Positions 1 through 64,000 of a stretch of DNA of 64,000 bases are shown in pieces. The notes under the pieces were generated by a model. That model was given only the letters and a program-made list of their open reading frames with translations, made no database searches and had not been told where the DNA came from. The DNA comes from Methanoculleus horonobensis (GTDB lineage Archaea > Halobacteriota > Methanomicrobia > Methanomicrobiales > Methanoculleaceae), in NCBI RefSeq assembly GCF_001602375.1, contig NZ_BCNY01000015.1:496001-560000 (forward strand). The letters run 5' to 3'. The first letter of the stretch is position 1. Each line of letters begins with the position of its first letter. Made by a program: the position numbers and the translations under genes.

Positions 1-614
1 CCGTTCGGGGTCGTGAGGGTGTACGGGGCGGCAAGACCGATCGTCAGGGAGAGGACCTCCTCCGGGCCGGGCTGCGGGAGGTCCGCCATCACCCGCACCT
101 CGCGCCACTCCCCGGCGGCGAGGTCGTCGACGGGCAGCGAGGTCGAGGCGCCGGGGAGGACATCCCCCTCCGGCGACCCGGTGGTGGTGTTCAGGCTCGC
201 GGTTTCCGTCGTCACGGCAAGATCGGCCCGGGCGCAGTCTTCGCCCGCGAGGTTCCGGATGAAGAAGTCGAGGCTGATCCTGTCGCTCTCGATTGCGATA
301 TCGGGAGTGTACCGGATATCCTCCGGGCGGGCCGGGTCGAGGCTGTAGCGATCCCCGAGGGAGATTGTCCGGTTCCAGGCGGTGGCGTTCTCGAGATGCC
401 AGGTCTCGTTATCGGCGTCGTAGGTGATGATCGGGCTCTCACAGGGATCGGGATACTCGAACCCCGGCCCGAACGGCAGTATCCAGTTCACCCGCTTGAG
501 CGGTTCCTGCACATGCTGCTGTCCCGGGGGAAAGGCGGTGAGTATGGCGAGGTTTACCGCAGCAAGGATGAGAACGGCGCCGATACCGAGCCATATCCAT
601 GTCTTTGAGTGCAT
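1..614 (-). CDS. Membrane-anchored exported protein, C-terminus cut by window edge
   Basis: The frame runs from an ATG at 614 to the window edge without a stop, giving at least 204 residues. A short basic start is followed by one hydrophobic segment at about residues 7-27 (WIWLGIGAVLILAAVNLAIL), so the rest should lie outside the cell. The exterior part is rich in acidic residues, Thr and Pro and contains several N-x-S/T sites. It looks like a beta-rich domain, but I recognise no family. It is the last visible gene of a minus-strand group, 26 bp after the PepSY gene, and so probably belongs to the same transcript as the peptidase-like gene upstream. The open frame, codon use and start are convincing; the function is unknown. 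Confidence 0.75.
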   Translation of the reverse strand, partial: MHSKTWIWLGIGAVLILAAVNLAILTAFPPGQQHVQEPLKRVNWILPFGPGFEYPDPCESPIITYDADNETWHLENATAWNRTISLGDRYSLDPARPEDIRYTPDIAIESDRISLDFFIRNLAGEDCARADLAVTTETASLNTTTGSPEGDVLPGASTSLPVDDLAAGEWREVRVMADLPQPGPEEVLSLTIGLAAPYTLTTPN

Positions 615-640
615 TGTATCACATTAGGAAAAGAGGTGAT

Positions 641-1417
641 TTAGAGGTATGGACTCACCATCAGCACTTCTCCGGTCTGTGCGTCGATAACGACAAGCCC
701 TCCCTGGAGAACGTGGTCCTCCGGCTCGCCACTCATCGTGATCACCCATGTCAGCGTCTGTACGTCCGGTCGGGTGTACTCGACGGAGAGGTCGGCCGTT
801 GCACCGGTCACCCGGATTCCCGGGAACTGCCCGGCTACGATCTTCAGCGCCTCGTCCCGGGAAAGTTTTGGCTCAAGCGAACATTTGATCTCCCGCTGGA
901 TCCCGATGTACGAGACGATCTCGCCGGTGCTCGGGTTAAGGTTCACGACGACCGTGTTCGGCGTGAGGACATCGCTGATCTCTTCTCTCCAGATGTACGA
1001 GTACTCGCTGCCCGCATCACCGTGAGAAACCAGGTCCGATCTGGTAAGCTGCATACTCTTCTTCGCAAAGCCGCTGTACTTCTCTTCGGCGTAGGCCCTT
1101 GCCGTTACTTCGGCTGCGGCCCGATCCAGCCGGACATCGCGGCAATCCTTCCGTGCGGAGTCGAACGTGGCACGTTCGATCACCCCGGTCCGGGCGTTGG
1201 CGTAAACCTGTCCGTCTCCGGTACCAAAGACATAGTACTCTCCCAGATTCAGGCGTTCAGTCTTCTGGTACTGGACGGTTGCGTCGGGTGCGTTAAGAAA
1301 GTCCTGTGCTTTTTCTTTTGCGGTATCCACCCCGATCGGGGCGTTGGCATCAGTTGCCGACACGATCGAGACCGCGACGACGAGGCATAGCATTGCAACA
1401 ATGTATATCCGTTTCAT
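641..1417 (-). CDS. Secreted PepSY-domain protein
   Basis: This 258-residue protein starts with a clear signal peptide (residues 1-22, cleavage near SAT-DAN). Two repeats of the PepSY type are visible: one around residues 30-75, with the strand pattern YYVFGTGDGQVYANARTGVI, and one near 195-255, ending LVVIDAQTGEVLMVSP. A similar element lies at about 140-170 (VVVNLNPSTGEIVSYIG). PepSY/FTP modules are known as propeptides and inhibitors of secreted peptidases. It lies 15 bp downstream of a clan CD peptidase-like gene, with a GAGGTGA ribosome site before its ATG, so the two are probably co-translated. I infer an inhibitor, chaperone or partner role for that peptidase. The family call rests on pattern only. 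Confidence 0.72.
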   Translation of the reverse strand: MKRIYIVAMLCLVVAVSIVSATDANAPIGVDTAKEKAQDFLNAPDATVQYQKTERLNLGEYYVFGTGDGQVYANARTGVIERATFDSARKDCRDVRLDRAAAEVTARAYAEEKYSGFAKKSMQLTRSDLVSHGDAGSEYSYIWREEISDVLTPNTVVVNLNPSTGEIVSYIGIQREIKCSLEPKLSRDEALKIVAGQFPGIRVTGATADLSVEYTRPDVQTLTWVITMSGEPEDHVLQGGLVVIDAQTGEVLMVSPYL

Positions 1418-1432
1418 GATTGAATCACCTCA

Positions 1433-2128
1433 TTAATAGACTCCGTAGCGAGCGGGAGTGAGATAACTGTTGTAACTGCCGGAGATCTCGTAGGTGTCCA
1501 CTCCATGGTAACCGAACGGCCAGTGCAAGTAGCAGTCGTCCTTTGCATTGCTTGCGGCGCTTGCAACGGTCTCCCCGTTTCGCAACCGGTCCCAGAAGCT
1601 CCCGGACCAGCACTTTCCGTTTTCGACCTCGACCTCGCCGTCGAACCCCAGGCAGATGTCTGCACCTTTGTTCGTGACTGTCTCTAAGACCAGATCACCG
1701 TTGTAAGGGTTGTAGTGCGACGAATAGCAGGCGAGGTAGACTGCGAGCAGGACATCCCTGATATCGGTTCCGTAGTCAGTTATGTAGTACTGGTAGTTTC
1801 CCGGGTAGTGTCCGTCGGTCCTGGCAAGTATCCAGGATTCCGAGGCGAACTTTATTCCACCGCCTTTATGCGAGTCGTCGTAGTAGAGGCCATGGCCGTT
1901 GAAGAAGAATATCGCGTCCGACCTGAACTGATTGTACGCTGTCGATGCTACTGCATTCGTGGACGACGAGTTGTCGTAGCCCATTGCACCCTGATCGACC
2001 CGTGCGTCGTAGGCCGTCGGCGTCGTATCCGAACAGTCATAGTTGTGCGCGGGTGGTGCGGCGCTGGCGACAGCAGGCAGAGCCGCGAGCAGGAAGAGTG
2101 CTGCCAGCATGTAGATCCATGGTTTCAT
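1433..2128 (-). CDS. Secreted clan CD (caspase/gingipain-fold) cysteine peptidase-like protein
   Basis: The 231-residue product has a signal peptide (residues 1-23, AVASAA cleavage region). The hallmark of clan CD peptidases is a hydrophobic strand ending in His-Gly and a later hydrophobic strand ending in Ala-Cys. Here these are AIFFFNGHG, with His79, and LLAVYLACYSS, with Cys134. The spacing of about 55 residues fits the clan. The rest (AYDARVDQGAMGYDN near the N-terminus, Trp/Tyr-rich tail) matches no family I can name. It is the first gene of a three-gene minus-strand operon with a PepSY protein directly after it. A strong TATA box and a palindromic site lie upstream. Activity is an inference; the paired motif could be coincidental but fits well. 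Confidence 0.62.
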   Translation of the reverse strand: MKPWIYMLAALFLLAALPAVASAAPPAHNYDCSDTTPTAYDARVDQGAMGYDNSSSTNAVASTAYNQFRSDAIFFFNGHGLYYDDSHKGGGIKFASESWILARTDGHYPGNYQYYITDYGTDIRDVLLAVYLACYSSHYNPYNGDLVLETVTNKGADICLGFDGEVEVENGKCWSGSFWDRLRNGETVASAASNAKDDCYLHWPFGYHGVDTYEISGSYNSYLTPARYGVY

Positions 2129-2194
2129 AAGTATCCCTCAAGGAGCGCCCGGGCATTCCTGCACCCGGAACTAAACCCGAATTCGAGGGGGAAT

Positions 2195-2203
2195 CTTATA
2201 AAG
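2195..2203 (-). promoter_or_regulatory. TATA box of the peptidase-PepSY operon
   Basis: On the minus strand the sequence reads CTTTATAAG, a near-ideal archaeal TATA box. Transcription would start about 25 bp downstream, near 2172, leaving a leader of roughly 45 bases before the ATG at 2128. The palindrome at 2216-2233 ends 12 bp upstream of it. Confidence 0.7.
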
Positions 2204-2215
2204 CCCGCTGTCGTC

Positions 2216-2233
2216 GTTCGGTTCTGGCCGAAC
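2216..2233. promoter_or_regulatory. Palindromic operator candidate, copy 1
   Basis: The sequence GTTCGGTTCTGGCCGAAC is an inverted repeat with 6-bp arms GTTCGG/CCGAAC around a 6-bp centre. It sits 12 bp upstream of the minus-strand TATA box at 2195-2203. A second site with identical arms is at 2363-2380 beside the divergent promoter. Equal spacing from TATA in both directions suggests a site for one dimeric regulator, an activator or BRE-occluding repressor, controlling both operons. The binding protein is unknown. Confidence 0.6.
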
Positions 2234-2362
2234 AAATCTTAAACTTTGCGATCTGCTGCGTGGCGGATGGGTAAATGTGCGGGTGTCCGGGACTGTGGGT
2301 GTCGGCGGGTCCTGTCTCCAGGGGCGGGGATTATTGTCCTGCCATAAGAAGGTTTATGATGT

Positions 2363-2380
2363 GTTCGGTTCCAGCCGAAC
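2363..2380. promoter_or_regulatory. Palindromic operator candidate, copy 2
   Basis: GTTCGGTTCCAGCCGAAC has the same 6-bp arms as the site at 2216-2233 and differs only at two central bases. It ends 12 bp upstream of the plus-strand TATA box at 2393-2400. In the second copy of the repeat (near 5375-5393) the left half-site TTCGG remains but the right half is degraded, so that copy has probably lost this control. Confidence 0.6.
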
Positions 2381-2392
2381 GATGCCTGCTGA

Positions 2393-2400
2393 TTTTATAT
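2393..2400 (+). promoter_or_regulatory. TATA box of the metzincin gene and its leader RNA
   Basis: TTTTATAT followed by G matches the archaeal TATA consensus. With the usual spacing, transcription begins near 2420-2425, exactly where the predicted leader hairpin (2426-2443) starts. This supports the hairpin being the 5' end of the transcript. Confidence 0.7.
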
Positions 2401-2425
2401 GTTTTAATGACCTCAAAATGCGTAA

Positions 2426-2542
2426 GGTGCCGCATGCGGTACCCGTTTGTGTGCGGGGGTCGCCCATCCCCGGTTGACGCCCCGGATGACGCGCCCCGCA
2501 AGCCCGGAGGCAACAGGATGTACACATTCTGCGCACTTAAAC
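2426..2542 (+). ncRNA. Putative structured leader RNA, copy 1
   Basis: The predicted transcript opens with a hairpin: GGTGCC (2426-2431) pairs with GGTACC (2438-2443) through one G-U pair. A long-range helix then joins GTTT/GTGCG (2445-2455) to CGCAC/AAAC (2532-2542), with a small internal loop. In the second copy (5440-5559) the closing G-C pair (2445/2542) is A-T, a compensatory change, and the inner G-C (2455/2532) becomes G-U. The enclosed region is GC-rich and well conserved, including TGACGCCCCGGATGACGC. The leader lies 45 bp upstream of the metzincin start codon. A cis-acting regulatory RNA is my inference; I do not recognise a known riboswitch class. Confidence 0.5.
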
Positions 2543-2587
2543 GTGTGCTTCTCCTGCCTCCGTGGACAGAAACTGGAGGAAAACGAA

Positions 2588-3949
2588 ATGAACGGAAAAA
2601 CTGGAATGCGGGTATTCTCCTTGCTCACGGCGCTGCTGCTGGTGGGCGTGGGGGTTGTGTCTGCGGTGAGCGCCCAGGATGTCACAGGGACCCTTCCCGC
2701 AGATAGCAGCGAGCCGGTCCTGGTCATCGGGGATTCTATGGATGTACTCATCACGGGTACTACATCGGTATCCGATATGCGAGCATCCGGAATCAACGCT
2801 CCAGAAGAGCTGAACATCCCGAAGGGCATTACCCGGTACGATCTCGTGACGTTCGATCATGCTGCACTGAACAAGCAGATACGGGGCGTACTCCCCCTCC
2901 AGATCCATGGCAAGGAGTACCAGGCCGAACTGCACAGGATGGATTTTGAGCAGATCGACGACGGCATCGACTCGTACGAGGGGGTGATCGTCGGCGTTGG
3001 CGGGAGCGATGTTCTCCTGACGACCGGGGAAAACGCCCTTGTCGGGAGTGTAACCTTCGGTAACGAAACATTCTGGATCACCCCGGTCGAGTCGCGAGCG
3101 CGCGCAAAGGGAGAAGCATCGCCTCTGCATGTCATCTACAGCTCTCAGGATATTGAAAATCCTGAAAAATGGAGTCTTATCGACTACGGGACGCTCACGC
3201 CCCCGGAAGGATACACTCCGATCGAAGTTCCCGAGAATCTGGAATCTTCCATGAGAGAACTCCAGGACCAGTATGCCACGGTCAATCTGCTGGTGGTTAC
3301 CGATAACCAGTTCTACCAGGATCAGGACAACTGGAAAACAGTCGCTCAGGATATCGTAGCCGAAGCGAACCGGCAGTTTGACCGGGACGATATTAGGGTG
3401 ACGCTCTGTGTAATGGCGTATACCGATTCAAAGCGGGTTCAACTCTCAAACCATTCTAACATCACGAGCAACCCCGTTGTTGCGGTCCAAGCGATCTATC
3501 CGAACACCGACCTTGATCTCTGGGCCGCAGATATTGCACTGTATGTTGGTGGTTACGATGCAGACGGTTCTGCACAGGGGGCTACTTACGGCTACTACCC
3601 ATATCATCATCGGCATGCCTGGGCTCAGATGGTCCCTGACGACATCTTGTACCTGGGTACCACACACGGCCGCAGGTGCGTGAGCATCCATGAACTGGGG
3701 CACCTCTTTGATGCTGGTCACCAGGAGCTGGATGAAAACCGGACGATCCCGTCTTACCGTAGGGCCTACCAGTGGTATCAACCGTTTTCTCCTCCCCTCA
3801 ACCTCAAGAATACCGTGACATACAGTTACTTCAATGAGTTGATGAGTACCACTGAATTTTCATCGGACGACTACCACGGGGATGCCGATCACGACAACGC
3901 AAGGAGAATCCGGGAGACGAAATGGACAGTTGCGAACTATCACTCCTGA
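2588..3949 (+). CDS. Secreted metzincin-like zinc metalloprotease
   Basis: The 453-residue product begins MNGKTGMRVFSLL with a signal peptide ending near VSAVSAQ. The ATG at 2588 is chosen because GGAGG lies 8 bp upstream and the signal peptide starts there. The upstream in-frame extension would translate the leader RNA. Residues about 30-210 look like a propeptide or N-terminal domain. The catalytic domain contains HELGHLFDAGH, with zinc ligands His368, His372 and His378 and Glu369 as base, and a possible Met-turn at FNELMST. In classic metzincins position 8 of the motif is Gly; here it is Asp375, which is unusual. The gene stands alone behind the repeated leader and diverges from the peptidase-like operon. 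Confidence 0.8.
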   Translation: MNGKTGMRVFSLLTALLLVGVGVVSAVSAQDVTGTLPADSSEPVLVIGDSMDVLITGTTSVSDMRASGINAPEELNIPKGITRYDLVTFDHAALNKQIRGVLPLQIHGKEYQAELHRMDFEQIDDGIDSYEGVIVGVGGSDVLLTTGENALVGSVTFGNETFWITPVESRARAKGEASPLHVIYSSQDIENPEKWSLIDYGTLTPPEGYTPIEVPENLESSMRELQDQYATVNLLVVTDNQFYQDQDNWKTVAQDIVAEANRQFDRDDIRVTLCVMAYTDSKRVQLSNHSNITSNPVVAVQAIYPNTDLDLWAADIALYVGGYDADGSAQGATYGYYPYHHRHAWAQMVPDDILYLGTTHGRRCVSIHELGHLFDAGHQELDENRTIPSYRRAYQWYQPFSPPLNLKNTVTYSYFNELMSTTEFSSDDYHGDADHDNARRIRETKWTVANYHS

Positions 3950-4120
3950 TGGGAGCCGATGCGAGTCTCACCCCTACCACCTTTTTAAATTGTTACCGGG
4001 TGGTTTGGTGGTACAGAAACCCCGGGCAGCATGTGTCAGAAAAGAAGAATGGGGGCCGCCGGAAGGATCCGGGGCGTTCTCTTTCTGGCAGGATCGGGCG
4101 AAAGAGATAAAAGAGGTCAC

Positions 4121-4570
4121 ATGAAATCGAAACATGACAGACGTTTGGTTATCGAGGGGGTTCTGGCGTTCATCGGCGTCATCCTCCTCGTTGCGATGGT
4201 TGTGCTCATGTGCACCGCCCTCTTCAACTGGCTCGAAGCAAGCGGTGGATCCCCGAGATTGGACGTCTGGGAGATCAGGGGCGAACTGCCGCCGGAAAAT
4301 GCATCGATCATCCACCTGACCGAGAAAGACTTCGAGCAGCACCCGGCGCTCGACTCCGCAATCCGGGGCGACAACCGGGGTCCCGGACCCTGGTATTCGG
4401 GAGACACACCGTACGGTGTCCTCGACGAGCGAACGATTGGGAGCGCTCCGGTGACATACCTAGAACGGGAAGTACTTATCGAGTCGTTTGGTCCCGATGT
4501 CGAGGCGAGAAACCAGCCGTACATCGAATACGAGGGTGCGTATTACTACTTTCTCATCCTGATCCCCTAA
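4121..4570 (+). CDS. Small single-pass membrane protein, paralogue A
   Basis: The ATG at 4121 follows an AGAGGT ribosome site; an upstream in-frame ATG at 4031 has none and would add a non-hydrophobic tail. The 149-residue protein has a basic N-terminus, one transmembrane helix at about residues 12-37 (VLAFIGVILLVAMVVLMCTAL), and an exterior domain of about 110 residues. That domain carries the motifs LTEKDFEQHPAL, AIRGDNRG and YEGAYYYF. The next gene shares these motifs, so the two are tandem duplicates. I know no function; a small exported domain with a C-terminal YEGAYY strand is all that can be seen. Confidence 0.8.
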   Translation: MKSKHDRRLVIEGVLAFIGVILLVAMVVLMCTALFNWLEASGGSPRLDVWEIRGELPPENASIIHLTEKDFEQHPALDSAIRGDNRGPGPWYSGDTPYGVLDERTIGSAPVTYLEREVLIESFGPDVEARNQPYIEYEGAYYYFLILIP

Positions 4571-4597
4571 AATCGGGTCAAAACAGGTGCTATTGGA

Positions 4598-5044
4598 ATG
4601 GAAGAAGATAAAAATCCGAAATCAAGAAACCGGCTCAAAACGGCGGCCCTCGTCGTCGCCTGTGGTCTTGCCGGCGTCATCGCCATCGCGCTCGGCCTCA
4701 TGCTCGCCGACGCCCTCATCATTTACGCTCACGAGAGTTCTGGGGAACAGCCGATGTTCTACGTTATGGAGAGAGCGGAGCCGGGGGGGAGCGTGATCGT
4801 TCCCCTGACTGAGCAGGACTTCGAACAGCACCCCGAACTCGCCGCAGTCATCCGGGGTGAGGAGCGGAACCCCTCGGCGTGGGAGTGGGGCTACCGGGAT
4901 CAACGTGTCATCGGGGGAACTAAGGTCTCGTACACGGAGAGCAAGGCGCTCCATGATGCCTACGGTCCCCGAGAGGGGAGGGGGCTGTACCCGCTCATGG
5001 AGTACGAGGGTGCGTATTACGTGGTCCTGACGACATGGCCCTGA
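4598..5044 (+). CDS. Small single-pass membrane protein, paralogue B
   Basis: This 148-residue protein starts 27 bp after paralogue A, with AGGTG 9 bp before its ATG. It has a basic leader (NPKSRNRLK), one transmembrane helix at about residues 14-40 and an exterior domain sharing LTEQDFEQHPEL, VIRGEE and MEYEGAYY with its neighbour. Overall identity is modest, so the duplication is old or the pair has diverged. Both probably form one transcript starting from a TTTTTAAA box near 3980-3990. Function unknown. Confidence 0.8.
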   Translation: MEEDKNPKSRNRLKTAALVVACGLAGVIAIALGLMLADALIIYAHESSGEQPMFYVMERAEPGGSVIVPLTEQDFEQHPELAAVIRGEERNPSAWEWGYRDQRVIGGTKVSYTESKALHDAYGPREGRGLYPLMEYEGAYYVVLTTWP

Positions 5045-5363
5045 AGGGGAGTCCCCGTCGCCCGTGCTCGATATGCATCGCCTCTTTCCACGGGGGAGGC
5101 AAGTCGGAGGAAGTGAACTGAACCACAACATCAGTCTGGGCGTCACCGCCTGGCCTCGGGCCACCCTATCCCGCTATTATCCGGCCTTAGAGGCCGACTG
5201 GGGGAAAATCTCGGGAGGTACCATTCTCCCCCCTCAGCGAAGAAAAGGTTTGGGTTTTTCTGTTCCGAACCGGTTCTCCAGAGATCGGGTGAGTGCATCC
5301 TTTCGGGCACACCCCCTGGCGGGGACGGGGGCACACTGCCGTGCGATCGCCCCACAATGAGAG
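5045..5363. other. Intergenic stretch with no recognisable gene
   Basis: About 320 bp between paralogue B and the second leader repeat. Short frames exist on both strands but lack a ribosome site, a signal peptide or any family resemblance. I see no tRNA, terminal repeats or clear promoter here. Confidence 0.5.
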
Positions 5364-5564
5364 GGTTTAAGATGAATTCGGAAAAAAAACGGACGATGGC
5401 TGCCGGTTTTATATGGTCTCATGACACAGAATCGGATTGGGTGCCGCGTGCGGTACCCATTTGTGTGCGGGGGTCGCCCATCCCCAGGTCTGACGCCCCG
5501 GATGACGCACCCCCCATGCCCGGAGGCAATGGGCACGTAGGCGTTCTGTGCACTTAAATGTGTG
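5364..5564 (+). repeat. Promoter-plus-leader repeat, copy 2 (about 201 bp)
   Basis: This is the second copy of the unit at 2351-2547, in the same orientation and about 3.0 kb away. The TATA box (TTTTATAT, 5407-5414), the GGTGCC/GGTACC hairpin and the GC-rich core are preserved. The palindromic operator is reduced to one half-site. Downstream lies a broken C39-like peptidase gene, so the regulatory unit has outlived its gene here. Confidence 0.8.
5440..5559 (+). ncRNA. Putative structured leader RNA, copy 2
   Basis: GGTGCC (5440-5445) pairs with GGTACC (5452-5457). ATTT/GTGCG (5459-5469) pairs with TGCAC/AAAT (5549-5559), keeping the long helix seen in copy 1 through one compensatory change and one wobble. 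The TATA box at 5407-5414 places the start of transcription close to 5435-5440. The element ends 14 bp before the ATG of the peptidase remnant. Confidence 0.48.
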
Positions 5565-5572
5565 ATTCTTCA

Positions 5573-5834
5573 ATGGATTCAAGCGACGATGCCTGGATGA
5601 CGTTTGATGAGGTAAAGAGCGAGGTGGGTGCACAGAGGCCTTTTGTTCAGCCTGTGGGGCGGCGGCATGCCTATAGGAGGAGATAGGCCTTATGGTGATC
5701 ACAGCGTTGCCTGTGTAGGTTATCACGACTATACGGAGGGCTGGGTGTCCATACATGACACATGGGATACTCAGATCCATAACGTAGTCTATGGTAACTG
5801 GTGGGGTGCCATGGCGACCTGGGTGAGGCCCTGA
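5573..5834 (+). pseudogene. Remnant of a C39-like cysteine peptidase, frameshifted
   Basis: From the ATG at 5573 the first frame reads MTFDEVKSEVGAQRPFV and then stops at 5684-5686 after a nonsense tail. Shifting frame near 5640 restores a convincing end: SLWGGGMPIGGDRPYG, DHSVACVGYHDY, WVSIHDTWD and NWWGAMATWVRP. The GDHSVAxVGY and HDTWD motifs carry the His and Asp of C39-like (Peptidase_C39_2) enzymes. The N-terminal part with the catalytic Cys and any signal peptide is missing. The gene is therefore truncated and frameshifted and cannot make an active peptidase. It lies directly behind the second leader repeat. Confidence 0.72.
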
Positions 5835-5859
5835 CCCCTCTTTATGGTGGTAGATCCAG

Positions 5860-6648
5860 ATGAAATCCCTGAAAACCGACAGAACCAGCAAATTCGCATT
5901 CATTCTCCTCCTGATCGCTATCGGTGCTTTCGGTATCCTCCTGCTCATTGACCTCCTCGCCATCGGTCCTGGGTATCCTCCCCCTGAGGCCCTGCAGAAA
6001 TGGTATATCCCGCAGCCCCGGTACGAGTATGCGGAGAACGGCTCTGTCGCCGTAAATAGAACGATCGATGGGAATGTTGTCCTGCTCGGCGATATCGAAG
6101 ACGGGTGTCCATCCTTATTCCCGGTCCTCTCACGGCACTGCAGCTATGCAATGTATGTCGACACCGTGTCGGGTGATCGGTATCTGGTCGTCAACTGGTA
6201 CTTCGATGACAAGGCAGACCTCTTACAGGCTGAGATGGTCCTCTGCAGCCACCTCCGAGCATCTGGGAATGTCTCTTCCGCTGAGCTGTTCCTCTCCAAA
6301 GAACCTGATTTATCACAGGGGGAACCGATCTTTAGTCCCGTTGCCGTAACAAAATTCGATAATGAAACGTCTTTTGGTTATTTCACCGTTGTTGAGAAGC
6401 CGCTGTCCCCGGAACACGACGATTACTTCGTTGTTTACTATGGGGTGGTCGGGCCGGCCATTCTCCCTGATCACACTGCTACCTTGGAGAATCTTATGCT
6501 CCGGAGTTATTCGCTTCATGGTGCAAGGCCGCTCGCACCCTGCTCGGCACAGGAAGCGGCAACAGGGTCTACGCATTCCGTGTGCGAAGGCACGCCCCTC
6601 CCGCCCCGGGCAGCGGAATCTCCCGGGATAGTACATAGAAGGTCTTAA
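5860..6648 (+). CDS. Membrane-anchored exported protein of unknown family
   Basis: The 262-residue product has a basic N-terminus and one transmembrane helix (residues about 11-35, FAFILLLIAIGAFGILLLID). The exterior part has strand-rich segments such as YLVVNWYFDDKADLLQAEMVL and SFGYFTVVEKP, and N-glycosylation-type sites. The last 45 or so residues are Ala/Pro/Arg-rich, lack structure-like periodicity and may be read-through into decayed sequence. The next gene starts one base after the stop. I recognise no family. Confidence 0.7.
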   Translation: MKSLKTDRTSKFAFILLLIAIGAFGILLLIDLLAIGPGYPPPEALQKWYIPQPRYEYAENGSVAVNRTIDGNVVLLGDIEDGCPSLFPVLSRHCSYAMYVDTVSGDRYLVVNWYFDDKADLLQAEMVLCSHLRASGNVSSAELFLSKEPDLSQGEPIFSPVAVTKFDNETSFGYFTVVEKPLSPEHDDYFVVYYGVVGPAILPDHTATLENLMLRSYSLHGARPLAPCSAQEAATGSTHSVCEGTPLPPRAAESPGIVHRRS

Positions 6649-6649
6649 A

Positions 6650-7591
6650 ATGCCACGAAAGATCGGTGCACTCGTCTGTCTCGCTCTCGCGATCATAGTC
6701 GGGTGCGTATGGGTTCTTGGTCCGGGCCAGGTCCCGGAAAGCCCTCTTCCCGCCAGGGCGGGCGCAGGTGAAGACAGATACTCCCTCAACGCTGAGTTCC
6801 CGGAGGTGCGGGACTCGTACACGCTCTACCGGGCAGTCCCTGTCACCGTCACGGAAGAGCAGGTCCGGGAGGTTGCGGAGCGGTTCGGGCTTGCGGGGGA
6901 ACCGGGGACGATGAACAAAAAGACCGGGGAGTTCCTCCTCATCGATGCCTCGAAGGACCCGGAGGAGCAGGTATCGGTGTATGCACATTCCGGCGCCGTG
7001 GCCTACCACATCCCTGATCTGGAACTGCCGACCGAAGTGACCCGGCAGCCGGACCTTCCCTCGGATGCGGAGGCAGAGAAGATTGCGCTTGCGTTCCTGG
7101 AGAAGACCGGCATGCAGTCGCCGGATGCCCGGGTCGTGAAGACCGAGGTGAACCAGAAGCAGGAGGCCTGGGAAGCAGGTGCCACCGAGCCGAAGGTGTC
7201 GTACGACATCACCAAGGCAGTCAGGTTCGGCCGGTCACTCGACGGACTGCCGGTCTATGGCGACGAATTCGCGGCGATCCTGGGTGACGGCGGCAAGGTC
7301 GTCGGGCTCGTGAAAATCTGGCGTGAGGTGACGCCGGACGGGAATGTCAGCCTCCGATCCCCCGGGGAGGCGTATGAGGATCTTCGTGCAGCACGGACTG
7401 TCCGCCCTCACACGGGACAAGAGTACGATCAGATCACGATCGAGCATATCGCGATTGGTTACTGGATGGAGCCAAGGGGCTTTGTGCAGGACCTCGTTCG
7501 GCCGGTTTATGCGTTTTCCGGAACCGCGCTCCGGGACGGCGTTGAGGAACCGTATGTCGAATATGTCTTTGCCGATGAGGGGAAGCAGTGA
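6650..7591 (+). CDS. Secreted protein with PepSY/FTP-like features
   Basis: This 313-residue protein has an N-terminal hydrophobic segment (residues 6-24, LVCLALAIIVGCVWVLG) that may be a signal anchor; the GC near its end might also allow lipidation. The C-terminal half contains LDGLPVYGDEFAAILGDG and KVVGLVKIWREV. This resembles the GIPVfGxxhhVhhd-GkV pattern of thermolysin propeptide (FTP) and PepSY folds. The end (PVYAFSGTAL...EYVFADE) is typical of this architecture. The start follows the previous stop by one base, suggesting coupled translation. A role in binding or restraining a secreted peptidase is only an inference. Confidence 0.68.
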   Translation: MPRKIGALVCLALAIIVGCVWVLGPGQVPESPLPARAGAGEDRYSLNAEFPEVRDSYTLYRAVPVTVTEEQVREVAERFGLAGEPGTMNKKTGEFLLIDASKDPEEQVSVYAHSGAVAYHIPDLELPTEVTRQPDLPSDAEAEKIALAFLEKTGMQSPDARVVKTEVNQKQEAWEAGATEPKVSYDITKAVRFGRSLDGLPVYGDEFAAILGDGGKVVGLVKIWREVTPDGNVSLRSPGEAYEDLRAARTVRPHTGQEYDQITIEHIAIGYWMEPRGFVQDLVRPVYAFSGTALRDGVEEPYVEYVFADEGKQ

Positions 7592-7667
7592 GATCTACCC
7601 TTCTTCCCCGGTTTTTGGATATCCGTAGGAGAAATCTGCCCGCGGATACGCCCTCCGGAGTACCGGC

Positions 7668-8222
7668 ATGACTGAATTCGGCTTTACTCAGGTGGTTCTT
7701 GTGACTCTGGAGACCGTAGTTTCCCTGGGTCGGGTCTATCTCTTCCTCCTCGGCACATTTGCCGTTGTTCTCTTTCTCTGGTACGCCTGGCCCCGCCTCA
7801 CCGGCCGGGACCGGGGGCGGATCACGACAAAGGAGTATATCCTGATCGCCTTCAGTACCGTTCTCCTCTCCATGGCGATCCTGCTCCGCTGGCTCAGCCT
7901 CTCCCTGTGGGTGATCTCTACCCTTGCGGCCCTCTTCACCGCTGCTCTCTTCGTCTGGTTCTTTCGACCGTCCTTCACCGGGGGAAACATCCCGGTGCGG
8001 GAGTCTGCCTGGCTCGCTGTGGTCGTCTTCTGCCTGCCGCTACTGATCCTTTCCTGGTTCGGCATCGTCTCTTTTGTTCTGCTCCAGGTGCACGGTTCGT
8101 TCTTCCCGGCTATCGAGGTCTGGGTGTATCTGCTCGGGCTCGACGTCCTACTCCCGGTCCTCGGGATTCTCGTTCCACTCCGGCAGATTGGAAGCGCCCG
8201 AAAGCGGCGGCAGGGTGCTTGA
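7668..8222 (+). CDS. Multi-pass integral membrane protein, unknown
   Basis: The 184-residue product contains about five hydrophobic segments: residues near 8-42, 57-75, 78-97, 110-130 and 140-170. Short basic loops (RLTGRDRGR) lie between them and a basic tail (RQIGSARKRRQGA) follows. GGAG precedes the ATG by about 10 bp. There is no transporter or enzyme motif that I recognise. It lies in the exported-protein cluster, and the sequence after its stop holds only gene fragments. Confidence 0.75.
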   Translation: MTEFGFTQVVLVTLETVVSLGRVYLFLLGTFAVVLFLWYAWPRLTGRDRGRITTKEYILIAFSTVLLSMAILLRWLSLSLWVISTLAALFTAALFVWFFRPSFTGGNIPVRESAWLAVVVFCLPLLILSWFGIVSFVLLQVHGSFFPAIEVWVYLLGLDVLLPVLGILVPLRQIGSARKRRQGA

Positions 8223-8483
8223 CGATCTCTCGGCCTGGAACGGCACCTGTGTCGCGATGCATTTCCCGGTTCCAACGACATTCGAGACGAGTTATATCAT
8301 CGATGGGTCCCACGGGAGATCCCTATAGACGAAGCGATCTCCTTTCTGCATCTCGAGGACCAGCCGGAGAACATGATCATCACGCGGCTGGGGGATGGTT
8401 GCGGGGCCTGGGGCGCTTCACGTGGCCGCGACGAACTCCGGGACCTGGTCGACCCGTATCTGCCCGATCCGGCGGCTTCCTGA
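8223..8483 (+). pseudogene. Open coding-like fragment without a start
   Basis: Directly after the stop of the membrane protein, the same frame stays open for 86 codons to a TGA at 8481. It reads RDAFPGSNDIRDELYHRW, IPIDEAISFLHLEDQPEN and DELRDLVDPYLPDPAAS. Composition and third-position GC look coding, yet there is no ATG, GTG or ribosome site at its beginning. It is probably the rear part of a decayed gene, perhaps once joined to the transglutaminase remnant downstream. No family is recognised. Confidence 0.4.
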
Positions 8484-8536
8484 CAACGTGGGCAATCCAA
8501 CGGCATATAACGCATTTCCTTCTGCTCAAAATAGAC

Positions 8537-8947
8537 ATGTCCGACCTGTACACTATGGATCACCCATCCCCCATAGACGGGAAGTACGTGGGAGTCTGCG
8601 ATGAGTATGGGACTCTGTACACCGCTTCCACCCGGGCGCTGGGCATCCCGACGCGGTTCCTGTCGTTCACCATGCAAGAAGTGTCTACTGGTAATGTATC
8701 AGGGCATGCCATCGCAGAATCGTGGAATGGAAATGCCTGGATACACTCGGATCCGACGTGGAACTCGTTTGATAACCCGCAAGTTTATAAGACAGCAGGA
8801 AACACTCACATCAACATCACTGTCTACGGTGACGCCGATGACTCCTATTACACCCTGGATCCGAACGACCCGACCGGCGACGGCATTCTTAGGTATGAAG
8901 ACTTCAGAACACAGATTCTCCTCGGAGAGGTTCCGAGGTACAATTAA
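8537..8947 (+). pseudogene. N-terminally truncated transglutaminase-like protein
   Basis: From the ATG at 8537 a 136-residue product carries the core of the transglutaminase/protease superfamily. This comprises Cys in YVGVCDEYGTLYTASTRALG, His in VSGHAIAESWNG and Asp in WIHSDPTWN, all in the right order and spacing. The region N-terminal to the catalytic Cys, normally 50-100 residues or more, is missing, as is a signal peptide. Upstream sequence is broken into other frames. A TATA-like CATATAA near 8500 could still allow expression. I call it a pseudogene, but a short functional form cannot be excluded. Confidence 0.6.
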
Positions 8948-8956
8948 CCCTTTTTT

Positions 8957-9814
8957 ATGAAGAAAGATATTGTCCTTCTGGCACTCGGGCTCGTCATTGC
9001 GGTACTCGCTTGCAGCGCCTCTGCAGGTGCAGTAGTGACGCCCCTTCCCGGACAGGGAAACCAGACCCAGATCCTGTACGGGGTCCACCCGAACGCGAAG
9101 ACCAACGAGACGATTACCGCGTTCATAGCCGAACACGGAGAGATCTGGTGGCATGAGGGTGTGTACAATCACACCCACAAGTACGTGTACGTCGTGCCGG
9201 CGAACGCCTGCGAAGAACAGCTCGTCTACTTTAACCGGATAGCCGATGAACACGGCGGCGAACAGTCTATTGAACGCATCTGGATTATCGGCTGCGACGA
9301 GGCGATGCCCCTGGCCGCAGAGCTCCGGTTCCCGGAGATCTTTGCGAAGTACCCGGCGCTCAGCAACGATGCAGAGCTGCGGTCGTACATTGAGAGTCAA
9401 TCCCCAAACCGCTATGAGGAGGTTACGGCCAGGCCTTCGCGTGCGCAGGTCTATTTCATCAACGATACCGGCGTGTTCACGGAGTACATCGTCCTCCTCT
9501 CAGGAGGAGAGATTGTCTCTACAACATACGTCTCGGAGGAGAACCTCACGGTCGGGAGAGCCGAAGCGGAGGCGCAGGCCCTCTCCGGACAGCCCCCGGG
9601 CGCCAGCGTCGAGAACATCGTGCTGAAAGTCTACGGCGGCGACCGGATTGTCTGGGAGATTACCGTTCGAGCCGATCAGAAGACCGATGTTGTGCAGGTC
9701 CCTTCGGATCTGGCGTCCGGGCAGTCGATCCAGACAACGACGCCGGGGTTTGGGGCGGTCTTCGCGGTTCTTGGTGCCGGGGTGGGTTTTGTCCTGTACC
9801 GGAGGCGGAGATAG
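8957..9814 (+). CDS. Surface protein with PGF-CTERM sorting signal
   Basis: The 285-residue product begins with a signal peptide (IVLLALGLVIAVLACSASAG). It ends with TTTPGFGAVFAVLGAGVGF followed by LYRRRR. This is the PGF-CTERM tripartite signal: a Thr-rich linker, the PGF motif, a hydrophobic helix and a basic end. Archaeosortase A processes such proteins and attaches them to the cell surface lipid. The ectodomain has N-x-S/T sites and a C-terminal module (residues 150-255) reminiscent of repeats in other methanogen surface proteins. The ATG follows a T-run directly and has no ribosome site, so initiation may be leaderless. Ectodomain function unknown. Confidence 0.82.
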   Translation: MKKDIVLLALGLVIAVLACSASAGAVVTPLPGQGNQTQILYGVHPNAKTNETITAFIAEHGEIWWHEGVYNHTHKYVYVVPANACEEQLVYFNRIADEHGGEQSIERIWIIGCDEAMPLAAELRFPEIFAKYPALSNDAELRSYIESQSPNRYEEVTARPSRAQVYFINDTGVFTEYIVLLSGGEIVSTTYVSEENLTVGRAEAEAQALSGQPPGASVENIVLKVYGGDRIVWEITVRADQKTDVVQVPSDLASGQSIQTTTPGFGAVFAVLGAGVGFVLYRRRR

Positions 9815-10064
9815 GGCCAGAATTACGGATGCCCTTTTTTGTTGTTCAACAACCCGGTTACCTGCTCTCGCCGCCGTGTAAGCCTTTCCGTCGTCCGGAG
9901 CGGCACTCTTTTCTGGCCCCCTTGCGGTCGCATTTGGGGTCGAAGGCAATCTGGTGAACCCAATGTGTAGATGCGCGGCACAGAAAGGGTTTATAGAAGA
10001 GCGTTGACTTTTCCGTCATGAATACCGGGTTCGGTGTCCCGGGACGCGACAGAAGGTGAAATCG

Positions 10065-10373
10065 ATGGAAGAAAGGCGATTCATAAGCGGTATCGGTCGG
10101 AGGGGGTTGATCTCTGTCGCCCTGCTGCTCTTCATCCTGGCCGGCAGCGGCATAGCGTGCGCATCTCCGGGTGGAGAACCTCCGGCCGATGCGGGGGAGG
10201 GCCGGGAGGCCGTGCTGGCGGAGCCCGGAGATACGACGACGTATCACGGTTCCGAAAGTGCGTCCACCATCTTCTACAACCCCGTGCACCTCGCGTGCGG
10301 CCTGGGAGCCGTGATCGTGCTCGCGGTGGGCTACTTCCTCATCCGGAGGTCCCGCGGGAAGGACGCACCGTGA
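10065..10373 (+). CDS. Small exported protein with C-terminal membrane anchor
   Basis: The ATG at 10065 follows AGGTG by 6 bp; a GTG nine bases upstream in frame is the alternative. The 102-residue protein has an N-terminal hydrophobic stretch (residues about 11-30, GLISVALLLFILAGSGIACA), a short acidic Pro/Gly-rich middle, and a C-terminal helix (residues about 75-93) followed by RRSRGKDAP. Both ends can sit in the membrane. Upstream, GGTTTATAG near 9990 is a likely TATA box. No family is recognised. Confidence 0.65.
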   Translation: MEERRFISGIGRRGLISVALLLFILAGSGIACASPGGEPPADAGEGREAVLAEPGDTTTYHGSESASTIFYNPVHLACGLGAVIVLAVGYFLIRRSRGKDAP

Positions 10374-10577
10374 GTCTGCTCTTCTTTCCGGCCGTCGCCT
10401 TCGTCCCTGAATAGCCGTTCGTTCTCATAGCCCCGATGGGTCATCCGGGAAGAGGGATCTCCGGCGAGAGCGACTTCCTCTCAGCCGCTCGGACAGCATG
10501 AGTTACCGCTCTGCCGTTCTTCCCCGCGCGCAGAACAACAACCCTTAAGAGCAACCCTATAAGAGATACTACCTAAG

Positions 10578-11483
10578 ATGCTCGATCAGTTCAAGGGCTG
10601 TCTCCTCGGGGCCGCCATCGGGGACGCGCTCGGCATGGCGCGGGAGAGCACGCCGCCGGACTTCCAGCGCCTCCACGAGGGATACCGCCGGCCGTGGCGG
10701 GGGCACCCGAACACGGGGCTGAAACCCGGGCAGTTCACGGACGATACCCAGATGATGCTCCTCGTCGCCGGGATGCTCGCCGACGGCACCTACTCCGAGA
10801 AGGCATACGCGGCCGCCCTTGCCCGGATGTACATGAACGAGGAACTCCGGTTCCCCGACGGCGCCGTTGACGCCGCGTGCCGCCACCTCCTTCTCTCCGG
10901 CGGCAAACCGGGCGGCGTCTCCTCCAATACCGCCGGCTGCACCGGGATCGCCGTCCCGTTTGGCCTCCTCTACGGCGACCCCATCGACGTCACCGAACGG
11001 GTGGTCCAGGCCTGCAGCGTCACCCATACCCACCCGGCGGCGCACGCGGGAGCGGTCACCGTCGCGATGCTCGTCCACCACGCCGTCCGCGGCCGCTCCG
11101 ACGCCCTCGAGCTCGCCGGGAAGCATGCCGCCCTCGAGGACGTCGCCCTCGGCAACAAGGTTCGCGACGCCGTGAATCTTGCAAACGAGGGGATCAGCCT
11201 CGAGAGCGCGCTCTCGGTGATAGGGAACGACGTCACCGTCTACCAGACCGTTCCGCTCGCCTTCTTCCTGATCAGCAGAATCAAAGACGTCACGGCCCTC
11301 CTCACCACCGCGGCGCACGTCGGCGGGAACACCGACACCATCGCGCTCATCTGCGGGGCATACGCGGGCGCCGTCTACGGGAGATCCGCCCTCCCGCCCG
11401 ATCTCCTCGAAGGGCTCGAGGGAAGAGACGAGATCGAGTCCCTGGCCGCCCGCCTCTACGAACGCTGCACCGCAAAGCCTTAA
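10578..11483 (+). CDS. ADP-ribosylglycohydrolase (DraG/ARH family)
   Basis: The 301-residue protein shows the family's metal-binding landmarks in order: GAAIGDALGMARE at the N-terminus, FTDDTQMMLLVAGML near residue 55, SVTHTHPAAHAGAVTVA in the middle, and HVGGNTDTIALICGAYAGA at about residue 255. These Asp/Thr residues bind two Mg ions in enzymes that remove ADP-ribose from proteins or small molecules. Length is normal. A CCTATAAGAG box at 10556-10565 lies about 20 bp before the ATG, implying a leaderless mRNA. No ADP-ribosyltransferase partner is visible nearby, so the substrate is open. Confidence 0.9.
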   Translation: MLDQFKGCLLGAAIGDALGMARESTPPDFQRLHEGYRRPWRGHPNTGLKPGQFTDDTQMMLLVAGMLADGTYSEKAYAAALARMYMNEELRFPDGAVDAACRHLLLSGGKPGGVSSNTAGCTGIAVPFGLLYGDPIDVTERVVQACSVTHTHPAAHAGAVTVAMLVHHAVRGRSDALELAGKHAALEDVALGNKVRDAVNLANEGISLESALSVIGNDVTVYQTVPLAFFLISRIKDVTALLTTAAHVGGNTDTIALICGAYAGAVYGRSALPPDLLEGLEGRDEIESLAARLYERCTAKP

Positions 11484-11508
11484 GATTCTATAAAAGACAC
11501 CTCCTCTT

Positions 11509-12495
11509 ATGGAAATTGCGATTATCGGTGCATCCGGATACACCGGCGGCGAGCTGATGCGGCTCCTACTGCACCACCCGTCCGCGGACGTCGTCGCGGC
11601 GACGTCCCGGAAACTGGACGGCACCCCCGTCGCCTCGGTGCATCCCCATCTCCGGGGACTGACCGATCTCGTCTTCCGGAACACGGAGGCCGGCGAGATC
11701 GACGCCGACTTTGCCTTTCTCGCCGTACCGCACACGGCGGCGATGAAGGTTGCCGGGACGCTTGCAGAGCGCGGGATCAAAACCGTCGACCTCTCGGCCG
11801 ACTACCGTCTCGCGAAGGACGTCTACGAGAAGACCTACGGTGTAACCCACACCGCCTACTTCGAGGCGCCCTACGGCCTCCCCGAACTCCACCGCGACGA
11901 GGTCCGCGGCGCCTCGTTCGTCGCGAACCCGGGCTGCTTCCCGACGGGAGCGACGCTTGCGGCGGCACCGCTCGCGAAACTCGCTCACACCATCATCTAC
12001 GACTCGAAGACCGGGGTTTCGGGCGCGGGAACCTCCCCCTCCGCGACCACTCACTACCCGAACGTCGGCGACAACTTCACCGCCTACAAGTGGACGAGCC
12101 ACCGCCACCTCGCGGAGATGAAGCAGGAAGCCGCCCGGCTCGGCTCGAACGCCCGGTGCTACTTCACGCCCCACCTCCTCCCGGTGAACCGGGGCATCCT
12201 GACGACGGCCCACCTCCTCCTCGACGAGCCGATGGGGCAGGACGAGGTCGAGGCACTCTATAAGAAGTTCTACGCAGACGAGTTCTTCGTCCGTTACCAG
12301 AGACCGACCCTTGCGGCCGTCCGGGGAACGAACTTCTGCGACGTCGCCGTCGAGAGCGAGGGCGACCGGGTCGTCGCGGTCTCGGCGATCGACAACCTGG
12401 TCAAGGGCGCGAGCGGCCAGGCGATCCAGAACATGAACCTGATGTGCGGGTTTGCGGAAGACACCGGTCTGCGCACCGCCGGGATGCTCCCCTGA
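11509..12495 (+). CDS. argC: N-acetyl-gamma-glutamyl-phosphate reductase
   Basis: The 328-residue enzyme catalyses the NADPH-dependent reduction of N-acetylglutamyl phosphate to the semialdehyde in arginine synthesis. The NAD(P)-binding motif [16 protein letters not shown] opens the protein. The catalytic Cys is in [15 protein letters not shown], and the downstream [11 protein letters not shown] and HYPNVGDNF signatures are present. A TTCTATAAAAG box just after the ADP-ribosylglycohydrolase stop (about 11487-11497) gives it its own promoter. It leads the cluster argC-CBS-argJ-argB. Confidence 0.96.
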
Positions 12496-12505
12496 GGTGA
12501 CGGCG

Positions 12506-12991
12506 ATGAAGGTAAGAGACGTTATGACCCCGGACCCCGTGACCGTCCGGGTCGCTTCAACGGTGAGCGAAGCAGCCGGACTGCTCCGGAAGTACCATAT
12601 CGGCGGGCTTCCCGTGATGGACGGCGACCGGGTGGCGGGTATCGTCACCGAGACGGACATCCTCTCGCTCCTCGATACCGGGGACATCTCCGACGACCTC
12701 TGGCTCCCGTCGCCGCTCGAGGTGATCGAGGTCCCGGTCAGGGAGTTCATCAACTGGGAGCGGACGAAGCGGGCGCTCACCGATATCGGCAACATGGAGG
12801 TTCGGCGGGTGATGAGCAGCCCGGTCATCGCCATCGACGAGGATTCGGATATCGCCGATGCGGCTTCCCTGATGCTCCGCGAGGGTATTGCACGCCTCCC
12901 GGTTCTCCGCGACGGAAGACTGGTCGGGATCGTCACCCGGGCGGATATCGTCCACGGCCTCGGGGCGTCTTCGGGGGAGGGGTCGTCATGA
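12506..12991 (+). CDS. Tandem CBS-domain protein inside the arginine operon
   Basis: The 161-residue product starts at the ATG 10 bp after argC, behind GAGGTGA. It consists only of two CBS domains. The first begins VRDVMTPDPVTVR and ends VAGIVTETDIL; the second begins VRRVMSSPVIAID and ends VGIVTRADIVHGLG. CBS pairs bind adenosine nucleotides or S-adenosylmethionine. Its stop overlaps the start of argJ (ATGA), so it is translationally coupled to it. I infer a nucleotide- or SAM-responsive regulator of the arginine pathway or of an unlinked enzyme. Confidence 0.92.
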   Translation: MKVRDVMTPDPVTVRVASTVSEAAGLLRKYHIGGLPVMDGDRVAGIVTETDILSLLDTGDISDDLWLPSPLEVIEVPVREFINWERTKRALTDIGNMEVRRVMSSPVIAIDEDSDIADAASLMLREGIARLPVLRDGRLVGIVTRADIVHGLGASSGEGSS

Positions 12992-14127
12992 AGAGCATCT
13001 GTGCGGTCGAGGGCGTCAGCGCCTGGGGTATCAAGGAAGGCAAATTCGGGCTCGCGCTGATCCGGGCGAGCGGAACCGCGGCCGGGGTCTTCACGTCGAA
13101 TAAGATGCGGGCGGCCCCGGTCGAGGTGATGATGGAGCGGATGAAGAGAGGAACTCTTGACGCCGTCGTCGTCAACAGCGGGTGCGCGAACGCCTACACC
13201 GGCGAGCGGGGCTACCGCGACGCGGTGGAGATGTGCGAGGTGGCGGGCGGAGCGCTCGGCTTCGACCCGGCATCGGTCGGCGTCGCGAGCACCGGGGTGA
13301 TCGGGCGCTACCTCGACCTCCCCCTGATCCGCGACCAGTGCGGGCGGGTCGCATCCCTCCTTGCCCGGAGCGCAGAGGCCGAGGATGCGGCGGCGAAGGC
13401 GATCATGACGACCGACACGTTCCCGAAACACGCCCTCGTCCGGACGGAGTCGTTCTCCGTCGGCGGGATCACCAAAGGAAGCGGGATGATCGCCCCGAAC
13501 ATGGGAACGATGCTCGCGTTCATCTACACCGATGCCGAGGTGGAGGCTCCTGTTCTCTCGGATATCCTTCGCCAGGCGACCCGGCGGTCGTTCAACCGGG
13601 TCGTCGTCGACGGCGACACCAGCACGAACGACGTCGCCCTCTGCACCGCGACCGGCGCCGCGGGCCGGGTTGACCGGGCCGAGCTCGCGAAGGCCGTCGA
13701 GACCGTCTGCCGCGACCTTGCGGTCCAGATCGCCCGCGACGGTGAAGGGGCGACGAAACTCCTCGAGATGACCGTCCGCGGTGCTCCCGACGAGGACGCC
13801 GCCGCCGCCGTGGCCCGGACGGTCATCGCCTCCCCGCTCGTCAAGACCGCGATCTACGGCGAAGACCCGAACTGGGGCCGGGTGGTCGCGGCGGCGGGAA
13901 GGGCCGGCGTGGAGTTCGACCCCTACGCCGTCTCGCTCTCGGTCGGGGAGATACCGCTCGTCCGCCGCGGCGAGATCGTCGCCGACCTCGGGGCGGCGAA
14001 AGCCGCGATGCGCGGTGCGACCGTCGCGTTCGACCTCGACCTTGCGGCAGGCGACGGAACGGCGACCGCGTGGGGGTGCGACCTCACCGAGAAGTACGTA
14101 GAGATCAACGGGAAGTACACGACATGA
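12988..14127 (+). CDS. argJ: Glutamate N-acetyltransferase / ornithine acetyltransferase
   Basis: The 379-residue ArgJ recycles the acetyl group from N-acetylornithine to glutamate. The self-cleavage region reads [16 protein letters not shown]. The Thr after Gly is the nucleophile; most family members have Ala-Thr here. Other signatures are [14 protein letters not shown] near residue 60, VDGDTSTND at about 205 and [10 protein letters not shown] at about 290. It overlaps the CBS gene and argB by ATGA junctions. Length and motifs are normal, apart from the Gly in place of Ala. Confidence 0.95.
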
Positions 14128-14993
14128 AACGAGAAGACGTGCTGATGGAGGCACTCCCTTACATCCAGAAGTTTTACGGCAAGACGATCGTGATCAAGCT
14201 CGGCGGCCACGCGATGGTCGACCAGAGCATCCTCGAGACGGTTATCCGGGACGCCGTTCTTCTCCGCTACGTCGGGATGAAGGTCGTCCTGGTTCACGGC
14301 GGGGGGCCGGAGATCACCACGAAGATGCAGGCGATGGGCAAAGAGCCCAAATTCGTCGGGGGGCTCCGGATCACGGACGCCGAGACGCTCGAGATCGCCC
14401 AGATGGTTCTTGTAGGCAAGATCAACGACGGCATAGTCTCCCTCATCGCGAACTGCGGCACCCGTGCGGTCGGGATCTCCGGCAACGACGGCAACCTCCT
14501 CATCGCCCGGAAGATGGAGCCGCAGCGGGTGAAGGTCGGGGAGGTCGAACAGGAGGTGGATCTCGGCCAGGTCGGCGAGATCGAGGAGGTCGACCCCGAG
14601 GTGCTCCACTGCCTCCTCGCCCAGAACTACATCCCGGTGGTGGCCCCGATCGCCATCGACCGGCAGGGGAGGAGCCTGAACATCAACGCCGACACCGCCG
14701 CCGCGGAGATCGCGATCGCTCTTGGCGCATTCAAACTGGTCAACCTAACAGACGTCGACGGCGTGATGGACGCCGACCGGACGACGGTCTACCACCGGCT
14801 CTCCCTTACCGAAGCGGAGACGATGATCAGCAACGGAATCATCGCCGGCGGGATGATCCCGAAGCTCGACGGGTGCATGAAGGCGGTCAGGAGCGGGGTT
14901 ACGAGCGCCCACGTCGTGAACGGCAACAAGGAGCACAACCTGCTCCTCGAACTCTTCACCAACCAGGGCGTCGGGACGATGCTCACCCTCTAA
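14124..14993 (+). CDS. argB: Acetylglutamate kinase
   Basis: The 289-residue kinase phosphorylates N-acetylglutamate. Key motifs are [11 protein letters not shown] near residue 25, [11 protein letters not shown] near 60, [32 protein letters not shown] and LTDVDGVM. The ATG at 14124 overlaps the argJ stop (ATGA). It is the final gene of the group and ends just before the convergent chorismate mutase. The other arginine genes are not in the window. Confidence 0.96.
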
Positions 14994-15005
14994 CTCTTTT
15001 TCCTC

Positions 15006-15290
15006 TCACGGCAGATTGCCGTCGCCGCTGCACTCCCGCTGCCGCTCCTCGCTCATATCGATCAGGATCTCGAAGACCCTCCGGACGGCGACCGGGTCGA
15101 TCCGGCTCTCGACGGCGTAGGTGAAGACCCGGTCGAGGACGATCTTTCGCTGCGCCGGATCATGGATGGAGAGACCCTCCTCCTGCTTGATCCTCGCGAC
15201 CTCGGCCGCACGTCTCTGCCGTTCCGCAACCAGATCGATGATTTTCTCGTCGATCTCGCGGATATCGTTCCTGACGGCATCTAGGGACAT
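15006..15290 (-). CDS. Chorismate mutase (AroQ type)
   Basis: The 94-residue protein converts chorismate to prephenate. The start MSLDAVRNDIREIDEKIIDL and the following ERQRRAAEVARIKQEEGLSI reproduce the first helix of AroQ mutases. This includes an Arg near residue 8, and Arg26 and Lys35 as active-site candidates. The C-terminal helices (RVFEILIDMSEERQRE) complete the three-helix fold. The ATG at 15290 is preferred over longer upstream frames because they lack ribosome sites and run into the neighbouring promoter. It is monofunctional and converges with argB. Confidence 0.9.
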   Translation of the reverse strand: MSLDAVRNDIREIDEKIIDLVAERQRRAAEVARIKQEEGLSIHDPAQRKIVLDRVFTYAVESRIDPVAVRRVFEILIDMSEERQRECSGDGNLP

Positions 15291-15383
15291 ACTACATGAT
15301 TGACCGCGGCCGGTGAATAAACCTGACGGGTCGTGCCCGGTGAGGCGAAGGATATTATCGTGCCGGGACAAACCTGATATCCG

Positions 15384-15974
15384 ATGCTGGAACGAATACC
15401 GCTGCGTGAACGCCGGGATCTCCTGATCGCGTGGCTTGCCATCTCGATCGCCTTCACCCTGATCTACGTCAGGGGCGGAGTGGACTTCATGGGGTTGGTC
15501 TTCTTCTTCGTGATGTCGCTCGTCACGGTGGGCGTCGCCTTCGTCCTGCACGAGCTGGCGCATAAGTTCGCCGCGATGCGCTACGGCTACTGGGCCGAAT
15601 TTCAGAAGGACAACCAGATGCTCCTCGTCGCCGTGGTGATGGCGGCGCTCGTCGGGGTCGTCTTTGCGGCGCCGGGAGCGACCTACGTCTACGGGAACGC
15701 GACGCGAACGGAGAACGGCCGGATATCGGCGGCGGGCCCGATCACGAACCTCCTCCTCTGCATACCCTTCGCGGCGCTGATGCTCTTCGGCGGCGGCGGA
15801 CTCATCGCTCTCGTCGGCCTCGTCGGCCTCCGGATCAACGCGATGATCGCGACCTTCAATATGCTCCCGATCAGCGTGCTCGACGGGCGGAAGGTTCTCG
15901 CCTGGAACCCGGCCGTCTTTGTCGTGCTCATCGCCGCCTCCATCGGGCTCCTCGTCTGGTCGCTCCTCCTCTGA
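15384..15974 (+). CDS. Site-2-type membrane metalloprotease (M50 family)
   Basis: The 196-residue protein has about five transmembrane segments. Zinc ligands are in VAFVLHELAHKFAAMRYG (His56, Glu57, His60), and the third ligand Asp is in PISVLDGRKVLAWNP near residue 168. Such enzymes cut within the membrane, and this short class lacks PDZ or CBS domains. The AAGPITNLLL segment matches the conserved GP-x-N loop. It converges with the large histidine kinase, 15 bp apart. The substrate is unknown. Confidence 0.9.
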   Translation: MLERIPLRERRDLLIAWLAISIAFTLIYVRGGVDFMGLVFFFVMSLVTVGVAFVLHELAHKFAAMRYGYWAEFQKDNQMLLVAVVMAALVGVVFAAPGATYVYGNATRTENGRISAAGPITNLLLCIPFAALMLFGGGGLIALVGLVGLRINAMIATFNMLPISVLDGRKVLAWNPAVFVVLIAASIGLLVWSLLL

Positions 15975-15989
15975 GGAACTACCTTTTTT

Positions 15990-18900
15990 TCAGGCCTTCT
16001 TCAGGGTGAACCGGAACGCCGCGCCGCACTCCGGACGGCCCGGTACCCGGTCGTCGACCCGGACACGGCCGCCGTAGCGCGATACAAGCATCCGGGTGAT
16101 ATAGAGCCCAAGGCCCTGGCCGCTTTTGTGGCTCCGGCTCTGCCCGAACCGCATGAATATGGCATCTTTCATCGCATCAGGAATCCCCGGCCCGGTATCC
16201 TCGACAGAGACCACGACCTCGCCGTCGTTCTCCTCCAACCGGATGGTGACCTCGACCTCCGGCCCCCCGAACTTGATGCTGTTCCCGATGAGGTTCGTGA
16301 AGACCTCGGGAAGGAGCGCGTCGGCCATGACCACAAGATTCGTGCCGCCGTAACGGATCCGGCTCCCGGAGAAGATCGCGATCTCGTCCCGGATAACCCC
16401 GTCGAGGTCGACCGGGGCGAGCACGGCCGATTCCTTGTGGATACGGCGGATCGTCGAGACGTTCCGCAGGATCTCGATGCTTTTGCGGATACTGCCCTGG
16501 AGTTTCTGTGCGTAGGCTCTTGTCTCCCCTTCGAGCATATCGACGAGGAGATCGGTGTAGAGGCCCGAGACGTTCTCGGCGTTCCTGATGTCGTGGCTGA
16601 GGATGTCGAGGTAGAGGTTTGCCTCCCGTTCGGCCCTCTCAAGCTGCCGGATCAGTATGGTGCGCTCGACGGAGGTGCCGATCTCTCTCCCGATGGCCGT
16701 AAGAAGAGACCGGTCGGCGTCGGTGAACTGGTTGCCGCTCTTTGCAGCCACGTTCAGGGCGCCGATCACTCTCCCGTGCGCCGTGATCGGGATGCTTGCG
16801 CAGGGATGCCGTGTCTCGTCGCTCTCTCCCGGGTAGCGGAGGTTCGGGTAGTCGTCGGGGAAGAGAGTCTCTCCTGCAACCAGCACCGTTGCGTAGGGCC
16901 TGGCGGTGATATCCGGGATGTGCGGGTGTCCGGGGAACCCCTCCGGGAGGCCCTGCACGCAGACGAGCCGCGCACTCTGCCTCCCCGGCTCGATCAGGTA
17001 AATGCCGCCGCCGGCGAGATCGAGGAGGGTGAGCACCGCCGCGAGCACCTTCTCCAGCACCTCATCGAGATCCGTTGCGGACGCCGATACCCCGATGATC
17101 CGGTTTAAGACCGAGAGCTCGCGGTTATGGGCCTGGATCTCGGCCTCGGCCCGTTTCTGGCTGGTTATGTCGGTGAGCGAAGCCGTGATGCAGAGGGGGA
17201 CTCCGTCGCTGCCCCTGACCAGGCTCGCGGAGAAGACGATATAAAACGTCGTGTTGTCCCGCCTTCTTCCGATCCGCTCGCCCGTGTACCTGCCGGTGCG
17301 GACGACTTTCTCAAACGCATTCCGGCCCTCCTCCTCGTTCTGCCAGAACTCCGTGACCCGTTTCCCGATCACCTCGGTCGGGGAGTCGTAGCCCCACATG
17401 GTGAGAAACGCCTGGTTGACGTAGGTCAGGTGGCCGTCGAGGTCGGCGACGGTGAACGCGCTCGGCGACGACGCTATCGCCATATCCCGGATCCGGAGTT
17501 CCTGCTCGGCCAGCTTGCGTTCGGTGATGTCGATCCCCGAACCCATCGTGCAGATCCGTCTGCCCGCTTCATCGGTGACGACGGTGAGGGAGAGCTGCAT
17601 GGGGAAGGTCGAGCCGTCTTTTCGTCGTGATTTCACCTCGCCCGACCAGGCGCCGTCCCGGACGAGTTCCTCCCTGATCAGGTCCATCTCCCCCGGATCC
17701 CCCCAGAGCACCGAGACGTGCTGCCCGATGATCTCCTCCTCCTCCCACCCGTGTATGGCAAGGGAGGCGCGGTTGGCGTAGATGATCCTTCCGTCGTAGT
17801 CGGAGAGAGAGATGCCCTCGAGCGCCGACGCTATCGCCATATCCTTGATCCAGAGTTCGAGTTCGGCCTGCCGCTGCCGGGTCACGTCGCGGAGGGAGTA
17901 GAGCGTCCCGGTAACCCGCCCGAAATCGTCGTGTAAGGTGCTGAGCGTCTCGTCGACGAATATGGCCTCGCCGCCCCTCTTGTAGTGGCTGACGACGCCG
18001 TTCCAGGTCCCTGACGACCGGAGAGCGCTCTTCGCCGCCTCTTCGTCGTCCGGCCGGAGCCACTCGACGGTGAAGAGTTCCGAGGCCGGCCGGCCGAGCG
18101 CCTCGCTGGAGGGAACGTCGTAAAGCCGCTCCGCTGCCGGGTTCATGTAGGTGATCCGTCCATCCGTGTCGGCCGCGATCACGGCATCCTCCACCTGCGA
18201 GAGCACCTGCGCCTGGAACCTGAGCTGCTCTTCCGTCTGTTTCCGTTCGGTGACGTCGCGGCTGATCCCGAGCAGGCCCCGGACGGTGCCGTCGCTTCCC
18301 GGCATCGGGATGAGGCGCGTCTCGAACCACACCTCCCCGGCCTCACCGGGGATCTGCCCCTCCGCGGTGAAGATCTCCCCCGGAGACTCCGCTACGGCCC
18401 GGAGCACCGGAAGCCACCCTTGAACGAGATCGGGCGGAAACAGTTCCCCGATGTTCTTTCCCTGCAGGTTCTCCGGGTCTGCGCCGACCAGGCGACCGCC
18501 GGCACCGTTCACGAAGAGGATATTCCCTTCCGTGCCTACGAGGAAGATGACGTCCGGTGCGAACTCCGTAAGCGTCCGGTAGCGCTCCTCGCTCTCCCGG
18601 AGCGCCTCTGCCATGCGTGTCTCCTTGCTGATATCGACGGCGGTGGCCATGATGCAGATCGGGTTTCCGGCATCGTCCTTGAGGATGGTTGCGGTTATGT
18701 GAGCGGTAAATTCCGTCCCGCCGGCCTTTCTTCCGACGAGTTTCCCGGTACACCTGCCGCGCTCCGCAAACGTCGCAAGAACCCTCTCGACCTTGGCCGG
18801 TTCCACCCAGAACTCCGTGAGGTGCCGGCCGATAACCTCCCCGGGGTCGGTCAGCCCGCCCAGTGCGAGCAGTGATGGGTTGACGTGCGTGATGTAGCCG

Positions 18901-20060
18901 TCGAGGTCGGCGATGGCGATCGCGGCAAACGACGACTCAAGTGAGACCTTCCCGATCAGGAGTTCTCGCTCCGCCTCCTTCCTCTTCGTGATATTGGAAT
19001 GCGTCCCTGCGATCCGGAGCGGCGTCCCGCGGGCATCGCGTTCGACCACCCGGAGCCGGTCGAGCACGTAGACCCACTCTCCCGATGCGGACCTCATCCG
19101 GAACTCCATCTCGCAACGGTCGCGCTTTCCGGCGGCCATTTCGGTGAGGGCCGCCTCGACACCGTCGCGGTCGTCCGGGTGGACGAGTGCGAGGATGGCG
19201 GGGATCGTGGGCACGAACGCTCCTGGTTCGTAGCCGAGCATCGTGAAACTCCGGGTGCTGTAGTAGACCGTGCCGGCGCCGACATCCCAGTCGACCAGTC
19301 CGTCGTCTACCGCCGAGAGTGCCAGGTTCAGCCGTTCTTCGCTCCCCTGGAGCCCCTGATCCGCCCGGTTCCGCTCGGTCACATCGAGGAGCGACATCAC
19401 CGAGCGGGCGGTTCCCGGGATCAGGCCGATGGTGGCCTCGACGATATGCGTGTTGCCGGAACAGTCAATAAACGTGAAGGAGTAGTTCTTCGGCGCGGCC
19501 AGAGGGTCTCTTCGCCGGAGGGCGTGGTACTCCTTCAGCCGCCGGCGTTCGTCTTCGGATACGACAAAATCGCTCGGCCGCTTTATCCCGATGATCTCGG
19601 TGCGCGGGTATCCGGAGAGCCGCTCGAACTCCGCGTTCGCGAGCGTTATGATGCCGTTCTCCTCGATGAGGATCGTCGCCGTCCCGGTATACTCGACGAT
19701 CGCTTCGTAATCCCCGGGTTCCGGGGTTTCCCGGAGCCGGAGCACCCAGCCTCTCCCGGACGGCGTTCTCCACCCCGAGCAGTGGTATCCCCGTTCTCCT
19801 CCGCCCGGACTCCTGAACCGGCACTCGAACTCCAGAGTCCCGTTTCCGGGTGCCGCAAGCACTCTATCGGCGAGATCGCTCACCGACCCCGTCTGTCCGG
19901 GTTCGCCCTTGTGCAGGCCGAGCATCCGGCGGGAGGCCGTGTTCGCCCAGATTATGCGGGCATCCTCATCGAGCACCAGGACAGCGTCTTCCATACCGTC
20001 CAGTACCCGGTAGTCAGGCTGCGCGCCGTGCAGGCGCTCCGGAGGCTCGGCGGGGGTCAC
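15990..20060 (-). CDS. Multi-PAS/GAF sensor histidine kinase, 1356 residues
   Basis: The protein has no transmembrane segment, so it senses inside the cell. About eight PAS domains follow each other (approximate limits 17-115, 118-235, 240-370, 375-490, 495-620, 625-745, 750-870, 872-995), several ending in the PAC signature DVTERK or DITERK. A GAF domain (about 1005-1155) comes next, then the H-box DILSHDIRNAENVSGLY with the phospho-acceptor His, and a HATPase domain with N-box LIGNSIKFG and G-boxes DTGPGI and GQGLGLYIT. No receiver gene lies beside it. A GATTAATACG box near 20130 is the likely promoter. Ligands are unknown. Confidence 0.92.
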   Translation of the reverse strand: MTPAEPPERLHGAQPDYRVLDGMEDAVLVLDEDARIIWANTASRRMLGLHKGEPGQTGSVSDLADRVLAAPGNGTLEFECRFRSPGGGERGYHCSGWRTPSGRGWVLRLRETPEPGDYEAIVEYTGTATILIEENGIITLANAEFERLSGYPRTEIIGIKRPSDFVVSEDERRRLKEYHALRRRDPLAAPKNYSFTFIDCSGNTHIVEATIGLIPGTARSVMSLLDVTERNRADQGLQGSEERLNLALSAVDDGLVDWDVGAGTVYYSTRSFTMLGYEPGAFVPTIPAILALVHPDDRDGVEAALTEMAAGKRDRCEMEFRMRSASGEWVYVLDRLRVVERDARGTPLRIAGTHSNITKRKEAERELLIGKVSLESSFAAIAIADLDGYITHVNPSLLALGGLTDPGEVIGRHLTEFWVEPAKVERVLATFAERGRCTGKLVGRKAGGTEFTAHITATILKDDAGNPICIMATAVDISKETRMAEALRESEERYRTLTEFAPDVIFLVGTEGNILFVNGAGGRLVGADPENLQGKNIGELFPPDLVQGWLPVLRAVAESPGEIFTAEGQIPGEAGEVWFETRLIPMPGSDGTVRGLLGISRDVTERKQTEEQLRFQAQVLSQVEDAVIAADTDGRITYMNPAAERLYDVPSSEALGRPASELFTVEWLRPDDEEAAKSALRSSGTWNGVVSHYKRGGEAIFVDETLSTLHDDFGRVTGTLYSLRDVTRQRQAELELWIKDMAIASALEGISLSDYDGRIIYANRASLAIHGWEEEEIIGQHVSVLWGDPGEMDLIREELVRDGAWSGEVKSRRKDGSTFPMQLSLTVVTDEAGRRICTMGSGIDITERKLAEQELRIRDMAIASSPSAFTVADLDGHLTYVNQAFLTMWGYDSPTEVIGKRVTEFWQNEEEGRNAFEKVVRTGRYTGERIGRRRDNTTFYIVFSASLVRGSDGVPLCITASLTDITSQKRAEAEIQAHNRELSVLNRIIGVSASATDLDEVLEKVLAAVLTLLDLAGGGIYLIEPGRQSARLVCVQGLPEGFPGHPHIPDITARPYATVLVAGETLFPDDYPNLRYPGESDETRHPCASIPITAHGRVIGALNVAAKSGNQFTDADRSLLTAIGREIGTSVERTILIRQLERAEREANLYLDILSHDIRNAENVSGLYTDLLVDMLEGETRAYAQKLQGSIRKSIEILRNVSTIRRIHKESAVLAPVDLDGVIRDEIAIFSGSRIRYGGTNLVVMADALLPEVFTNLIGNSIKFGGPEVEVTIRLEENDGEVVVSVEDTGPGIPDAMKDAIFMRFGQSRSHKSGQGLGLYITRMLVSRYGGRVRVDDRVPGRPECGAAFRFTLKKA

Positions 20061-20263
20061 GCTCGGTTTCTCCTGCTGCCCAAGGATGCATCTTGCGGGC
20101 TGATATGGAATATGGAGATCCTCAAAACGTATTAATCTGTTCCGGTTTCAGGGTGGCGAGAAAAGTTATTGATTCGTGCGGCCGTGGCGGAGCGGGGTAT
20201 CGTGCCCGGGATTGGTGCCGGGGAAACATTCTTTGCCCGGCAGCCGCACGGGGAAAACAGGAG

Positions 20264-20884
20264 TCAGGCCTCTGCGTTCGCCGGGTCTTGCAGGCCGGCA
20301 AGAAGGTTGACCACGTCACGCCCTTTCTCCCGTGCCTCCGTGAGGGCTGTCGGATGCCCTGCGATCCCCCCGTAGCGATCGAGATCGTTTGCAATGACGT
20401 TGTCCCAGTACTCGAACCCGGTGGTGTTGAAGAAGGCGGTGATCGCCGGGAACGCCGCGTCGAAGACGTTCTCCCACCCGAGCCCCGCGGTCGAGACGAA
20501 TATCCCTTTGTGGCGAAGAACGTGGTCGGGTGCGTAGTAGAGGTTCTTCAGGATGAACTTGCGCGCCCAGAGGTACTGCGCGCGGTCGATCAGCCCCTTC
20601 GTCTCCGCCGTGATCCCCATCGAGTAGATGGGTGAGGCGAGGACCTGGACATCGGCATCGCCGATCTTTGTAAAGACCTCCGTGAGATCGTCTTTGATGA
20701 CGCAGACTCCCGTCTTATGGCAGGCGTTGCACCCCCGGCACGAGGCGTACTCGAGCGACCGCAGAACGATCTTCTCGACCTCTGCCCCCGCCTTGCGGGC
20801 GCCCTCGAGCACGGCGTCGAGCAGCGTCTCGGTGTTCCCGTGCCGCCGGGGGCTCCCGGAGATGCCGAGGACTTTTATGATCAT
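20264..20884 (-). CDS. Iron-sulfur flavoprotein (Isf type), paralogue 1
   Basis: The 206-residue protein has the flavodoxin-like FMN loop GISGSPRRHGNTETLLD and, at about residue 48, the compact cluster motif CRGCNACHKTGVC (C-x2-C-x2-C-x5-C) that binds [4Fe-4S] in methanogen Isf. The second FMN loop is SPIYSMGITAETKGLIDR. Isf proteins take electrons from ferredoxin and can reduce O2 or peroxide to water. The start overlaps the stop of the upstream paralogue by 4 bp, so both are made together, probably as hetero-oligomer or backup. Confidence 0.9.
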   Translation of the reverse strand: MIIKVLGISGSPRRHGNTETLLDAVLEGARKAGAEVEKIVLRSLEYASCRGCNACHKTGVCVIKDDLTEVFTKIGDADVQVLASPIYSMGITAETKGLIDRAQYLWARKFILKNLYYAPDHVLRHKGIFVSTAGLGWENVFDAAFPAITAFFNTTGFEYWDNVIANDLDRYGGIAGHPTALTEAREKGRDVVNLLAGLQDPANAEA

Positions 20885-21492
20885 CCCGCCCCGACCTCCC
20901 GCAGGTGCGCGACGGCTTCCCGTGCCAGGCTCTCCGCGTCGGCCTTCGCGGTCGGATGGCGCTCAATCGCGCCCTTCTCGTCGACGCCGTTCACCATCAG
21001 GTACCTGATGTCGTTGTTTTTGATATCGACGACGTGAAAGAGGCACTTCACCGACGGGATTGCCGCATCGAAGACGTTGTCCCAGTTCTGCCCGGCGGTC
21101 GAGAGGAAGATGCCCATACGTTTTCCTTTCCGCTCCGGCGGGACGACCGGGAGGTGGAGGACGTACTTCCGGGAGCGGAAGACCTGCGCCCGGTCGACCA
21201 GCGCCTTCGCCTGCGCGGCAAGCCCCATGCAGTAGATGGGGGACGCGAGGATGATGCAGTCGGCCGCGATGATCCGGTCGTGGACGTAGTCCATGTAGTC
21301 GTGCTGGACGCACCGGTTGAGCGTCTCGCAGATGTTGCACCCGCGGCAGGGCCGGATGTCGGCCTCGGCGACGACGATCTTCTCGACCGCGGCCCCTTCG
21401 GCCTCCATCGCCGCGAGCACCCAGTCGAGGAGGGTCTCGGAGTTGCCGTGACGGCGGGGCGAGGCCGCAAACGCGAGGACGTCTATGGTCAT
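20881..21492 (-). CDS. Iron-sulfur flavoprotein (Isf type), paralogue 2
   Basis: This 203-residue paralogue shows FAASPRRHGNSETLLDWVL as FMN loop and CRGCNICETLNRC (C-x2-C-x2-C-x5-C) as cluster motif near residue 48. SPIYCMGLAAQAKALVDRA is the second loop. It shares the tail pattern (WDNVFDAA and ERHPTAKADAESLA) with the following gene, showing recent common descent. It is the first of the two-gene operon. The likely role is ferredoxin-linked removal of oxygen or peroxide. Confidence 0.9.
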   Translation of the reverse strand: MTIDVLAFAASPRRHGNSETLLDWVLAAMEAEGAAVEKIVVAEADIRPCRGCNICETLNRCVQHDYMDYVHDRIIAADCIILASPIYCMGLAAQAKALVDRAQVFRSRKYVLHLPVVPPERKGKRMGIFLSTAGQNWDNVFDAAIPSVKCLFHVVDIKNNDIRYLMVNGVDEKGAIERHPTAKADAESLAREAVAHLREVGAG

Positions 21493-21540
21493 ATATGATG
21501 TGTTGTCCCGGCGAAGGCAAAAAACGTGCCGGGATTTGTT

Positions 21541-23034
21541 TCACTGCACCTTCTCCTGCGACAGCCCGATCGCGAGCGTGTAGCAGAGGCCGATCATCAC
21601 GAGCATGAACGGGAACGCCGCGGTGATCGCCATCACCTGGAGGGCGTCAAGCCCCCCGGTGAGGAGGAGGACGATCGCGACGGCGGAGAGGGAGAGTCCC
21701 CAGACGACCTTCTTGTAGTTCGGGACGACCAGGCCCCCGCCCGATGTGAGCGAGCCGAGGACGACCGTCGCGGAGTCCGCCGAGGTGATGAAGAAGACGA
21801 TCAGGAGAAGTATCGCGGCGAGCGAGAGGATTCCTGCGAACGGGTAGTGCTCGAGGAACGCGAAGAGGGCGAGTGAGACGTCCTCTCCCGCGACGGCGGC
21901 GATGCCCGCTCCCTCTTCGAGTTCGAGGTGCAGCGCCGATCCCCCGAAGATCGTGAACCAGACGAAGGTGAAGAGGGTAGGAACCGTGAGGACGGTCAGG
22001 ACGAACTCCCGGATCGTCCGTCCCCGGGATATCCGGGCGATGAAGAGCCCCACGAACGGCGACCACGAGATCCACCATGCCCAGTAAAAGACCGTCCAGT
22101 CCCTGCTCCACTCGAACCCTGCGAACGGGTAGGACTGGAGGCTCAGGTCGATGATGTTGTTGATGTAGCCGCCGAGGGTGGAGGCGAAGACGTTGAGGAC
22201 ATAAGGCGGCGATCCGAGGGCAAGGACGGCGAAGAGGAGCACCGTCGCGAGGACGATGTTGAACTTCGAGAGGACCTGGACGCCTTTCTCCACCCCGAGG
22301 ATCGCGGACGCCATAAAGAGCGCCGTCGCGATGAGGATGATCCCGATGGTGACGGAGATCGCGGACGAGAGCCCGTAGAGGTGGGTGAGCCCGCTGTGGA
22401 TCTGGAGGGCGCCGAACCCGAGCGACGTCGCGGTCCCGAAGACCGTCGCGAAGACCGCGAGCACGTCCACCGTCTTCCCGGCGGCGCCGTAGATCCGCTC
22501 GCCGAGGACAGGGTAGAAGCAGGAGCTGATCAGGGCCGGCATCCCGCGCCGGAACGAGAAATACGCAATAGAAAGGCTGACGATGGTGTAGATTGCCCAC
22601 GGGTGGATCCCCCAGTGGAAGAACGCGTAGCGCATGGCGAACGAGGCGGCGTCGGGGGATGCGGCGTCGATGAAGGGGGGCGGCTGGAGGAAGTGGACGA
22701 GCGGTTCGGAGACCCCCCAGAAGAGGAGCCCGATCCCCATCCCGGCGGCAAAGAGCATCGCGATCCAGCCGAAGAAGCTGTACTGCGGGCGTTCTGCGTC
22801 ATAGCCGAGTTTGATCGTTCCGTATCGCGAGAGCGCGACTGTGAGCGCGAAAGCGAGGAAGAAGAAGACCGATATAAGGTAGAGCCAGCTGAAGTTGTCG
22901 AGGATCGCGGCGTGGACCGCGGATGAGACCGAATCAAGGAGGTCGGGCCGCGCGATCCCGAACCCGATGAAGAAGAGGATTACCCCGGCGGAGAGGAGGA
23001 AGACCGCCTCCCTCCTGAGGTACTCACGAAGCAT
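21541..23034 (-). CDS. BCCT-family betaine/choline/carnitine transporter
   Basis: The 497-residue protein has about twelve transmembrane helices. The Na-coupling motif AGMGIGLLFWGVSEP lies near residue 97, and the family signature FYWAWWISWSPFVGLFIARI near residue 310 contains the aromatic substrate box. These match glycine-betaine carriers of the BCCT family, which use sodium to import compatible solutes. Long N- and C-terminal osmosensor tails are lacking. Its start overlaps the universal stress protein gene by 11 bp, suggesting joint osmotic or energy stress control. Together with ablA/ablB it points to salt adaptation. Confidence 0.93.
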   Translation of the reverse strand: MLREYLRREAVFLLSAGVILFFIGFGIARPDLLDSVSSAVHAAILDNFSWLYLISVFFFLAFALTVALSRYGTIKLGYDAERPQYSFFGWIAMLFAAGMGIGLLFWGVSEPLVHFLQPPPFIDAASPDAASFAMRYAFFHWGIHPWAIYTIVSLSIAYFSFRRGMPALISSCFYPVLGERIYGAAGKTVDVLAVFATVFGTATSLGFGALQIHSGLTHLYGLSSAISVTIGIILIATALFMASAILGVEKGVQVLSKFNIVLATVLLFAVLALGSPPYVLNVFASTLGGYINNIIDLSLQSYPFAGFEWSRDWTVFYWAWWISWSPFVGLFIARISRGRTIREFVLTVLTVPTLFTFVWFTIFGGSALHLELEEGAGIAAVAGEDVSLALFAFLEHYPFAGILSLAAILLLIVFFITSADSATVVLGSLTSGGGLVVPNYKKVVWGLSLSAVAIVLLLTGGLDALQVMAITAAFPFMLVMIGLCYTLAIGLSQEKVQ

Positions 23035-23854
23035 TGCGGCTCCCCTGTTGCGGCACGAGGAAGATCGATGCGCTCGACCCGGTCACGATCCGCTCCGCCG
23101 TGTACCCCATCGGGGCGGAGAGAAACGCCGGGCTCTTTCTCCCGAGGACGACGACGTCGGCCTCGATCCGGTCGGAGACGTGGAGCACCTGCGCGGCGGG
23201 GTCCCCGATCCGCTGCTCGGCGGTGACGCGCTCGAAGTACGGGCGGAGTTCTTCCGCCACCGCGTTCAGTTGCTCATCAACGGCCTCACGCCGCACCCGC
23301 TCCGCCAGCGGATCGGCCATCCTCCCCCTGACGTGGAGGACGTGGCACCAGGCTCCCCGGAACTCCATCACGTAGGGGAGCGGGCGGGCGGACGTCTCGT
23401 CGAGGTCGGTCGCGTAGAGGACGGCAAGGTCGCTATGGCCGGGCTCCGCCCCGTCGTCGGGCAGGCGGGGCCGGACTTTGTGGACGAATACGGGAACGTC
23501 GGCAAGCCGGAGGAGATCCCGCGAGACGCTCCCGAGGAGCATCGTCTCGATGTGCCACCGCCGCTTCGCCTTCATGTAGATGCCGTCGACACCCTCGAGG
23601 AGCGCCGTCTCCGCGATTGCCGAGGCGATGTGGCCTTCCCCGGTCTTCACCTCCACGACGAGCCCCGTCTCTTCGAGCGCCTCCGCGAGAAGCGTGAGCC
23701 ACGAGAGGTCGGCTCCCCGGAAGAACGATCCGGGTTCGTTCACATGGTAGAGGCAGACCGAGCTCGCCCCGAGGCTCTTGAGGATCGTTCCGGCCTTCCT
23801 CAGTTCTTCGGGCCTCTCTCCGTAGGCAACCGGAATCAACGTCTTCTCAAACAT
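23024..23854 (-). CDS. Universal stress protein, tandem UspA domains
   Basis: The 276-residue protein carries two Usp domains. The first is at residues 1-135 (FEKTLIPVAYGERPEEL at the start). The second is at about 140-270, with the ATP-binding signature VVLGRKSPAFLSAPMG then GSSASIFLVPQ. The first domain's glycine motif is weaker, so only the second probably binds nucleotide. The gene precedes and overlaps the BCCT carrier. In known systems Usp partners modulate transporter activity, which is the inference here. Confidence 0.9.
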   Translation of the reverse strand: MFEKTLIPVAYGERPEELRKAGTILKSLGASSVCLYHVNEPGSFFRGADLSWLTLLAEALEETGLVVEVKTGEGHIASAIAETALLEGVDGIYMKAKRRWHIETMLLGSVSRDLLRLADVPVFVHKVRPRLPDDGAEPGHSDLAVLYATDLDETSARPLPYVMEFRGAWCHVLHVRGRMADPLAERVRREAVDEQLNAVAEELRPYFERVTAEQRIGDPAAQVLHVSDRIEADVVVLGRKSPAFLSAPMGYTAERIVTGSSASIFLVPQQGSRNAS

Positions 23855-23875
23855 CCCCTGAACACCTCAAGAACG

Positions 23876-23892
23876 CCGGGTGCCGCCCGGCA
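23876..23892. promoter_or_regulatory. GC hairpin in the leader of the Usp-BCCT operon
   Basis: GCCGGGTGCCGCCCGGC forms a 6-bp stem with a 5-base loop. It lies about 20 bp upstream of the Usp start and downstream of an ATTAATG box near 23925 on the minus strand. It would therefore be in the leader of the transcript. Function unknown; it has no T-run and is not a terminator. Confidence 0.35.
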
Positions 23893-24031
23893 AATCCTGA
23901 ATACTCGTAACTTCGGGGTTTCGGCACCATTAATGCACCGAAGTCGATCCCGGGTCTGTCCGGAGGCGTCGGATCTCCTGCGTATCATAGCGTCGGGGGA
24001 TCGGCCGCGACCGTTCGGGAAAAAGATAATT

Positions 24032-24676
24032 TTAGAGGTTCTTGAAGCAGAGGTACCAGTCTTTGCACTCGTAGCCTTCCTGCATCCGCTTCTCGATCTC
24101 TTCGGGGGTCTTCGGCGCCGGGACGATGACCTTCTCACCGGGCTCCCAGTTCGCCGGCGTCGCGACGCCGTGCTTGTCGGATGTCTGGAGGGCCTTCGTG
24201 AGCCGGAGAATCTCGGGCATCGATCGGCCGTTGGACATCGGGTAGTAGAGCATGGCCCGCATGACGCCCTTGTCGTCGATGAAGAAGACCGTCCTGATCG
24301 TGGAGGTGGTGCTCTGGCCGGGGTGGAGCATCCCGTAGCGTTTGGCGACCTTCATATCGAGGTCGGCGATGATGGGGAACGGGATCTCGACGCCCATCTT
24401 CTCCTTGATGTTCCTGACCCACGCAAGGTGCGAGTGGACGCTGTCGATCGAGAGGCCGACGAGCTGGACGTTCAGTTCCTTGAGTTCGTCGGCGATCGCG
24501 GCGAAGGCCATGAACTCCGTGGTGCAGACCGGCGTGAAGTCGGCCGGGTGGGAGAAGAGGATGACCCACTTCCCCTTGAGATCCGAGAGTTTCAGGCGTC
24601 CGTGGGTTGTCAGCACGTCGAATTCCGGCGCTTTCTCGCCGATAACCGGCATCTGAAGCAGTTCTTCGGGTTCCAT
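24032..24676 (-). CDS. Peroxiredoxin, archaeal 1-Cys/Prx6 type
   Basis: The 214-residue protein contains the peroxidatic Cys in SHPADFTPVCTTEFMAF near residue 50 with the PxxxT/SxxC frame. Near the C-terminus two further Cys lie in YECKDWYLC, the C-x5-C pair used for resolution in archaeal thioredoxin peroxidases. It reduces peroxides with electrons from a thioredoxin-like donor. It is the last gene of a minus-strand operon: zinc ribbon, desulforedoxin-like protein, CMD protein, peroxiredoxin, with gaps of 3-10 bp. Confidence 0.94.
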   Translation of the reverse strand: MEPEELLQMPVIGEKAPEFDVLTTHGRLKLSDLKGKWVILFSHPADFTPVCTTEFMAFAAIADELKELNVQLVGLSIDSVHSHLAWVRNIKEKMGVEIPFPIIADLDMKVAKRYGMLHPGQSTTSTIRTVFFIDDKGVMRAMLYYPMSNGRSMPEILRLTKALQTSDKHGVATPANWEPGEKVIVPAPKTPEEIEKRMQEGYECKDWYLCFKNL

Positions 24677-24679
24677 GAT

Positions 24680-25030
24680 TCACTTCCTCGGGCGGTTGCC
24701 CAGGTACTCCTCGAGGGCGGTCTTGCCGTGGACGTAGGCCGGCATCCCCGCGAGCAGGAACGCGACCCTGAGCCCTTCCTCGATCTCCTCCTTCGATACG
24801 CCGATGCTCCCGGCACCGGCCATCTGCGCCCGGACGGCGTGCCCGTCCCGGAGCGCGGCCGCAATCGCGATCGCGATGACCTTCTTCGTCTGCTTCGAGA
24901 GAGCGCCGTCGGCCCAGATCATCTGGTCGAGCCCCATCACGCTCGCGTAGAGGTCGGGGTCGGTCTCTTTGAGTTCCTTGAAGATTACGGGAATTTTGCC
25001 GATCTTCTCTTCGAGTCTCTTCTCTTCCAT
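24680..25030 (-). CDS. Carboxymuconolactone decarboxylase-family protein without CxxC
   Basis: The 116-residue product is of the CMD/AhpD fold, with the conserved helix pair KKVIAIAIAAALRDGHAVRAQMAGA and EEIEEGLRVAFLLAG. In AhpD-like thiol peroxidase partners the first helix carries CxxC followed by His. Here the position reads GHAVRAQ and no Cys occurs in the protein, so thiol chemistry is ruled out. The ATG at 25030 has GAGGAG at the right distance; a GTG nine bases upstream overlaps the previous stop. Its place directly before peroxiredoxin suggests a structural or small-molecule role in the same response. Confidence 0.85.
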   Translation of the reverse strand: MEEKRLEEKIGKIPVIFKELKETDPDLYASVMGLDQMIWADGALSKQTKKVIAIAIAAALRDGHAVRAQMAGAGSIGVSKEEIEEGLRVAFLLAGMPAYVHGKTALEEYLGNRPRK

Positions 25031-25035
25031 ACCGA

Positions 25036-25161
25036 TCACTCCTCGAGCACCATCGCCTCGCCGCAGCAGACCAGTTCGCCGCCGCCGGCTTCCAGCACCT
25101 GGACAACGTTTCCGCAGATCTCGCAGTGGTAGACCTGCCCTTTTGCCGATACGTTCACCAT
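25036..25161 (-). CDS. Desulforedoxin-like mini protein (41 residues)
   Basis: This short gene encodes 41 residues, starting [20 protein letters not shown] and ending [14 protein letters not shown]. The four Cys in CEIC and CC form the rubredoxin-type iron site of desulforedoxin and the N-terminal domain of desulfoferrodoxin. A GAGGTGAG ribosome site precedes the ATG. It lacks the superoxide-reductase domain, so it is a stand-alone electron carrier, probably feeding the peroxiredoxin or another reductase. It is 10 bp after the zinc ribbon gene, and its stop abuts the CMD gene. Confidence 0.9.
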
Positions 25162-25171
25162 TCTTCTCACC

Positions 25172-25414
25172 TCAACGGTTCTCCGGTTTCTTTCTCTCGG
25201 GAGGATTCAGGACGTCTTCGGGCGTCTTGATGTCCGGCCTGATGTGCGTCATCGGGAGGCAGTTGTACATCTCGCAGGCGCAGGTCGGGCATTTGACGAG
25301 ATCTTCATCGCTGCTGTCGATCCGGACCTCCCGTCCACAGTCGATGCAGATGAACCGGCCCGGGCCCGGCTTCTCACCGGCTTTCGCTGTCTTGTTGGTC
25401 TCTGGTTCGGCCAT
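25172..25414 (-). CDS. Small zinc-ribbon / rubredoxin-like protein
   Basis: The 80-residue protein has a charged leader, then [12 protein letters not shown] and [14 protein letters not shown], i.e. two CxxC knuckles 21 residues apart plus two further Cys. This pattern binds zinc or iron. It leads the operon with the desulforedoxin-like protein, CMD protein and peroxiredoxin. A TAAATAT box at 25448-25454 on the minus strand precedes it. Whether it is a redox carrier or a DNA- or RNA-binding ribbon cannot be told from sequence. Confidence 0.82.
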
Positions 25415-25447
25415 AGAAATTCACCAGAGCGGTAATTGCCTCACAAG

Positions 25448-25490
25448 ATATTTAGCCGTTCCCCTCCGGGCATACCCGTATCCTATTAAT
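25448..25490. promoter_or_regulatory. Divergent promoters of the peroxiredoxin operon and the flavoprotein gene
   Basis: TAAATAT on the minus strand (25448-25454) serves the zinc-ribbon operon. CTATTAAT on the plus strand (25483-25490) lies 24 bp before the ATG at 25514, giving a leaderless flavoprotein mRNA. The two boxes are about 30 bp apart, so a single redox regulator could control both. Confidence 0.55.
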
Positions 25491-25513
25491 AGAGTCATGC
25501 GCAACCCAGCACC

Positions 25514-26104
25514 ATGCAAAAGAAGGTTGTCGCGCTGCTCGGGAGCCCCGTTCTCGATGGGAACACCGCCCGTCTCCTCGACGAGGCTATCAGGGGTGCA
25601 GAGGAGGCCGGGTGCGAGGTCGAGAAGTTCGAGGTCGCACACATGGACGTTCTGCCCTGCATGGAGTTCTTCCAGTGCATGGAAAGCGATACCTGTCTTA
25701 TCCAGGACGAGATGGAGGAGATCTTTAAGAAGTTCCGGGAACTGGACGGCCTGATCATCGCCACCCCGGTGATGACGATGGGCATCCCCGGACGGCTCAA
25801 ATCGTTCATGGACAGGTTCCAGGTCTTTTACATGGCAAAATACCACCGGGGGCGCTCGTTCATCACTCCCGAGAGGCGGAAGAAGCGAAAGATGCTCTTC
25901 ATCTCGATCGCCGGGATGAACATCCCGAACGTATTTCTCGGCGTGAAGATGACCGCCCGGGCGTTCGGGGAGATCATCGACTGCCCTTACTGGGACGAGG
26001 TGCTCCAAAATGACATGGACACGATCCGGGACATCCGGACGCGGCCGGAGGTGGTGGAGGCGGCCCACAAGAAGGGCTACGAACTCGGGCAGCTTCTAGG
26101 CTGA
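25514..26104 (+). CDS. Isf-related flavoprotein with incomplete cluster motif
   Basis: The 196-residue protein has the FMN loop LLGSPVLDGNTARLLDEA and the second loop TPVMTMGIPGRLKSFMDR. At the Isf cluster position it reads CMEFFQCMESDTC. The second Cys of C-x2-C-x2-C-x5-C is replaced by Phe, leaving three Cys. It may therefore carry no [4Fe-4S] cluster, or bind one with another ligand. It diverges from the peroxiredoxin operon and overlaps the convergent CDF gene by 9 bp. Family membership is clear; the reaction is not. Confidence 0.85.
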   Translation: MQKKVVALLGSPVLDGNTARLLDEAIRGAEEAGCEVEKFEVAHMDVLPCMEFFQCMESDTCLIQDEMEEIFKKFRELDGLIIATPVMTMGIPGRLKSFMDRFQVFYMAKYHRGRSFITPERRKKRKMLFISIAGMNIPNVFLGVKMTARAFGEIIDCPYWDEVLQNDMDTIRDIRTRPEVVEAAHKKGYELGQLLG

Positions 26105-26962
26105 GTCGTCGGGCTCGATGTGGACGACGACATCGGCGAGCCCCGGCACCGCTTCCTTGAGCCGGCGTTCCACCTCGTCGGAGATATCGTGCGCCCGGGC
26201 GACCGGGAGTGCCGGATCGACGGTGATGTGGATGTCGGCAAGGATCTCGTCCGGTTTTCCCCGGCACCGGAAGTCGTGGTACCCGGTCACCCCCGGAGTA
26301 TCCATCACCACCGCTTCGATGAGCGCCGGGTCGCAGGGGAGTTTCATCGTGTCGGTGAGAACCCGGGCGGCGTCGTAGAGGACCCCGACCCCCATCCTCG
26401 CGATGAGGAGACCGATGGCGAACGCGATGACCGGGTCGGCCTCTGGGAACCCGAGCCCGACGGCGAGAAATCCCGCGAGGACGGCTAAGGAGACGAAGAC
26501 GTCGCTTTTTGTGTGCTGGGAGTCGGCGACCAGGATCTGGCTCCGGTACTCCTCGCCTTTTCGGCGTTCGTAGGTGGAGACGGCGAGATTGATGAGGACA
26601 GTTCCGACCATGACCCCGACGGTGACCGCGGTGATCTCGGGGGCGACGGCTTCGACGAGCCGCTGATAGCCCTCGTAGAGGATCCCGCCGGCGGTCAGGA
26701 GGAGCATCACCCCGATCGCCAGGGTGCCGAGTGTCTCGATCTTGCCGTGACCGTAGGGGTGTTCGGGGTCGGGAGGTTTCGCGGCGAAGTGGAGGGCGAC
26801 TATGCCGACGACGTTCGAGAGGGAGTCGAACCCCGAATGGAACGCGTCCGCCACCATGCTCACCGACCCGGCAAGGAGGCCGAAGACCACTTTGGCGAGT
26901 GCGACGAAGAGGTTCAGGGCAAGGACGATGAGAAAGATCCGGCGCACCCGTTTGCCATGCAT
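26096..26962 (-). CDS. Cation diffusion facilitator metal exporter
   Basis: The 288-residue protein shows six transmembrane helices in the N-terminal 200 residues and a cytoplasmic C-terminal domain. Metal ligands appear as VADAFHSGFDSLSN (helix 2: Asp and His/Asp) and VADSQHTKSDVFVS (helix 5). HPYGHGKIETLG is the conserved loop between. The set HxxxD/DxxxD in the helices is typical of Mn/Fe/Zn-transporting CDF proteins. The C-terminal ferredoxin-like domain ends VVVHIEPDDSA. The ATG at 26962 is chosen because longer versions lack a ribosome site. Within a redox block, Fe or Mn export is plausible. Confidence 0.9.
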   Translation of the reverse strand: MHGKRVRRIFLIVLALNLFVALAKVVFGLLAGSVSMVADAFHSGFDSLSNVVGIVALHFAAKPPDPEHPYGHGKIETLGTLAIGVMLLLTAGGILYEGYQRLVEAVAPEITAVTVGVMVGTVLINLAVSTYERRKGEEYRSQILVADSQHTKSDVFVSLAVLAGFLAVGLGFPEADPVIAFAIGLLIARMGVGVLYDAARVLTDTMKLPCDPALIEAVVMDTPGVTGYHDFRCRGKPDEILADIHITVDPALPVARAHDISDEVERRLKEAVPGLADVVVHIEPDDSA

Positions 26963-27048
26963 CCGCCCGGGGTAGGTGCTCCGGCGACATAGGGTTTCCG
27001 GAGATAAAGGTGAAAGATTTAATACGAGCGTCCTGCAATGATCCATCC

Positions 27049-27549
27049 ATGCCGACAGATGAGAACGCTCAGAATGCGTACGCCGGGGAGTCCCAGGCGA
27101 ACAGAAAGTACTCGGTCTTTGCAGAGAAGGCAGCCGCCGAGGGGTATCCCGCGGTGGCAAAACTCTTCCGTGCGGCAAGCGAAGCGGAAGCCGTCCACGC
27201 GAAACGTCTCCTCTTCATCCTGAACGCCGTCGGGAGCACCGAGGAGAACCTGAAAAGCGCGATGGAGGGCGAGAACTACGAGTTCATGGAGATGTATCCC
27301 GCGTTCGTCGCCGAAGCGAAGGAGGAGCGCAAGAACGAGGCCTCGATCGTCTTCACCCACGCGATGAAGGCGGAAGAGGTGCACGCGAACCTCTACCTCC
27401 AGGCGCTCGAGGCCGTCCGGGATGGAAAAGACCTCGACGCAGAGAAGGTCTTCCTCTGCCCGGTCTGCGGCAACGTCGAGATCGGCGCGGCGCCGGAGAA
27501 GTGCCCGATATGCGGGGTTCCGGCACGGATGTTCCGCGAAATTCAATAA
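27049..27549 (+). CDS. Rubrerythrin
   Basis: The 166-residue protein has the ferritin-like four-helix domain with di-iron ligands in AYAGESQANRKY, EAEAVHAKR, FVAEAKEERKN and KAEEVHANLY. It ends in a rubredoxin-like domain with CPVCGNVEIG and CPICGVPARMF. It reduces hydrogen peroxide. The ATG at 27049 is chosen because the family starts there and a GATTTAATAC box lies about 30 bp upstream, fitting a leaderless mRNA. It is 90 bp upstream of the Grx-TrxR fusion on the same strand. Confidence 0.95.
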   Translation: MPTDENAQNAYAGESQANRKYSVFAEKAAAEGYPAVAKLFRAASEAEAVHAKRLLFILNAVGSTEENLKSAMEGENYEFMEMYPAFVAEAKEERKNEASIVFTHAMKAEEVHANLYLQALEAVRDGKDLDAEKVFLCPVCGNVEIGAAPEKCPICGVPARMFREIQ

Positions 27550-27639
27550 TTTCCCTTCTTTTCAGTTTGGTGCCGTCATCTATGGCGTTCTTCCGCGCAT
27601 CCCTCTATGTTAAATACTCTTCCCGAGATATCCACCTTC

Positions 27640-28824
27640 ATGGCAGGCGTTAAGGTCTACACGACGGAGAACTGCCCCTACTGCCGGATGGTTCAGGCGT
27701 TCCTCCGGAAACAGGATGTCGAATACGAGATCGTCGACGTCGGGAAAGATCGCGAGGCGGCCCGGGAGATGATCGAGATCTCGGGGCAGCGGGGGGTGCC
27801 GGTCACGGTCTTTGGCGACGAGGTGGTCGTCGGGTTCGATGCAAAGAGGCTCCGGGAGCTCTTCGGGACGCCGGCGGAGGAGATCGTCTACGACGCGGTC
27901 ATCGTGGGCGCTGGTCCGGCAGGGCTGACGGCAGCGGTCTACTGTGCCCGGAAGCTCATGAAGACCGTCGTCATAGCGGAGAACATCGGCGGCCAGGCGG
28001 CCTGGAGCTGGGCTATCGAGAACTACATGGGGTTCTCGACGATCTCGGGCGAGGAACTGATCCGGAAGTTCGAGGAGCAGGTCAGAGGGTTCCATGTCCA
28101 TCTTGAGCTCGATAGCGTCGGGGAGGTTCGCAAAGAGGACGAGACGCTCCTTGTCCGGACAGCCTCGGGAACGGTCTACCGTTCCCGGACGCTCATCCTG
28201 GCTCCGGGCAAAGAGCCCCGGCGGCTTGGGATTCCCGGTGAGGATCGGCTGATGGGGAAGGGTGTCTCGATCTGCGCCGTCTGCGACGCCCCGCTCTACC
28301 GCGACAAACCGGTGGCCGTCGTCGGCGGCGGAAACGCGGCGCTCCAGACCGCGATCGAGATGACGGAGTTCGCGAGTTCGGTGACCCTGATCGCCCGGAG
28401 GGATCTCCGGTGCGACGAGGTCTACATCGACCGGGCAGAGAAGGCGGGGGTGCAGACCTTCTCCCACCATGAGGTGACGGCGCTCCACGGGGACGCGGGC
28501 CTGACCGGGATCACGGTCCGCGACCGCGAGACCGGCGAGGAGACGGATCTCGGCGTGGAGGGACTCTTCCTCGCGATCGGGCTTGCGCCGAATACCGGCT
28601 TCCTCAAGGGTCTCGTGGCGCTGAACGAGCAGGGCGAGATCATCATCGACGAGAACGGCCATACAAGCGTTCCCGGGGTCTTCGCGGCCGGGGACGCGAC
28701 CTGCGTCAAGGCCAAGCAGATCATCGTCGCTGCCGGCGACGGGGCGAAGGCGGCGCTCGAGGCGCACGAGTACTTCGAGGAACTCACGGGCGAACCGACC
28801 GAGAAGCGGGCGGTCTGCACGTGA
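27640..28824 (+). CDS. Glutaredoxin-thioredoxin reductase fusion
   Basis: Residues 1-80 form a glutaredoxin-like domain (VKVYTTENCPYCRMVQAFL, with the CPYC active site, and GVPVTVFGDEVVVGFD). Residues about 85-394 form a thioredoxin reductase-type flavoprotein, with FAD motif VIVGAGPAGLTAAVYCAR, redox Cys pair CAVCDA, a second dinucleotide motif VAVVGGGNAALQTAIEM and VFAAGDATCVKAKQ. The reductase can thus pass electrons directly to its own glutaredoxin head. ATG 27640 lies about 25 bp after GTTAAATAC, i.e. leaderless. HRRD is replaced by ARRD in the second motif region, so NADH/NADPH preference is uncertain. Confidence 0.92.
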   Translation: MAGVKVYTTENCPYCRMVQAFLRKQDVEYEIVDVGKDREAAREMIEISGQRGVPVTVFGDEVVVGFDAKRLRELFGTPAEEIVYDAVIVGAGPAGLTAAVYCARKLMKTVVIAENIGGQAAWSWAIENYMGFSTISGEELIRKFEEQVRGFHVHLELDSVGEVRKEDETLLVRTASGTVYRSRTLILAPGKEPRRLGIPGEDRLMGKGVSICAVCDAPLYRDKPVAVVGGGNAALQTAIEMTEFASSVTLIARRDLRCDEVYIDRAEKAGVQTFSHHEVTALHGDAGLTGITVRDRETGEETDLGVEGLFLAIGLAPNTGFLKGLVALNEQGEIIIDENGHTSVPGVFAAGDATCVKAKQIIVAAGDGAKAALEAHEYFEELTGEPTEKRAVCT

Positions 28825-29080
28825 GGCGAGCCCATAGCCGGATCCCTTCGTCCGGCGCCTGGAGGACGAAGGGGTTGGCGCTCAGAACCCGTTCGGCGAA
28901 CGTCTCGTCGGTGTAGCAGAGCGGTTCGACCGGGAGATCGGTGAGATCGAGGGTGGTCGCCGCCCGTTTATGATGCCGCTCGCGGAAGTCTCCGCGGGCG
29001 AACGAGCCGTAGAGGATGACGGCACTCAGCCGCCGGCGCGACCTGGTTTCGTGGGCGGGATCCCGGATCTGCTTCTTCAC
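28784..29080 (-). pseudogene. Decayed MNT-type nucleotidyltransferase
   Basis: A frame from GTG at 29080 reads LSAVILYGSFARGDFRERHH and then diverges. The GSFARG motif of minimal nucleotidyltransferases is intact, but the GSDIDLLV stretch that supplies the two catalytic Asp is missing. The following part ends in Arg/Pro-rich sequence overlapping the neighbouring gene. The frame overlaps the preceding HEPN remnant by a GTGA junction, as in functional pairs. This is the broken half of a HEPN-MNT module. Confidence 0.6.
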
Positions 29081-29217
29081 CCGGGGAGCGATCGCCGCGC
29101 GGCACTGCAGATCGCGTCCGCATGCTCGATGCATTCTTCGGCATCCTCCCTGTCATAGTATTCCGACGGTGTCAGGTGAACGTCCCTCTCTGGAGATCCC
29201 GGAAATGGCGCTCCCCC
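29077..29217 (-). pseudogene. C-terminal remnant of a HEPN-domain protein
   Basis: The open stretch without a start reads LTPSEYYDREDAEECIEHAD and ends CSAARRSLPG before a stop at 29077-29079. The pattern matches the rear helix of HEPN proteins such as those paired with MNT enzymes. The N-terminal two thirds are missing. A stop at 29218-29220 ends the frame upstream, immediately behind the ATPase gene. Confidence 0.45.
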
Positions 29218-29236
29218 TCACGGCATCAAATCTCCT

Positions 29237-30622
29237 TCAGATCCCCCCGAGCCCGAGGTCGTCGAGATCCATGACGTAGAACCCCCTGGCCCTGAGCACC
29301 TCCTTGCTCTCGACGGTGCGGGCGGCGATACCGGTGGCCAAGGGCCTTGCGAGACCCTTCACGAGCGGCAATTTCTCCTCCAGGGCGGCGAGGATGCCGT
29401 GTGCCTCGGCGAGGGAGAGGTTGCGGTTCTTGATCTCGACGGCGAGGCTTCCTTCCGGGCCGAGGGCGAGGAGGTCGATCTCGTCCCCCCGGCGGTTCCA
29501 CCAGGAGCCGATCTCTTCGTACCGCTCCGCGAGGTCACGGGCGAGAAGGGTCCGGATCATCTCTTCGAAGGCCCGGCCGGAGAACCCCCTCCACTCCCGG
29601 AGGATCCGGTCTTTCAGGAGGTCGAAGCGGCCGCTCTCGTAGAGGCTCATGTTCCGGTATATGTAAATAGCGTAAAACCGGAAGAAGTTGTCCGCAAAAG
29701 CGTATCTGCCCATCTTCGAGCGTTTCCCTCTTTCGGTGACCGGAACCCGGTACTCGATGACCCCGAGAAGGTCGACAAGGTCACGCAGGTACGGGGGGAG
29801 CGAGGTCGAGGGAAGGCGGACAACGTCGGCGATCTCCTTCTGGGATCTCTTCCCTTCAGCAATGGCGGCGAGGATCTCGTAGTAGGTCGCATGCTCCCGC
29901 CCGAACTCTTCGACCACGACATCGCTCATCTCCCGGCGGAGTGGGGCGAGGTCGTCGAGGACAAGCCGGTCGAGGGCGGTCTCGAGGTCGGTGCACCCGT
30001 ACTTCTCGATGAACGTGTAGTAGTAGATCGTCCCGCCGAAGAGAAGGTAAAGGTCGAGACGTTCTGCAGGGTTCCGCACCCCAAGGTCTTCGAGGATGGC
30101 GAGGCATTCTTCTGGTTTGAACGGGCGGAGCGTCAGGATGTTGTCGGCACGCCGGAAGAGGGGAGCGTTTCCTTCGAGGAAGATCTCGCGGATCATTCCG
30201 ACCGACGAGCCGGAGATGATGACGAAGAGGTGCGAGTCCCGCCCCTTCAGATCCCAGAACCGTTGCATCTGGGAGATGAACGAGGGATGAACCTTCAGGA
30301 AACGCTGAAACTCGTCGAAGACGACGATCAGAGGTTTGTCGTAGGAGAAGAGGAACTCAAGGAACGTCTCCGGGGTGTCGGTCTTGATGTAGCCGGGGAG
30401 GTTGAGCGCCTCTGCCGTCAGCCCCCCGAACTCCTCCATGAGAGCTTCGATGCTCTTGTTCCCATCGACGTAGAAGTAGAGGGCCGGTTTTCCCTTGCAG
30501 AACTCCTTGATGAGCTCGGTCTTGCCGACCCTTCGCCTGCCGGTGACGACGAGGAAGGAGGGAGTCCGGGCGTAGAGGTGCTCCATCAACTGGAGTTCCC
30601 GCTCCCTGCCGTAGAACCTCAT
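29237..30622 (-). CDS. Archaeal ATPase with winged helix and C-terminal nuclease-like (DUF234) domain
   Basis: The 461-residue protein starts MRFYGRERELQLMEHLY. It has Walker A VVTGRRRVGKTELIKEF near residue 27, Walker B KPLIVVFDEFQRF near 98 and a sensor motif FVIISGSSVGMI. After the AAA-like module comes a winged helix (KRSQKEIADVVRLPSTSL, about residues 265-320) and a C-terminal PD-(D/E)xK-like core WWNRRGDEIDLLALG and LAVEIKNRN. Such proteins are numerous in archaea; their role is unsettled, with mobile-element or defence links suggested. The ATG at 30622 lies at the edge of an AT-rich inverted repeat. Confidence 0.9.
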   Translation of the reverse strand: MRFYGRERELQLMEHLYARTPSFLVVTGRRRVGKTELIKEFCKGKPALYFYVDGNKSIEALMEEFGGLTAEALNLPGYIKTDTPETFLEFLFSYDKPLIVVFDEFQRFLKVHPSFISQMQRFWDLKGRDSHLFVIISGSSVGMIREIFLEGNAPLFRRADNILTLRPFKPEECLAILEDLGVRNPAERLDLYLLFGGTIYYYTFIEKYGCTDLETALDRLVLDDLAPLRREMSDVVVEEFGREHATYYEILAAIAEGKRSQKEIADVVRLPSTSLPPYLRDLVDLLGVIEYRVPVTERGKRSKMGRYAFADNFFRFYAIYIYRNMSLYESGRFDLLKDRILREWRGFSGRAFEEMIRTLLARDLAERYEEIGSWWNRRGDEIDLLALGPEGSLAVEIKNRNLSLAEAHGILAALEEKLPLVKGLARPLATGIAARTVESKEVLRARGFYVMDLDDLGLGGI

Positions 30623-30659
30623 AATGATTATAGATATAATAATTATAGGTATAATCATT
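30623..30659. promoter_or_regulatory. AT-rich inverted repeat abutting the ATPase start
   Basis: AATGATTATA (30623-30632) and TATAATCATT (30650-30659) are perfect 10-bp inverted arms around a 17-bp AT-only or near AT-only spacer. The element begins next to the ATPase start codon and contains its TATA box. AT content contrasts sharply with the surroundings. It may be an operator bound by the winged helix of the ATPase itself. Confidence 0.5.
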
Positions 30660-30713
30660 GTGGTGCCGCCCCGGAGAGACACCCTTATCTCCCGGGAGGA
30701 ACGATCCCCTGCC

Positions 30714-30767
30714 ATGGCAGGGTCGGAGGCGGTCGCGGATCAGTTCTTCGGGGTGACGGGCCGGTGA
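30714..30767 (+). other. Possible 17-codon upstream ORF before AIP synthase
   Basis: ATG at 30714 opens MAGSEAVADQFFGVTGR and stops with TGA overlapping the GTG start of the next gene (GTGA). GGGAGG lies 12 bp before the ATG. Such an overlap usually means coupled translation. It could be a leader peptide, the remains of an upstream gene, or chance. Confidence 0.35.
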
Positions 30768-31366
30768 TCGAGGAGCACCTCCGGGCGGGGACGAGCGGTG
30801 CGCTCATGCGAATCGCGGCCCTCATCGCCCGGACTGGGGCGACCCCGAACACCCTCACCCTGCTCGGGTTTCTCGGGATGGGGGCTGCCGGGTTCCTCTG
30901 CGCCGCCGGATCGTTCTTCTTCGCCGGCCTCGTCGTCGCCGCATCCTGTGTCTTCGACGCCCTCGACGGGGCGCTCGCCCGGGTGACCGGCGCGGCTTCA
31001 CTCTATGGCGCGTTCTTCGACTCGTTCCTGGACCGCTACGCCGAGGCTGCGGTCTACGGGGGGCTCGTCGTCTACTACACGGGGGCGGGAACGCCCTGGG
31101 GCGTCGAGGCCGCTTTTTTCGCCGCTATCGGTTCGCTGATGGTCAGTTACGCCCGGGCCCGGGCCGAGGGGCTCGGGGTCGAGTGCCGGACCGGGCTCTT
31201 TGCCCGGCCGGAGCGGATCGCGGTCATCATCATCGGGCTGGTGACGGGGCTCGTCCTCCCGGCGCTCGTCGTCCTCGCGGTCGCGACGAACATTACTGCG
31301 GTGCGAAGGCTCCTCGCTGTCCGGGGAGTTACGCTTTCTGTGTCACGGCCGCCTCGGTCACCGTGA
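30764..31366 (+). CDS. Archaetidylinositol phosphate synthase (CDP-alcohol phosphatidyltransferase)
   Basis: The 200-residue membrane enzyme joins CDP-archaeol and inositol phosphate in archaeal lipid synthesis. The signature D-x2-DG-x2-AR-x8-G-x3-D-x3-D is complete: Asp65, Asp68, Gly69, Ala72, Arg73, Gly82, Asp86 and Asp90. About six transmembrane helices follow the usual layout. The GTG at 30764 is chosen because GGGTGAC precedes it and the family begins here; longer frames upstream are not coding. The exact polar head substrate could be another alcohol. Confidence 0.86.
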   Translation: MIEEHLRAGTSGALMRIAALIARTGATPNTLTLLGFLGMGAAGFLCAAGSFFFAGLVVAASCVFDALDGALARVTGAASLYGAFFDSFLDRYAEAAVYGGLVVYYTGAGTPWGVEAAFFAAIGSLMVSYARARAEGLGVECRTGLFARPERIAVIIIGLVTGLVLPALVVLAVATNITAVRRLLAVRGVTLSVSRPPRSP

Positions 31367-31457
31367 TCTCTTCGTTCCTGCCGCCGCTCCGCCCGACGAT
31401 CCCGATTTTTAGGGCACATTTTTGATTTCTGCGCATTTTTCGGGGAGATCGATCCCG

Positions 31458-31465
31458 TTATATAT
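31458..31465 (+). promoter_or_regulatory. TATA box of the ablA-ablB operon
   Basis: TTATATAT lies 36-43 bp upstream of the ablA ATG. The expected start of transcription falls at the GGAGG ribosome site (31488-31492), giving a very short leader. T-rich stretches just upstream (31410-31440) end the previous transcript. Confidence 0.65.
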
Positions 31466-31500
31466 GATTGGCGGTACAGTGTGACCCGGAGGAACTGCAA

Positions 31501-32814
31501 ATGGCCATTTTATCAACCAACCAGCAGGAGATAGCAGAAAGGATCGATGCAGGTGCCGCCGCGGAAGTCTGGCGGGACTGGAAGTGGCAGGTCCGGCACG
31601 CGATCACTGGGATCTCCACGTTTGAGCGGCTGCTCGGCGTATCGTTCGGAGAGGACGAGCGGCGGGAGCTGGAAGAGACCGCAAGCAGGTTCCCCCTGAG
31701 GATAACGCCGTACTACCTCTCGCTCATTGATCCAAAGGATCTCTGGAACGACCCGATCTTCATGCAATGCTTCCCGTCGCCGGCGGAGCTGCAGGTCGAG
31801 CCCGACGACATGGAGGACCCGCTTGCCGAGGACGCCGACCACCCGGCTCCCTGCATCACCCACCGCTACCCCGACCGGGTGCTCTTTTTGGTCAGCAACG
31901 TCTGCGCCATGTACTGCCGGCACTGCACCCGGAAGCGGAAGGTCGGGGACGTCGACTCCATCCCCTCAGAGGCCGAGGTGATCGAGAGCCTCGACTACAT
32001 CCGGGAGAACCCCCAGATCCGGGACGTCCTCCTCTCCGGGGGCGATCCGTTCATGCTTCCCGACGACCGCCTCGACTGGATCCTGACCGAACTCGACGAC
32101 ATCGAGCACGTCGAGGTGGTCCGGATCGGCACCCGGGTTCCGGTCGTCCTCCCCTACCGCGTCACGGATGAACTCTGCGCGATGCTCGCCCGGCACCACC
32201 CGCTCTGGGTGAACACCCACTTCAACCACCCGGCGGAGATCACGACATCCTCGCAGAAGGCGCTCGCACGGCTTGCCGATGCCGGCATACCGCTCGGCAA
32301 CCAGACCGTCCTCCTGGCGGGGGTGAACGACTGCCCCCGGATCATGAGGACCCTGGTGCAGAAACTCGTCAGGAACCGGGTCCGCCCCTACTACCTCTAC
32401 CAGTGCGACCTCTCCGAGGGGCTCACCCATTTCCGCACCCCGGTCTCCAAGGGGATCGAGATCATCGAGAGCCTCATCGGGCATACCAGCGGGTTTGCCG
32501 TCCCGACCTACGTCATCGACGCTCCCGGCGGCGGCGGGAAGATCCCGGTAATGCCCCAGTACCTCATCTCCTGGGCCACGAACCGGGTGGTGCTCCGGAA
32601 CTTCGAGGGAGTGATCACCACCTACCGCGAGCCCGATTCCTACGAGCCGGTCTGGTGCGACCGCAAGTGCGCGACCTGCGGGCAGTACCTCAGGCTCGAG
32701 GGCGCGGACGAGTCCAAAGCGGTCGGGATCGTCAAACTCCTCTCGGACGAGGATCCGACGACAGCACTCGTCCCGGAGCACACCGAGCGGTTCGAGCGGA
32801 GAAATGAGTCCTGA
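31501..32814 (+). CDS. ablA: Lysine 2,3-aminomutase
   Basis: The 437-residue radical-SAM, PLP-dependent enzyme converts lysine to beta-lysine. The cluster motif [16 protein letters not shown] (C-x3-C-x2-C) is near residue 140, followed by [15 protein letters not shown]. The PLP Lys is likely in the [15 protein letters not shown] segment near residue 345. The C-terminal zinc-type Cys in [13 protein letters not shown] are also present. It forms the osmolyte pathway with ablB, whose start overlaps its stop by 11 bp. The ATG at 31501 has GGAGG at 8 bp; a longer upstream frame is excluded by the promoter. Confidence 0.95.
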
Positions 32815-33643
32815 TACCGTCACGACGATCGGCGGCACCCTCGTCCAGCACGGACGGTTGAGCGACCGGATCTACGTGATGCACCTCTCGCCCGCCGACC
32901 TTCCTGGAATTCTCGACGACCTCGATGCGCTCGCACAGAGAGAGCGCTACACGAAGATATTTGTAAAAGTGCCGGCCTCCGCCCTCCCGCTCTTCATCGC
33001 CCGGGGCTACATCGTCGAGGCGCGGGTTCCCCGGTTCTTCCGGGGCAGGGAGGACGGGTATTTCGCGGCGAAGTTCTTCGATGCGGATCGCAGGCAGGAG
33101 TCGGCCGATGTCGCCGCGGTCATCGCGGCCGTCCGCGAGAAGGCCGGCGATGCCCGCCCCGCCGGCCTCCCGCCGGGCTGGAAGTATGCGCCCGGGTCAG
33201 AGGACGACGCCGACGACCTGGCCGCGCTCTACGGCGAGGTCTTTGCGACCTACCCGTTTCCCATCGCCGATCCCGGCTACCTGCGGGAGACGATGGCCGG
33301 GGACTACCGCTACTTCACCGTCCGCACCGCCGACGGCCGGCTTGCCGCGGCCTCCTCGGCGGAGATCTACCGCGAGGACGAGAACGTCGAGATGACCGAT
33401 TTCGCCGTGCACCCGGATTTCCGGGGCCAAAACCTCTCGGGCTTCCTCCTCTCCCGGATGGAGGGGGAGATGCGGGCGGCCGGGATGAAGATCGCCTTCA
33501 CCATCGCCCGGGCGCTCTCCTACCCGATCAACGCCACGTTCGCCCGGGCGGGGTATGCGTGGGGCGGGACGCTCGTCAACAACACCAACATCTGCGGCGG
33601 GTTCGAGAGCATGAACGTCTGGTATCGGCCACTCGTGAGGTGA
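32804..33643 (+). CDS. ablB: Beta-lysine N-acetyltransferase
   Basis: The 279-residue GNAT enzyme acetylates beta-lysine to N-epsilon-acetyl-beta-lysine, a compatible solute of methanogens. The GNAT core is at about residues 125-270, with the acetyl-CoA site in [20 protein letters not shown]. The N-terminal 110 residues form the domain typical of AblB ([16 protein letters not shown] at the start). The gene overlaps ablA by 11 bp. Confidence 0.95.
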
Positions 33644-33713
33644 GGAGAAGGTCCGCCGCCGGTGTAAGGATGGGTGTCGTGCCGGCTTTTGGGGCGCACG
33701 CTCGTCTGCCGGT

Positions 33714-34094
33714 GTGATATGGAGAATGGACATCGGGTTACGTCGGTCGGGGTGTCGCGGCAGAGATGCTGCGTCAATCCCGGTTGATGTATACTCCAAT
33801 GCGGTCCCTAAGTTCTGTCCGGTTGGCTGGATCTCGGTGCAGTCCTGTACCTGGAGGAGATCTATCACGTTGGATCCATCCGGCATCTTCGGCTCGTGCC
33901 GGCGCGGCGAGGAGCACGAGGGAAGCGATGTGGACATCCTGGTCGAGTTCTCCGAGGTGCCGGGGATCTTCGGGTTCCTCAGGCTCGAGCGGTACCTCTC
34001 CGAGATCCTCGGAAGGAAGGTGGACCTGGTTGAAAAGAGCGCACTCAAACCCCGTATCGGCCACCGTATCTTGAACGAGGTTCTCTACGTATGA
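33714..34094 (+). CDS. MNT-type nucleotidyltransferase, degenerate N-terminus
   Basis: The C-terminal 65 residues are a normal minimal nucleotidyltransferase: FGSCRRGEEHEGSDVDILVE (GS-x11-DxD) and KVDLVEKSALKPRIGHRIL. Upstream residues do not resemble the usual N-terminal helix, and no good start is seen; the coordinate given is the GTG at the limit of the open frame. Such proteins are antitoxins for HEPN/DUF86 RNases by AMPylation. The stop overlaps a new ATG (ATGA), but that partner ends after 19 codons in the 40-bp repeat, so its toxin gene is lost. Confidence 0.55.
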   Translation: MIWRMDIGLRRSGCRGRDAASIPVDVYSNAVPKFCPVGWISVQSCTWRRSITLDPSGIFGSCRRGEEHEGSDVDILVEFSEVPGIFGFLRLERYLSEILGRKVDLVEKSALKPRIGHRILNEVLYV

Positions 34095-34116
34095 CGGCTC
34101 CGAGAAGCGCCCTGAG

Positions 34117-34156
34117 TGGACACATTTTGTTCCACATGGAACATTTTTGAACCAAT
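34117..34156. repeat. 40-bp direct repeat, left copy, with palindrome
   Basis: This block matches 35498-35537 at 39 of 40 positions in the same orientation. It contains the perfect palindrome TGTTCCACATGGAACA (34128-34143). On the minus strand it encodes MFHVEQNV, the first residues of the HTH-nucleotidyltransferase at the right copy. Here the frame ends after 19 codons. It also truncates the plus-strand frame that should follow the MNT gene. It is the scar of a second gene copy or of recombination. Confidence 0.88.
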
Positions 34157-34184
34157 ACCTGGAAACGGCCCTGTCTGCCTTGCC

Positions 34185-34415
34185 TTACCCATCGCCATGC
34201 ACCGGTTCGGGGCGGTGCCGCCGGGCCTGATGCATCCGGAGGTAATCGGATCGGGAAAGAGCGAAGTTTCCGGCATTTTGAAAGAACGCATCGATCAGGT
34301 CGGCCTGTTCGCGGCTCCAGACCTCGTTTGGAACCTCCCTGACCCGGAGGGCATGCCTCCGAACAAAGACCGGCCGCTCCTGCCGGTTCTTCTCGCGATC
34401 AAACCCCAATTCCAT
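34185..34415 (-). CDS. Small hypothetical protein downstream of the HEPN gene
   Basis: The 76-residue frame starts at an ATG behind GGGGGAG. It reads LGFDREKNRQERPVFVRRHA, NEVWSREQADLIDAF and FALSRSDYLRM, with good helical periodicity and a basic tail. Its start overlaps, in another frame, a short Leu/Glu-rich frame ending FMECLQVRGEPYGIGV, which may be the end of a further small gene starting near the HEPN stop. I recall similar sequences near archaeal nucleotidyltransferases but cannot name a family. It may be an accessory part of the module. Confidence 0.5.
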   Translation of the reverse strand: MELGFDREKNRQERPVFVRRHALRVREVPNEVWSREQADLIDAFFQNAGNFALSRSDYLRMHQARRHRPEPVHGDG

Positions 34416-34510
34416 ACGGCTCCCCCCTGACCTGCAGGCACTCCATGAACGATCGCAGGAGATCGCCATCCAGCATCTCCCGGAACACACCCGGGGCATC
34501 CTTGACACTG

Positions 34511-34996
34511 TCACTCGTCCGGCCCTTCTAAGAGCCGCACTGCTTTTTCCCTGAGGCGTGAGATGTCCCCCTGGTGCAGGCGCTCCATGGAATCGAGCAA
34601 GTCTGCACAGAACGTCTCAGCCTCCTCTATCGAGTCACGGACATCCTCTGCCGTGATCGCGAAGTCCACATAGTACTGCTTATCGATTCGCTCTCTTTTG
34701 GCGGCGACAATCCGGGAATTGTCAATTCCATACAGGTTCTCAAGGAGGATCGTTGCGCCGGAGTGGTTTTCGCATTTTATACCGGTCTTGAAGAGTAGGG
34801 CAAGCACCATGTAGTACATGCTGTAGTATGCCATCGATACCGTCTCTTCAAGCCGCCCGTTCTCGAGCAGGATCTTTGCCGAGACGAGAAAACTCTCTGA
34901 CTTCTTACGGTATGCCTCCTGGATCTGAGTGCTTGGCTCAACGAGCCGGATCTTCCCTTCATCGTAGAGTTTACTCAAAAACCCCTGTTTTTTCAT
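34511..34996 (-). CDS. HEPN-domain protein
   Basis: The 161-residue helical protein carries the HEPN core: KSESFLVSAKILLENGRLEE and VSMAYYSMYYMVLALLFKTG, then CENHSGATILLENLYG. The classic RNase motif R-x4-6-H is not obvious; at its place stands KTGIKCENH. It overlaps the HTH-nucleotidyltransferase by 26 bp and is the likely toxin or regulatory partner. Known HEPN-MNT pairs are toxin-antitoxin systems, but the missing Arg leaves RNase activity uncertain. Confidence 0.85.
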   Translation of the reverse strand: MKKQGFLSKLYDEGKIRLVEPSTQIQEAYRKKSESFLVSAKILLENGRLEETVSMAYYSMYYMVLALLFKTGIKCENHSGATILLENLYGIDNSRIVAAKRERIDKQYYVDFAITAEDVRDSIEEAETFCADLLDSMERLHQGDISRLREKAVRLLEGPDE

Positions 34997-35525
34997 AATA
35001 CCGTTCGACTCCCTTCACGATGATGTGATTCTTTGCGATCTCCCGAATCAACAGATTTTCCGGATCCCAGGCTCCGATCTTCACGCTGAGCCTCGAGTGG
35101 CAACGCTCCAGTTCTCGTTTCACCTCTCTATCATCTGTCTCGATATAGAGATCGATGTCGCTCTTCTCATCCGCAGTTCCTTTCGCATAACTGCCGAAGA
35201 TTATGGCAAGCGGGATATCCCGTCTCTCCTGGATCGTCCTGATGACTGATCGTAGATGAGGGGCCTTTTCAATCAGGTTTCCGAGCGCGTACCACTCCAC
35301 TACATAGACGTGCACCCGCGCTTCAAGAGTTTTCTTCAGGAAATAGGTTCTATTTTTCCCCTCTATCCTGAAGTCTACGACGTTCCCGTCTAATAAGTCC
35401 TTAAGTCTCCGCAACACGGTGGTGTGTGAAACGTTCAGATCTTTTGCAAGTTTGCGGGGGTGCGAGTCGCCCCTGAGCAGGAGAGCAACGATCTTGATGG
35501 ACACATTTTGTTCCACATGGAACAT
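34971..35525 (-). CDS. HTH-nucleotidyltransferase (MNT) fusion protein
   Basis: The 184-residue protein has an N-terminal winged helix-turn-helix (HPRKLAKDLNVSHTTVLRRL, residues about 20-65) and a C-terminal minimal nucleotidyltransferase with FGSYAKGTADEKSDIDLYI (GS-x10-DxD). The start codon lies in the right 40-bp repeat, so the palindrome TGTTCCACATGGAACA covers codons 1-6. The fused HTH could bind it and shut off its own translation start or promoter. It probably AMPylates or neutralises the HEPN partner encoded next. A CTTTTTACC stretch near 35545 may be the TATA region. Confidence 0.88.
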   Translation of the reverse strand: MFHVEQNVSIKIVALLLRGDSHPRKLAKDLNVSHTTVLRRLKDLLDGNVVDFRIEGKNRTYFLKKTLEARVHVYVVEWYALGNLIEKAPHLRSVIRTIQERRDIPLAIIFGSYAKGTADEKSDIDLYIETDDREVKRELERCHSRLSVKIGAWDPENLLIREIAKNHIIVKGVERYYEKTGVFE

Positions 35526-35537
35526 ATTTGAACCAAT
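35498..35537. repeat. 40-bp direct repeat, right copy, with palindrome
   Basis: This is the partner of 34117-34156. The palindrome is at 35509-35524 and overlaps the ATG of the HTH-nucleotidyltransferase gene. The segment between the repeats (34157-35497, about 1.3 kb) holds the three minus-strand genes of the module. Either a duplication followed by loss of one copy, or excision and integration by homologous recombination, could give this layout. Confidence 0.88.
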
Positions 35538-35673
35538 CGGTAAAAAGGTTGTGGCTGTTCCTGGCTAAACACCGGAACGGCGGATCGCGCCTGCCTTGTC
35601 GACTCACGTGAAGACCTGCCGGTGACGGGGTTGTGTGAAGCGTTTCCGGCTGTAAAAAAGCGTTACCGGGGGT

Positions 35674-37137
35674 TCACGCAGAGCCTTCCCGCTCCGCGTC
35701 CTTCTTCCGGTAGCCTTCGAGCAGGATCGTCGTCAGGTTCTTGACGGGCACGTCCGTGCAGTCCGCGATGTGGAACTCGCAGAACGGGCAGACCGTCACC
35801 ACGACGTCCGCGCCGGTCGCCTTCACGCACTCGTCGCGCTTCGCCCCGAGGGCACTGGCCTCCTCAGGCACCCCCGACCGGACGCCGCCGCCGGCACCGC
35901 AGCACTGCGTCGGCATCTCCACAAACTCCCGGACGGCCCCGCGGAGGAGCGTCCGCGGCTGCTCGCTGATCCCCTGGCCGCGGAGGAGGTGGCAGGGGTC
36001 ATGGTAGGTCGCCCGGATATCGAGCTTCGCCGGGGGCTCGATCCCGTACTCGGTGAGGATCTCCGTGACGTCTTTGACCGTAAACGGCGTCTCGTAATCG
36101 TTCTTCAGCGTCGCCCCGCACCCGGCGCAGATCGTCATCACGGTTGTGATCCCACGGCTGGCGAAGGCCTCGATGTTCTTCTTCTTAAGATCCTCTACAT
36201 ACGACGTCTGCCCCGTCCGGATCAGCGGCGAACCGCAGCAGACCTGGTCGTGGGGGACGATCACCCGGATGCCGTTGCGCTTCATCACTTCCATCGCGTC
36301 GAGCGCCGTCTGCGGCACCCGGCCGTTGAACATGCACCCGACGAAGAACCCCACCTCGCCGCGGACGGGGCCGTCGGGCTCGATCACCTCCGGCACCTGC
36401 TCGAGGAATGTGGCTTTCGTCCGCTCGACGCTCCGGCCGGTCTCCTGCACCAGCCGTGCCACCTCCTGGTGGCGGGGGAGGGTCAGCCCGCGGCGGTTCG
36501 CGATCTCACGGAGTTTCTCGATCGCTTTGCCCGGGATCTCGATCTCTTTCGGGCAGACCTCCGTGCAGCGCTTGCAGGTCGTGCAGTAGAAGAGCCCCTT
36601 CTCGATCGCGTCGGTGATCCTGTCCCCCGAGTCGCGGGGATCGAGGGCGAGGCGCATCTCCTGCCGGAGCACCGTCGGGCCGGCGAACTCCGTCACCTGG
36701 AGCGCCGGGCAGGCCGATACGCAGCAGAAGCACTCGATGCAGTCCCGGAGCGGCTTGATCGCCTCGATCTCCTCTTTTGTCGGGAGCCCTGCATCCGGTG
36801 CCGGGCATATCCGGGCGATCTTCGCGATCACCGGTTCCAGGTCGACCACCAGGTCTTTTAAGACCGGGAGCGCCAGCGGTTCCACCGTCATCCCGTCGCG
36901 GGCCTCCTCCATGCAGGCGAGGACGGGCTTTCCGTCCACCCGGACGGCGCAGCTCCCGCACTGCCCCGACCCGCAGCAGTAGCGGTAGGCAAGGGTCGGA
37001 TCGTGCCCGTCGCGGACGGCGTGGAGGGCGTGGAGCACCCGGGCCCCCTCGTTGACCCGGACGACGTACTCCTCGACGTGCGGCTCCGTATCCATCGCCG
37101 GGTCGAAGCGCGAGACCCGGAGGGCGATCGTCTTCAT
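35674..37137 (-). CDS. tfrB: Thiol:fumarate reductase subunit B
   Basis: The 487-residue protein fuses a succinate-dehydrogenase-type iron-sulfur subunit with a heterodisulfide-reductase-like part. The [2Fe-2S] ligands are in YCCGSGQCGSCAVRVDG and the distal Cys in VLACMEEA. Two ferredoxin motifs follow, CIECFCCVSACP and CTTCKRCTEVCP. Two CCG domains follow, with VCCGSPLIR and CGAGGGVRSG. It oxidises CoM-SH and CoB-SH to the heterodisulfide while TfrA reduces fumarate. ATG 37137 overlaps the tfrA stop by 4 bp. Confidence 0.95.
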   Translation of the reverse strand: MKTIALRVSRFDPAMDTEPHVEEYVVRVNEGARVLHALHAVRDGHDPTLAYRYCCGSGQCGSCAVRVDGKPVLACMEEARDGMTVEPLALPVLKDLVVDLEPVIAKIARICPAPDAGLPTKEEIEAIKPLRDCIECFCCVSACPALQVTEFAGPTVLRQEMRLALDPRDSGDRITDAIEKGLFYCTTCKRCTEVCPKEIEIPGKAIEKLREIANRRGLTLPRHQEVARLVQETGRSVERTKATFLEQVPEVIEPDGPVRGEVGFFVGCMFNGRVPQTALDAMEVMKRNGIRVIVPHDQVCCGSPLIRTGQTSYVEDLKKKNIEAFASRGITTVMTICAGCGATLKNDYETPFTVKDVTEILTEYGIEPPAKLDIRATYHDPCHLLRGQGISEQPRTLLRGAVREFVEMPTQCCGAGGGVRSGVPEEASALGAKRDECVKATGADVVVTVCPFCEFHIADCTDVPVKNLTTILLEGYRKKDAEREGSA

Positions 37138-38765
37138 GCCGTCACCTCCCGCCGCTCGATCCCTTCCCGGGCGAGCGAGACGTAGGTGTGGGAGAACGGC
37201 GACGCCGCCGGTTCGGTCACGATCTCCGCGTCCAGCCGGACGTGGGCTCCCCGGTTCTCGGGCCGCAGGAGAGCGCACCGGACGATCAGGGACGCCGTGG
37301 TGCACATGTTCCGGACCATACAACATTCAAGCAGGTTCGCGGTCGAGGCGGCGCAGAGCCGCTGGTCGGCGAGCCGGCGGATGTGCGTTAAGGCTGTCCG
37401 GAGGTCGGGGGCGTTCCGGAAGATCCCGGTCTGGCTCCACATCGTGAGTTTCAGATCCTTCCTGACGTCTGCGGGGTTAACCGCCCCCTCGAAGAAACCG
37501 TCGAGCATCCGGAGTCTCTCGTCGATTGCGGCCTCATCATGCCGGCCGCTCCGTGCGGGCGCCTTCCCGGCGAACTCCCCTGCCCGTTTTCCGAAGACCT
37601 GCGTGTCGGCAAGGGCGTTCCCGCCGAGGCGGTTTGCGCCGTGCACCCCGCCGGCAACCTCCCCGCAGGCGAAGAGGCCGGGGATGGTCGTCCGGCACTC
37701 CGGGGTGATCCGAACCCCGCCCATGATGTGGTGGGCGGTCGGAGCGACCTCCATCGGCTCCCGCCGGATGTCGACGCCGAACGCGAGGAACTGTTCGAGC
37801 ATCACCGGAAGCCTGCTCTCGATCGTCTCCGCCGAAAGGTGGGTCACGTCCAGGTAGACCCCGCCCCGGTTCGTTCCCCGGCCTTCCAGCACCTCGGTCG
37901 CGATCGCCCGCGCCACCACGTCCCGGGTGGAGAGTTCCATCCGCTCGGGGTCGTAGCGCTCCATGAACCGCTCCCGCCGTGCGTTCAGGAGTATCCCCCC
38001 CTCGCCCCGGACGGCCTCCGTCACCAGGCGGCCACGGGCGTCGTAGGGGTAGACGGCACCCGTCGGGTGGAACTGAACCATCTCCATATCGATCAGCTCC
38101 GCCCCCGTCCGGTAGGCCATCGCGAACCCGTCCCCGGTTCCGGCGGCGGAGTTCGTGGATATATCGTAGACCTGCGTCCCCCCGCCGGTCGCGAGCACCG
38201 TCGCGTCGGAGCGGAAGAGCACGACGTCCCCGTCCCGGTCGAGAGCAATCGCGCCGGCGACCGCACCGTTCTCGTCCTTGATGAGATCGATGACCGAGAC
38301 CTCCTGGTAGAGGTGCGTATCGGTCGCATCGAGCCGGTCGAGGAGGGTCATGATCATCTCGTGCCCGGTTCTGTCCCCGGCATAGCAGGTTCGGGGAAAC
38401 CGCTGCCCGCCGAACGGCCGTTGCGCGACCTCCCGGTTCTCCGTGACGTCGAAGACGGCGCCCCACCGGACGAGGTCGGCCATCCGCTCCGGCGCCTCGC
38501 GGACCAGCGCGTCCACGAGCGCCGGGTCGTTCAAGTACGCCCCGCCTTTCAGTGTATCCTCGCGGTGGACGTCGATCGAGTCCTGGTTCCGCAACACGGC
38601 GTTGTAGCCGCCTTCCGCCATCGTCGTGCACCCGCCTTTGCCGGCGATGGTCTTGGAGACCATGACCACGCCGCCGTACCGGGAGGCCTCGATGGCGGCC
38701 CGCACCCCGGCGCCGCCGCTTCCGACAACCAGCACGTGCGCGTCCACAATCTCGTCTACATGCAT
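37134..38765 (-). CDS. tfrA: Thiol:fumarate reductase subunit A
   Basis: The 543-residue flavoprotein is of the succinate dehydrogenase/fumarate reductase type. The FAD motif is VLVVGSGGAGVRAAIEASR. The loop GGYNAVLRNQDSIDVHRED and the active-site region TAHHIMGGVRITPECRT follow, with HGANRLGGNAL binding flavin. It makes succinate for anabolism using electrons from the methanogen thiols via TfrB. The ATG at 38765 is chosen because a TATA box lies 23 bp upstream; an in-frame ATG at 38795 would lie across that box. Confidence 0.95.
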   Translation of the reverse strand: MHVDEIVDAHVLVVGSGGAGVRAAIEASRYGGVVMVSKTIAGKGGCTTMAEGGYNAVLRNQDSIDVHREDTLKGGAYLNDPALVDALVREAPERMADLVRWGAVFDVTENREVAQRPFGGQRFPRTCYAGDRTGHEMIMTLLDRLDATDTHLYQEVSVIDLIKDENGAVAGAIALDRDGDVVLFRSDATVLATGGGTQVYDISTNSAAGTGDGFAMAYRTGAELIDMEMVQFHPTGAVYPYDARGRLVTEAVRGEGGILLNARRERFMERYDPERMELSTRDVVARAIATEVLEGRGTNRGGVYLDVTHLSAETIESRLPVMLEQFLAFGVDIRREPMEVAPTAHHIMGGVRITPECRTTIPGLFACGEVAGGVHGANRLGGNALADTQVFGKRAGEFAGKAPARSGRHDEAAIDERLRMLDGFFEGAVNPADVRKDLKLTMWSQTGIFRNAPDLRTALTHIRRLADQRLCAASTANLLECCMVRNMCTTASLIVRCALLRPENRGAHVRLDAEIVTEPAASPFSHTYVSLAREGIERREVTA

Positions 38766-38783
38766 CTTATTAGTCGGTGCGTT

Positions 38784-38792
38784 GTATAATAC
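38784..38792. promoter_or_regulatory. Shared bidirectional TATA element, tfrA / aspartate kinase
   Basis: GTATAATAC is nearly self-complementary. On the minus strand it is 23 bp before the tfrA ATG (leaderless); on the plus strand it is about 38 bp before the aspartate kinase ATG. One box could fire in both directions, which would link the two genes. Confidence 0.5.
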
Positions 38793-38825
38793 CATAAAGT
38801 AATTGCAGGGGACTAGTGAGCCAGA

Positions 38826-40229
38826 ATGAGGCTTTTAATGAAATTTGGCGGCACTTCCGTCGGAGAGACGGACTGTATCGGGAGGGTCGCGGATATCGTG
38901 GAATCGCATCGTAGCGCAGGCGACGAGGTCGCGGTAGTCGTATCGGCATGCTCGGGGGTCACCGACCAGATCATCGCGGTGACCGACGAGGTCATGGCAA
39001 GCAAGGAGCAGCCCCGGATCGAGAAGTTTCTCTCGGCGATACGGGAGCGGCACACCCGGCTCCTTGACAGGGTGGCGCCCGACCACGCCCGCGAGGTGAC
39101 CGCGGTCATCGACGACCGGCTCACCCGGCTGCAGAACATCCTCACGGCGGTGCATACCTTAAAGGAACTGACCCCCCGGTCCCGCGACTACATCATCTCC
39201 TTCGGGGAGCGGCTCTCCGCACCGATCGTCTGCGCCGCCCTCAAGCAGCGCGGCATCCCCTCGGTCGTCCTCGACGGCGTCGAGGCCGGGATCGTCACGA
39301 CGGGGAATCACGGGGACGCCCGGGCCCTCCCGGTCAGCGAGGAGAACATACGTGCCCGGGTCGCCCCGCTGCTCGCCGATACCGTCCCGGTGATCATGGG
39401 GTTCATGGGAGCGACCGAGCAGGGCGTCGTCACCACCCTCGGGCGGAGCGGTTCCGACTACTCGGCCGCCGTCGTCGGCGCCGGGATCGATGCCGACGAG
39501 ATCTGGATCTGGACCGATGTCGACGGGGTGATGACCTCCGATCCCCGGATCATCAAAGACGCCCGGGTGCTCGACGACATCTCCTACCTCGAGGTGATGG
39601 AACTCTCCTTCTTCGGCGCGAAGGTTCTTCACCCACGATCGATCGAACCCGCGATGCAGAAGAATATCCCGATCCGGGTCAAGAACTCGTTTAAGCCCGA
39701 TGTCCCCGGCACCCTCGTCCTCCGGGACAAACACCAGGAGAAACGGGTGGTCAAGGCCCTCGCCCTGATCGAGAAGGTGGCGCTCGTCAACATCAACGGC
39801 GCCCAGATGGTCGGCCGCCCCGGCGTGGCGAAGACGATCTTCTCCGCGCTCGCCGAGCGAGAGGTGAACGTCATGATGATCTCGCAGGGTTCGAGCGAGG
39901 CGAACATCTCCCTCATCATCGACGAGTCGCACCTGGACGCCGCGATCGCCGCCCTCAACCCGATCGTGAAACTGGGTGTCGTCCGCGAGGTCACCTACGA
40001 CCGGGACGTCGCCGCGGTCGCGGTCGTCGGTGCGGGAATGGCCGGCACGCCCGGAACCGGCGGCCGGATCTTCGCGGCGATCGGCCGGGCCGATGTCAAC
40101 ATGATGATGATCTCGCAGGGTTCAAGCGAGGTGAACGTCTCCTTCGTCGTGAAGGCCGGGGATGGAAAGCGTGCCCTGCAGGTGCTGCACGATGAATTCC
40201 GGCTATCGGAGAACTCAGATGACTACTGA
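38826..40229 (+). CDS. Aspartate kinase
   Basis: The 467-residue enzyme makes aspartyl phosphate for lysine, threonine and methionine. The start MKFGGTSVG is the nucleotide site, with SGSDYSAAVVGAGIDADEI and WTDVDGVMTSDPRI as aspartate/ATP signatures. Two C-terminal ACT domains (about residues 315-385 and 395-465) contain nearly identical stretches, VNVMMISQGSSEANIS and VNMMMISQGSSEVNVS, which normally bind an inhibitor amino acid. ATG 38826 or the Met four residues later are both possible starts. The stop overlaps purM. Confidence 0.93.
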   Translation: MRLLMKFGGTSVGETDCIGRVADIVESHRSAGDEVAVVVSACSGVTDQIIAVTDEVMASKEQPRIEKFLSAIRERHTRLLDRVAPDHAREVTAVIDDRLTRLQNILTAVHTLKELTPRSRDYIISFGERLSAPIVCAALKQRGIPSVVLDGVEAGIVTTGNHGDARALPVSEENIRARVAPLLADTVPVIMGFMGATEQGVVTTLGRSGSDYSAAVVGAGIDADEIWIWTDVDGVMTSDPRIIKDARVLDDISYLEVMELSFFGAKVLHPRSIEPAMQKNIPIRVKNSFKPDVPGTLVLRDKHQEKRVVKALALIEKVALVNINGAQMVGRPGVAKTIFSALAEREVNVMMISQGSSEANISLIIDESHLDAAIAALNPIVKLGVVREVTYDRDVAAVAVVGAGMAGTPGTGGRIFAAIGRADVNMMMISQGSSEVNVSFVVKAGDGKRALQVLHDEFRLSENSDDY

Positions 40230-41217
40230 AGAACATACCTACCGCGAAGCCGGGGTCGATATCGACCTCGAGGCCCGGGCGGTCCGGGCGCTGATCGATT
40301 CCCTCACCTACCGGAGATCCGGCGACTTTTCGATGCTCGGGAAGGTCGGGCACTTCGCCGGACTGATCGACTTCGGGCCGTATGTCCTCGCGCTTGCCGT
40401 CGACGGCGTCGGCACGAAGATGCTCGTTGCCGACGTGCTTTGTGACTGGAGCACCGTCGGGATCGACTGCATCGCGATGAACGTCAACGACCTCTACGTG
40501 ATGAACCTCGAGCCCGTGGCGTTCGTCGACTATATCGCGACCGATGCGCTCCTGCCCGAGAAGATGGCCCAGATCGGCGAAGGGCTGAACGAGGGGGCGA
40601 GGCTTTCGAACATGAACATCGTCGGCGGCGAGACCGCGACCCTCAAGGGGCTCGTGAACGGTCTCGACCTCGCGGGAACCTGTCTCGGGGTTCAGAAGAA
40701 GGAGAAGATCGTCACCGGCGAGGGGATCGTTCCCGGCGATCTGATCGTCGGGGTTCCCTCGAGCGGCATCCACAGCAACGGTCTGACCCTTGCCCGGAAA
40801 GTCGTCGAGGACTGCGGATCCTACGAGACCCGTCTCTCGAACGGCAAGACCCTCGGCGAAGAACTCCTGACGCCGACCCGGATCTATGCCGAGGTGCTCC
40901 GGGTGACGGAGGCCTGCGAGATTCACGGGATGTGCCACGTCACCGGCGGCGGCCTCCTGAACTTCAAGAGACTCAGCGAGTACGGGTTCTCTTTCACCGA
41001 TCCTCTCGAAGTCCCCGAGATCTTCTCCTGGCTGCAGGAGAACGGGAAGATCAGTGACGCGGAGATGTACCGGACCTTCAACATGGGCATGGGCTACGCC
41101 TTCGTCGTCCCGGCCAAAAGCGTCGCTGCGATCCGGGCAATCGTCCCCGGCGCCCGGGTGGTCGGCGAGGTGACGGAGGAGCCCGGCGTGCGGTTGAAGG
41201 GTGTGGAGATCCGGTGA
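40219..41217 (+). CDS. purM: Phosphoribosylformylglycinamidine cyclo-ligase
   Basis: The 332-residue enzyme forms aminoimidazole ribotide in purine synthesis. Signatures are YREAGVDIDLEARAV near the start, LAVDGVGTKMLVAD, CIAMNVNDLYVMNLEPVAFV, IVGGETATLKG and GLPSSGIHSNG-like VGVPSSGIHSNGLTLAR, then CHVTGGGLLNFKRL. The ATG at 40219 is 11 bp inside the aspartate kinase frame. It joins purF, also in this window but in another operon. Confidence 0.95.
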   Translation: MTTEEHTYREAGVDIDLEARAVRALIDSLTYRRSGDFSMLGKVGHFAGLIDFGPYVLALAVDGVGTKMLVADVLCDWSTVGIDCIAMNVNDLYVMNLEPVAFVDYIATDALLPEKMAQIGEGLNEGARLSNMNIVGGETATLKGLVNGLDLAGTCLGVQKKEKIVTGEGIVPGDLIVGVPSSGIHSNGLTLARKVVEDCGSYETRLSNGKTLGEELLTPTRIYAEVLRVTEACEIHGMCHVTGGGLLNFKRLSEYGFSFTDPLEVPEIFSWLQENGKISDAEMYRTFNMGMGYAFVVPAKSVAAIRAIVPGARVVGEVTEEPGVRLKGVEIR

Positions 41218-41319
41218 AGGTTCCTCTTCCCCCTCTTTGAACGGTTCCCGGACCACTGGAACCCGGCGCAATTCTTATCCTCCGGCAGCCAGAGAGTACC
41301 CGCAAGGGAGCAGAGATCG

Positions 41320-42423
41320 ATGGCAGACGTCTATTTTGCCGGTATTCGGGCACGCGGTCACCAGGAGAGCAAAGTCGCGAAGATTCGCCGTCTCTTTGAC
41401 GCGGCCGGGTTTGACGCGGCTGTCCGGCCGGGAGACCTTGCGGCCGTCAAGCTGCACTTCGGCGAGCGCGGGTGCGACACCTACACCCACCCGCTCTTTG
41501 CCCGGCAGGTGGTCGATAAGATAAAAGAGCGTGGAGCGCAGCCGTTCCTCACCGATACCGCCACCCTCTATGCCGGGAGCCGGGCCGACGCCGTCCGGCA
41601 CACCGTCACCGCGATCGAGCACGGGTTCGCCTACGCGGTGGCCGGCGCCCCGGTCATCGTCGCCGACGGCCTCACCGGCGGGTACTGGAAGGAGGTCGCC
41701 GTCGGGGGGAAGCACTTTGAGCGCGTCCGGGTTGCCGGGAGCATCCTCGACGCCGACAGCATGATCGTCCTCTCGCACGTCAAGGGCCACGACCTCGCCG
41801 GGTTCGGCGGCGCGATCAAGAACCTGGCGATGGGCTGCGCCCCGCCGACGGGAAAGGCGGAGCAGCACGCGGGGCGGCCGTTCGTGGAGGTAGAGCGGTG
41901 CGGCGGGTGCGGGAAGTGCACCACGGTCTGTCCACGGGCGGCGATGACCCTCGCCGACGGGCGGGCGGTGCTCAACCCGGAGCACTGCGTCGGGTGCGGC
42001 GACTGCATGCGCTCCTGCCCGACAGGCGCGATCGAGTTCGACTGGACGACGGAGATCCGGCCGTTCATCGAACGGCTCTGCGAGTACGCCCTCGGCGCCG
42101 TTCGCGGCAAATCCGGGAGGGTCGGCTACATCAACTTCCTCCTCAACATCACCCCGGACTGCGACTGTGTCTCCTGGAGTGATGCGGCGGTCGTCCCCGA
42201 TATCGGGATCCTCGCCTCCACCGACCCGGTCGCGATCGATCGCGCGAGTTTCGACCTCGTCAACAGCGAGCAGGGGTTCTCCCGGACACAGCTCGGAGGG
42301 AACTTCGCTCCTGGAGAGGACAAGTTCAAGGGGGTCTGGGACTACACGGACGGCAGGTACCAGTTCGAGTATGCGGCTACCATTGGGCTCGGGGATGCCG
42401 ATTACCGGCTGATCGAGGTGTGA
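41320..42423 (+). CDS. DUF362-type protein with two [4Fe-4S] ferredoxin motifs
   Basis: The 367-residue protein begins DVYFAGIRARGHQESKV and contains VKLHFGERGCDTYTHP and LSHVKGHDLAGFGGAIKN, features of DUF362. An inserted ferredoxin domain with CGGCGKCTTVCP and CVGCGDCMRSCP lies at about residues 185-235. The rear part ends SWSDAAVVPDIGILAS and DPVAIDRASFDLVN. It probably transfers electrons in an unknown reaction. The next gene, an Isf-like flavoprotein, starts 1 bp after its stop, so the two may work as donor and acceptor. Confidence 0.9.
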   Translation: MADVYFAGIRARGHQESKVAKIRRLFDAAGFDAAVRPGDLAAVKLHFGERGCDTYTHPLFARQVVDKIKERGAQPFLTDTATLYAGSRADAVRHTVTAIEHGFAYAVAGAPVIVADGLTGGYWKEVAVGGKHFERVRVAGSILDADSMIVLSHVKGHDLAGFGGAIKNLAMGCAPPTGKAEQHAGRPFVEVERCGGCGKCTTVCPRAAMTLADGRAVLNPEHCVGCGDCMRSCPTGAIEFDWTTEIRPFIERLCEYALGAVRGKSGRVGYINFLLNITPDCDCVSWSDAAVVPDIGILASTDPVAIDRASFDLVNSEQGFSRTQLGGNFAPGEDKFKGVWDYTDGRYQFEYAATIGLGDADYRLIEV

Positions 42424-42424
42424 G

Positions 42425-42994
42425 ATGACGACCGGAAGAGTTGTGCTGCTCTGCGGGAGCCCCCGGCCCGGGGGGAACACCGCAAAGGTGCTCGGGGAGT
42501 GCGCGAGAGTCCTCGAGCGCGAGGGTATCGAGACCGAGACCGTCTCGCTCGAAGAGATGCGTATCCTCTCCTGCACCGCCTGCGGGCTCTGCACCAACGG
42601 GGAATGCGCCCTCGATGACGGCCTGAACGAGATCATCGAGAAGATCCGGGAGGCCGAGGGGTTCATCGTGGGAACCCCGGTCTACTTCGGGACGGCGCGG
42701 GGCGACGTCACGGCGGCCCTGCAGCGGATCGGGATGGTCTCGATGGCGTCCGACTCCTTCCTCTCGCGGAAGGTGGGCGGCCCTATCGCCGTGGCCCGGC
42801 GGGGCGGGCATACCGCCACGCTCCAGGAACTGCTGATGTTTTACCTCATGAACGATATGATCGTGCCGGGTTCGACCTACTGGAACATGGTCTTTGGGAG
42901 GACGCCGGGCGAAGCCCTGGGCGACGAAGAAGGGATGAAGACGGTTCGGCGGTTCGCCGAGAACGTTGCATTCCTGATCAAGAAACTCGGCTGA
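42425..42994 (+). CDS. Iron-sulfur flavoprotein-like NAD(P)H/FMN reductase
   Basis: The 189-residue protein has the FMN loop LLCGSPRPGGNTAKVLGE and a compact cluster motif SCTACGLCTNGEC (C-x2-C-x2-C-x4-C) near residue 50, as in Isf. TPVYFGTARGDVTAALQR is the second loop. It follows the DUF362 ferredoxin gene at once and is likely its redox partner. It differs clearly from the other Isf proteins of the window in its C-terminal half (TYWNMVFGRTPGEALGDEEG). Confidence 0.88.
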   Translation: MTTGRVVLLCGSPRPGGNTAKVLGECARVLEREGIETETVSLEEMRILSCTACGLCTNGECALDDGLNEIIEKIREAEGFIVGTPVYFGTARGDVTAALQRIGMVSMASDSFLSRKVGGPIAVARRGGHTATLQELLMFYLMNDMIVPGSTYWNMVFGRTPGEALGDEEGMKTVRRFAENVAFLIKKLG

Positions 42995-43088
42995 ACCCCG
43001 AGGATCTCCTGCCCGGCGAGAGAACGGGAACGTCTCCCCGGACTATACGGGGAATAACCTTTTTCATCCTCTCCGATGAGGGATCAGT

Positions 43089-43436
43089 ATGGATCTTTCG
43101 TCTGAGGCGATCGTTTTGGATGTCGCGGATACGGCGCCGTTGACCCGGCGGGAGATCGCCGACCTCCTGCCGGAAGTCCCGGACTGGTCGCTCGAAGAGG
43201 GGCGTCTTACCACCCGGTTCGCCTGCAAAGGGTTCGATGAAGCGGTGACGTTCCTCAACGAGGTCGCCGAATTTGCCGCGCGAGAGAACCATCTCCCGGA
43301 TCTCGGCATCCACGCGGGCCGGTTCGTGGATGTCGCCTGGTATACCTACGCCATCGGCGGACTCTCCCGGAACGACTTCATCATGGCCGCACGTCTCTCC
43401 GAGTGGCTCCGGTGCCGGCAGGGGGGTTTCCTCTAG
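43089..43436 (+). CDS. Pterin-4a-carbinolamine dehydratase (PCD/DCoH family)
   Basis: The 115-residue protein shows the family pattern VPDWSLEEGRLTTRFACKGF, ENHLPDLGIHAGRFVDVAWY and GGLSRNDFIMAARL. The usual HHPD is NHLPD here, so the first catalytic His is Asn while the second His stays. Since methanogens have no aromatic amino-acid hydroxylase cycle, a role in pterin handling such as methanopterin or molybdopterin metabolism is an inference. It overlaps the convergent thioredoxin gene by 4 bp. Confidence 0.85.
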   Translation: MDLSSEAIVLDVADTAPLTRREIADLLPEVPDWSLEEGRLTTRFACKGFDEAVTFLNEVAEFAARENHLPDLGIHAGRFVDVAWYTYAIGGLSRNDFIMAARLSEWLRCRQGGFL

Positions 43437-43849
43437 CCGGTGCCGAACGCCCGCATGACCCGTGTTCTGATGGCCTCTTTCGGGAGCGCGCCGACCACCC
43501 GGTCGACCAGCATGCCGTTCGCGAAGAACAAGAGCGTGGGTATCGCCGTTATGCTGAAACTCGACGCGATTTTGGGGTTTTCGTCGACGTTGCACTTGCC
43601 GAAGGTCACCCTGCCGGCGAAGTCCCGCGCAAGGTCCTCGACGACCGGGGCAACCATCCGGCAGGGGCCGCACCATTCCGCCCAGACGTCGATGACCAGG
43701 GTGGGGTGCTCCTGCAGGGTATTCTGGAACGCACCATCGGCGATCTCGATGACGCCGCCCGGTGTTCCCGTGAACCGTTCCTCGAGTTTCCGGAGACGTT
43801 CTTCCCGGAGACGCTGCAGTTCGTCGTCAAGCGGCCTTTCTTCTTCCAT
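43433..43849 (-). CDS. Thioredoxin with N-terminal extension
   Basis: The 138-residue protein has a charged helical leader of about 30 residues (LDDELQRLREERLRKLEERF), then a full thioredoxin domain with VWAEWCGPCRMVAPVVEDL and the cis-Pro motif ITAIPTLLFFANG. WCGPC is the standard active site. It probably serves as reductant for peroxiredoxin and is reduced by a thioredoxin reductase. The leader may form a coiled coil for dimerisation. Confidence 0.94.
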   Translation of the reverse strand: MEEERPLDDELQRLREERLRKLEERFTGTPGGVIEIADGAFQNTLQEHPTLVIDVWAEWCGPCRMVAPVVEDLARDFAGRVTFGKCNVDENPKIASSFSITAIPTLLFFANGMLVDRVVGALPKEAIRTRVMRAFGTG

Positions 43850-43943
43850 ATGACGGAAGTATGCCGCTCGTTCATATTAAATGATTAGCCCCGCACCAGG
43901 CACCGGTGTCCCGGGACGCGCACCCGTCCGGCCCGCACAAAGG

Positions 43944-43950
43944 TATATAT
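43944..43950 (+). promoter_or_regulatory. TATA box of the initiator tRNA
   Basis: TATATAT lies 37-43 bp upstream of the tRNA, giving a predicted start near 43972 and a short 5' leader. A second TATA-like GCATATACC (43966-43974) is closer to the gene but too close for the usual spacing. Confidence 0.6.
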
Positions 43951-43986
43951 CTCCCAAAAAACAATGCATATACCTCACAGGACAGA

Positions 43987-44061
43987 AGCGAGGTGGGGTA
44001 GTCAGGATATCCCGGCGGGCTCATAACCCGTAGATCGATGGTTCAAATCCATCCCTCGCTA
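43987..44061 (+). tRNA. Initiator tRNA-Met (CAT)
   Basis: All four arms fold. The acceptor AGCGAGG pairs with CCTCGCT (44054-44060), with discriminator A at 44061. The anticodon loop CTCATAA has anticodon CAT at 44022-44024. The T-loop is GGTTCAAATCC. The A1-U72 end pair and the three G-C pairs below the anticodon loop (GGG/CCC) are the marks of archaeal initiator tRNA rather than elongator Met or Ile2. CCA is not encoded and no intron is present. Confidence 0.95.
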
Positions 44062-44078
44062 TGAGAGACTCTCTTGCG

Positions 44079-44093
44079 TTTTTGCAGCTTTTT
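44079..44093 (+). terminator. T-run terminator after the tRNA
   Basis: Two runs of five T (44079-44083 and 44089-44093) follow the tRNA by 18 bp. Poly-T tracts end transcription in archaea. Further T/A runs near 44205-44235 probably end purF from the other side. Confidence 0.55.
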
Positions 44094-44274
44094 CTTCGTC
44101 ATCCATCTCCTGCACCTTTGGGGTTCTTTCACCTGACGGGAGTGCACGCCGAGATTCGATCTGCCCAAAATAGGGGTTTTGACCCGCGCAAAACGTGTAC
44201 GGGCTCTTTTTAACCCAGAAGAGGGAAAAAATCCCGGCGTGCCGGAAAAAGAGATGGTGTTCCGGAAAGGCTGT

Positions 44275-45711
44275 TTACGTCCGTTCCTTCCCGGCCTTGA
44301 AGGTCGAGAGATCGGACTGGTGGGTGCCGGCCACGTAGTCCACGACAGAGTGGCAGCTCTTCTCCCCGTTGATATCCACCGGGTAGCACCCCGTCAGGCA
44401 CCCGGTGCAGAGGTTCCGTTCGCCGCACCCGATCGCCTCCACCAGGTCATCGAGCGGGATGTAGGTGAGCGACGTCGCACCGACGCTCTTGCGCACCGTC
44501 TCGATCTCCTTGCCGCTCGCGATCAGTTCCGTGCGGGTGGGCATATCCACCCCGAGGTAGCAGGGGGCGATGATCGGCGGGGAGCCGACCCGGAGATGGA
44601 TCTCTTCGGCCCCTGCATCCCGGATCATGTTCACGATCCGGCGGGAAGTCGTCCCCCGGACGATGCTGTCGTCGATGAGCACCACCCGCTTGTCCTTCAG
44701 GTTTCCCCGAACGGTGTTGAGTTTGATCCGGACCGCCCGCTCCCGCTGCTCCTGGGTCGGCATGATGAACGTCCGGCCCATGTAACGGTTCTTCATCAGC
44801 CCCTCGATGAACGGGATCCCGGACTGCTCGGCGTAGCCCGCGGCATACGCGATCCCGGAGTCGGGGACCGGACAGGCCGTATCGGCTTCGACGGGATTCG
44901 CATCGTAGAGTTTCTGCCCGATCCGGCGCCGGACGTCGTAGACCAGCGTCCCGTCCATCACCGAGTCGGCGCGGGCGAAGTAGACGTACTCGAAGATGCA
45001 GTACGCCTTCCGGTTCGTGGTCGCGATCTGGGTGGAGGTGAGCCCGGACTCATCGATCCGGATGAGTTCGCCGGGACGCACGTCCCGGATGAACGTGCCG
45101 TCAAGCGCATCGATCGCCACGCTCTCCGACGCCACGATGTAGCCGTTCTCGAGTTTCCCGATGCAGAGCGGTTTGATGCCGAGCGGGTCGCGGAAGGCGT
45201 ATACGGTATCGTTCAGGAGCGCCACGGTGGCGTAGGAACCCCGTAGCCGCCGCATGCAGAGCAGGACGGCATCCTCCATGCTTTTGGAGGTCCGGAGCGC
45301 ATCGGCGATGATGTTGCCGATGATCTCGGTATCGGTCGTGGTGCAGAAGATCTGCCCCCGGTGCTCGTACTCCTCGCGGAGTTCGGCCGTATTGACCAGG
45401 TTGCCGTTATGGGCGATCGAGAGATCGAGCCCCCGGTACCGGAAATTGAACGGCTGAACGTTCTCCGGGACCTTTGACCCGGTTGTCGGGTAGCGGACGT
45501 GTCCGATTCCGGCGTTCCCCCGCAGATCCTGCAGGGTCTGACTGTTGAAGACCTCGGCGACGAGCCCCTGGGCTTTGTGCGTGTACAGGGTCGTGCCTTC
45601 AAAAGTAGAGATCCCTGCGCTCTCCTGCCCCCGGTGCTGGAGAGCATACAGGGCGTAGTACAACGGAAACGAGACACCGCCAGCATCGACGATGCCAACG
45701 ATACCACACAT
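44275..45711 (-). CDS. purF: Amidophosphoribosyltransferase
   Basis: The 478-residue enzyme catalyses the first step of purine synthesis. The N-terminal Cys nucleophile is in MCGIVGIVDAGG, so no propeptide needs removal beyond Met. The glutaminase site continues with HRGQESAGI, HNGNLVN and TDTEII. The PRPP-binding loop VVLIDDSIVRGTTSRRIV lies near residue 345. A Cys set near the end (CGERNLCTGCLTGCYP) suggests an iron-sulfur cluster as in Bacillus-type PurF. It is third in the operon lsm-rpl37e-purF. Confidence 0.96.
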   Translation of the reverse strand: MCGIVGIVDAGGVSFPLYYALYALQHRGQESAGISTFEGTTLYTHKAQGLVAEVFNSQTLQDLRGNAGIGHVRYPTTGSKVPENVQPFNFRYRGLDLSIAHNGNLVNTAELREEYEHRGQIFCTTTDTEIIGNIIADALRTSKSMEDAVLLCMRRLRGSYATVALLNDTVYAFRDPLGIKPLCIGKLENGYIVASESVAIDALDGTFIRDVRPGELIRIDESGLTSTQIATTNRKAYCIFEYVYFARADSVMDGTLVYDVRRRIGQKLYDANPVEADTACPVPDSGIAYAAGYAEQSGIPFIEGLMKNRYMGRTFIMPTQEQRERAVRIKLNTVRGNLKDKRVVLIDDSIVRGTTSRRIVNMIRDAGAEEIHLRVGSPPIIAPCYLGVDMPTRTELIASGKEIETVRKSVGATSLTYIPLDDLVEAIGCGERNLCTGCLTGCYPVDINGEKSCHSVVDYVAGTHQSDLSTFKAGKERT

Positions 45712-45720
45712 GATGCAGCT

Positions 45721-45903
45721 CTAATGCGTCGGTACCTTTGCCTTCTTCTCCGTCCAGCGGTAACTGCGGATTCTCCGGCTTTTGCCGAATCCACAGGCCG
45801 CACAGACCTTGTGCTGTGCGTGGAACGAGATCTTGCCGCATCGCCTGCAGGCGATGTGAGTACGCTTCTGGCGTTTGCCCATCGATGGTGTGCCTTTTGA
45901 CAT
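45721..45903 (-). CDS. rpl37e: 50S ribosomal protein L37e
   Basis: The 60-residue zinc-binding ribosomal protein starts [20 protein letters not shown]. It has two zinc knuckles, CRRCGK and CAACGFG, and ends in a basic tail. It lies 14 bp after the LSm gene and 9 bp before purF. The LSm-L37e pair is a conserved archaeal operon. Confidence 0.96.
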
Positions 45904-45917
45904 TTTCTCACCTAATG

Positions 45918-46145
45918 TTATTCGACTGAAGGGGTAATGTAGATCACATTGTCACCGCGGACGATCAACGTGCCGAGTTTCTGCGCCGCGCCGTCCACTT
46001 CTTCTTCTGCTTTGTCCAATACCAGATTCATGTGAACGTCGTATCCCTGGAGGATCCCCCGGATCTCTCTCCCACCTTTCAGGCTGATGATGACGGGCTG
46101 ACGATTCAGTACCTGATCTAAAATATCCAACGGTCTTGGCGTCAT
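45918..46145 (-). CDS. Archaeal LSm (Sm-like) RNA-binding protein
   Basis: The 75-residue protein has both Sm motifs: [20 protein letters not shown] with [12 protein letters not shown], and [16 protein letters not shown]. It forms a heptameric ring that binds U-rich RNA. It is the first gene of the operon, with a TATATTAC box at about 46174-46185 on the minus strand. Confidence 0.96.
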
Positions 46146-46173
46146 ATGATTACCCTTTGCCGTCCATTCTGGA

Positions 46174-46208
46174 GTAATATATTTGAGTGAGGAAGCTACT
46201 TAAATATA
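46174..46208. promoter_or_regulatory. Divergent TATA boxes, LSm operon / PUA gene
   Basis: AATATATT around 46176-46184 serves the minus-strand LSm operon. CTTAAATATA at 46199-46208 serves the plus-strand PUA gene, whose leader would be about 20-25 bases and include the GAGGT ribosome site. Confidence 0.6.
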
Positions 46209-46253
46209 ACCGCGTTGCTGCGCGAGAGTCAGCGCATCCCGAGGTTTCAAGAC

Positions 46254-46751
46254 ATGGCAAGGATTACTGTAAAAAAGCGTCACGTCATCCGGAAATCACA
46301 GATAAGCGAACTTCTCGAGCGGCTCGCCGACGAGATCGGCAGATCGGCCGACCTCTTCCGGTCGGACAGGATCGAGCGGGTGGAGACGGATGCTCCCGTC
46401 GGGATCTACCTCGTCGATAAAAAGCCCCTTCTGATGGGGGCCGAAGATTGGGCGTTTCCGACCCTGCGGGGGCTCGTCGAACACCCGATACCCGAGAGGC
46501 GGGTGGTGGTCGATTCCGGCGCGGTCAGGTTCGTTGCAAACGGCGCGGATGCCATGCGCCCCGGGATCGTATCGATCTCGCCGGACATCCGTGCGGGGCA
46601 CCCGGTGCAGGTCGTCGAGGAACGGCACGGAAAACCGCTTGCTGTGGGGATTGCGCTCTACGATGCAGCCGATATGGAGCGACAGGAGAAGGGCAAGTCC
46701 GTTAAAAGCGTCCACTACGTCGGGGACGATCTCTGGAATCTGGAGATCTGA
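46254..46751 (+). CDS. PUA-domain RNA-binding protein (MCT-1/Tma20-like)
   Basis: The 165-residue protein starts MARITVKKRHVIRKSQISEL behind GAGGT. Residues 1-80 form the pre-PUA domain. The PUA domain covers about 80-155, with VVVDSGAVRFVANGADAMRPGI and GHPVQVVEERHGKPLAVGIA. It resembles MCT-1/DENR-type factors that act on ribosomes and initiator tRNA recycling. The tail SVHYVGDDLWNLEI is family-typical. It has its own promoter. Confidence 0.9.
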   Translation: MARITVKKRHVIRKSQISELLERLADEIGRSADLFRSDRIERVETDAPVGIYLVDKKPLLMGAEDWAFPTLRGLVEHPIPERRVVVDSGAVRFVANGADAMRPGIVSISPDIRAGHPVQVVEERHGKPLAVGIALYDAADMERQEKGKSVKSVHYVGDDLWNLEI

Positions 46752-46801
46752 CGGAGAAAATAATGGATACTATTAAATAAAATTCATTCCTCAATTTTTC
46801 T

Positions 46802-47179
46802 ATGGTTAAAAAACTCTTTGACAGCATCCTCGGCAAAAGTCCAGCACGGAACGAAGAGGACTACATGGAACTCGATCTCGCCTCCTACGAGGGTTCGAGC
46901 GACGAAGAGCCGGCATCCATGTACATCAAGATCGCCACCATCGCCGATCTCAAAGATACTCCCCGCGTCAAAGACGAAGTCTACAACGGTAATATCGTCA
47001 TCGTCGACATCGGGCGGCTGAAGATGGATAAGGTGACGTTCGAGCGGGTCTTAAAGGATCTTCGTGACGTCGCGAAGGACGTGAACGGCGACATCGTCGG
47101 CCTCGGCGAGCAGAAATACGTCGTTATCACGCCCATGTCCGTCAAGGTCTCCCGCGAGAAGATCGGCGGGGGCCTCTAG
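46802..47179 (+). CDS. sepF: Archaeal cell division protein SepF
   Basis: The 125-residue protein has an amphipathic N-terminal helix for membrane binding (MVKKLFDSILGK), an acidic linker, and the SepF core with YIKIATIADLKDTPRVKDEV and NIVIVDIGRLKMDKVTFERV. Gly-rich GDIVGLGEQKYVVITP ends the fold. It anchors FtsZ to the membrane in FtsZ-dividing archaea. A CTATTAAATAAAA box about 30 bp upstream is the promoter. The stop shares one base with the next start. Confidence 0.93.
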   Translation: MVKKLFDSILGKSPARNEEDYMELDLASYEGSSDEEPASMYIKIATIADLKDTPRVKDEVYNGNIVIVDIGRLKMDKVTFERVLKDLRDVAKDVNGDIVGLGEQKYVVITPMSVKVSREKIGGGL

Positions 47180-47706
47180 TGCGGGAGTCCCATCCGGGAA
47201 CCTGTCCCGCCTGCGGGGGCGAGATCCGGATCGTCCATCACCGCCTTGACATCCCCCACTTCCCCGACATCCTCCTCGTCTCTATCGCCTGCGAGGCCTG
47301 CGGCTACCGGCACACCGACACCATCATCCTCGGGGAGGGCGACCCGGTTCGGTGGACGGTGCGTGTGGAGGAGCCCGAAGACCTCGCTATCCGGGTGGCG
47401 CGGAGCACGACCGGGAAGATCGAGATCCCGGAACTCGGCCTCGCGGTCGAACCCGGAACCGCCTGCGAGGGCTTCGTCACCAATATCGAGGGAATCCTCT
47501 CCCGTTTCGAGCAGGCGGTGGAGACGATCCTCGCGAACCCCGAGAGCGAAGACGAGCGGGCGGCCGCACTCAGGATGATGGAGACGATCGCCGCCGCACG
47601 GGAAGTGGCCTTCCCGTTCACGGTCATCCTCGAGGATCCTGCCGGAAACAGCGCGGTCGTCGGTGAGAAAGCCGAAAAGATGCTCCTTGATCAGGAAGAA
47701 GCCTGA
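47179..47706 (+). CDS. ZPR1-related zinc finger protein
   Basis: The 175-residue product starts with GTG at 47179, sharing the G of the sepF stop. A CPACGGEIRI and CEACGYRHTDT pair forms the ZPR1-type C4 zinc finger. The following beta-domain has IPELGLAVEPGT and GFVTNIEGILSRFEQAVE, as in eukaryotic ZPR1 repeats. ZPR1 proteins act as chaperones of elongation factor 1A in eukaryotes; a similar task in archaea is an inference. Confidence 0.9.
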   Translation: MRESHPGTCPACGGEIRIVHHRLDIPHFPDILLVSIACEACGYRHTDTIILGEGDPVRWTVRVEEPEDLAIRVARSTTGKIEIPELGLAVEPGTACEGFVTNIEGILSRFEQAVETILANPESEDERAAALRMMETIAAAREVAFPFTVILEDPAGNSAVVGEKAEKMLLDQEEA

Positions 47707-47782
47707 CCCTTTTTTCCAACCCCGTGAGGGTTAATCTGAAATAGAACCTCCCCCATACGGCAGCGCCGTGGGGTGAAGAGCA

Positions 47783-48016
47783 ATGGCAACGATATCGGTA
47801 ATGAAGTGGGAGAGCGAACAGGACGTCGATAACGCCGTCCATGACATAAAAGCGGAGATGGACGAGCGAGGCGGGCTCACCAAGGATACCGAACGGGCGA
47901 TGCAGCACTCGTTCCTGGTGGCTGATCCGGACCTCACGAACTACTTCCTGCGGACGGTCAGGGCGCAGGTTCCTGAGGCGTTGCGCTACTTCGAGGAGCG
48001 CGGCGGCGGAGCGTAG
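47783..48016 (+). CDS. Small acidic hypothetical protein
   Basis: The 77-residue protein starts behind GGGGTGA. It is helical and charged (WESEQDVDNAVHDIKAEMDE and DLTNYFLRTVRAQVPEALRY) and has no hydrophobic segment. It follows ZPR1 after a T-run and probably has its own promoter. I recognise no family; codon use is like its neighbours. Confidence 0.65.
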   Translation: MATISVMKWESEQDVDNAVHDIKAEMDERGGLTKDTERAMQHSFLVADPDLTNYFLRTVRAQVPEALRYFEERGGGA

Positions 48017-48056
48017 GACAAGGAGCCTGAACGCCGGAAGTTCGCGAGGCGCCGGG

Positions 48057-48536
48057 TTACAACCCGGCTCTCCTGAGCATCGGCCGGACCTCGGCGCCCT
48101 CCATGTTCCCCGCAGCCCAGGTGTAACGCTCCCGGATTCCGGGGGGGAGGTCGCGTTCCGGTATTGAGATGAACCCGAACTCCGCGTAAAACCTGGTGAG
48201 GCTCTCGACCGCGTACATGTAGAGGTCGTCGTTGTGGCAGGCCGTGACCAGGGCGGTCATCGTCGTGCGTCCATATCCCCTATTGCGGCAGTCTTCGGGC
48301 GTGAAGACGCCGTCGACCTCCAGGCCGTCGGGATGCCTTCTGCACCGGGCGAGGGAGACGATCTGCCCTGCAAGGAAGGTCGCGAAGATCCGGTCCCGTG
48401 CGGGATCGCCGGCCGTGCCGTGATACTCGCGCCAGATCTCGTCCGCGGCGGAGAACTCCGCGCTTGTCAGTTCACGGACGTCCGGTCGGATTCCGGTCGA
48501 CGTTCTGCCCGGTTCTGGAAGAACAGCAGTTATCAT
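48057..48536 (-). CDS. GNAT-family acetyltransferase at the end of the sensory operon
   Basis: The 159-residue protein begins MITAVLPEPGRTSTGIRPDV behind GAGGTGAAAG. The GNAT core shows FLAGQIVSLARCRR, the acetyl-CoA loop GVFTPEDCRNRGYGRTTM and FYAEFGFISIPER. It is the last gene of the minus-strand cluster, 10 bp after the kinase with Thr in place of His. The substrate is unknown; protein acetylation as a signalling output is an inference from context only. Confidence 0.85.
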   Translation of the reverse strand: MITAVLPEPGRTSTGIRPDVRELTSAEFSAADEIWREYHGTAGDPARDRIFATFLAGQIVSLARCRRHPDGLEVDGVFTPEDCRNRGYGRTTMTALVTACHNDDLYMYAVESLTRFYAEFGFISIPERDLPPGIRERYTWAAGNMEGAEVRPMLRRAGL

Positions 48537-48546
48537 ACCTTTCACC

Positions 48547-49950
48547 TCAGACAACCCTGTAGCCCTCGGACGGCACCAGGATCTCGAATTTCGCCCCTGT
48601 TCCGAACGTTCCGGTCTCGCGGATCGCGATCCCGGTGATGGCAAGTATCTCGTGGGCGAGGAAGAGCCCGTGCCCGTAGCCCTCTGCCTTCTGCGCAAAA
48701 AGACCTTCCTTCTCTGCGTCGGGGATACCGGTTCCGTCGTCCTCTACGATGACGGCACACCCGTCCGGGCGCAGCTGATACGTGACGACGATCCTGCTCG
48801 CCTTCGTCGCCGGCGCGAGCGAGTTCTCGAAGAGATGGATGAAGACCGTCGCGAGGTGGGGGTCGGCGAAGATCTCGAGCCGTTCCGTCCACGCGTCGAG
48901 GGAGGTGTCCCTGAAGGAGAGGCTGGCGGCTGCCTTCCTGACGGCCTGCTGCACGGGGATCCATGCCGGCGGCGATGTCCCGATGTCGCGGAACTCGCGG
49001 GAGATCTCGATCTGTCGCCGGATCCCGTTTGCGGCATCGTTTAAGTCGTCGATGAAGGAGAGTATCTCGGGGTCGTCGAACTTCATCGCACCCACCGAGA
49101 GGTGCCCGTACAGGACCGCAAGCCGGTTCGAGAGATCGGTGCGCAGGATTCCCGTGAGGATGTTGAGCTGGCGGCCGGCGTTCTGCAGTGCGGCCTCCGT
49201 CATGACCTCGTCGCTGACGTCCCGGATGGACTCGATCGCTCCGGTGACCCGTCCGCTCCGGTCGAGAAGCGCGGTCGCCGCGAACCTGATGTGTGCCCCC
49301 CGCCCGCCCCTGAGAAGGGGGGTGTAGATCTCCGCGACAAGGACGTCGCCTCTTCTCCTGACCGACGGGTACGCTGCCTCGGGATCGCCCTGGAGGATCT
49401 GGTTTGCAAGCAGCGGGCGCTGTTCGCCGTAGAAGGGCACGGCGTACTCGTATTCCCCCCGGCCGAGCATGGCTTCTTTCTTCACCCCGGTCATCTCCTC
49501 GATCGCGCGGTTCCAGGCGATGACCTCTCCCGTGCGGTCGATGGCGAAGGTCGCATCGGGCAGGAACTCGATGATCTGGTTCATCTGCTGCTCGGACTCA
49601 CGCAGTTTCGTTGCGAGGTACGCAACCACGCCGCCGATGAGAACGAGGAGGATCGCCCGCAGGAGGATGGTGAAAATCAGCAGAGGGGCTGGCGGGGAGA
49701 GGAAGTAGGTCGTGACGGCGTAGATGGATGCGAAGCAGACGGAAAAGAGGATGCCCCGCCGCGGATACCAGTAACTCGCGAGGATGATCGGGATGGTGAG
49801 CGGGAGGGTGGGAAGGGGGAGAAGGCTCTCCGGTGCACCGATGACCATGGCAAGCAGGTTCCCGCCGAGGGTCAGCACGGCTAGCCCCGCGATGATCGCG
49901 ATGCGGCGCGTATCGGTGACAAGCGCGGCCTGAATGTCGGTGACGTTCAT
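48547..49950 (-). CDS. Membrane PAS histidine-kinase-like protein lacking the phospho-acceptor His
   Basis: The 467-residue protein has about four transmembrane helices (residues 17-115), a PAS domain (about 122-250, FAIDRTGEVIAWNRAIEEMT), a dimerisation helix pair and a HATPase domain (about 360-465, FENSLAPATK and EDDGTGIPDAEK). The H-box reads LTGILRTDLSNRLAVLYGHL. The sister kinase next door has ASITRHDLLNQLAALWGYL, so Thr271 stands where the phosphorylated His should be. G2-box is GYGHGLFLA. It probably cannot autophosphorylate normally and may act as a ligand-driven allosteric partner. Confidence 0.9.
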   Translation of the reverse strand: MNVTDIQAALVTDTRRIAIIAGLAVLTLGGNLLAMVIGAPESLLPLPTLPLTIPIILASYWYPRRGILFSVCFASIYAVTTYFLSPPAPLLIFTILLRAILLVLIGGVVAYLATKLRESEQQMNQIIEFLPDATFAIDRTGEVIAWNRAIEEMTGVKKEAMLGRGEYEYAVPFYGEQRPLLANQILQGDPEAAYPSVRRRGDVLVAEIYTPLLRGGRGAHIRFAATALLDRSGRVTGAIESIRDVSDEVMTEAALQNAGRQLNILTGILRTDLSNRLAVLYGHLSVGAMKFDDPEILSFIDDLNDAANGIRRQIEISREFRDIGTSPPAWIPVQQAVRKAAASLSFRDTSLDAWTERLEIFADPHLATVFIHLFENSLAPATKASRIVVTYQLRPDGCAVIVEDDGTGIPDAEKEGLFAQKAEGYGHGLFLAHEILAITGIAIRETGTFGTGAKFEILVPSEGYRVV

Positions 49951-49978
49951 GAGGGAAGCCTGCGGATATCGTCTCGGT

Positions 49979-51301
49979 TCATTCGGTCTGCCGGCCGGGA
50001 GCGCGGATCACCTTTGCCGGACAGAAGATCTCGAATCGTGCTCCGTTCCCGGGGATCCCCGTCTCCTGGATGGTGATCCCGGTTATGGCCAGGATCTCCC
50101 GCGCGAGGAAGAGGCCGAGTCCGGTATTCATGCCGTGTGCGTAGGTGAAGATCTTCTCCTTCTCGTCGGCAGGAACCCCCACCCCGTTATCCTCACAGAG
50201 GATGGTGTAGGTCTCTCCATCCTGTTTGAGGCTGAAGGCGATGGTGGTGACCGTCTCCCCGTATCGTAGCGCGTTCTCGATAAGGTTCGAGAAGACCTTC
50301 TCGATGAGCGGGTCGGCGAAGATCTCCACCCCCGCCGGAACGGCGTTCTCAAGGGTTACCTTGCCCGTCGAGATATATTTCTCCGACCGCTCCACAAGCG
50401 TCCTGATCTCCTGCCAGGTTGGAGCCGTCGCCCCCACCTTCTGGTACTCGGCCGTAAACCGGACGGTGTTGTTGATACGGTTCACCATCTCGGCAGCGCT
50501 CTCGACGTGGCGCCACGCGTTTGCCGGTTCACGCTCGCGCAGCACCTGCGCGAGGTCGAGATATCCCCAGAGCGCCGCGAGCTGATTTAAGAGGTCATGG
50601 CGGGTGATGCTTGCCATGAGCTGGAGTTTCCGGTTGGCATCCGCAAGCGCTTTTTCCACGCGGCGGCGTTCCTGGTTCTCGGCGGCAAGGCTCTCGTTGC
50701 TGCGCGAGAGATCCGCGACGGCGTCCTGGAGTTGTTCGTTTAAGGAGTGCAGCTGCTCCTGCGCCTCCTGGAGTTCGGTGTTCTTCGTCACTGCGACGGT
50801 GTATGTCGAGAGAAGGGTGTTTAAGATCTTGAGCCGTCCTGCGGCGATGGTATAGGTGCTGCCGGCGAAGGGAATCTCCAGTTCTGCGGGAGAGTCTTTT
50901 GGTTCGGGAATCTCCCGCGTCCGCATGACGGCCTCGATCTGGGAGCGGACGTGTTCCGGGTCGATGGGTTTCACGATGAAACTGTCTGCTCCCGATGCAA
51001 GCCCTTTTAAGACGTCGGCGGGATCGAAGAGGTTGGTGACCAGGATGACGGGTGTATCCGGGTTCTGCTGCTTGATCCGGCGGCAGAGTTCGTACCCGTC
51101 TATTCCGGGCATCATGATGTCGGTCAGGACGATATCGGGCATATCGATCTCCATCCTCCGCGTCGCCTCGGTGCCGTCGGCGGCCAGGGCGACCTCGTAT
51201 CCTTCCGTCTCGAGGACGTGGCGAATGAACTCGGCCTGCGTCCTGCTATCCTCTACCACCAGAACGCTCATTCTCGTTCTTCCCTCATGCTTCCCTTCCA
51301 T
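49979..51301 (-). CDS. Receiver-histidine kinase hybrid (REC-coiled coil-HK)
   Basis: The 440-residue soluble protein starts with a receiver domain (residues 12-125; VLVVEDSRTQ, phospho-acceptor Asp61 in LTDIMMPGIDGYE, Lys111 in FIVKPID). A coiled coil (about 160-225) follows, then the H-box MASITRHDLLNQLAAL with His235 and a HATPase with NLIENALRYG, EDNGVGVPADEK and NTGLGLFLAREILAITG. The receiver is a plausible target of the CheA-like protein upstream, whose stop is one base before this ATG. Signal would thus pass from CheA to this kinase. Confidence 0.93.
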   Translation of the reverse strand: MEGKHEGRTRMSVLVVEDSRTQAEFIRHVLETEGYEVALAADGTEATRRMEIDMPDIVLTDIMMPGIDGYELCRRIKQQNPDTPVILVTNLFDPADVLKGLASGADSFIVKPIDPEHVRSQIEAVMRTREIPEPKDSPAELEIPFAGSTYTIAAGRLKILNTLLSTYTVAVTKNTELQEAQEQLHSLNEQLQDAVADLSRSNESLAAENQERRRVEKALADANRKLQLMASITRHDLLNQLAALWGYLDLAQVLREREPANAWRHVESAAEMVNRINNTVRFTAEYQKVGATAPTWQEIRTLVERSEKYISTGKVTLENAVPAGVEIFADPLIEKVFSNLIENALRYGETVTTIAFSLKQDGETYTILCEDNGVGVPADEKEKIFTYAHGMNTGLGLFLAREILAITGITIQETGIPGNGARFEIFCPAKVIRAPGRQTE

Positions 51302-51302
51302 A

Positions 51303-53609
51303 TCATCGCTCCTGGAGTTCTCCCTCGCGGCGACGCATCAGGCGCCGGACCATCTTGAGAAACTCTCCTGCCTCGAAGTTCTTCTTGACGATATATGCGT
51401 CCGCCCCGACCGCCTTTCCTCGTTCCCGATCTTCGGGCGAATCGAGCGAAGTGACCAGCGCCACCTGAATCCCGGCAAGGTGCCCGCCTTCGGCTCGTAT
51501 CTTCTCGGTGAGCGTAAACCCGTTCATCCGGGGCATATCAACATCTGAAACGACCATATCAAACTCATGCTGCTTAAGCCTTGCGAATGCGTCGATCCCG
51601 TTGGCGGCGGTCTCCACCTGATATCCGGCCCCTTCAAGTATCTCCTGCAGCAGGGCACGCGACGTAACCGAGTCCTCGACGACCATGACCCGGCGCTCTG
51701 CCTCCCATGGCAGCATGGATGTCGATGCCGATCGCTCCGCCTGCATCGCGTCCTGGATCAGTTCGAGAGGGTCGAGCACGAGCGCCAGATGGCCGTCCCC
51801 GAGGATCACCGCCCCGTCGATCCTCCGCACGGAGATGAGCTGGCTGCCGAGCGGCCGGACGACGATCTCCTGCACCCGGATCACTTCATCGACCATACAG
51901 GCGATCTGCCCGGCCCCGTACGCGATGATGACAAGTGGCTTCGGCCGCTCCCCCGGTGCGACGGGGCCGGACGGGGGGATGCCCAGGGCATCGGTGAGCC
52001 GGATGACCTCGATCGTCTCGCCTGAGAACTGGATCGTCGCCCGGCCCTTAGAGGCGGTCAGGGAATCCGGCCGAACCCGGAGAACCTGCTTCACCTGCTG
52101 CATCGGGAGGACATATATCTGCCGTTCAGAGCGGACGAGCAGCCCGCGGAGGGTGGCCATGCTCACCGGAACGGTCAGGGTGACCGCCGTCCCTTTGCCG
52201 ACGGCCGAGGAGATCGTCACCTCCCCCCCGAGACGGGAGACGGTATCTTCCACGATTGCAAGCCCGAGCCCCCTCCCCGAGAGATCGGTGACGATCCGGC
52301 TCGTGGTCATTCCCGAGCGGAAGATGAGCCAGATCGCCTCGCTGTCCGTGAGGCTTGCCTCCTCGTCCGCCGTGATCACCCCGCTCTCGACGGCGGTTCT
52401 CCGGATCGCGCTGCTGTCGATGCCGGCGCCGTCGTCGGCCACCTCGATGCCGACCCTGCTTCCCGACCGGGGGAAGACCCGGATCCGCACGGAGCCGGTG
52501 GCCGGTTTCTGCCGCTCCCTCCGGAGATCCGGGCTCTCGATGCCGTGATCGATGCTGTTCCGTATGAGGTGCATGATGGGGTCTTTCAACGCATCGAGGA
52601 TACGCCGGTCGACCTCGATCTCGCCGCCCTCGATCGTGAGGTCGACCGATTTCCCCGAGGAGCGGGAGAACTCTCTCACGAACGCGGAGAACGGGGTGAG
52701 TATGGCTGAAGCCGGGAGGAGTGCGGCATCGTGGACGAGGTCGGATATCTCGGAAGTGCTCGTCTCGAGTGCCGACCGGTCGATCTCCATAAAACGCAGG
52801 TGCGAGGCGAGATCATGCTGGAGATTGGTCACGAACTCGCGGTTGTACTCCAGGAACTCGACTGCCCGCTGGAGCGGCAGGACAAGATCGGGAGGAATCG
52901 CTGCCTTCTCTTCCCCGAAAGCCCTCCTGCGGATCGTCTGCAGGTCGTTGAACGCCTGAGAGTGGTTCCACTGCCAGAGGGAGAAACGGGTCATCATCTC
53001 CTCGAGCTCGCGTATCCTCTGCGTGATGAAGAGCCGGGTCGTGAGGAGACTGTCGGCTCCGGCGGTGAGTTTGTCGAGTTTGTGGGCGGCGATCCGCACC
53101 GTGCCCCGGTCGCCCCTCTGTTCGCCGCCGTTATAACTCCAGGCCGTCCCGGGAACGTGGTTCTGGGCAGTCGAACCCGGTTCGGCCGGGCGGCCTTCGG
53201 GGGAACCGCTCCGGGCAGTCTCCTTCCCGCCGGGGATGGCCCGGAGCGCCCCGTTGATCTCCGCCGGAGAGACATCGGGTCTCTCTTCCCGGATAAGACT
53301 CCTTATGACCGCGATTGCCTGGTGAAAGAGGTCGAAGCCGTCCGCTTCCGGGACGTACTCACCCCGCTTCACAAGGGAGAAGACGGTCTCGAGGTTCTGG
53401 CAGATGGACTCGATCTCCCGGAGGTTGACCGCGCGCGATGCTCCTTTCAGGCTGTGGACCGTCCGGTAAACCTGCTCTACCAGCTCGGGCGTCGGCCCGG
53501 CCTTCTCGAGCGCGATCAGCCCCTCGGTGATTGTTTCAAGGTATCCGTCCGCCTCCTCGCGGAACGTCTCCAGGAGACGGGCACGGAATACGTCGTCCGA
53601 TCCGGTCAT
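51303..53609 (-). CDS. CheA-type chemosensory kinase with C-terminal receiver
   Basis: The 768-residue protein has an Hpt domain with His52 in VYRTVHSLKGASRAV, a linker, a dimerisation region, a CheA-type HATPase (about 330-480; LIRNSIDHGIESP, DDGAGIDSS, GRGLGLAIVED), a CheW-like domain (about 485-620; MQQVKQVLRV) and a receiver (about 645-760; VMVVEDSVTSRALL, VVSDVDMPRMNGF). No separate P2 domain is evident. Own receiver plus lack of CheY nearby suggest intramolecular or downstream phosphotransfer to the REC-kinase. It lies 11 bp after the MCP. Confidence 0.93.
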   Translation of the reverse strand: MTGSDDVFRARLLETFREEADGYLETITEGLIALEKAGPTPELVEQVYRTVHSLKGASRAVNLREIESICQNLETVFSLVKRGEYVPEADGFDLFHQAIAVIRSLIREERPDVSPAEINGALRAIPGGKETARSGSPEGRPAEPGSTAQNHVPGTAWSYNGGEQRGDRGTVRIAAHKLDKLTAGADSLLTTRLFITQRIRELEEMMTRFSLWQWNHSQAFNDLQTIRRRAFGEEKAAIPPDLVLPLQRAVEFLEYNREFVTNLQHDLASHLRFMEIDRSALETSTSEISDLVHDAALLPASAILTPFSAFVREFSRSSGKSVDLTIEGGEIEVDRRILDALKDPIMHLIRNSIDHGIESPDLRRERQKPATGSVRIRVFPRSGSRVGIEVADDGAGIDSSAIRRTAVESGVITADEEASLTDSEAIWLIFRSGMTTSRIVTDLSGRGLGLAIVEDTVSRLGGEVTISSAVGKGTAVTLTVPVSMATLRGLLVRSERQIYVLPMQQVKQVLRVRPDSLTASKGRATIQFSGETIEVIRLTDALGIPPSGPVAPGERPKPLVIIAYGAGQIACMVDEVIRVQEIVVRPLGSQLISVRRIDGAVILGDGHLALVLDPLELIQDAMQAERSASTSMLPWEAERRVMVVEDSVTSRALLQEILEGAGYQVETAANGIDAFARLKQHEFDMVVSDVDMPRMNGFTLTEKIRAEGGHLAGIQVALVTSLDSPEDRERGKAVGADAYIVKKNFEAGEFLKMVRRLMRRREGELQER

Positions 53610-53620
53610 GGCAGATCGCG

Positions 53621-56002
53621 TTAGACCCGATACTGCTGGGTGATCCTCTTTAAGCGGGCCCCGAGCTCGTGCAGGTCCTCGGCGGTCTTTTCCGCCTTAT
53701 GGGTGGTCTCGAGGTTCTTCTGCGCCGCGTCCCGGATATTCTCCATCGCGCGCGAGATCTGGTCGACCCCCGATGCTTGCGTCTGGATCGAGGTGGCGAT
53801 CTCGATGACCTCCTGCGAGGTGTCTGCTATCGACTGGGCAAGCACCTCGATAACCTCCTGTGCGTTGCTCGTCAGCTGGGCCGCGCTCGCGACGGACATG
53901 ATCCCCTGCTCGGTCGAGACCGCGGTCGAGGAGACCCCCTGCTGGATATCGGTGAGGATTGCCCGGATGTTCGAGGTCGCTTTCTTAGACTGCTCGGCAA
54001 GGTTATGGATCTCGTTTGCGACGACGGCAAACCCTTTCCCGAACTCTCCGGCCTTTGCGGCCTCGATGGAAGCGTTCACCGCGAGCAGGTTGGACTGCTC
54101 GGAGATGTCGTTCACGGTCGCGATGATCTCACCGACGGCCTGGCTCTGTTCGGAGAGCCGGATGACGCTCATCCGGACGAGATCCATCTGCCGCTGGATC
54201 TGGTTCATACCTTCAAGGGTTTCGCGCACGGACTTCTGGCCGCCTTTCGAGACCTCCAGCGCCCGCATTGCCTTCTCGGAGACATCTTTCGTCTTCTGAT
54301 TTACCAGTTCGGTCTTCTTCCTGACGCTCTCGACCGAGTCCGAGGTCTCGTTCACCGTCGTCGCGGTCTGGGAACTGGCCGCGGCGAGCTGGCTCGTGAC
54401 CGCCAGGATCTCGTTTGAGGCGAGCGAGAGAACCGAGACGCCCTCGTATAGTTCCTCGCTGATCAATTTCATCAGCCGCGAGAGTTCGATCCCGATGGTG
54501 TTGAGGGCGTCGCGGTAGGCGACGAACTCTCCGGCGACCGGGATCTTCTCGTCGAACCGTGCGGTGAAGTCGCCGGAAGCGTAGAACCGTGCAAGCCGCA
54601 TCGCCTCGTTCACCGGCTCGGTGATCGACTCGAGGGTCTTGTTGAACCCGGCGATGATCATCCGGTAGCCGCCGCGGAACGCCTTCTCGTCCCCGCGGAT
54701 TGAGAGATCGCCTGCACGGGCGGCGTCGGTGAGTTTGAGCGTCTCTTTGTGGAGGTGGTCGAGCGACTGGACCATCATCGCGAGTGCGGGTCGGATCTCG
54801 TCGCCTTCGTCGGCGACCGGGAACTCCTGGACATACTCGCCGAGAGCGATCTTTTTGAGGTTCCCGACGACGTTCGTCTGGAGATCGCCGGCGAACTCGT
54901 CCATTGTTCTGGCCATGACCCCGATCTCGTCCTGCCGCCTGATGTTGAGCCGTGCGGAGAGGTGGCCGTTACGGAGCTCTTTGAGCATCAGCACGACCTG
55001 CTGCAGGGGATCGGAGATCGAGCGGCCGAAGAGGATGGCGATCGCGACGCCTATCGCGATGGATGCGAGGACGACGATGATGATGGTGTTCCTGATGGTG
55101 TCTATCGGCCCGGTGAAGTCGGAGAGTTCGGCACGGGAGACGATGTACCAGTCGAGCGGTTCGTAGTAGGTGTAGGCGTCGATGATATCGGTACCGTCGA
55201 TCTGGTGACGGATGACCCCGACCTGGTTCTCGATCATCTCCTGGACGAACTCTTCGCCGGCCCAGTTCTCTCCCTCCTCGGACGGGTGCACGAGCAGCTG
55301 GCCGTTGCTGTCGACGACGAACATGTAGCCGTTTCTGCCGATGACCGTCTCTTTAAGGCTCGACTTGACGACGTCGAGCGTCTCCTGCTCCTCCGTCCCG
55401 ACGAAGAGAACCCCGACGATGTTTCCGCGGCTGTCCTTTATCGGCTCGTACGCGGTGACGTAGCGCTTGCCGAAGAGATCCCTGCTCCCGTAGTAGGTCT
55501 CCCCCTGGTTCACCACGACGTCGTAGACGTTCTGGGTCAGTTCGGTCCCGACTGCCCGCGCCCCGTCATTTCCGATGACGTTTGTGGAGATCCTGACGGC
55601 ATTGTCGTCGTAGACCTGGAAGACCGTCGCCGCGCCGCCGACCAGGGACTGCACCTGGTCGACGATCTCGAAGTTGTCGTTGATGACGTACGGGTTGCCG
55701 GTGCCGTCCACCAGGGCCAGTTTCCCGTCGATGACCTCGGGAGTCCCGCGAGCGTAGAAGTTCTCGTGGAGAACGTTGAGGTCGCTGTTCACCTTATTGC
55801 GGGTGAGTTTGTAGACATCGTTGGTCCATCCCCGCGCGTCGTGCACCTGTGTCTCGAGCAGTGTCTCGATCTGGTCGTTGATCACACCGCTCGAACTGGT
55901 GTACGCCACTATACCGAGCATAAGCGTCGGGATGATCGCCAGAAATAGGCAGATGACGAGGATCTTCGTCCCGACTTTCATGTCTGAAAAAAATGTGAGC
56001 AT
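53621..56002 (-). CDS. Methyl-accepting chemotaxis-type receptor with Cache sensor
   Basis: The 793-residue protein has TM1 (residues about 9-30, [20 protein letters not shown]), an extracellular Cache-type sensor (about 35-295) and TM2 (about 300-322). HAMP-like segments follow, then a long cytoplasmic signalling hairpin with the tip [20 protein letters not shown] and [23 protein letters not shown] 56002 is chosen since it leads straight into TM1; the long upstream extension runs through the promoter (TTATTTAA near 56068). It feeds CheA through the CheW proteins. No methylation enzymes are found nearby. Confidence 0.93.
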
Positions 56003-56132
56003 GATACTTCCGTTCCACTCGCTCCTGTACGACGACTTAATAGATTGATGCACACTTGGGGTTAAATAATGATCTGTCCTGCGAATGGCGCTCCTGTGTT
56101 CCCGTTCCTCATAATGAGCGTGTAATGTCGGT

Positions 56133-57113
56133 TTATTTTCGGGTCTGGTCAACCCCCAGCGCGGGGTCGGCGAGGATCGCCGCCGCATCGAGGACGAGCA
56201 CCGATCCTTCCGTGACACCCAGGAGGTAACGCTGGGGGATCGGGGTCGTTCCGGGCTCTATGGGGGAGAACGGGTCGACCGGCCGGATGTAGATGTCCGT
56301 GATGTAGTCCGCAAGAATCCCGAAGGTCACCGTCCCGTCGGAGAGGACGATGACCCGGTTGAGGTCGGTCAGGCCGCGCTTCGGGATCCCGAAGAGCGCG
56401 CGGAGATCGACGACGGAGATGATCTCTCCCCTGACGGCACAGATACCGACGATGAAGTCGGGCACCCCGGGAACCGGGGTGATCTCGTGCATGATGAAGA
56501 CTTCGCGGATGTACTGCGTCTTGATGGCATACTCCTGGTCAGCGAGCCTGAACGTGAGGAGTTCCGAGAACGGGGCCTCGCCGCCCGTCTCCTCTTCCGG
56601 CTGCGCGAACGCCCGCGCCCGTTCCGTAAGGATCTCACCGATTTTTTCGGCGTCGTAAGGCGGCGTCTCCCCGCCGGTGCCGGTCGTGCCGGTCGGAAGA
56701 GGGTACTGCGCGGTCTCTTCCCCTGCAAGGAACGCACCGAGATCGTAGATGATGATATCCCCGTCTTCGGTCCGCAGCACGCCGGGAGGAGAGGAGGCGT
56801 CGGTTTCCGGCGGGAGTTGCACCCGGCTCTCCTGCACTCCCCGCACCCCGTCCGCCCAGAGGGCCACGCATTCCCGGGAGGGGTGAGCGATGACGAGGAC
56901 GTCGGTGGGGAGAGGAGGGCGGTCGGGGAGTCCGAGGAGACTCCGGAGCGAGTAGACGGGGACGGCTCTGCCGTGCAGATTCATGATTCCCGTTTCCCCG
57001 CGGCGTTTGCCGGTCCCGGGCTGGAGTTCCACCATGCCGACGACCTGCCGGGTCTCGGCGAGGGGGAGAGCACAGGCCAGCCCCTCAACGGTAAAGAACA
57101 GAAGATGCGTCAT
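56133..57113 (-). CDS. Double CheW-domain coupling protein
   Basis: The 326-residue protein contains two CheW-like domains: residues 1-115 ([40 protein letters not shown]) and about 185-320 ([41 protein letters not shown]). An acidic Pro/Gly linker joins them. It can bridge receptor and kinase twice, shaping the array. It leads the sensory cluster; 130 bp with a TATA box separate it from the MCP. Confidence 0.92.
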
Positions 57114-57178
57114 GGCGGATCATCGGATGTTCGAAGATTTGTCCCGGGTGAATAAAAGGTTACGGGGGGCCGTGCCGG

Positions 57179-58039
57179 TCAGGGTCCGAAGAGGTCGATG
57201 CCGGCGTTCGAGGTTCTGACGCTGACGGTCGGGCCCCCGGCGCCGAGCGTTCCCGAGACCGAGGTTCCCGTCGACTCTTCGAGCTGGAGCATAAGATTAT
57301 GAACCGTTATCCTGCCGTTCGAGGTGGTGGCGGCCACCCGGGCATTCAGATCCTCTGCGAACCTGAGCGTGATGCCGGCGTTGCTCGACGATACCGTCAT
57401 GTCTCCCCGGATGGCGGGTATTTCGGCGGTTATTGCTCCGTTCGAGGTCGCGAGACCCGTAATCCCTCCGCAGTCCTCCACCGTGATGCCGGCGTTGCTG
57501 GTCGTCGCCATGACATAGCCCTCGACGCCCGAGAGTTCGATCCGGCCGTTCGATGAGGTTGCCACAAGATCGCCGCCGGGGGCGCCGTTGACGGTCACCC
57601 GGCCGTTCGACGTCAGGAGTTCTGTTTCCGTAACCCGCACTCCCGAGAGTTCGATCCTGCCGTTCGAGCTCTCGACCCTCTGCAGGACGACGGTCGGGGG
57701 CAGGGATATCGTGTAGTCGACACTCACCCGCGGGTTGAAGCCGGTGTGCACCGTCTCTACCCGCAGTGGGTCGCCCTCCGTCACCTCGATCTCGACCTTA
57801 TCGAGTTCGCCCCGGCCGTAGACGGATCGCTTGACCGCCGTGATAAGGACGTCATTCCCCTCGCGGACGGTCACGGCGACGTTTCCGTTGTGATTGATCA
57901 CGACGATACTGCTCTCAGGCTCCACCGCGACCGTCCGGTCGAACTGCTCCGTCTCCTCGACGCCCGGCACCCCGGTGCATCCGGAAAGAGCGGTGGCGAG
58001 GACGACAAGGGCAAGTACCGCGTATACGGTTCGCTGCAT
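57179..58039 (-). CDS. DUF4097-type exported beta-repeat protein
   Basis: The 286-residue protein has a hydrophobic leader ending LATALSGCTG, where the Cys may be lipidated or anchor-processed. The rest is a beta-helix-like series of short repeats containing SNGRIELSGV, TSNGRVTV, TSNAGITVED and SSNAGITLRF, the pattern of DUF4097/adhesin-like domains. The second ATG (58039) is preferred because GAGAGG lies 6 bp before it; a first ATG at 58045 has no room. It precedes the ABC exporter convergent terminus on the same strand, with a 32-bp gap. Function unknown. Confidence 0.85.
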   Translation of the reverse strand: MQRTVYAVLALVVLATALSGCTGVPGVEETEQFDRTVAVEPESSIVVINHNGNVAVTVREGNDVLITAVKRSVYGRGELDKVEIEVTEGDPLRVETVHTGFNPRVSVDYTISLPPTVVLQRVESSNGRIELSGVRVTETELLTSNGRVTVNGAPGGDLVATSSNGRIELSGVEGYVMATTSNAGITVEDCGGITGLATSNGAITAEIPAIRGDMTVSSSNAGITLRFAEDLNARVAATTSNGRITVHNLMLQLEESTGTSVSGTLGAGGPTVSVRTSNAGIDLFGP

Positions 58040-58071
58040 GCTCATCCTCTCTGCTTCATAGGAGATTACCC

Positions 58072-58908
58072 TTATGTCACGACGGCCTTCTCAAACGTCC
58101 GCCGGGCAAGGAGATACATCACCGCCGCAAAGACTGCCAGGTACGCGAACGAGGTGAGGACGTCGGTCGTGGTGGAGGTGTAGCGGGCGCCGACGGCGAA
58201 GAAATCGCTTCCGAGAGCGAAGTAGCGGATCCCGTTGACCAGGTGGGTCAGGGGGTTGTAGGTCGAGAGCACCTGCAGAAACGCCGGGAACGCCTGGATC
58301 GGGTAGAGGGCGTTCGAGACGAAGAAGAGCGGCAGGGTGAGGAGCGTCATGATCCCCTGCAGCCCTTCGGGGCTTTCGAGGCGCATCGAGATGGTGGAGG
58401 AGAAGAGCAGGAACCCGAGCGAGAAGGCGCCGACGAACGCGAATATGCCGAGGATCGAGAGGGCGATCCGGGCGGCCGGGTACCCCGGGAAGAACTCCAC
58501 CCCGAGGAGGAGGCCGAAGGCCATGATGATCGAGACCTGGATGAACGATTTCGTCATCCCCGAGAGGCTGACCCCGAGCATGATATGCGTCCGGGGCATG
58601 GGGCTTGCCAGCATCTCCCGCATCAGCCCCCAGTTCTTGTCGAAGAGGAGGCTCATCCCTCCAAAGAGGCTCGTGAAGAGGGTCGTCATCGCGATCACCC
58701 CGGCTGCCATGAAGGTGAGGTAATCGAGGGGGATGACGCCCGCCGGGGCCGGGATCGACGATGTGAACCGGTCGAAGTTCGAGGACATCGCGACGCCGAA
58801 GAACGCCATCCAGAGCGCCGGCTGCAGGAGCGACGAGAAGAGCTGCGTCCTGAACCTGACGAACCGGATCATCTCCCGCCAGTAGACGGTAAGGAATTCC
58901 CATGCCAT
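58072..58908 (-). CDS. ABC-2 type transporter permease
   Basis: The 278-residue protein has six transmembrane helices with the ABC-2 core: FSSLLQPALWMAFFGVAMS, TLFTSLFGGMSLLFDKNWG, REMLASPMPRTHIMLG and STISMRLESPEGLQGIMTLL. The end STYNPLTHLVNGIRYFALG is the DrrB/NodJ-type signature. It pairs with the ATPase upstream (gap 4 bp). Substrates of such exporters include drugs, lipids and glycans; none is indicated here. Confidence 0.93.
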   Translation of the reverse strand: MAWEFLTVYWREMIRFVRFRTQLFSSLLQPALWMAFFGVAMSSNFDRFTSSIPAPAGVIPLDYLTFMAAGVIAMTTLFTSLFGGMSLLFDKNWGLMREMLASPMPRTHIMLGVSLSGMTKSFIQVSIIMAFGLLLGVEFFPGYPAARIALSILGIFAFVGAFSLGFLLFSSTISMRLESPEGLQGIMTLLTLPLFFVSNALYPIQAFPAFLQVLSTYNPLTHLVNGIRYFALGSDFFAVGARYTSTTTDVLTSFAYLAVFAAVMYLLARRTFEKAVVT

Positions 58909-58912
58909 CCGT

Positions 58913-59863
58913 TCATGCCCCCGCGTCGCGCAGTTCTCTTCCCGTGTAGTGGACGAAGACGTCGTCCATCGTCGGTTTCTTCAGGTTCACGTTCGAGATG
59001 GTGATCCCGGCGTCGCGCACAGCATCGATGATCCGCGGAAGGCAGTGGCTCCCGTCGGCCGAGATCGTGACCGAGAGGCCGCGGGGCGACTCCTTGACCG
59101 ACCGGATCTCCTCGATCCCCCAAAGAGATTCCCTGGCCGTTCTGTCGTCGTCGGTCTCCAGGTAGACGACGTCCTCGCCGAGGGCGTTCTTCAGTTCGGC
59201 CGGGGTTCCGGAGACGACGATCCTGCCGTGGTCGATGATGCTGATCCGGTCGGAGAGCATATCGGCCTCTTCCATGTAGTGCGTCGTCAGAAATATCGTC
59301 GTCCCGGCCTCGTTCACCTGCCGGATATAGTCCCAGATCCGCATCCGCGTCTGGGGATCGAGCCCCTGCGTCGGTTCGTCCAGGAAGAGCACCCCGGGCT
59401 GAGTCATCAGGCCGCGTGCGATCTGAAGCCGTCGTTTCATGCCGCCGGAGAGGTTCTTCGTCCGTTCGTCCCGTTTGAACTCAAGTTCGACGATCCGGAG
59501 CAGATCGTCGATCCGGCGCCGCCGTTCTTCTCGGGGGATGCCGTAGAGCCGGCCGTGGAACTCCATCGTCTCCCGAACAGTGAGATCCCGGTCGAGCACG
59601 TCGTCCTGGAAGACGATGCCGATCGCCTTCCTGACCTTTCTGGGCTCCCGTGCGACGTCGTAACCGGCCACCCGCACCGCACCCTTCTGGACGGGGAGGA
59701 GGGTTGTCAGGATGTTGATGGTGGTGCTCTTCCCCGCGCCGTTCGGGCCGAGAAACGAGAAGATCTCGCCTTTTTTGACGGTAAAACTGATGCCGCGAAC
59801 CGCCGTGAAGTCGCCAAACGCATGTTCGAGGTCTCGCACCTCGATGATATCATCTCCTCCCAT
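58913..59863 (-). CDS. ABC transporter ATPase (DrrA-like)
   Basis: The 316-residue ATPase has Walker A FLGPNGAGKSTTINIL, Q-loop GIVFQDDVLDRDLTVRE, signature KNLSGGMKRRLQIARG, Walker B VLFLDEPTQGLDPQTR and H-loop TIFLTTHYMEEAD. A C-terminal 85-residue extension follows, as in DrrA drug-export ATPases. It is the first gene of the pair with the ABC-2 permease. Confidence 0.95.
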   Translation of the reverse strand: MGGDDIIEVRDLEHAFGDFTAVRGISFTVKKGEIFSFLGPNGAGKSTTINILTTLLPVQKGAVRVAGYDVAREPRKVRKAIGIVFQDDVLDRDLTVRETMEFHGRLYGIPREERRRRIDDLLRIVELEFKRDERTKNLSGGMKRRLQIARGLMTQPGVLFLDEPTQGLDPQTRMRIWDYIRQVNEAGTTIFLTTHYMEEADMLSDRISIIDHGRIVVSGTPAELKNALGEDVVYLETDDDRTARESLWGIEEIRSVKESPRGLSVTISADGSHCLPRIIDAVRDAGITISNVNLKKPTMDDVFVHYTGRELRDAGA

Positions 59864-60200
59864 CGATCGCCATCCGCTCCTTTACCCTTCATGCATGATG
59901 CCGTCATATCTCCTTTTCCCTCCCTGGATGCGGCAGCCTTTGCGTGAACCCTGCAATCCCCCGTCCTCCCCCGCCGTCTCTTCGGGGTACCGGCCGGGGC
60001 GGCAAATGCATCCCGGCGTCCCTTCGGCGGCCGGGCCGTATAGATATCCTGAAATACCAGAACCGGCCATCCATCCTCGGAGACGCGATGCGCGGCAGCA
60101 GTTTGCTGACCTATAACGGCGATGAGCGGGCTCGCTCTGCATATAGCATCGCTCACGGGGCATGCGCACCGGAGCGCGAAGAGCGGGCGGGAGGTGTCCG
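59864..60200. other. Divergent intergenic region
   Basis: These 337 bp separate the ABC ATPase from the exported protein at 60201. CATATAGC near 60140 and CTATAACG near 60112 are TATA-like candidates for the plus-strand gene. The GC-rich remainder has short open frames but nothing recognisable. Confidence 0.45.
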
Positions 60201-60695
60201 GTGACCCCGCGCCTCCGGACGATCCTTGCTCTTCTCCTCGGAACACTGGCTCTCACCGTGCCGGCGGGCGCGCTCGTGGTCGAGAACGCCGACCTGACCC
60301 CCGCGGAGGTGAACCTCTTCTTTGCGATGCGGGAGTATACCCTGACGTACAACGAGTACGCCGACCGGCTGCCGGGATGGGTGACCGGGCCGTTTGCTGA
60401 CGAGACGGTCAACCTCTACGTCATCTCTCCCGACGGCGTGCTGGTCATCGGGATCACGTTTCACGACAAAAAGGTCATCCAGTTCGACGCGAAGGGCTGC
60501 CCCGACCCGATCGTCACGGTGACCACCGACGCCGCGACGGCGGAGGAGGTCATGATCTCCGAGCGGCCGTTCGACACCTTCCGCGAGGCGATGCGGAGCG
60601 GCACGGCCACGATCGAGGGGAAGAACCTCATCGGCACGCTCCGGACGGGGATGGTTCGGTTCGGGTTCTGGGCGATGGACGTTATCGGGATGTAA
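60201..60695 (+). CDS. Exported protein of unknown family
   Basis: The GTG at 60201 is chosen because GGAGGTG lies 4 bp before it and a signal peptide follows (LRTILALLLGTLALTVPAGA). The 164-residue mature part is mixed alpha/beta: LTPAEVNLFFAMREYTLTYN, YVISPDGVLVIGITFHDKKV, PDPIVTVTTDAATAEEV and MRSGTATIEGKNLIGTLRTG. The pattern VTTDAATAEEV...FREAMRSGTATIEG faintly resembles SCP2-like lipid-binding folds, which is a guess. No operon partner. Confidence 0.75.
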   Translation: MTPRLRTILALLLGTLALTVPAGALVVENADLTPAEVNLFFAMREYTLTYNEYADRLPGWVTGPFADETVNLYVISPDGVLVIGITFHDKKVIQFDAKGCPDPIVTVTTDAATAEEVMISERPFDTFREAMRSGTATIEGKNLIGTLRTGMVRFGFWAMDVIGM

Positions 60696-60815
60696 CAGTC
60701 ATCCCTTTCGCGGTTTCTCGAATTCTGTTCCGTCGAGGCGTCGTTCCCGGGCGGTGCAGACGAACGGCGCAGTCTCACGCGGAAAAAGAGGGGGCGGACC
60801 TGCATCCGGAGAACG

Positions 60816-61016
60816 TCACAGCCCCACGAGGCGTATACATGCTCCGATGGTCAGCCCCGACATGGAGGATGTTGCCGAGAGGGCCGCGAGCACGGCGGCG
60901 TTCATCACCGGGCCGATCCTGAGCGGGGTGTACGTCGGGTTGCGCTGCAGTCTCCGCACTATCCGAAACGGTTTCGCGGTCGTCGAGATTGGGGGTTTGT
61001 ATCGTCTGATCCTCAC
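60816..61016 (-). CDS. Small basic membrane protein (66 residues)
   Basis: GTG at 61016 follows a near-perfect AGGAGGTG ribosome site by 6 bp. The product starts MRIRRYKPPISTTAKPFRIV, is strongly basic for 36 residues, and has a C-terminal helix MNAAVLAALSATSSMSGLTI that may insert into the membrane. It stands alone between two plus-strand genes. The strong ribosome site is the main evidence. No family is known to me. Confidence 0.55.
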   Translation of the reverse strand: MRIRRYKPPISTTAKPFRIVRRLQRNPTYTPLRIGPVMNAAVLAALSATSSMSGLTIGACIRLVGL

Positions 61017-61218
61017 GTGGACACCTCCTTGTGCCGGATAAAGCACTGGCTTGATTGTGGGATCGTTTCACCGGATGATAACTTTTGTGGTTTTGCTCTC
61101 CGATCGGCTGGTTACGGGCGCTTCTGAAGCCCTGAAACCCGATTTTCTGCCTCGTTTTGTGGATCCCGGCTCCGATCCGCGACAGGTTTATCCGTTCTCC
61201 GGGAGAGGGACTCTTCCG

Positions 61219-61383
61219 ATGCATCGATATGCGAAGCTCCTCCTCTACGGCATGCTTGCGTTCATCGTCTTTGCCGGCATCAGTTTCACCATCGGCGGCC
61301 GGGTGAACTGGGTGCTCGCGGCAGCGACGGCGATCGGGGTGATGATCGCTTACTTCTTTGCCGCTCTCCGGGGGGAGAAATGA
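61219..61383 (+). CDS. Small two-helix membrane protein before arginine deiminase
   Basis: The 54-residue protein MHRYAKLLLYGMLAFIVFAG has two hydrophobic helices (about 7-23 and 29-48) linked by SFTIGGRVN. GGGAGAGG lies upstream of the ATG. Its stop overlaps the arcA start (ATGA), so both are translated together. It could be a small regulator or part of arginine/ornithine exchange, but this is only context. Confidence 0.65.
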   Translation: MHRYAKLLLYGMLAFIVFAGISFTIGGRVNWVLAAATAIGVMIAYFFAALRGEK

Positions 61384-62687
61384 GCCGGATGGCGACGGGA
61401 GTGCGGGCGGAGTGGGAGCACCTCCGGACGGTGGTCGTTCACCGACCGGGGATCGAGATGTTCTTCGGGCTGCTCGAACCGTATGCGGCGCTCTACGAAC
61501 GGGCGTTCAGCCGCTACGAGGCGCGGCGCGAGCACGACTCTCTCCAGCGCACGCTCAGGGAGGAGTTCGGGGTTCGGGTGCTGCGGCTCAAGGAGACGAT
61601 CCTCGATGCAGCCGATCGCGACCCGGCGGTGCGTCGGCGGCTCGTTGATCGGGCGCACGAGACCGTCGTCGTCCGGGGCGGCAGGAGGGAAGTGGCGGAG
61701 GCCAGGCGGAGCATGGAGCAGAACGCCGATGCCCTGGACTCGCTGCACTTCCTCACCCTCCTGCTCCTGAATCCGGTCATCGACGTGGGCAGGAGGGGTG
61801 CCGGCGGCGGGGTGGATGTCCATATCCTTGAGCAGACGCCGCTTGCAAACCTCTACTTCATGCGCGACCAGCAGGCGGCGACCCCCCGCGGCCTCGTCGT
61901 CGGCCGGCCGGCAAAGCGGCAGCGGGAAAGGGAGCCCGAGATCACCCGATTCCTCTGGGAGATCCTCGGTATTCCCATCGTCGGGACGGTCGAGGCGCCG
62001 GGGACGTTCGAGGGCGGCGACTTCATGCCGATGGGGGAGTTCGCTCTCGTCGGCACCGGGGACCGGACGAACCGTGACGGGGTATCCCGGTTCCTCGGTC
62101 TTGCCCCGGGGTTCGACGAGATCGGCATCGTTCACCAGCCGGGCCATCCGCTCATCCCGGGCGACCGGCCCGACCCGATGGTCGACATGCACCTCGACAC
62201 CTACTTCAACGTCGCGGGAAGCGGGGTGGTGCTCGGTTCAGAGCGGCTCCTCCGGCGGGCACAGGTCGAGGTCCGGCACCGGTCGGAAGGGGGCTACGAG
62301 CCTTCCGGCGAGACGACGACCCTCTATGACTACATCCGGTCGAAGGGGTTCTCCGTGATCGATCTCTCTATTCTCGAACAGCTCTCCTACGCCGCAAACG
62401 TCCTCTGTGTCCGGGACGGGAGCATCCTCGCGGTGGAGGGGGAACGGGTGATGCGGACGGTGCTCCTTAACCTGGAGCGGAAGGCCGCCCATGACCCGCA
62501 GCGCTACGGGCGGCTTTTACGCCACGCGGAGGAGGACTACCGCCGGATAACGAATGAAGGGCGGATCTTCCCGCACAAGCCGGAGTTCTCCCGGCACGGC
62601 ATCGAGGTCTGCCCGCTGCACCTCGAGAACCTGACGGGGGGCTACGGCGGCCCCCACTGCATGACATGCACGCTGGAGCGGGGGTGA
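61380..62687 (+). CDS. arcA: Arginine deiminase
   Basis: The 435-residue enzyme hydrolyses arginine to citrulline and ammonia. Signatures of the guanidino-modifying superfamily are present: NLYFMRDQQA, GTFEGGDFMPMG, MVDMHLDTYFNV and the catalytic Cys in GGYGGPHCMTCTLER at the C-terminus. The Cys region is GGPHC rather than the usual GGPRC. It is followed 4 bp later by carbamate kinase. Ornithine carbamoyltransferase and an arginine/ornithine antiporter are not in the window. Confidence 0.93.
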   Translation: MSRMATGVRAEWEHLRTVVVHRPGIEMFFGLLEPYAALYERAFSRYEARREHDSLQRTLREEFGVRVLRLKETILDAADRDPAVRRRLVDRAHETVVVRGGRREVAEARRSMEQNADALDSLHFLTLLLLNPVIDVGRRGAGGGVDVHILEQTPLANLYFMRDQQAATPRGLVVGRPAKRQREREPEITRFLWEILGIPIVGTVEAPGTFEGGDFMPMGEFALVGTGDRTNRDGVSRFLGLAPGFDEIGIVHQPGHPLIPGDRPDPMVDMHLDTYFNVAGSGVVLGSERLLRRAQVEVRHRSEGGYEPSGETTTLYDYIRSKGFSVIDLSILEQLSYAANVLCVRDGSILAVEGERVMRTVLLNLERKAAHDPQRYGRLLRHAEEDYRRITNEGRIFPHKPEFSRHGIEVCPLHLENLTGGYGGPHCMTCTLERG

Positions 62688-62691
62688 CGGG

Positions 62692-63636
62692 ATGCCGGGA
62701 AAAGGTGTGGTGATCGCGCTCGGCGGCAACGCCATCCTGCAGCACCGGGAGACGGGGACGGCCGAGGAGCAGTTCGCAAACGTCAGGCAGGCATCGCGGC
62801 GTATCGCAGAGATCGTGGCCGAAGGCTACGCCGTCGCCATCACGCACGGGAACGGCCCGCAGGTGGGGGACATCCTCCTCAAGAACGAAATTTCAAAGGA
62901 TACCCTCCCGCCGATGCCGCTCGACGTCTGCGGGGCGGAGAGCCAGGGGATGATCGGCTACATGCTCCAGCAGTCGATGCAGGAAGCGCTCCAGGAGGCC
63001 GGGCTGGATCGCCCGGTTGCGACGGTGCTCACCCAGACCCTGGTCGACGGCGACGACCCTGCGTTTGAGAACCCCGAAAAACCGATCGGCCCGTTCTACA
63101 CCGCGATGCAGGCGAGGAGGCTGGAGGGGGAGAAGGGCTGGCGCATGGTGCAGGTTCCGGGGCAGGGTTACCGGCGGGTCGTCCCCTCCCCGCGCCCGAT
63201 CGCCCTCGTGGAGGAGCGGGCGATCGCCCGCCTCGTCTCGGCCGGGGTGATCGTGATCGCCGCGGGCGGGGGCGGCGTCCCGGTGGTCGCGGACGGCGGG
63301 GGCAGCCTCCGGGGGGTCGAGGCGGTCGTGGACAAGGACTACACCGCGGCGATCCTCGCCCGGCTCGTCGGTGCCGAGGATCTCCTGATCCTGACCGACG
63401 TCGAGCGCGTCGTCTTGAACTACGGGCGGCCCGACCGGCAGGAGATCGACGAGATGACGGTTCGCGAGGCGCAGAGCCACCTCGCGGCGGGGCAGTTCCC
63501 TCCCGGGACGATGGGGCCGAAGATCGAGGCGGCCGTCGGGTTCCTCGAAGCTGGAGGGAAGCGGGTGATAGTCGCATCGCTGAAAGACGCCTCCAGGGCG
63601 CTTGCCGGGCGGGCCGGAACCCGGCTTCGCCCGTGA
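62692..63636 (+). CDS. arcC: Carbamate kinase
   Basis: The 314-residue kinase makes ATP from carbamoyl phosphate and ADP. Motifs are VVIALGGNAILQHRETGTAE, AITHGNGPQVGDILL, the carbamate kinase loop PEKPIGPFYT, VIVIAAGGGGVPVVADGGG, VDKDYTAAILARLVGA and GTMGPKIEAAVGFL. Length is normal. With arcA it forms the energy-yielding part of the arginine deiminase route. The middle step must be supplied by an OTC elsewhere. Confidence 0.96.
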   Translation: MPGKGVVIALGGNAILQHRETGTAEEQFANVRQASRRIAEIVAEGYAVAITHGNGPQVGDILLKNEISKDTLPPMPLDVCGAESQGMIGYMLQQSMQEALQEAGLDRPVATVLTQTLVDGDDPAFENPEKPIGPFYTAMQARRLEGEKGWRMVQVPGQGYRRVVPSPRPIALVEERAIARLVSAGVIVIAAGGGGVPVVADGGGSLRGVEAVVDKDYTAAILARLVGAEDLLILTDVERVVLNYGRPDRQEIDEMTVREAQSHLAAGQFPPGTMGPKIEAAVGFLEAGGKRVIVASLKDASRALAGRAGTRLRP

Positions 63637-63696
63637 CCGGTCACCCTCCCCAACGCTTATATACCACGTTCTCGAATTCCCCGCGGTGATAAGGAT

Positions 63697-64000
63697 ATGG
63701 CGGATAACTTCTGGACAGGAGTCATCGTCGGGTGGCTCGTGGGGCTTATTCTCGGCTTCCTGCTGCCGGTCATCGGACCGTTGATCGGCGGGTTCGTTGC
63801 CGGCTGGATGGTCAGAGGCGGGATAGGGAACGGTGCAAAGGCCGGACTGCTTGCCGGCATCCTCGGCGCCATCGTCATCGCGGTGCTGCTTCTCATCGGC
63901 GGCACGGTTCTCCTCGGGGCGTTCGGGTTCATCACGGGCCTCGGAACGTCGCTCGTCATCATCGTGATGGCGTTCGTCTACCAGGGCCTTCTCTCCCTGC
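63697..64000 (+). CDS. Glycine-rich polytopic membrane protein (DUF5518-like), partial
   Basis: The frame starts at an ATG behind AAGGAT and runs past the window end (101 residues visible). It is almost wholly hydrophobic with three to four helices rich in small residues (FWTGVIVGWLVGLILGFLLP, AGLLAGILGAIVIAVLLLIG). This is the layout of DUF5518 proteins of archaea. A CTTATATACC box at about 63656-63665 is the promoter. Function unknown. Confidence 0.75.
   Translation, partial: MADNFWTGVIVGWLVGLILGFLLPVIGPLIGGFVAGWMVRGGIGNGAKAGLLAGILGAIVIAVLLLIGGTVLLGAFGFITGLGTSLVIIVMAFVYQGLLSL

Follow-up and report, generated by a model that had tools for sequence, protein, structure and literature searches.

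We identify a toxin-antitoxin-like gene pair in a 64,000-nucleotide stretch of archaeal DNA (hereafter the window) whose antitoxin very probably represses its own operon. By this account, an operator centered on the start codon mediates autorepression by the wHTH-MNT protein, and a second, near-identical copy of the operator to its left is the stump of an older MNT gene. We further consider it likely, if with less assurance, that the locus exemplifies an archaeal wHTH-MNT/HEPN layout in which the leaderless start codon (CAT/ATG) is the dyad of a four-half-site operator, and the repressor, the transcription start and the translation start share base pairs. Such a layout would have been retained across the range from Methanomicrobiales to DPANN archaea, and by at least two families, with half-site and recognition helix changing together.

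In the mechanism that we propose, the right repeat would be both operator and core promoter for a toxin-antitoxin-like module of the class II HEPN-MNT type. A TATA-like element ~27 nt upstream would set the transcription start at the GTG (ATG in other lineages), yielding a leaderless mRNA; half-sites H1 and H2 would lie between this element and the start, H3 and H4 would follow within the gene close to its start, and the dyad (CAT/RTG) would fall on the start codon. The N-terminal wHTH domain of the MNT antitoxin is predicted to bind these half-sites, with His34 reading the half-site G, and the protein seated over the start site would keep its own operon from being transcribed. With its MNT domain (GSX10DXD) it would presumably nucleotidylate or otherwise neutralize the HEPN protein, the putative toxin. 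The left repeat would be what remains of the 5' end of an older MNT gene in this insertion hot spot, and the present HEPN-MNT pair probably arrived next to it later. Comparison of homologous loci documents the operator conservation, the start codon, the TATA spacing, the co-variation and the insertion history; binding, repression, toxicity and nucleotidylation are inferred, and there is strong comparative support for the prediction that the antitoxin binds an inverted repeat at its own promoter, as autoregulated antitoxins do.

The HEPN-MNT pair and its relation to known systems

The sequence-only reading had called a HEPN/nucleotidyltransferase module, and Pfam searches bear this out: the ORF at 34971-35525 (minus strand) recovered NTP_transf_2 (37.1 bits; cut-off 21) and Polbeta (40.9 bits; cut-off 26.9) along with an HTH, and that at 34511-34996 (minus strand) recovered HEPN (PF05168; 49.6 bits; cut-off 22). 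The nucleotidyltransferase signature GSX10DXD is intact in the MNT protein (GSYAKGTADEKSDID, residues 111-125 of the 184-aa ORF), with its glycine, serine and both aspartates invariant across 81 sequences. An AlphaFold2 model of the wHTH-MNT protein, obtained with 81 homologues (pLDDT 94.0), has its recognition helix at 31-43 and its wing at 47-60; the first residue of this helix is residue 34 (31 counted from the GTG), which is a histidine here. Foldseek matched the N-terminal domain (~75 residues) to the SqrR/SmtB/CzrA repressors with a probability of 1.00, a fold assignment also recovered by hmmsearch, and the C-terminal domain to MNT antitoxins. With the NCBI MntA equivalog model NF047752 the protein scored 33.6 bits, under the cut-off of 60.

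A HEPN gene comes right after the wHTH-MNT gene in 77 of 94 homologues; among the remaining 17 loci, 12 have a HEPN gene that is broken, partial or missed by the ORF filter, and two more end near a contig edge. Alignment of the HEPN homologues revealed YYxMY, G72, ENH78, K100 and R103xD105xQYY as invariant or near-invariant. The RX4HXY or Rx4-6H RNase motif, which we sought in the HEPN protein, is absent; R103xDxQYY is invariant there instead, and the conserved H78 lies elsewhere. Given that the Rx4-6H motif is missing, toxicity of the HEPN protein is not assured. At several loci (L041, L047, L049, L177, L180 and L206) the HEPN gene is truncated or frameshifted and the adjacent wHTH-MNT frame is open, as would be expected if the toxin is the costly part.

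On its sequence features the pair is classified as a class II HEPN-MNT, toxin-antitoxin-like module. Like other members of this class (PF05168/PF01909), which are common in archaea, it combines a HEPN lacking RX4HXY and bearing conserved tyrosines with a GSX10DXD MNT (PMC7641770); no biochemistry was known for the class as of 2020 (PMC7641770). Its R103xD105 and the conserved H78 elsewhere recall the HEPN-T variant, in which some PF05168 HEPNs have Asp for His and a His elsewhere (PMC3710099). With the class I, type VII HepT/MntA system (SO_3166/SO_3165) it shares an MNT gene that is upstream of and overlaps the HEPN gene, as well as GSX10DXD (PMC4621449, PMC7641770), but it differs in its fused wHTH, its predicted leaderless start and start-codon-centered operator, and its HEPN without RX4HXY. 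MntA of Shewanella has no predicted DNA-binding domain, yet binds and represses its own promoter, where two dissimilar palindromes lie near -10 and -35 (PMC4621449). The N-terminal ~75 residues have the fold of ArsR/SmtB-type repressors (SmtB, CzrA, SqrR), although here they are fused to an MNT domain. As in autoregulated type II toxin-antitoxin operons, the antitoxin gene is upstream and its product, predicted to bind DNA, would act at an inverted-repeat operator of its own operon; here, in contrast, there is an archaeal core promoter, a probably leaderless mRNA and a start codon at the operator dyad. According to a 2009 survey, the antitoxin was not likely to regulate transcription, and a component acting in trans was proposed for DNA binding (PMC2701414). 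None of the openly accessible papers that we searched describes an MNT subfamily fused to a wHTH and having a start-centered, co-evolving operator. Class II HEPN-MNT pairs are among the most abundant archaeal gene pairs; with its defined operator and its predicted transcription start and specificity-switching residue, the present one offers a concrete and inexpensive way to test the control of one subfamily.

Predicted operator, start codon and core promoter

The direct repeats 34117-34156 and 35498-35537 (Table 1) have a spacing of 1381 and extend to 55 nt at 85% identity. Both the 39 of 40 matching bases and the palindrome that the sequence-only reading had reported in each repeat are confirmed: TGTTCCACATGGAACA occurs at 34128-34143 and 35509-35524, though as an imperfect palindrome with 7-bp arms and a CA/TG center. 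A chance origin of a 39/40 match within 64 kb is negligible. A pattern search of the whole 2.45-Mb genome, which answers the earlier call for a count of copies, recovered just these two, both at MNT starts; hence the 40-bp repeat is not a dispersed repeat, and the regulator would have the module itself as its target.

Table 1. Features of the locus, in window coordinates; half-sites are given in gene sense.
Feature	Position	Strand	Basis or remarks
Stub ORF, 19 codons	34085..34144	-	Shares the frame of the old MNT start; peptide not conserved
Left repeat, operator remnant of an older MNT gene	34117..34156	-	Relatives hold the same remnant with up to 27-33 MNT codons; drifts like neighboring DNA
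Resident (ancestral) segment	34157..34492	-	~76-codon ORF (34185-34415) and the final ~30 codons of a gene for a 200-aa nucleotidyltransferase; adjoins the left repeat in relatives
Inserted segment: HEPN, wHTH-MNT, operator and promoter	34493..35657	-	G000/G057/G076 lineage; replaces the 200-aa nucleotidyltransferase gene
HEPN (PF05168) gene	34511..34996	-	26-nt overlap with the MNT gene; invariant R103xDxQYY and ENH78, no Rx4-6H; Pfam
wHTH-MNT gene	34971..35516	-	Probable start GTG 35516; first-listed ORF from ATG 35525; Pfam, AlphaFold2, start-codon comparison
Right repeat, predicted functional operator	35498..35537	-	Conserved in 31/31 Methanomicrobiales and 94 pan-archaeal homologues; complementarity, co-variation
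H4 GTGTCCA	35504-35498	-	Half-site of right repeat
H3 TGGAACA	35515-35509	-	Half-site of right repeat
H2 TGTTCCA	35524-35518	-	Half-site of right repeat
H1 TGGTTCA	35535-35529	-	Half-site of right repeat
TATA-like element CTTTTTAC	35540..35547	-	24-31 nt upstream of GTG 35516; position-specific A/T peak in 94 homologues

The start and promoter were compared across 94 non-redundant homologues ranging from Methanomicrobiales to DPANN archaea. All 94 have ATG (62) or GTG (32) as codon 4; codon 1 is not ATG, GTG or TTG in 23, and in four the first three codons include an in-frame stop. Because CAYRTG served as the anchor for aligning the 94 starts, the invariance of this hexamer is partly one of construction; it is found near 110 of 111 starts. 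A TATA-like A/T peak occupies -31 to -24 from codon 4 in these homologues, with an A-rich BRE-like element at -36 to -34. In archaea, a TATA box 24-31 nt ahead of codon 4 is at the spacing that the core promoter has when transcription starts at that codon. The gene probably begins at codon 4, GTG 35516 (35516-35514, the palindrome center), and not at ATG 35525; this start and the TATA distance together make the gene most likely leaderless from GTG 35516, with the start codon at the dyad. The description of the right repeat as covering codons 1-6 thus stands for the ORF from ATG 35525, but codons 1-3 are probably untranslated, and the ORF-finder start of many of these genes is probably three codons off. 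With a leaderless start, the mRNA would not include H1 and H2, a point against an RNA element. Where lineages use ATG, the dyad center is the self-complementary CATATG; the middle of the Methanoculleus palindrome is imperfect because its start is GTG.

The start codon coincides with the dyad of the right-repeat operator, and the DNA around it is near-invariant in 31 Methanomicrobiales homologues (49-100% protein identity), including the 12 nt upstream of codon 1. Here the operator reads TGGNNCA-n4-nGNNCCA-TG-TGGNNCA-n4-nnNNCCA, i.e. four half-sites, with H1 and H2 pointing toward each other before the start and H3 and H4 likewise after it. We used the nucleotidyltransferase motif, and no operator sequence, to search 84,980 genomes and took the best 80 loci, which include Woese-, Pace-, Aenigm-, Nano- and Micrarchaeota, Hydrothermarchaeum, Methanoperedens, Methanofastidiosum and two bacterial MAGs. 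The four-half-site layout is kept in these best 80 loci with altered half-sites (TGTAACA, TGTCACA, TGGTTCA, TGTACCA and others), and throughout the 94 homologues inverted half-sites flank the start codon with CAT/RTG at the dyad, their sequence differing among lineages. Complementarity of H2 with H3 and of H1 with H4 exceeds that under permutation at k=3-6 and 14-16, in a shuffle among homologues that ignores relatedness.

The same arrangement recurs in a second wHTH-MNT family of ~30% identity (20 loci, L255-L274, e.g. L258, L267 and L271-L273): in most of the 20 the operator is TTAGACAT/ATGTCTAA or a similar sequence, and its dyad (slash) falls on or near the start codon. HEPN-like genes, recognized by eye from YYSMYY, ENH and RxxxQYY and not by Pfam, follow the MNT gene in all seven second-family loci checked.

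Two other readings of the conserved bases deserve consideration. The motif is in frame in most homologues and might merely reflect the protein N-terminus MFHVEQ, but the DNA pattern stays despite stops or non-start codons within codons 1-3 of many homologues, reaches 10-12 nt upstream of codon 1, and the residues shift with the half-site, as when F2 to N and E5 to V change together in G222; we regard this explanation as extremely unlikely. We give almost no credence to the idea that the gene captured a parS-like partition site or some other chromosomal site. In Methanomicrobiales the palindrome is one base away from the classic bacterial parS TGTTCCACGTGGAACA, and this resemblance in sequence is all that speaks for a parS-like site, which we reject on copy number and on divergence with the recognition helix: the genome has two copies only, both at MNT starts, and other archaea have TGTTACATATGTCACA and others that diverge together with the MNT recognition helix.

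Some further occurrences were recorded. The bacterial MAGs with homologues (L167 and L181, labeled Syntrophomonadaceae and Stahlbacteria) may represent transfer or mis-binned contigs; viral contigs gave 3 weak, partial matches only, and a search of plasmids found no homologues. Orphan operator copies were inspected in G011, G070, G106, G134, G140, G192, G193, G219 and G229. A regulon of such orphan operators was considered and rejected: where the flanks are readable, they look like decayed 5' MNT stubs and not like promoters of other genes. In two genomes of one genus (L137:2588 in G193 and L140:2503 in G192) MNT homology stops right after the operator, with the same unrelated sequence beyond. 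An operator-like site just upstream of a UDP-GlcNAc-epimerase-like gene (L131:2624-2662 in G119), with no close MNT homologue nearby, may be a remnant or a captured operator.

Co-variation of the recognition helix with an operator base

When base 3 of H3 was compared with all protein columns (~170), mutual information was highest at residue 34, the first of the recognition helix. His is paired with G in 70 of 71 instances (one His occurs with A), Gln with T in 17 of 17, and Pro or Leu with A, T or G in 6. In a Pagel test of residue 34 against H3 base 3 the dependent model beat the independent one (LR 47.7, 4 d.f., p=1.1e-9, to be discounted, ~2400-fold if all sites are counted, as residue 34 is the best of ~170 columns); other variable residues tried gave LR values of 1-12. 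The tree used, built from columns outside the HTH, is poorly resolved, with 46 of 90 forks open. The strictest pairwise test retained just 2 supported independent pairs, nearly always in the expected direction and too few for significance. Exceptions to the His-G rule are L222, L225 and, later, L245; a later search of the phylum gave nine loci, some duplicating earlier records, all with His34 and all but L245 (A) with G.

The co-variation points to a one-residue/one-base specificity code, His-G and Gln-T, which strongly supports autorepression. The sequence-only reading had raised the possibility that the HTH binds the palindrome, thereby blocking its own start; conservation, promoter geometry and helix/operator co-variation now strongly support that prediction. 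If the shared layout holds, it would provide a readable one-residue/one-base specificity switch (His-G, Gln-T), and HEPN binding and MNT nucleotidylation could tune operator occupancy. The homologues would also form a naturally occurring set of repressors with their matching operators, of use in work on DNA recognition.

The left repeat and the history of the locus

The site lies between the 3' ends of two genes that we take to be ablB-like (GNAT family; 3' end 33643) and tfrB-like (3' end ~35674). The interval between them (window 33644-35673) is an insertion hot spot in Methanoculleus, ranging from ~30 bp to 1.2-2.6 kb with differing content; in G054 and G070 the two genes are ~30 bp apart with nothing inserted. 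In seven relatives (G051, G056, G077, G069, G071, G062 and G063) there is a single repeat, accompanied by at most 27-33 codons from the start of an MNT gene, and immediately to its right a match to window 34157-34492 at ~85-89%; in G051 and others this counterpart consists of a small ORF and the 3' end of a 200-aa nucleotidyltransferase gene. G057 has the same two-copy layout as the window, its left repeat likewise contiguous with 34157-34492. As the two adjoin each other in relatives, left repeat and segment are old residents of the site; the right repeat arrived with the inserted HEPN-MNT pair. The insertion is bounded on the left at ~34492/34493 and on the right within 35538-35680, homology to the relatives resuming at 35658-35680; among the loci compared, only G000, G057 and G076 have the right flank 35538-35660. 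The left copy had been described as a stub of the same gene, which is right in kind, a 19-codon stub opening there, but it is the 5' remnant of an older MNT homologue at the site. We regard the left copy, from these comparisons, as the stump of that older gene.

The near-identical direct repeats flank genes and relatives with a single repeat exist, as would be the case if, as had been proposed, the 40-bp repeats delimited a mobile module of 1.4 kb and recombination removed it, one repeat staying behind. The comparisons do not support this. The ends of the insert, at ~34492/34493 and within 35538-35680, miss the repeats, and the single-repeat relatives are built otherwise: next to their repeat they have 34157-34492, which is inside the supposed mobile part, and never 35538 onward. 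The excised form that the earlier reading had suggested looking for in relatives did not turn up among the loci compared: the junction 34156/35538 gave no continuous match there, matches stopping at the repeat on either side, and no empty site with one repeat joined to both flanks was found among them. Moreover, two MNT genes with the same operator explain both stub and insert, and G076, the closest homologue (99% MNT identity), has kept the module and lost the left repeat by a small deletion. Excision is thus very improbable, except perhaps as a rare event in a culture. A functional left operator, for instance as a second site for looping or repressor titration 1.38 kb from the first, appears somewhat less remote and still improbable: the left copy matches the right one at 39/40 with H1-H4 intact in this genome, but across nine genomes its mean pairwise identity of 0.892 indicates no extra constraint relative to the adjacent 329 bp (0.885), its TATA element has been lost, and G076 does without the left repeat. 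We therefore retain the older MNT stump, a neutral remnant, as the preferred reading of the left copy.

The window has a further MNT-like ORF (33714-34094, plus strand), which matches PADLOC PDC-S09 at 72 bits, falls below the cut-off of the MntA model and lacks an adjacent HEPN partner. Over its first ~50 residues the protein has the look of a fusion or a fragment, and such ORFs are scattered near MNT loci in relatives.
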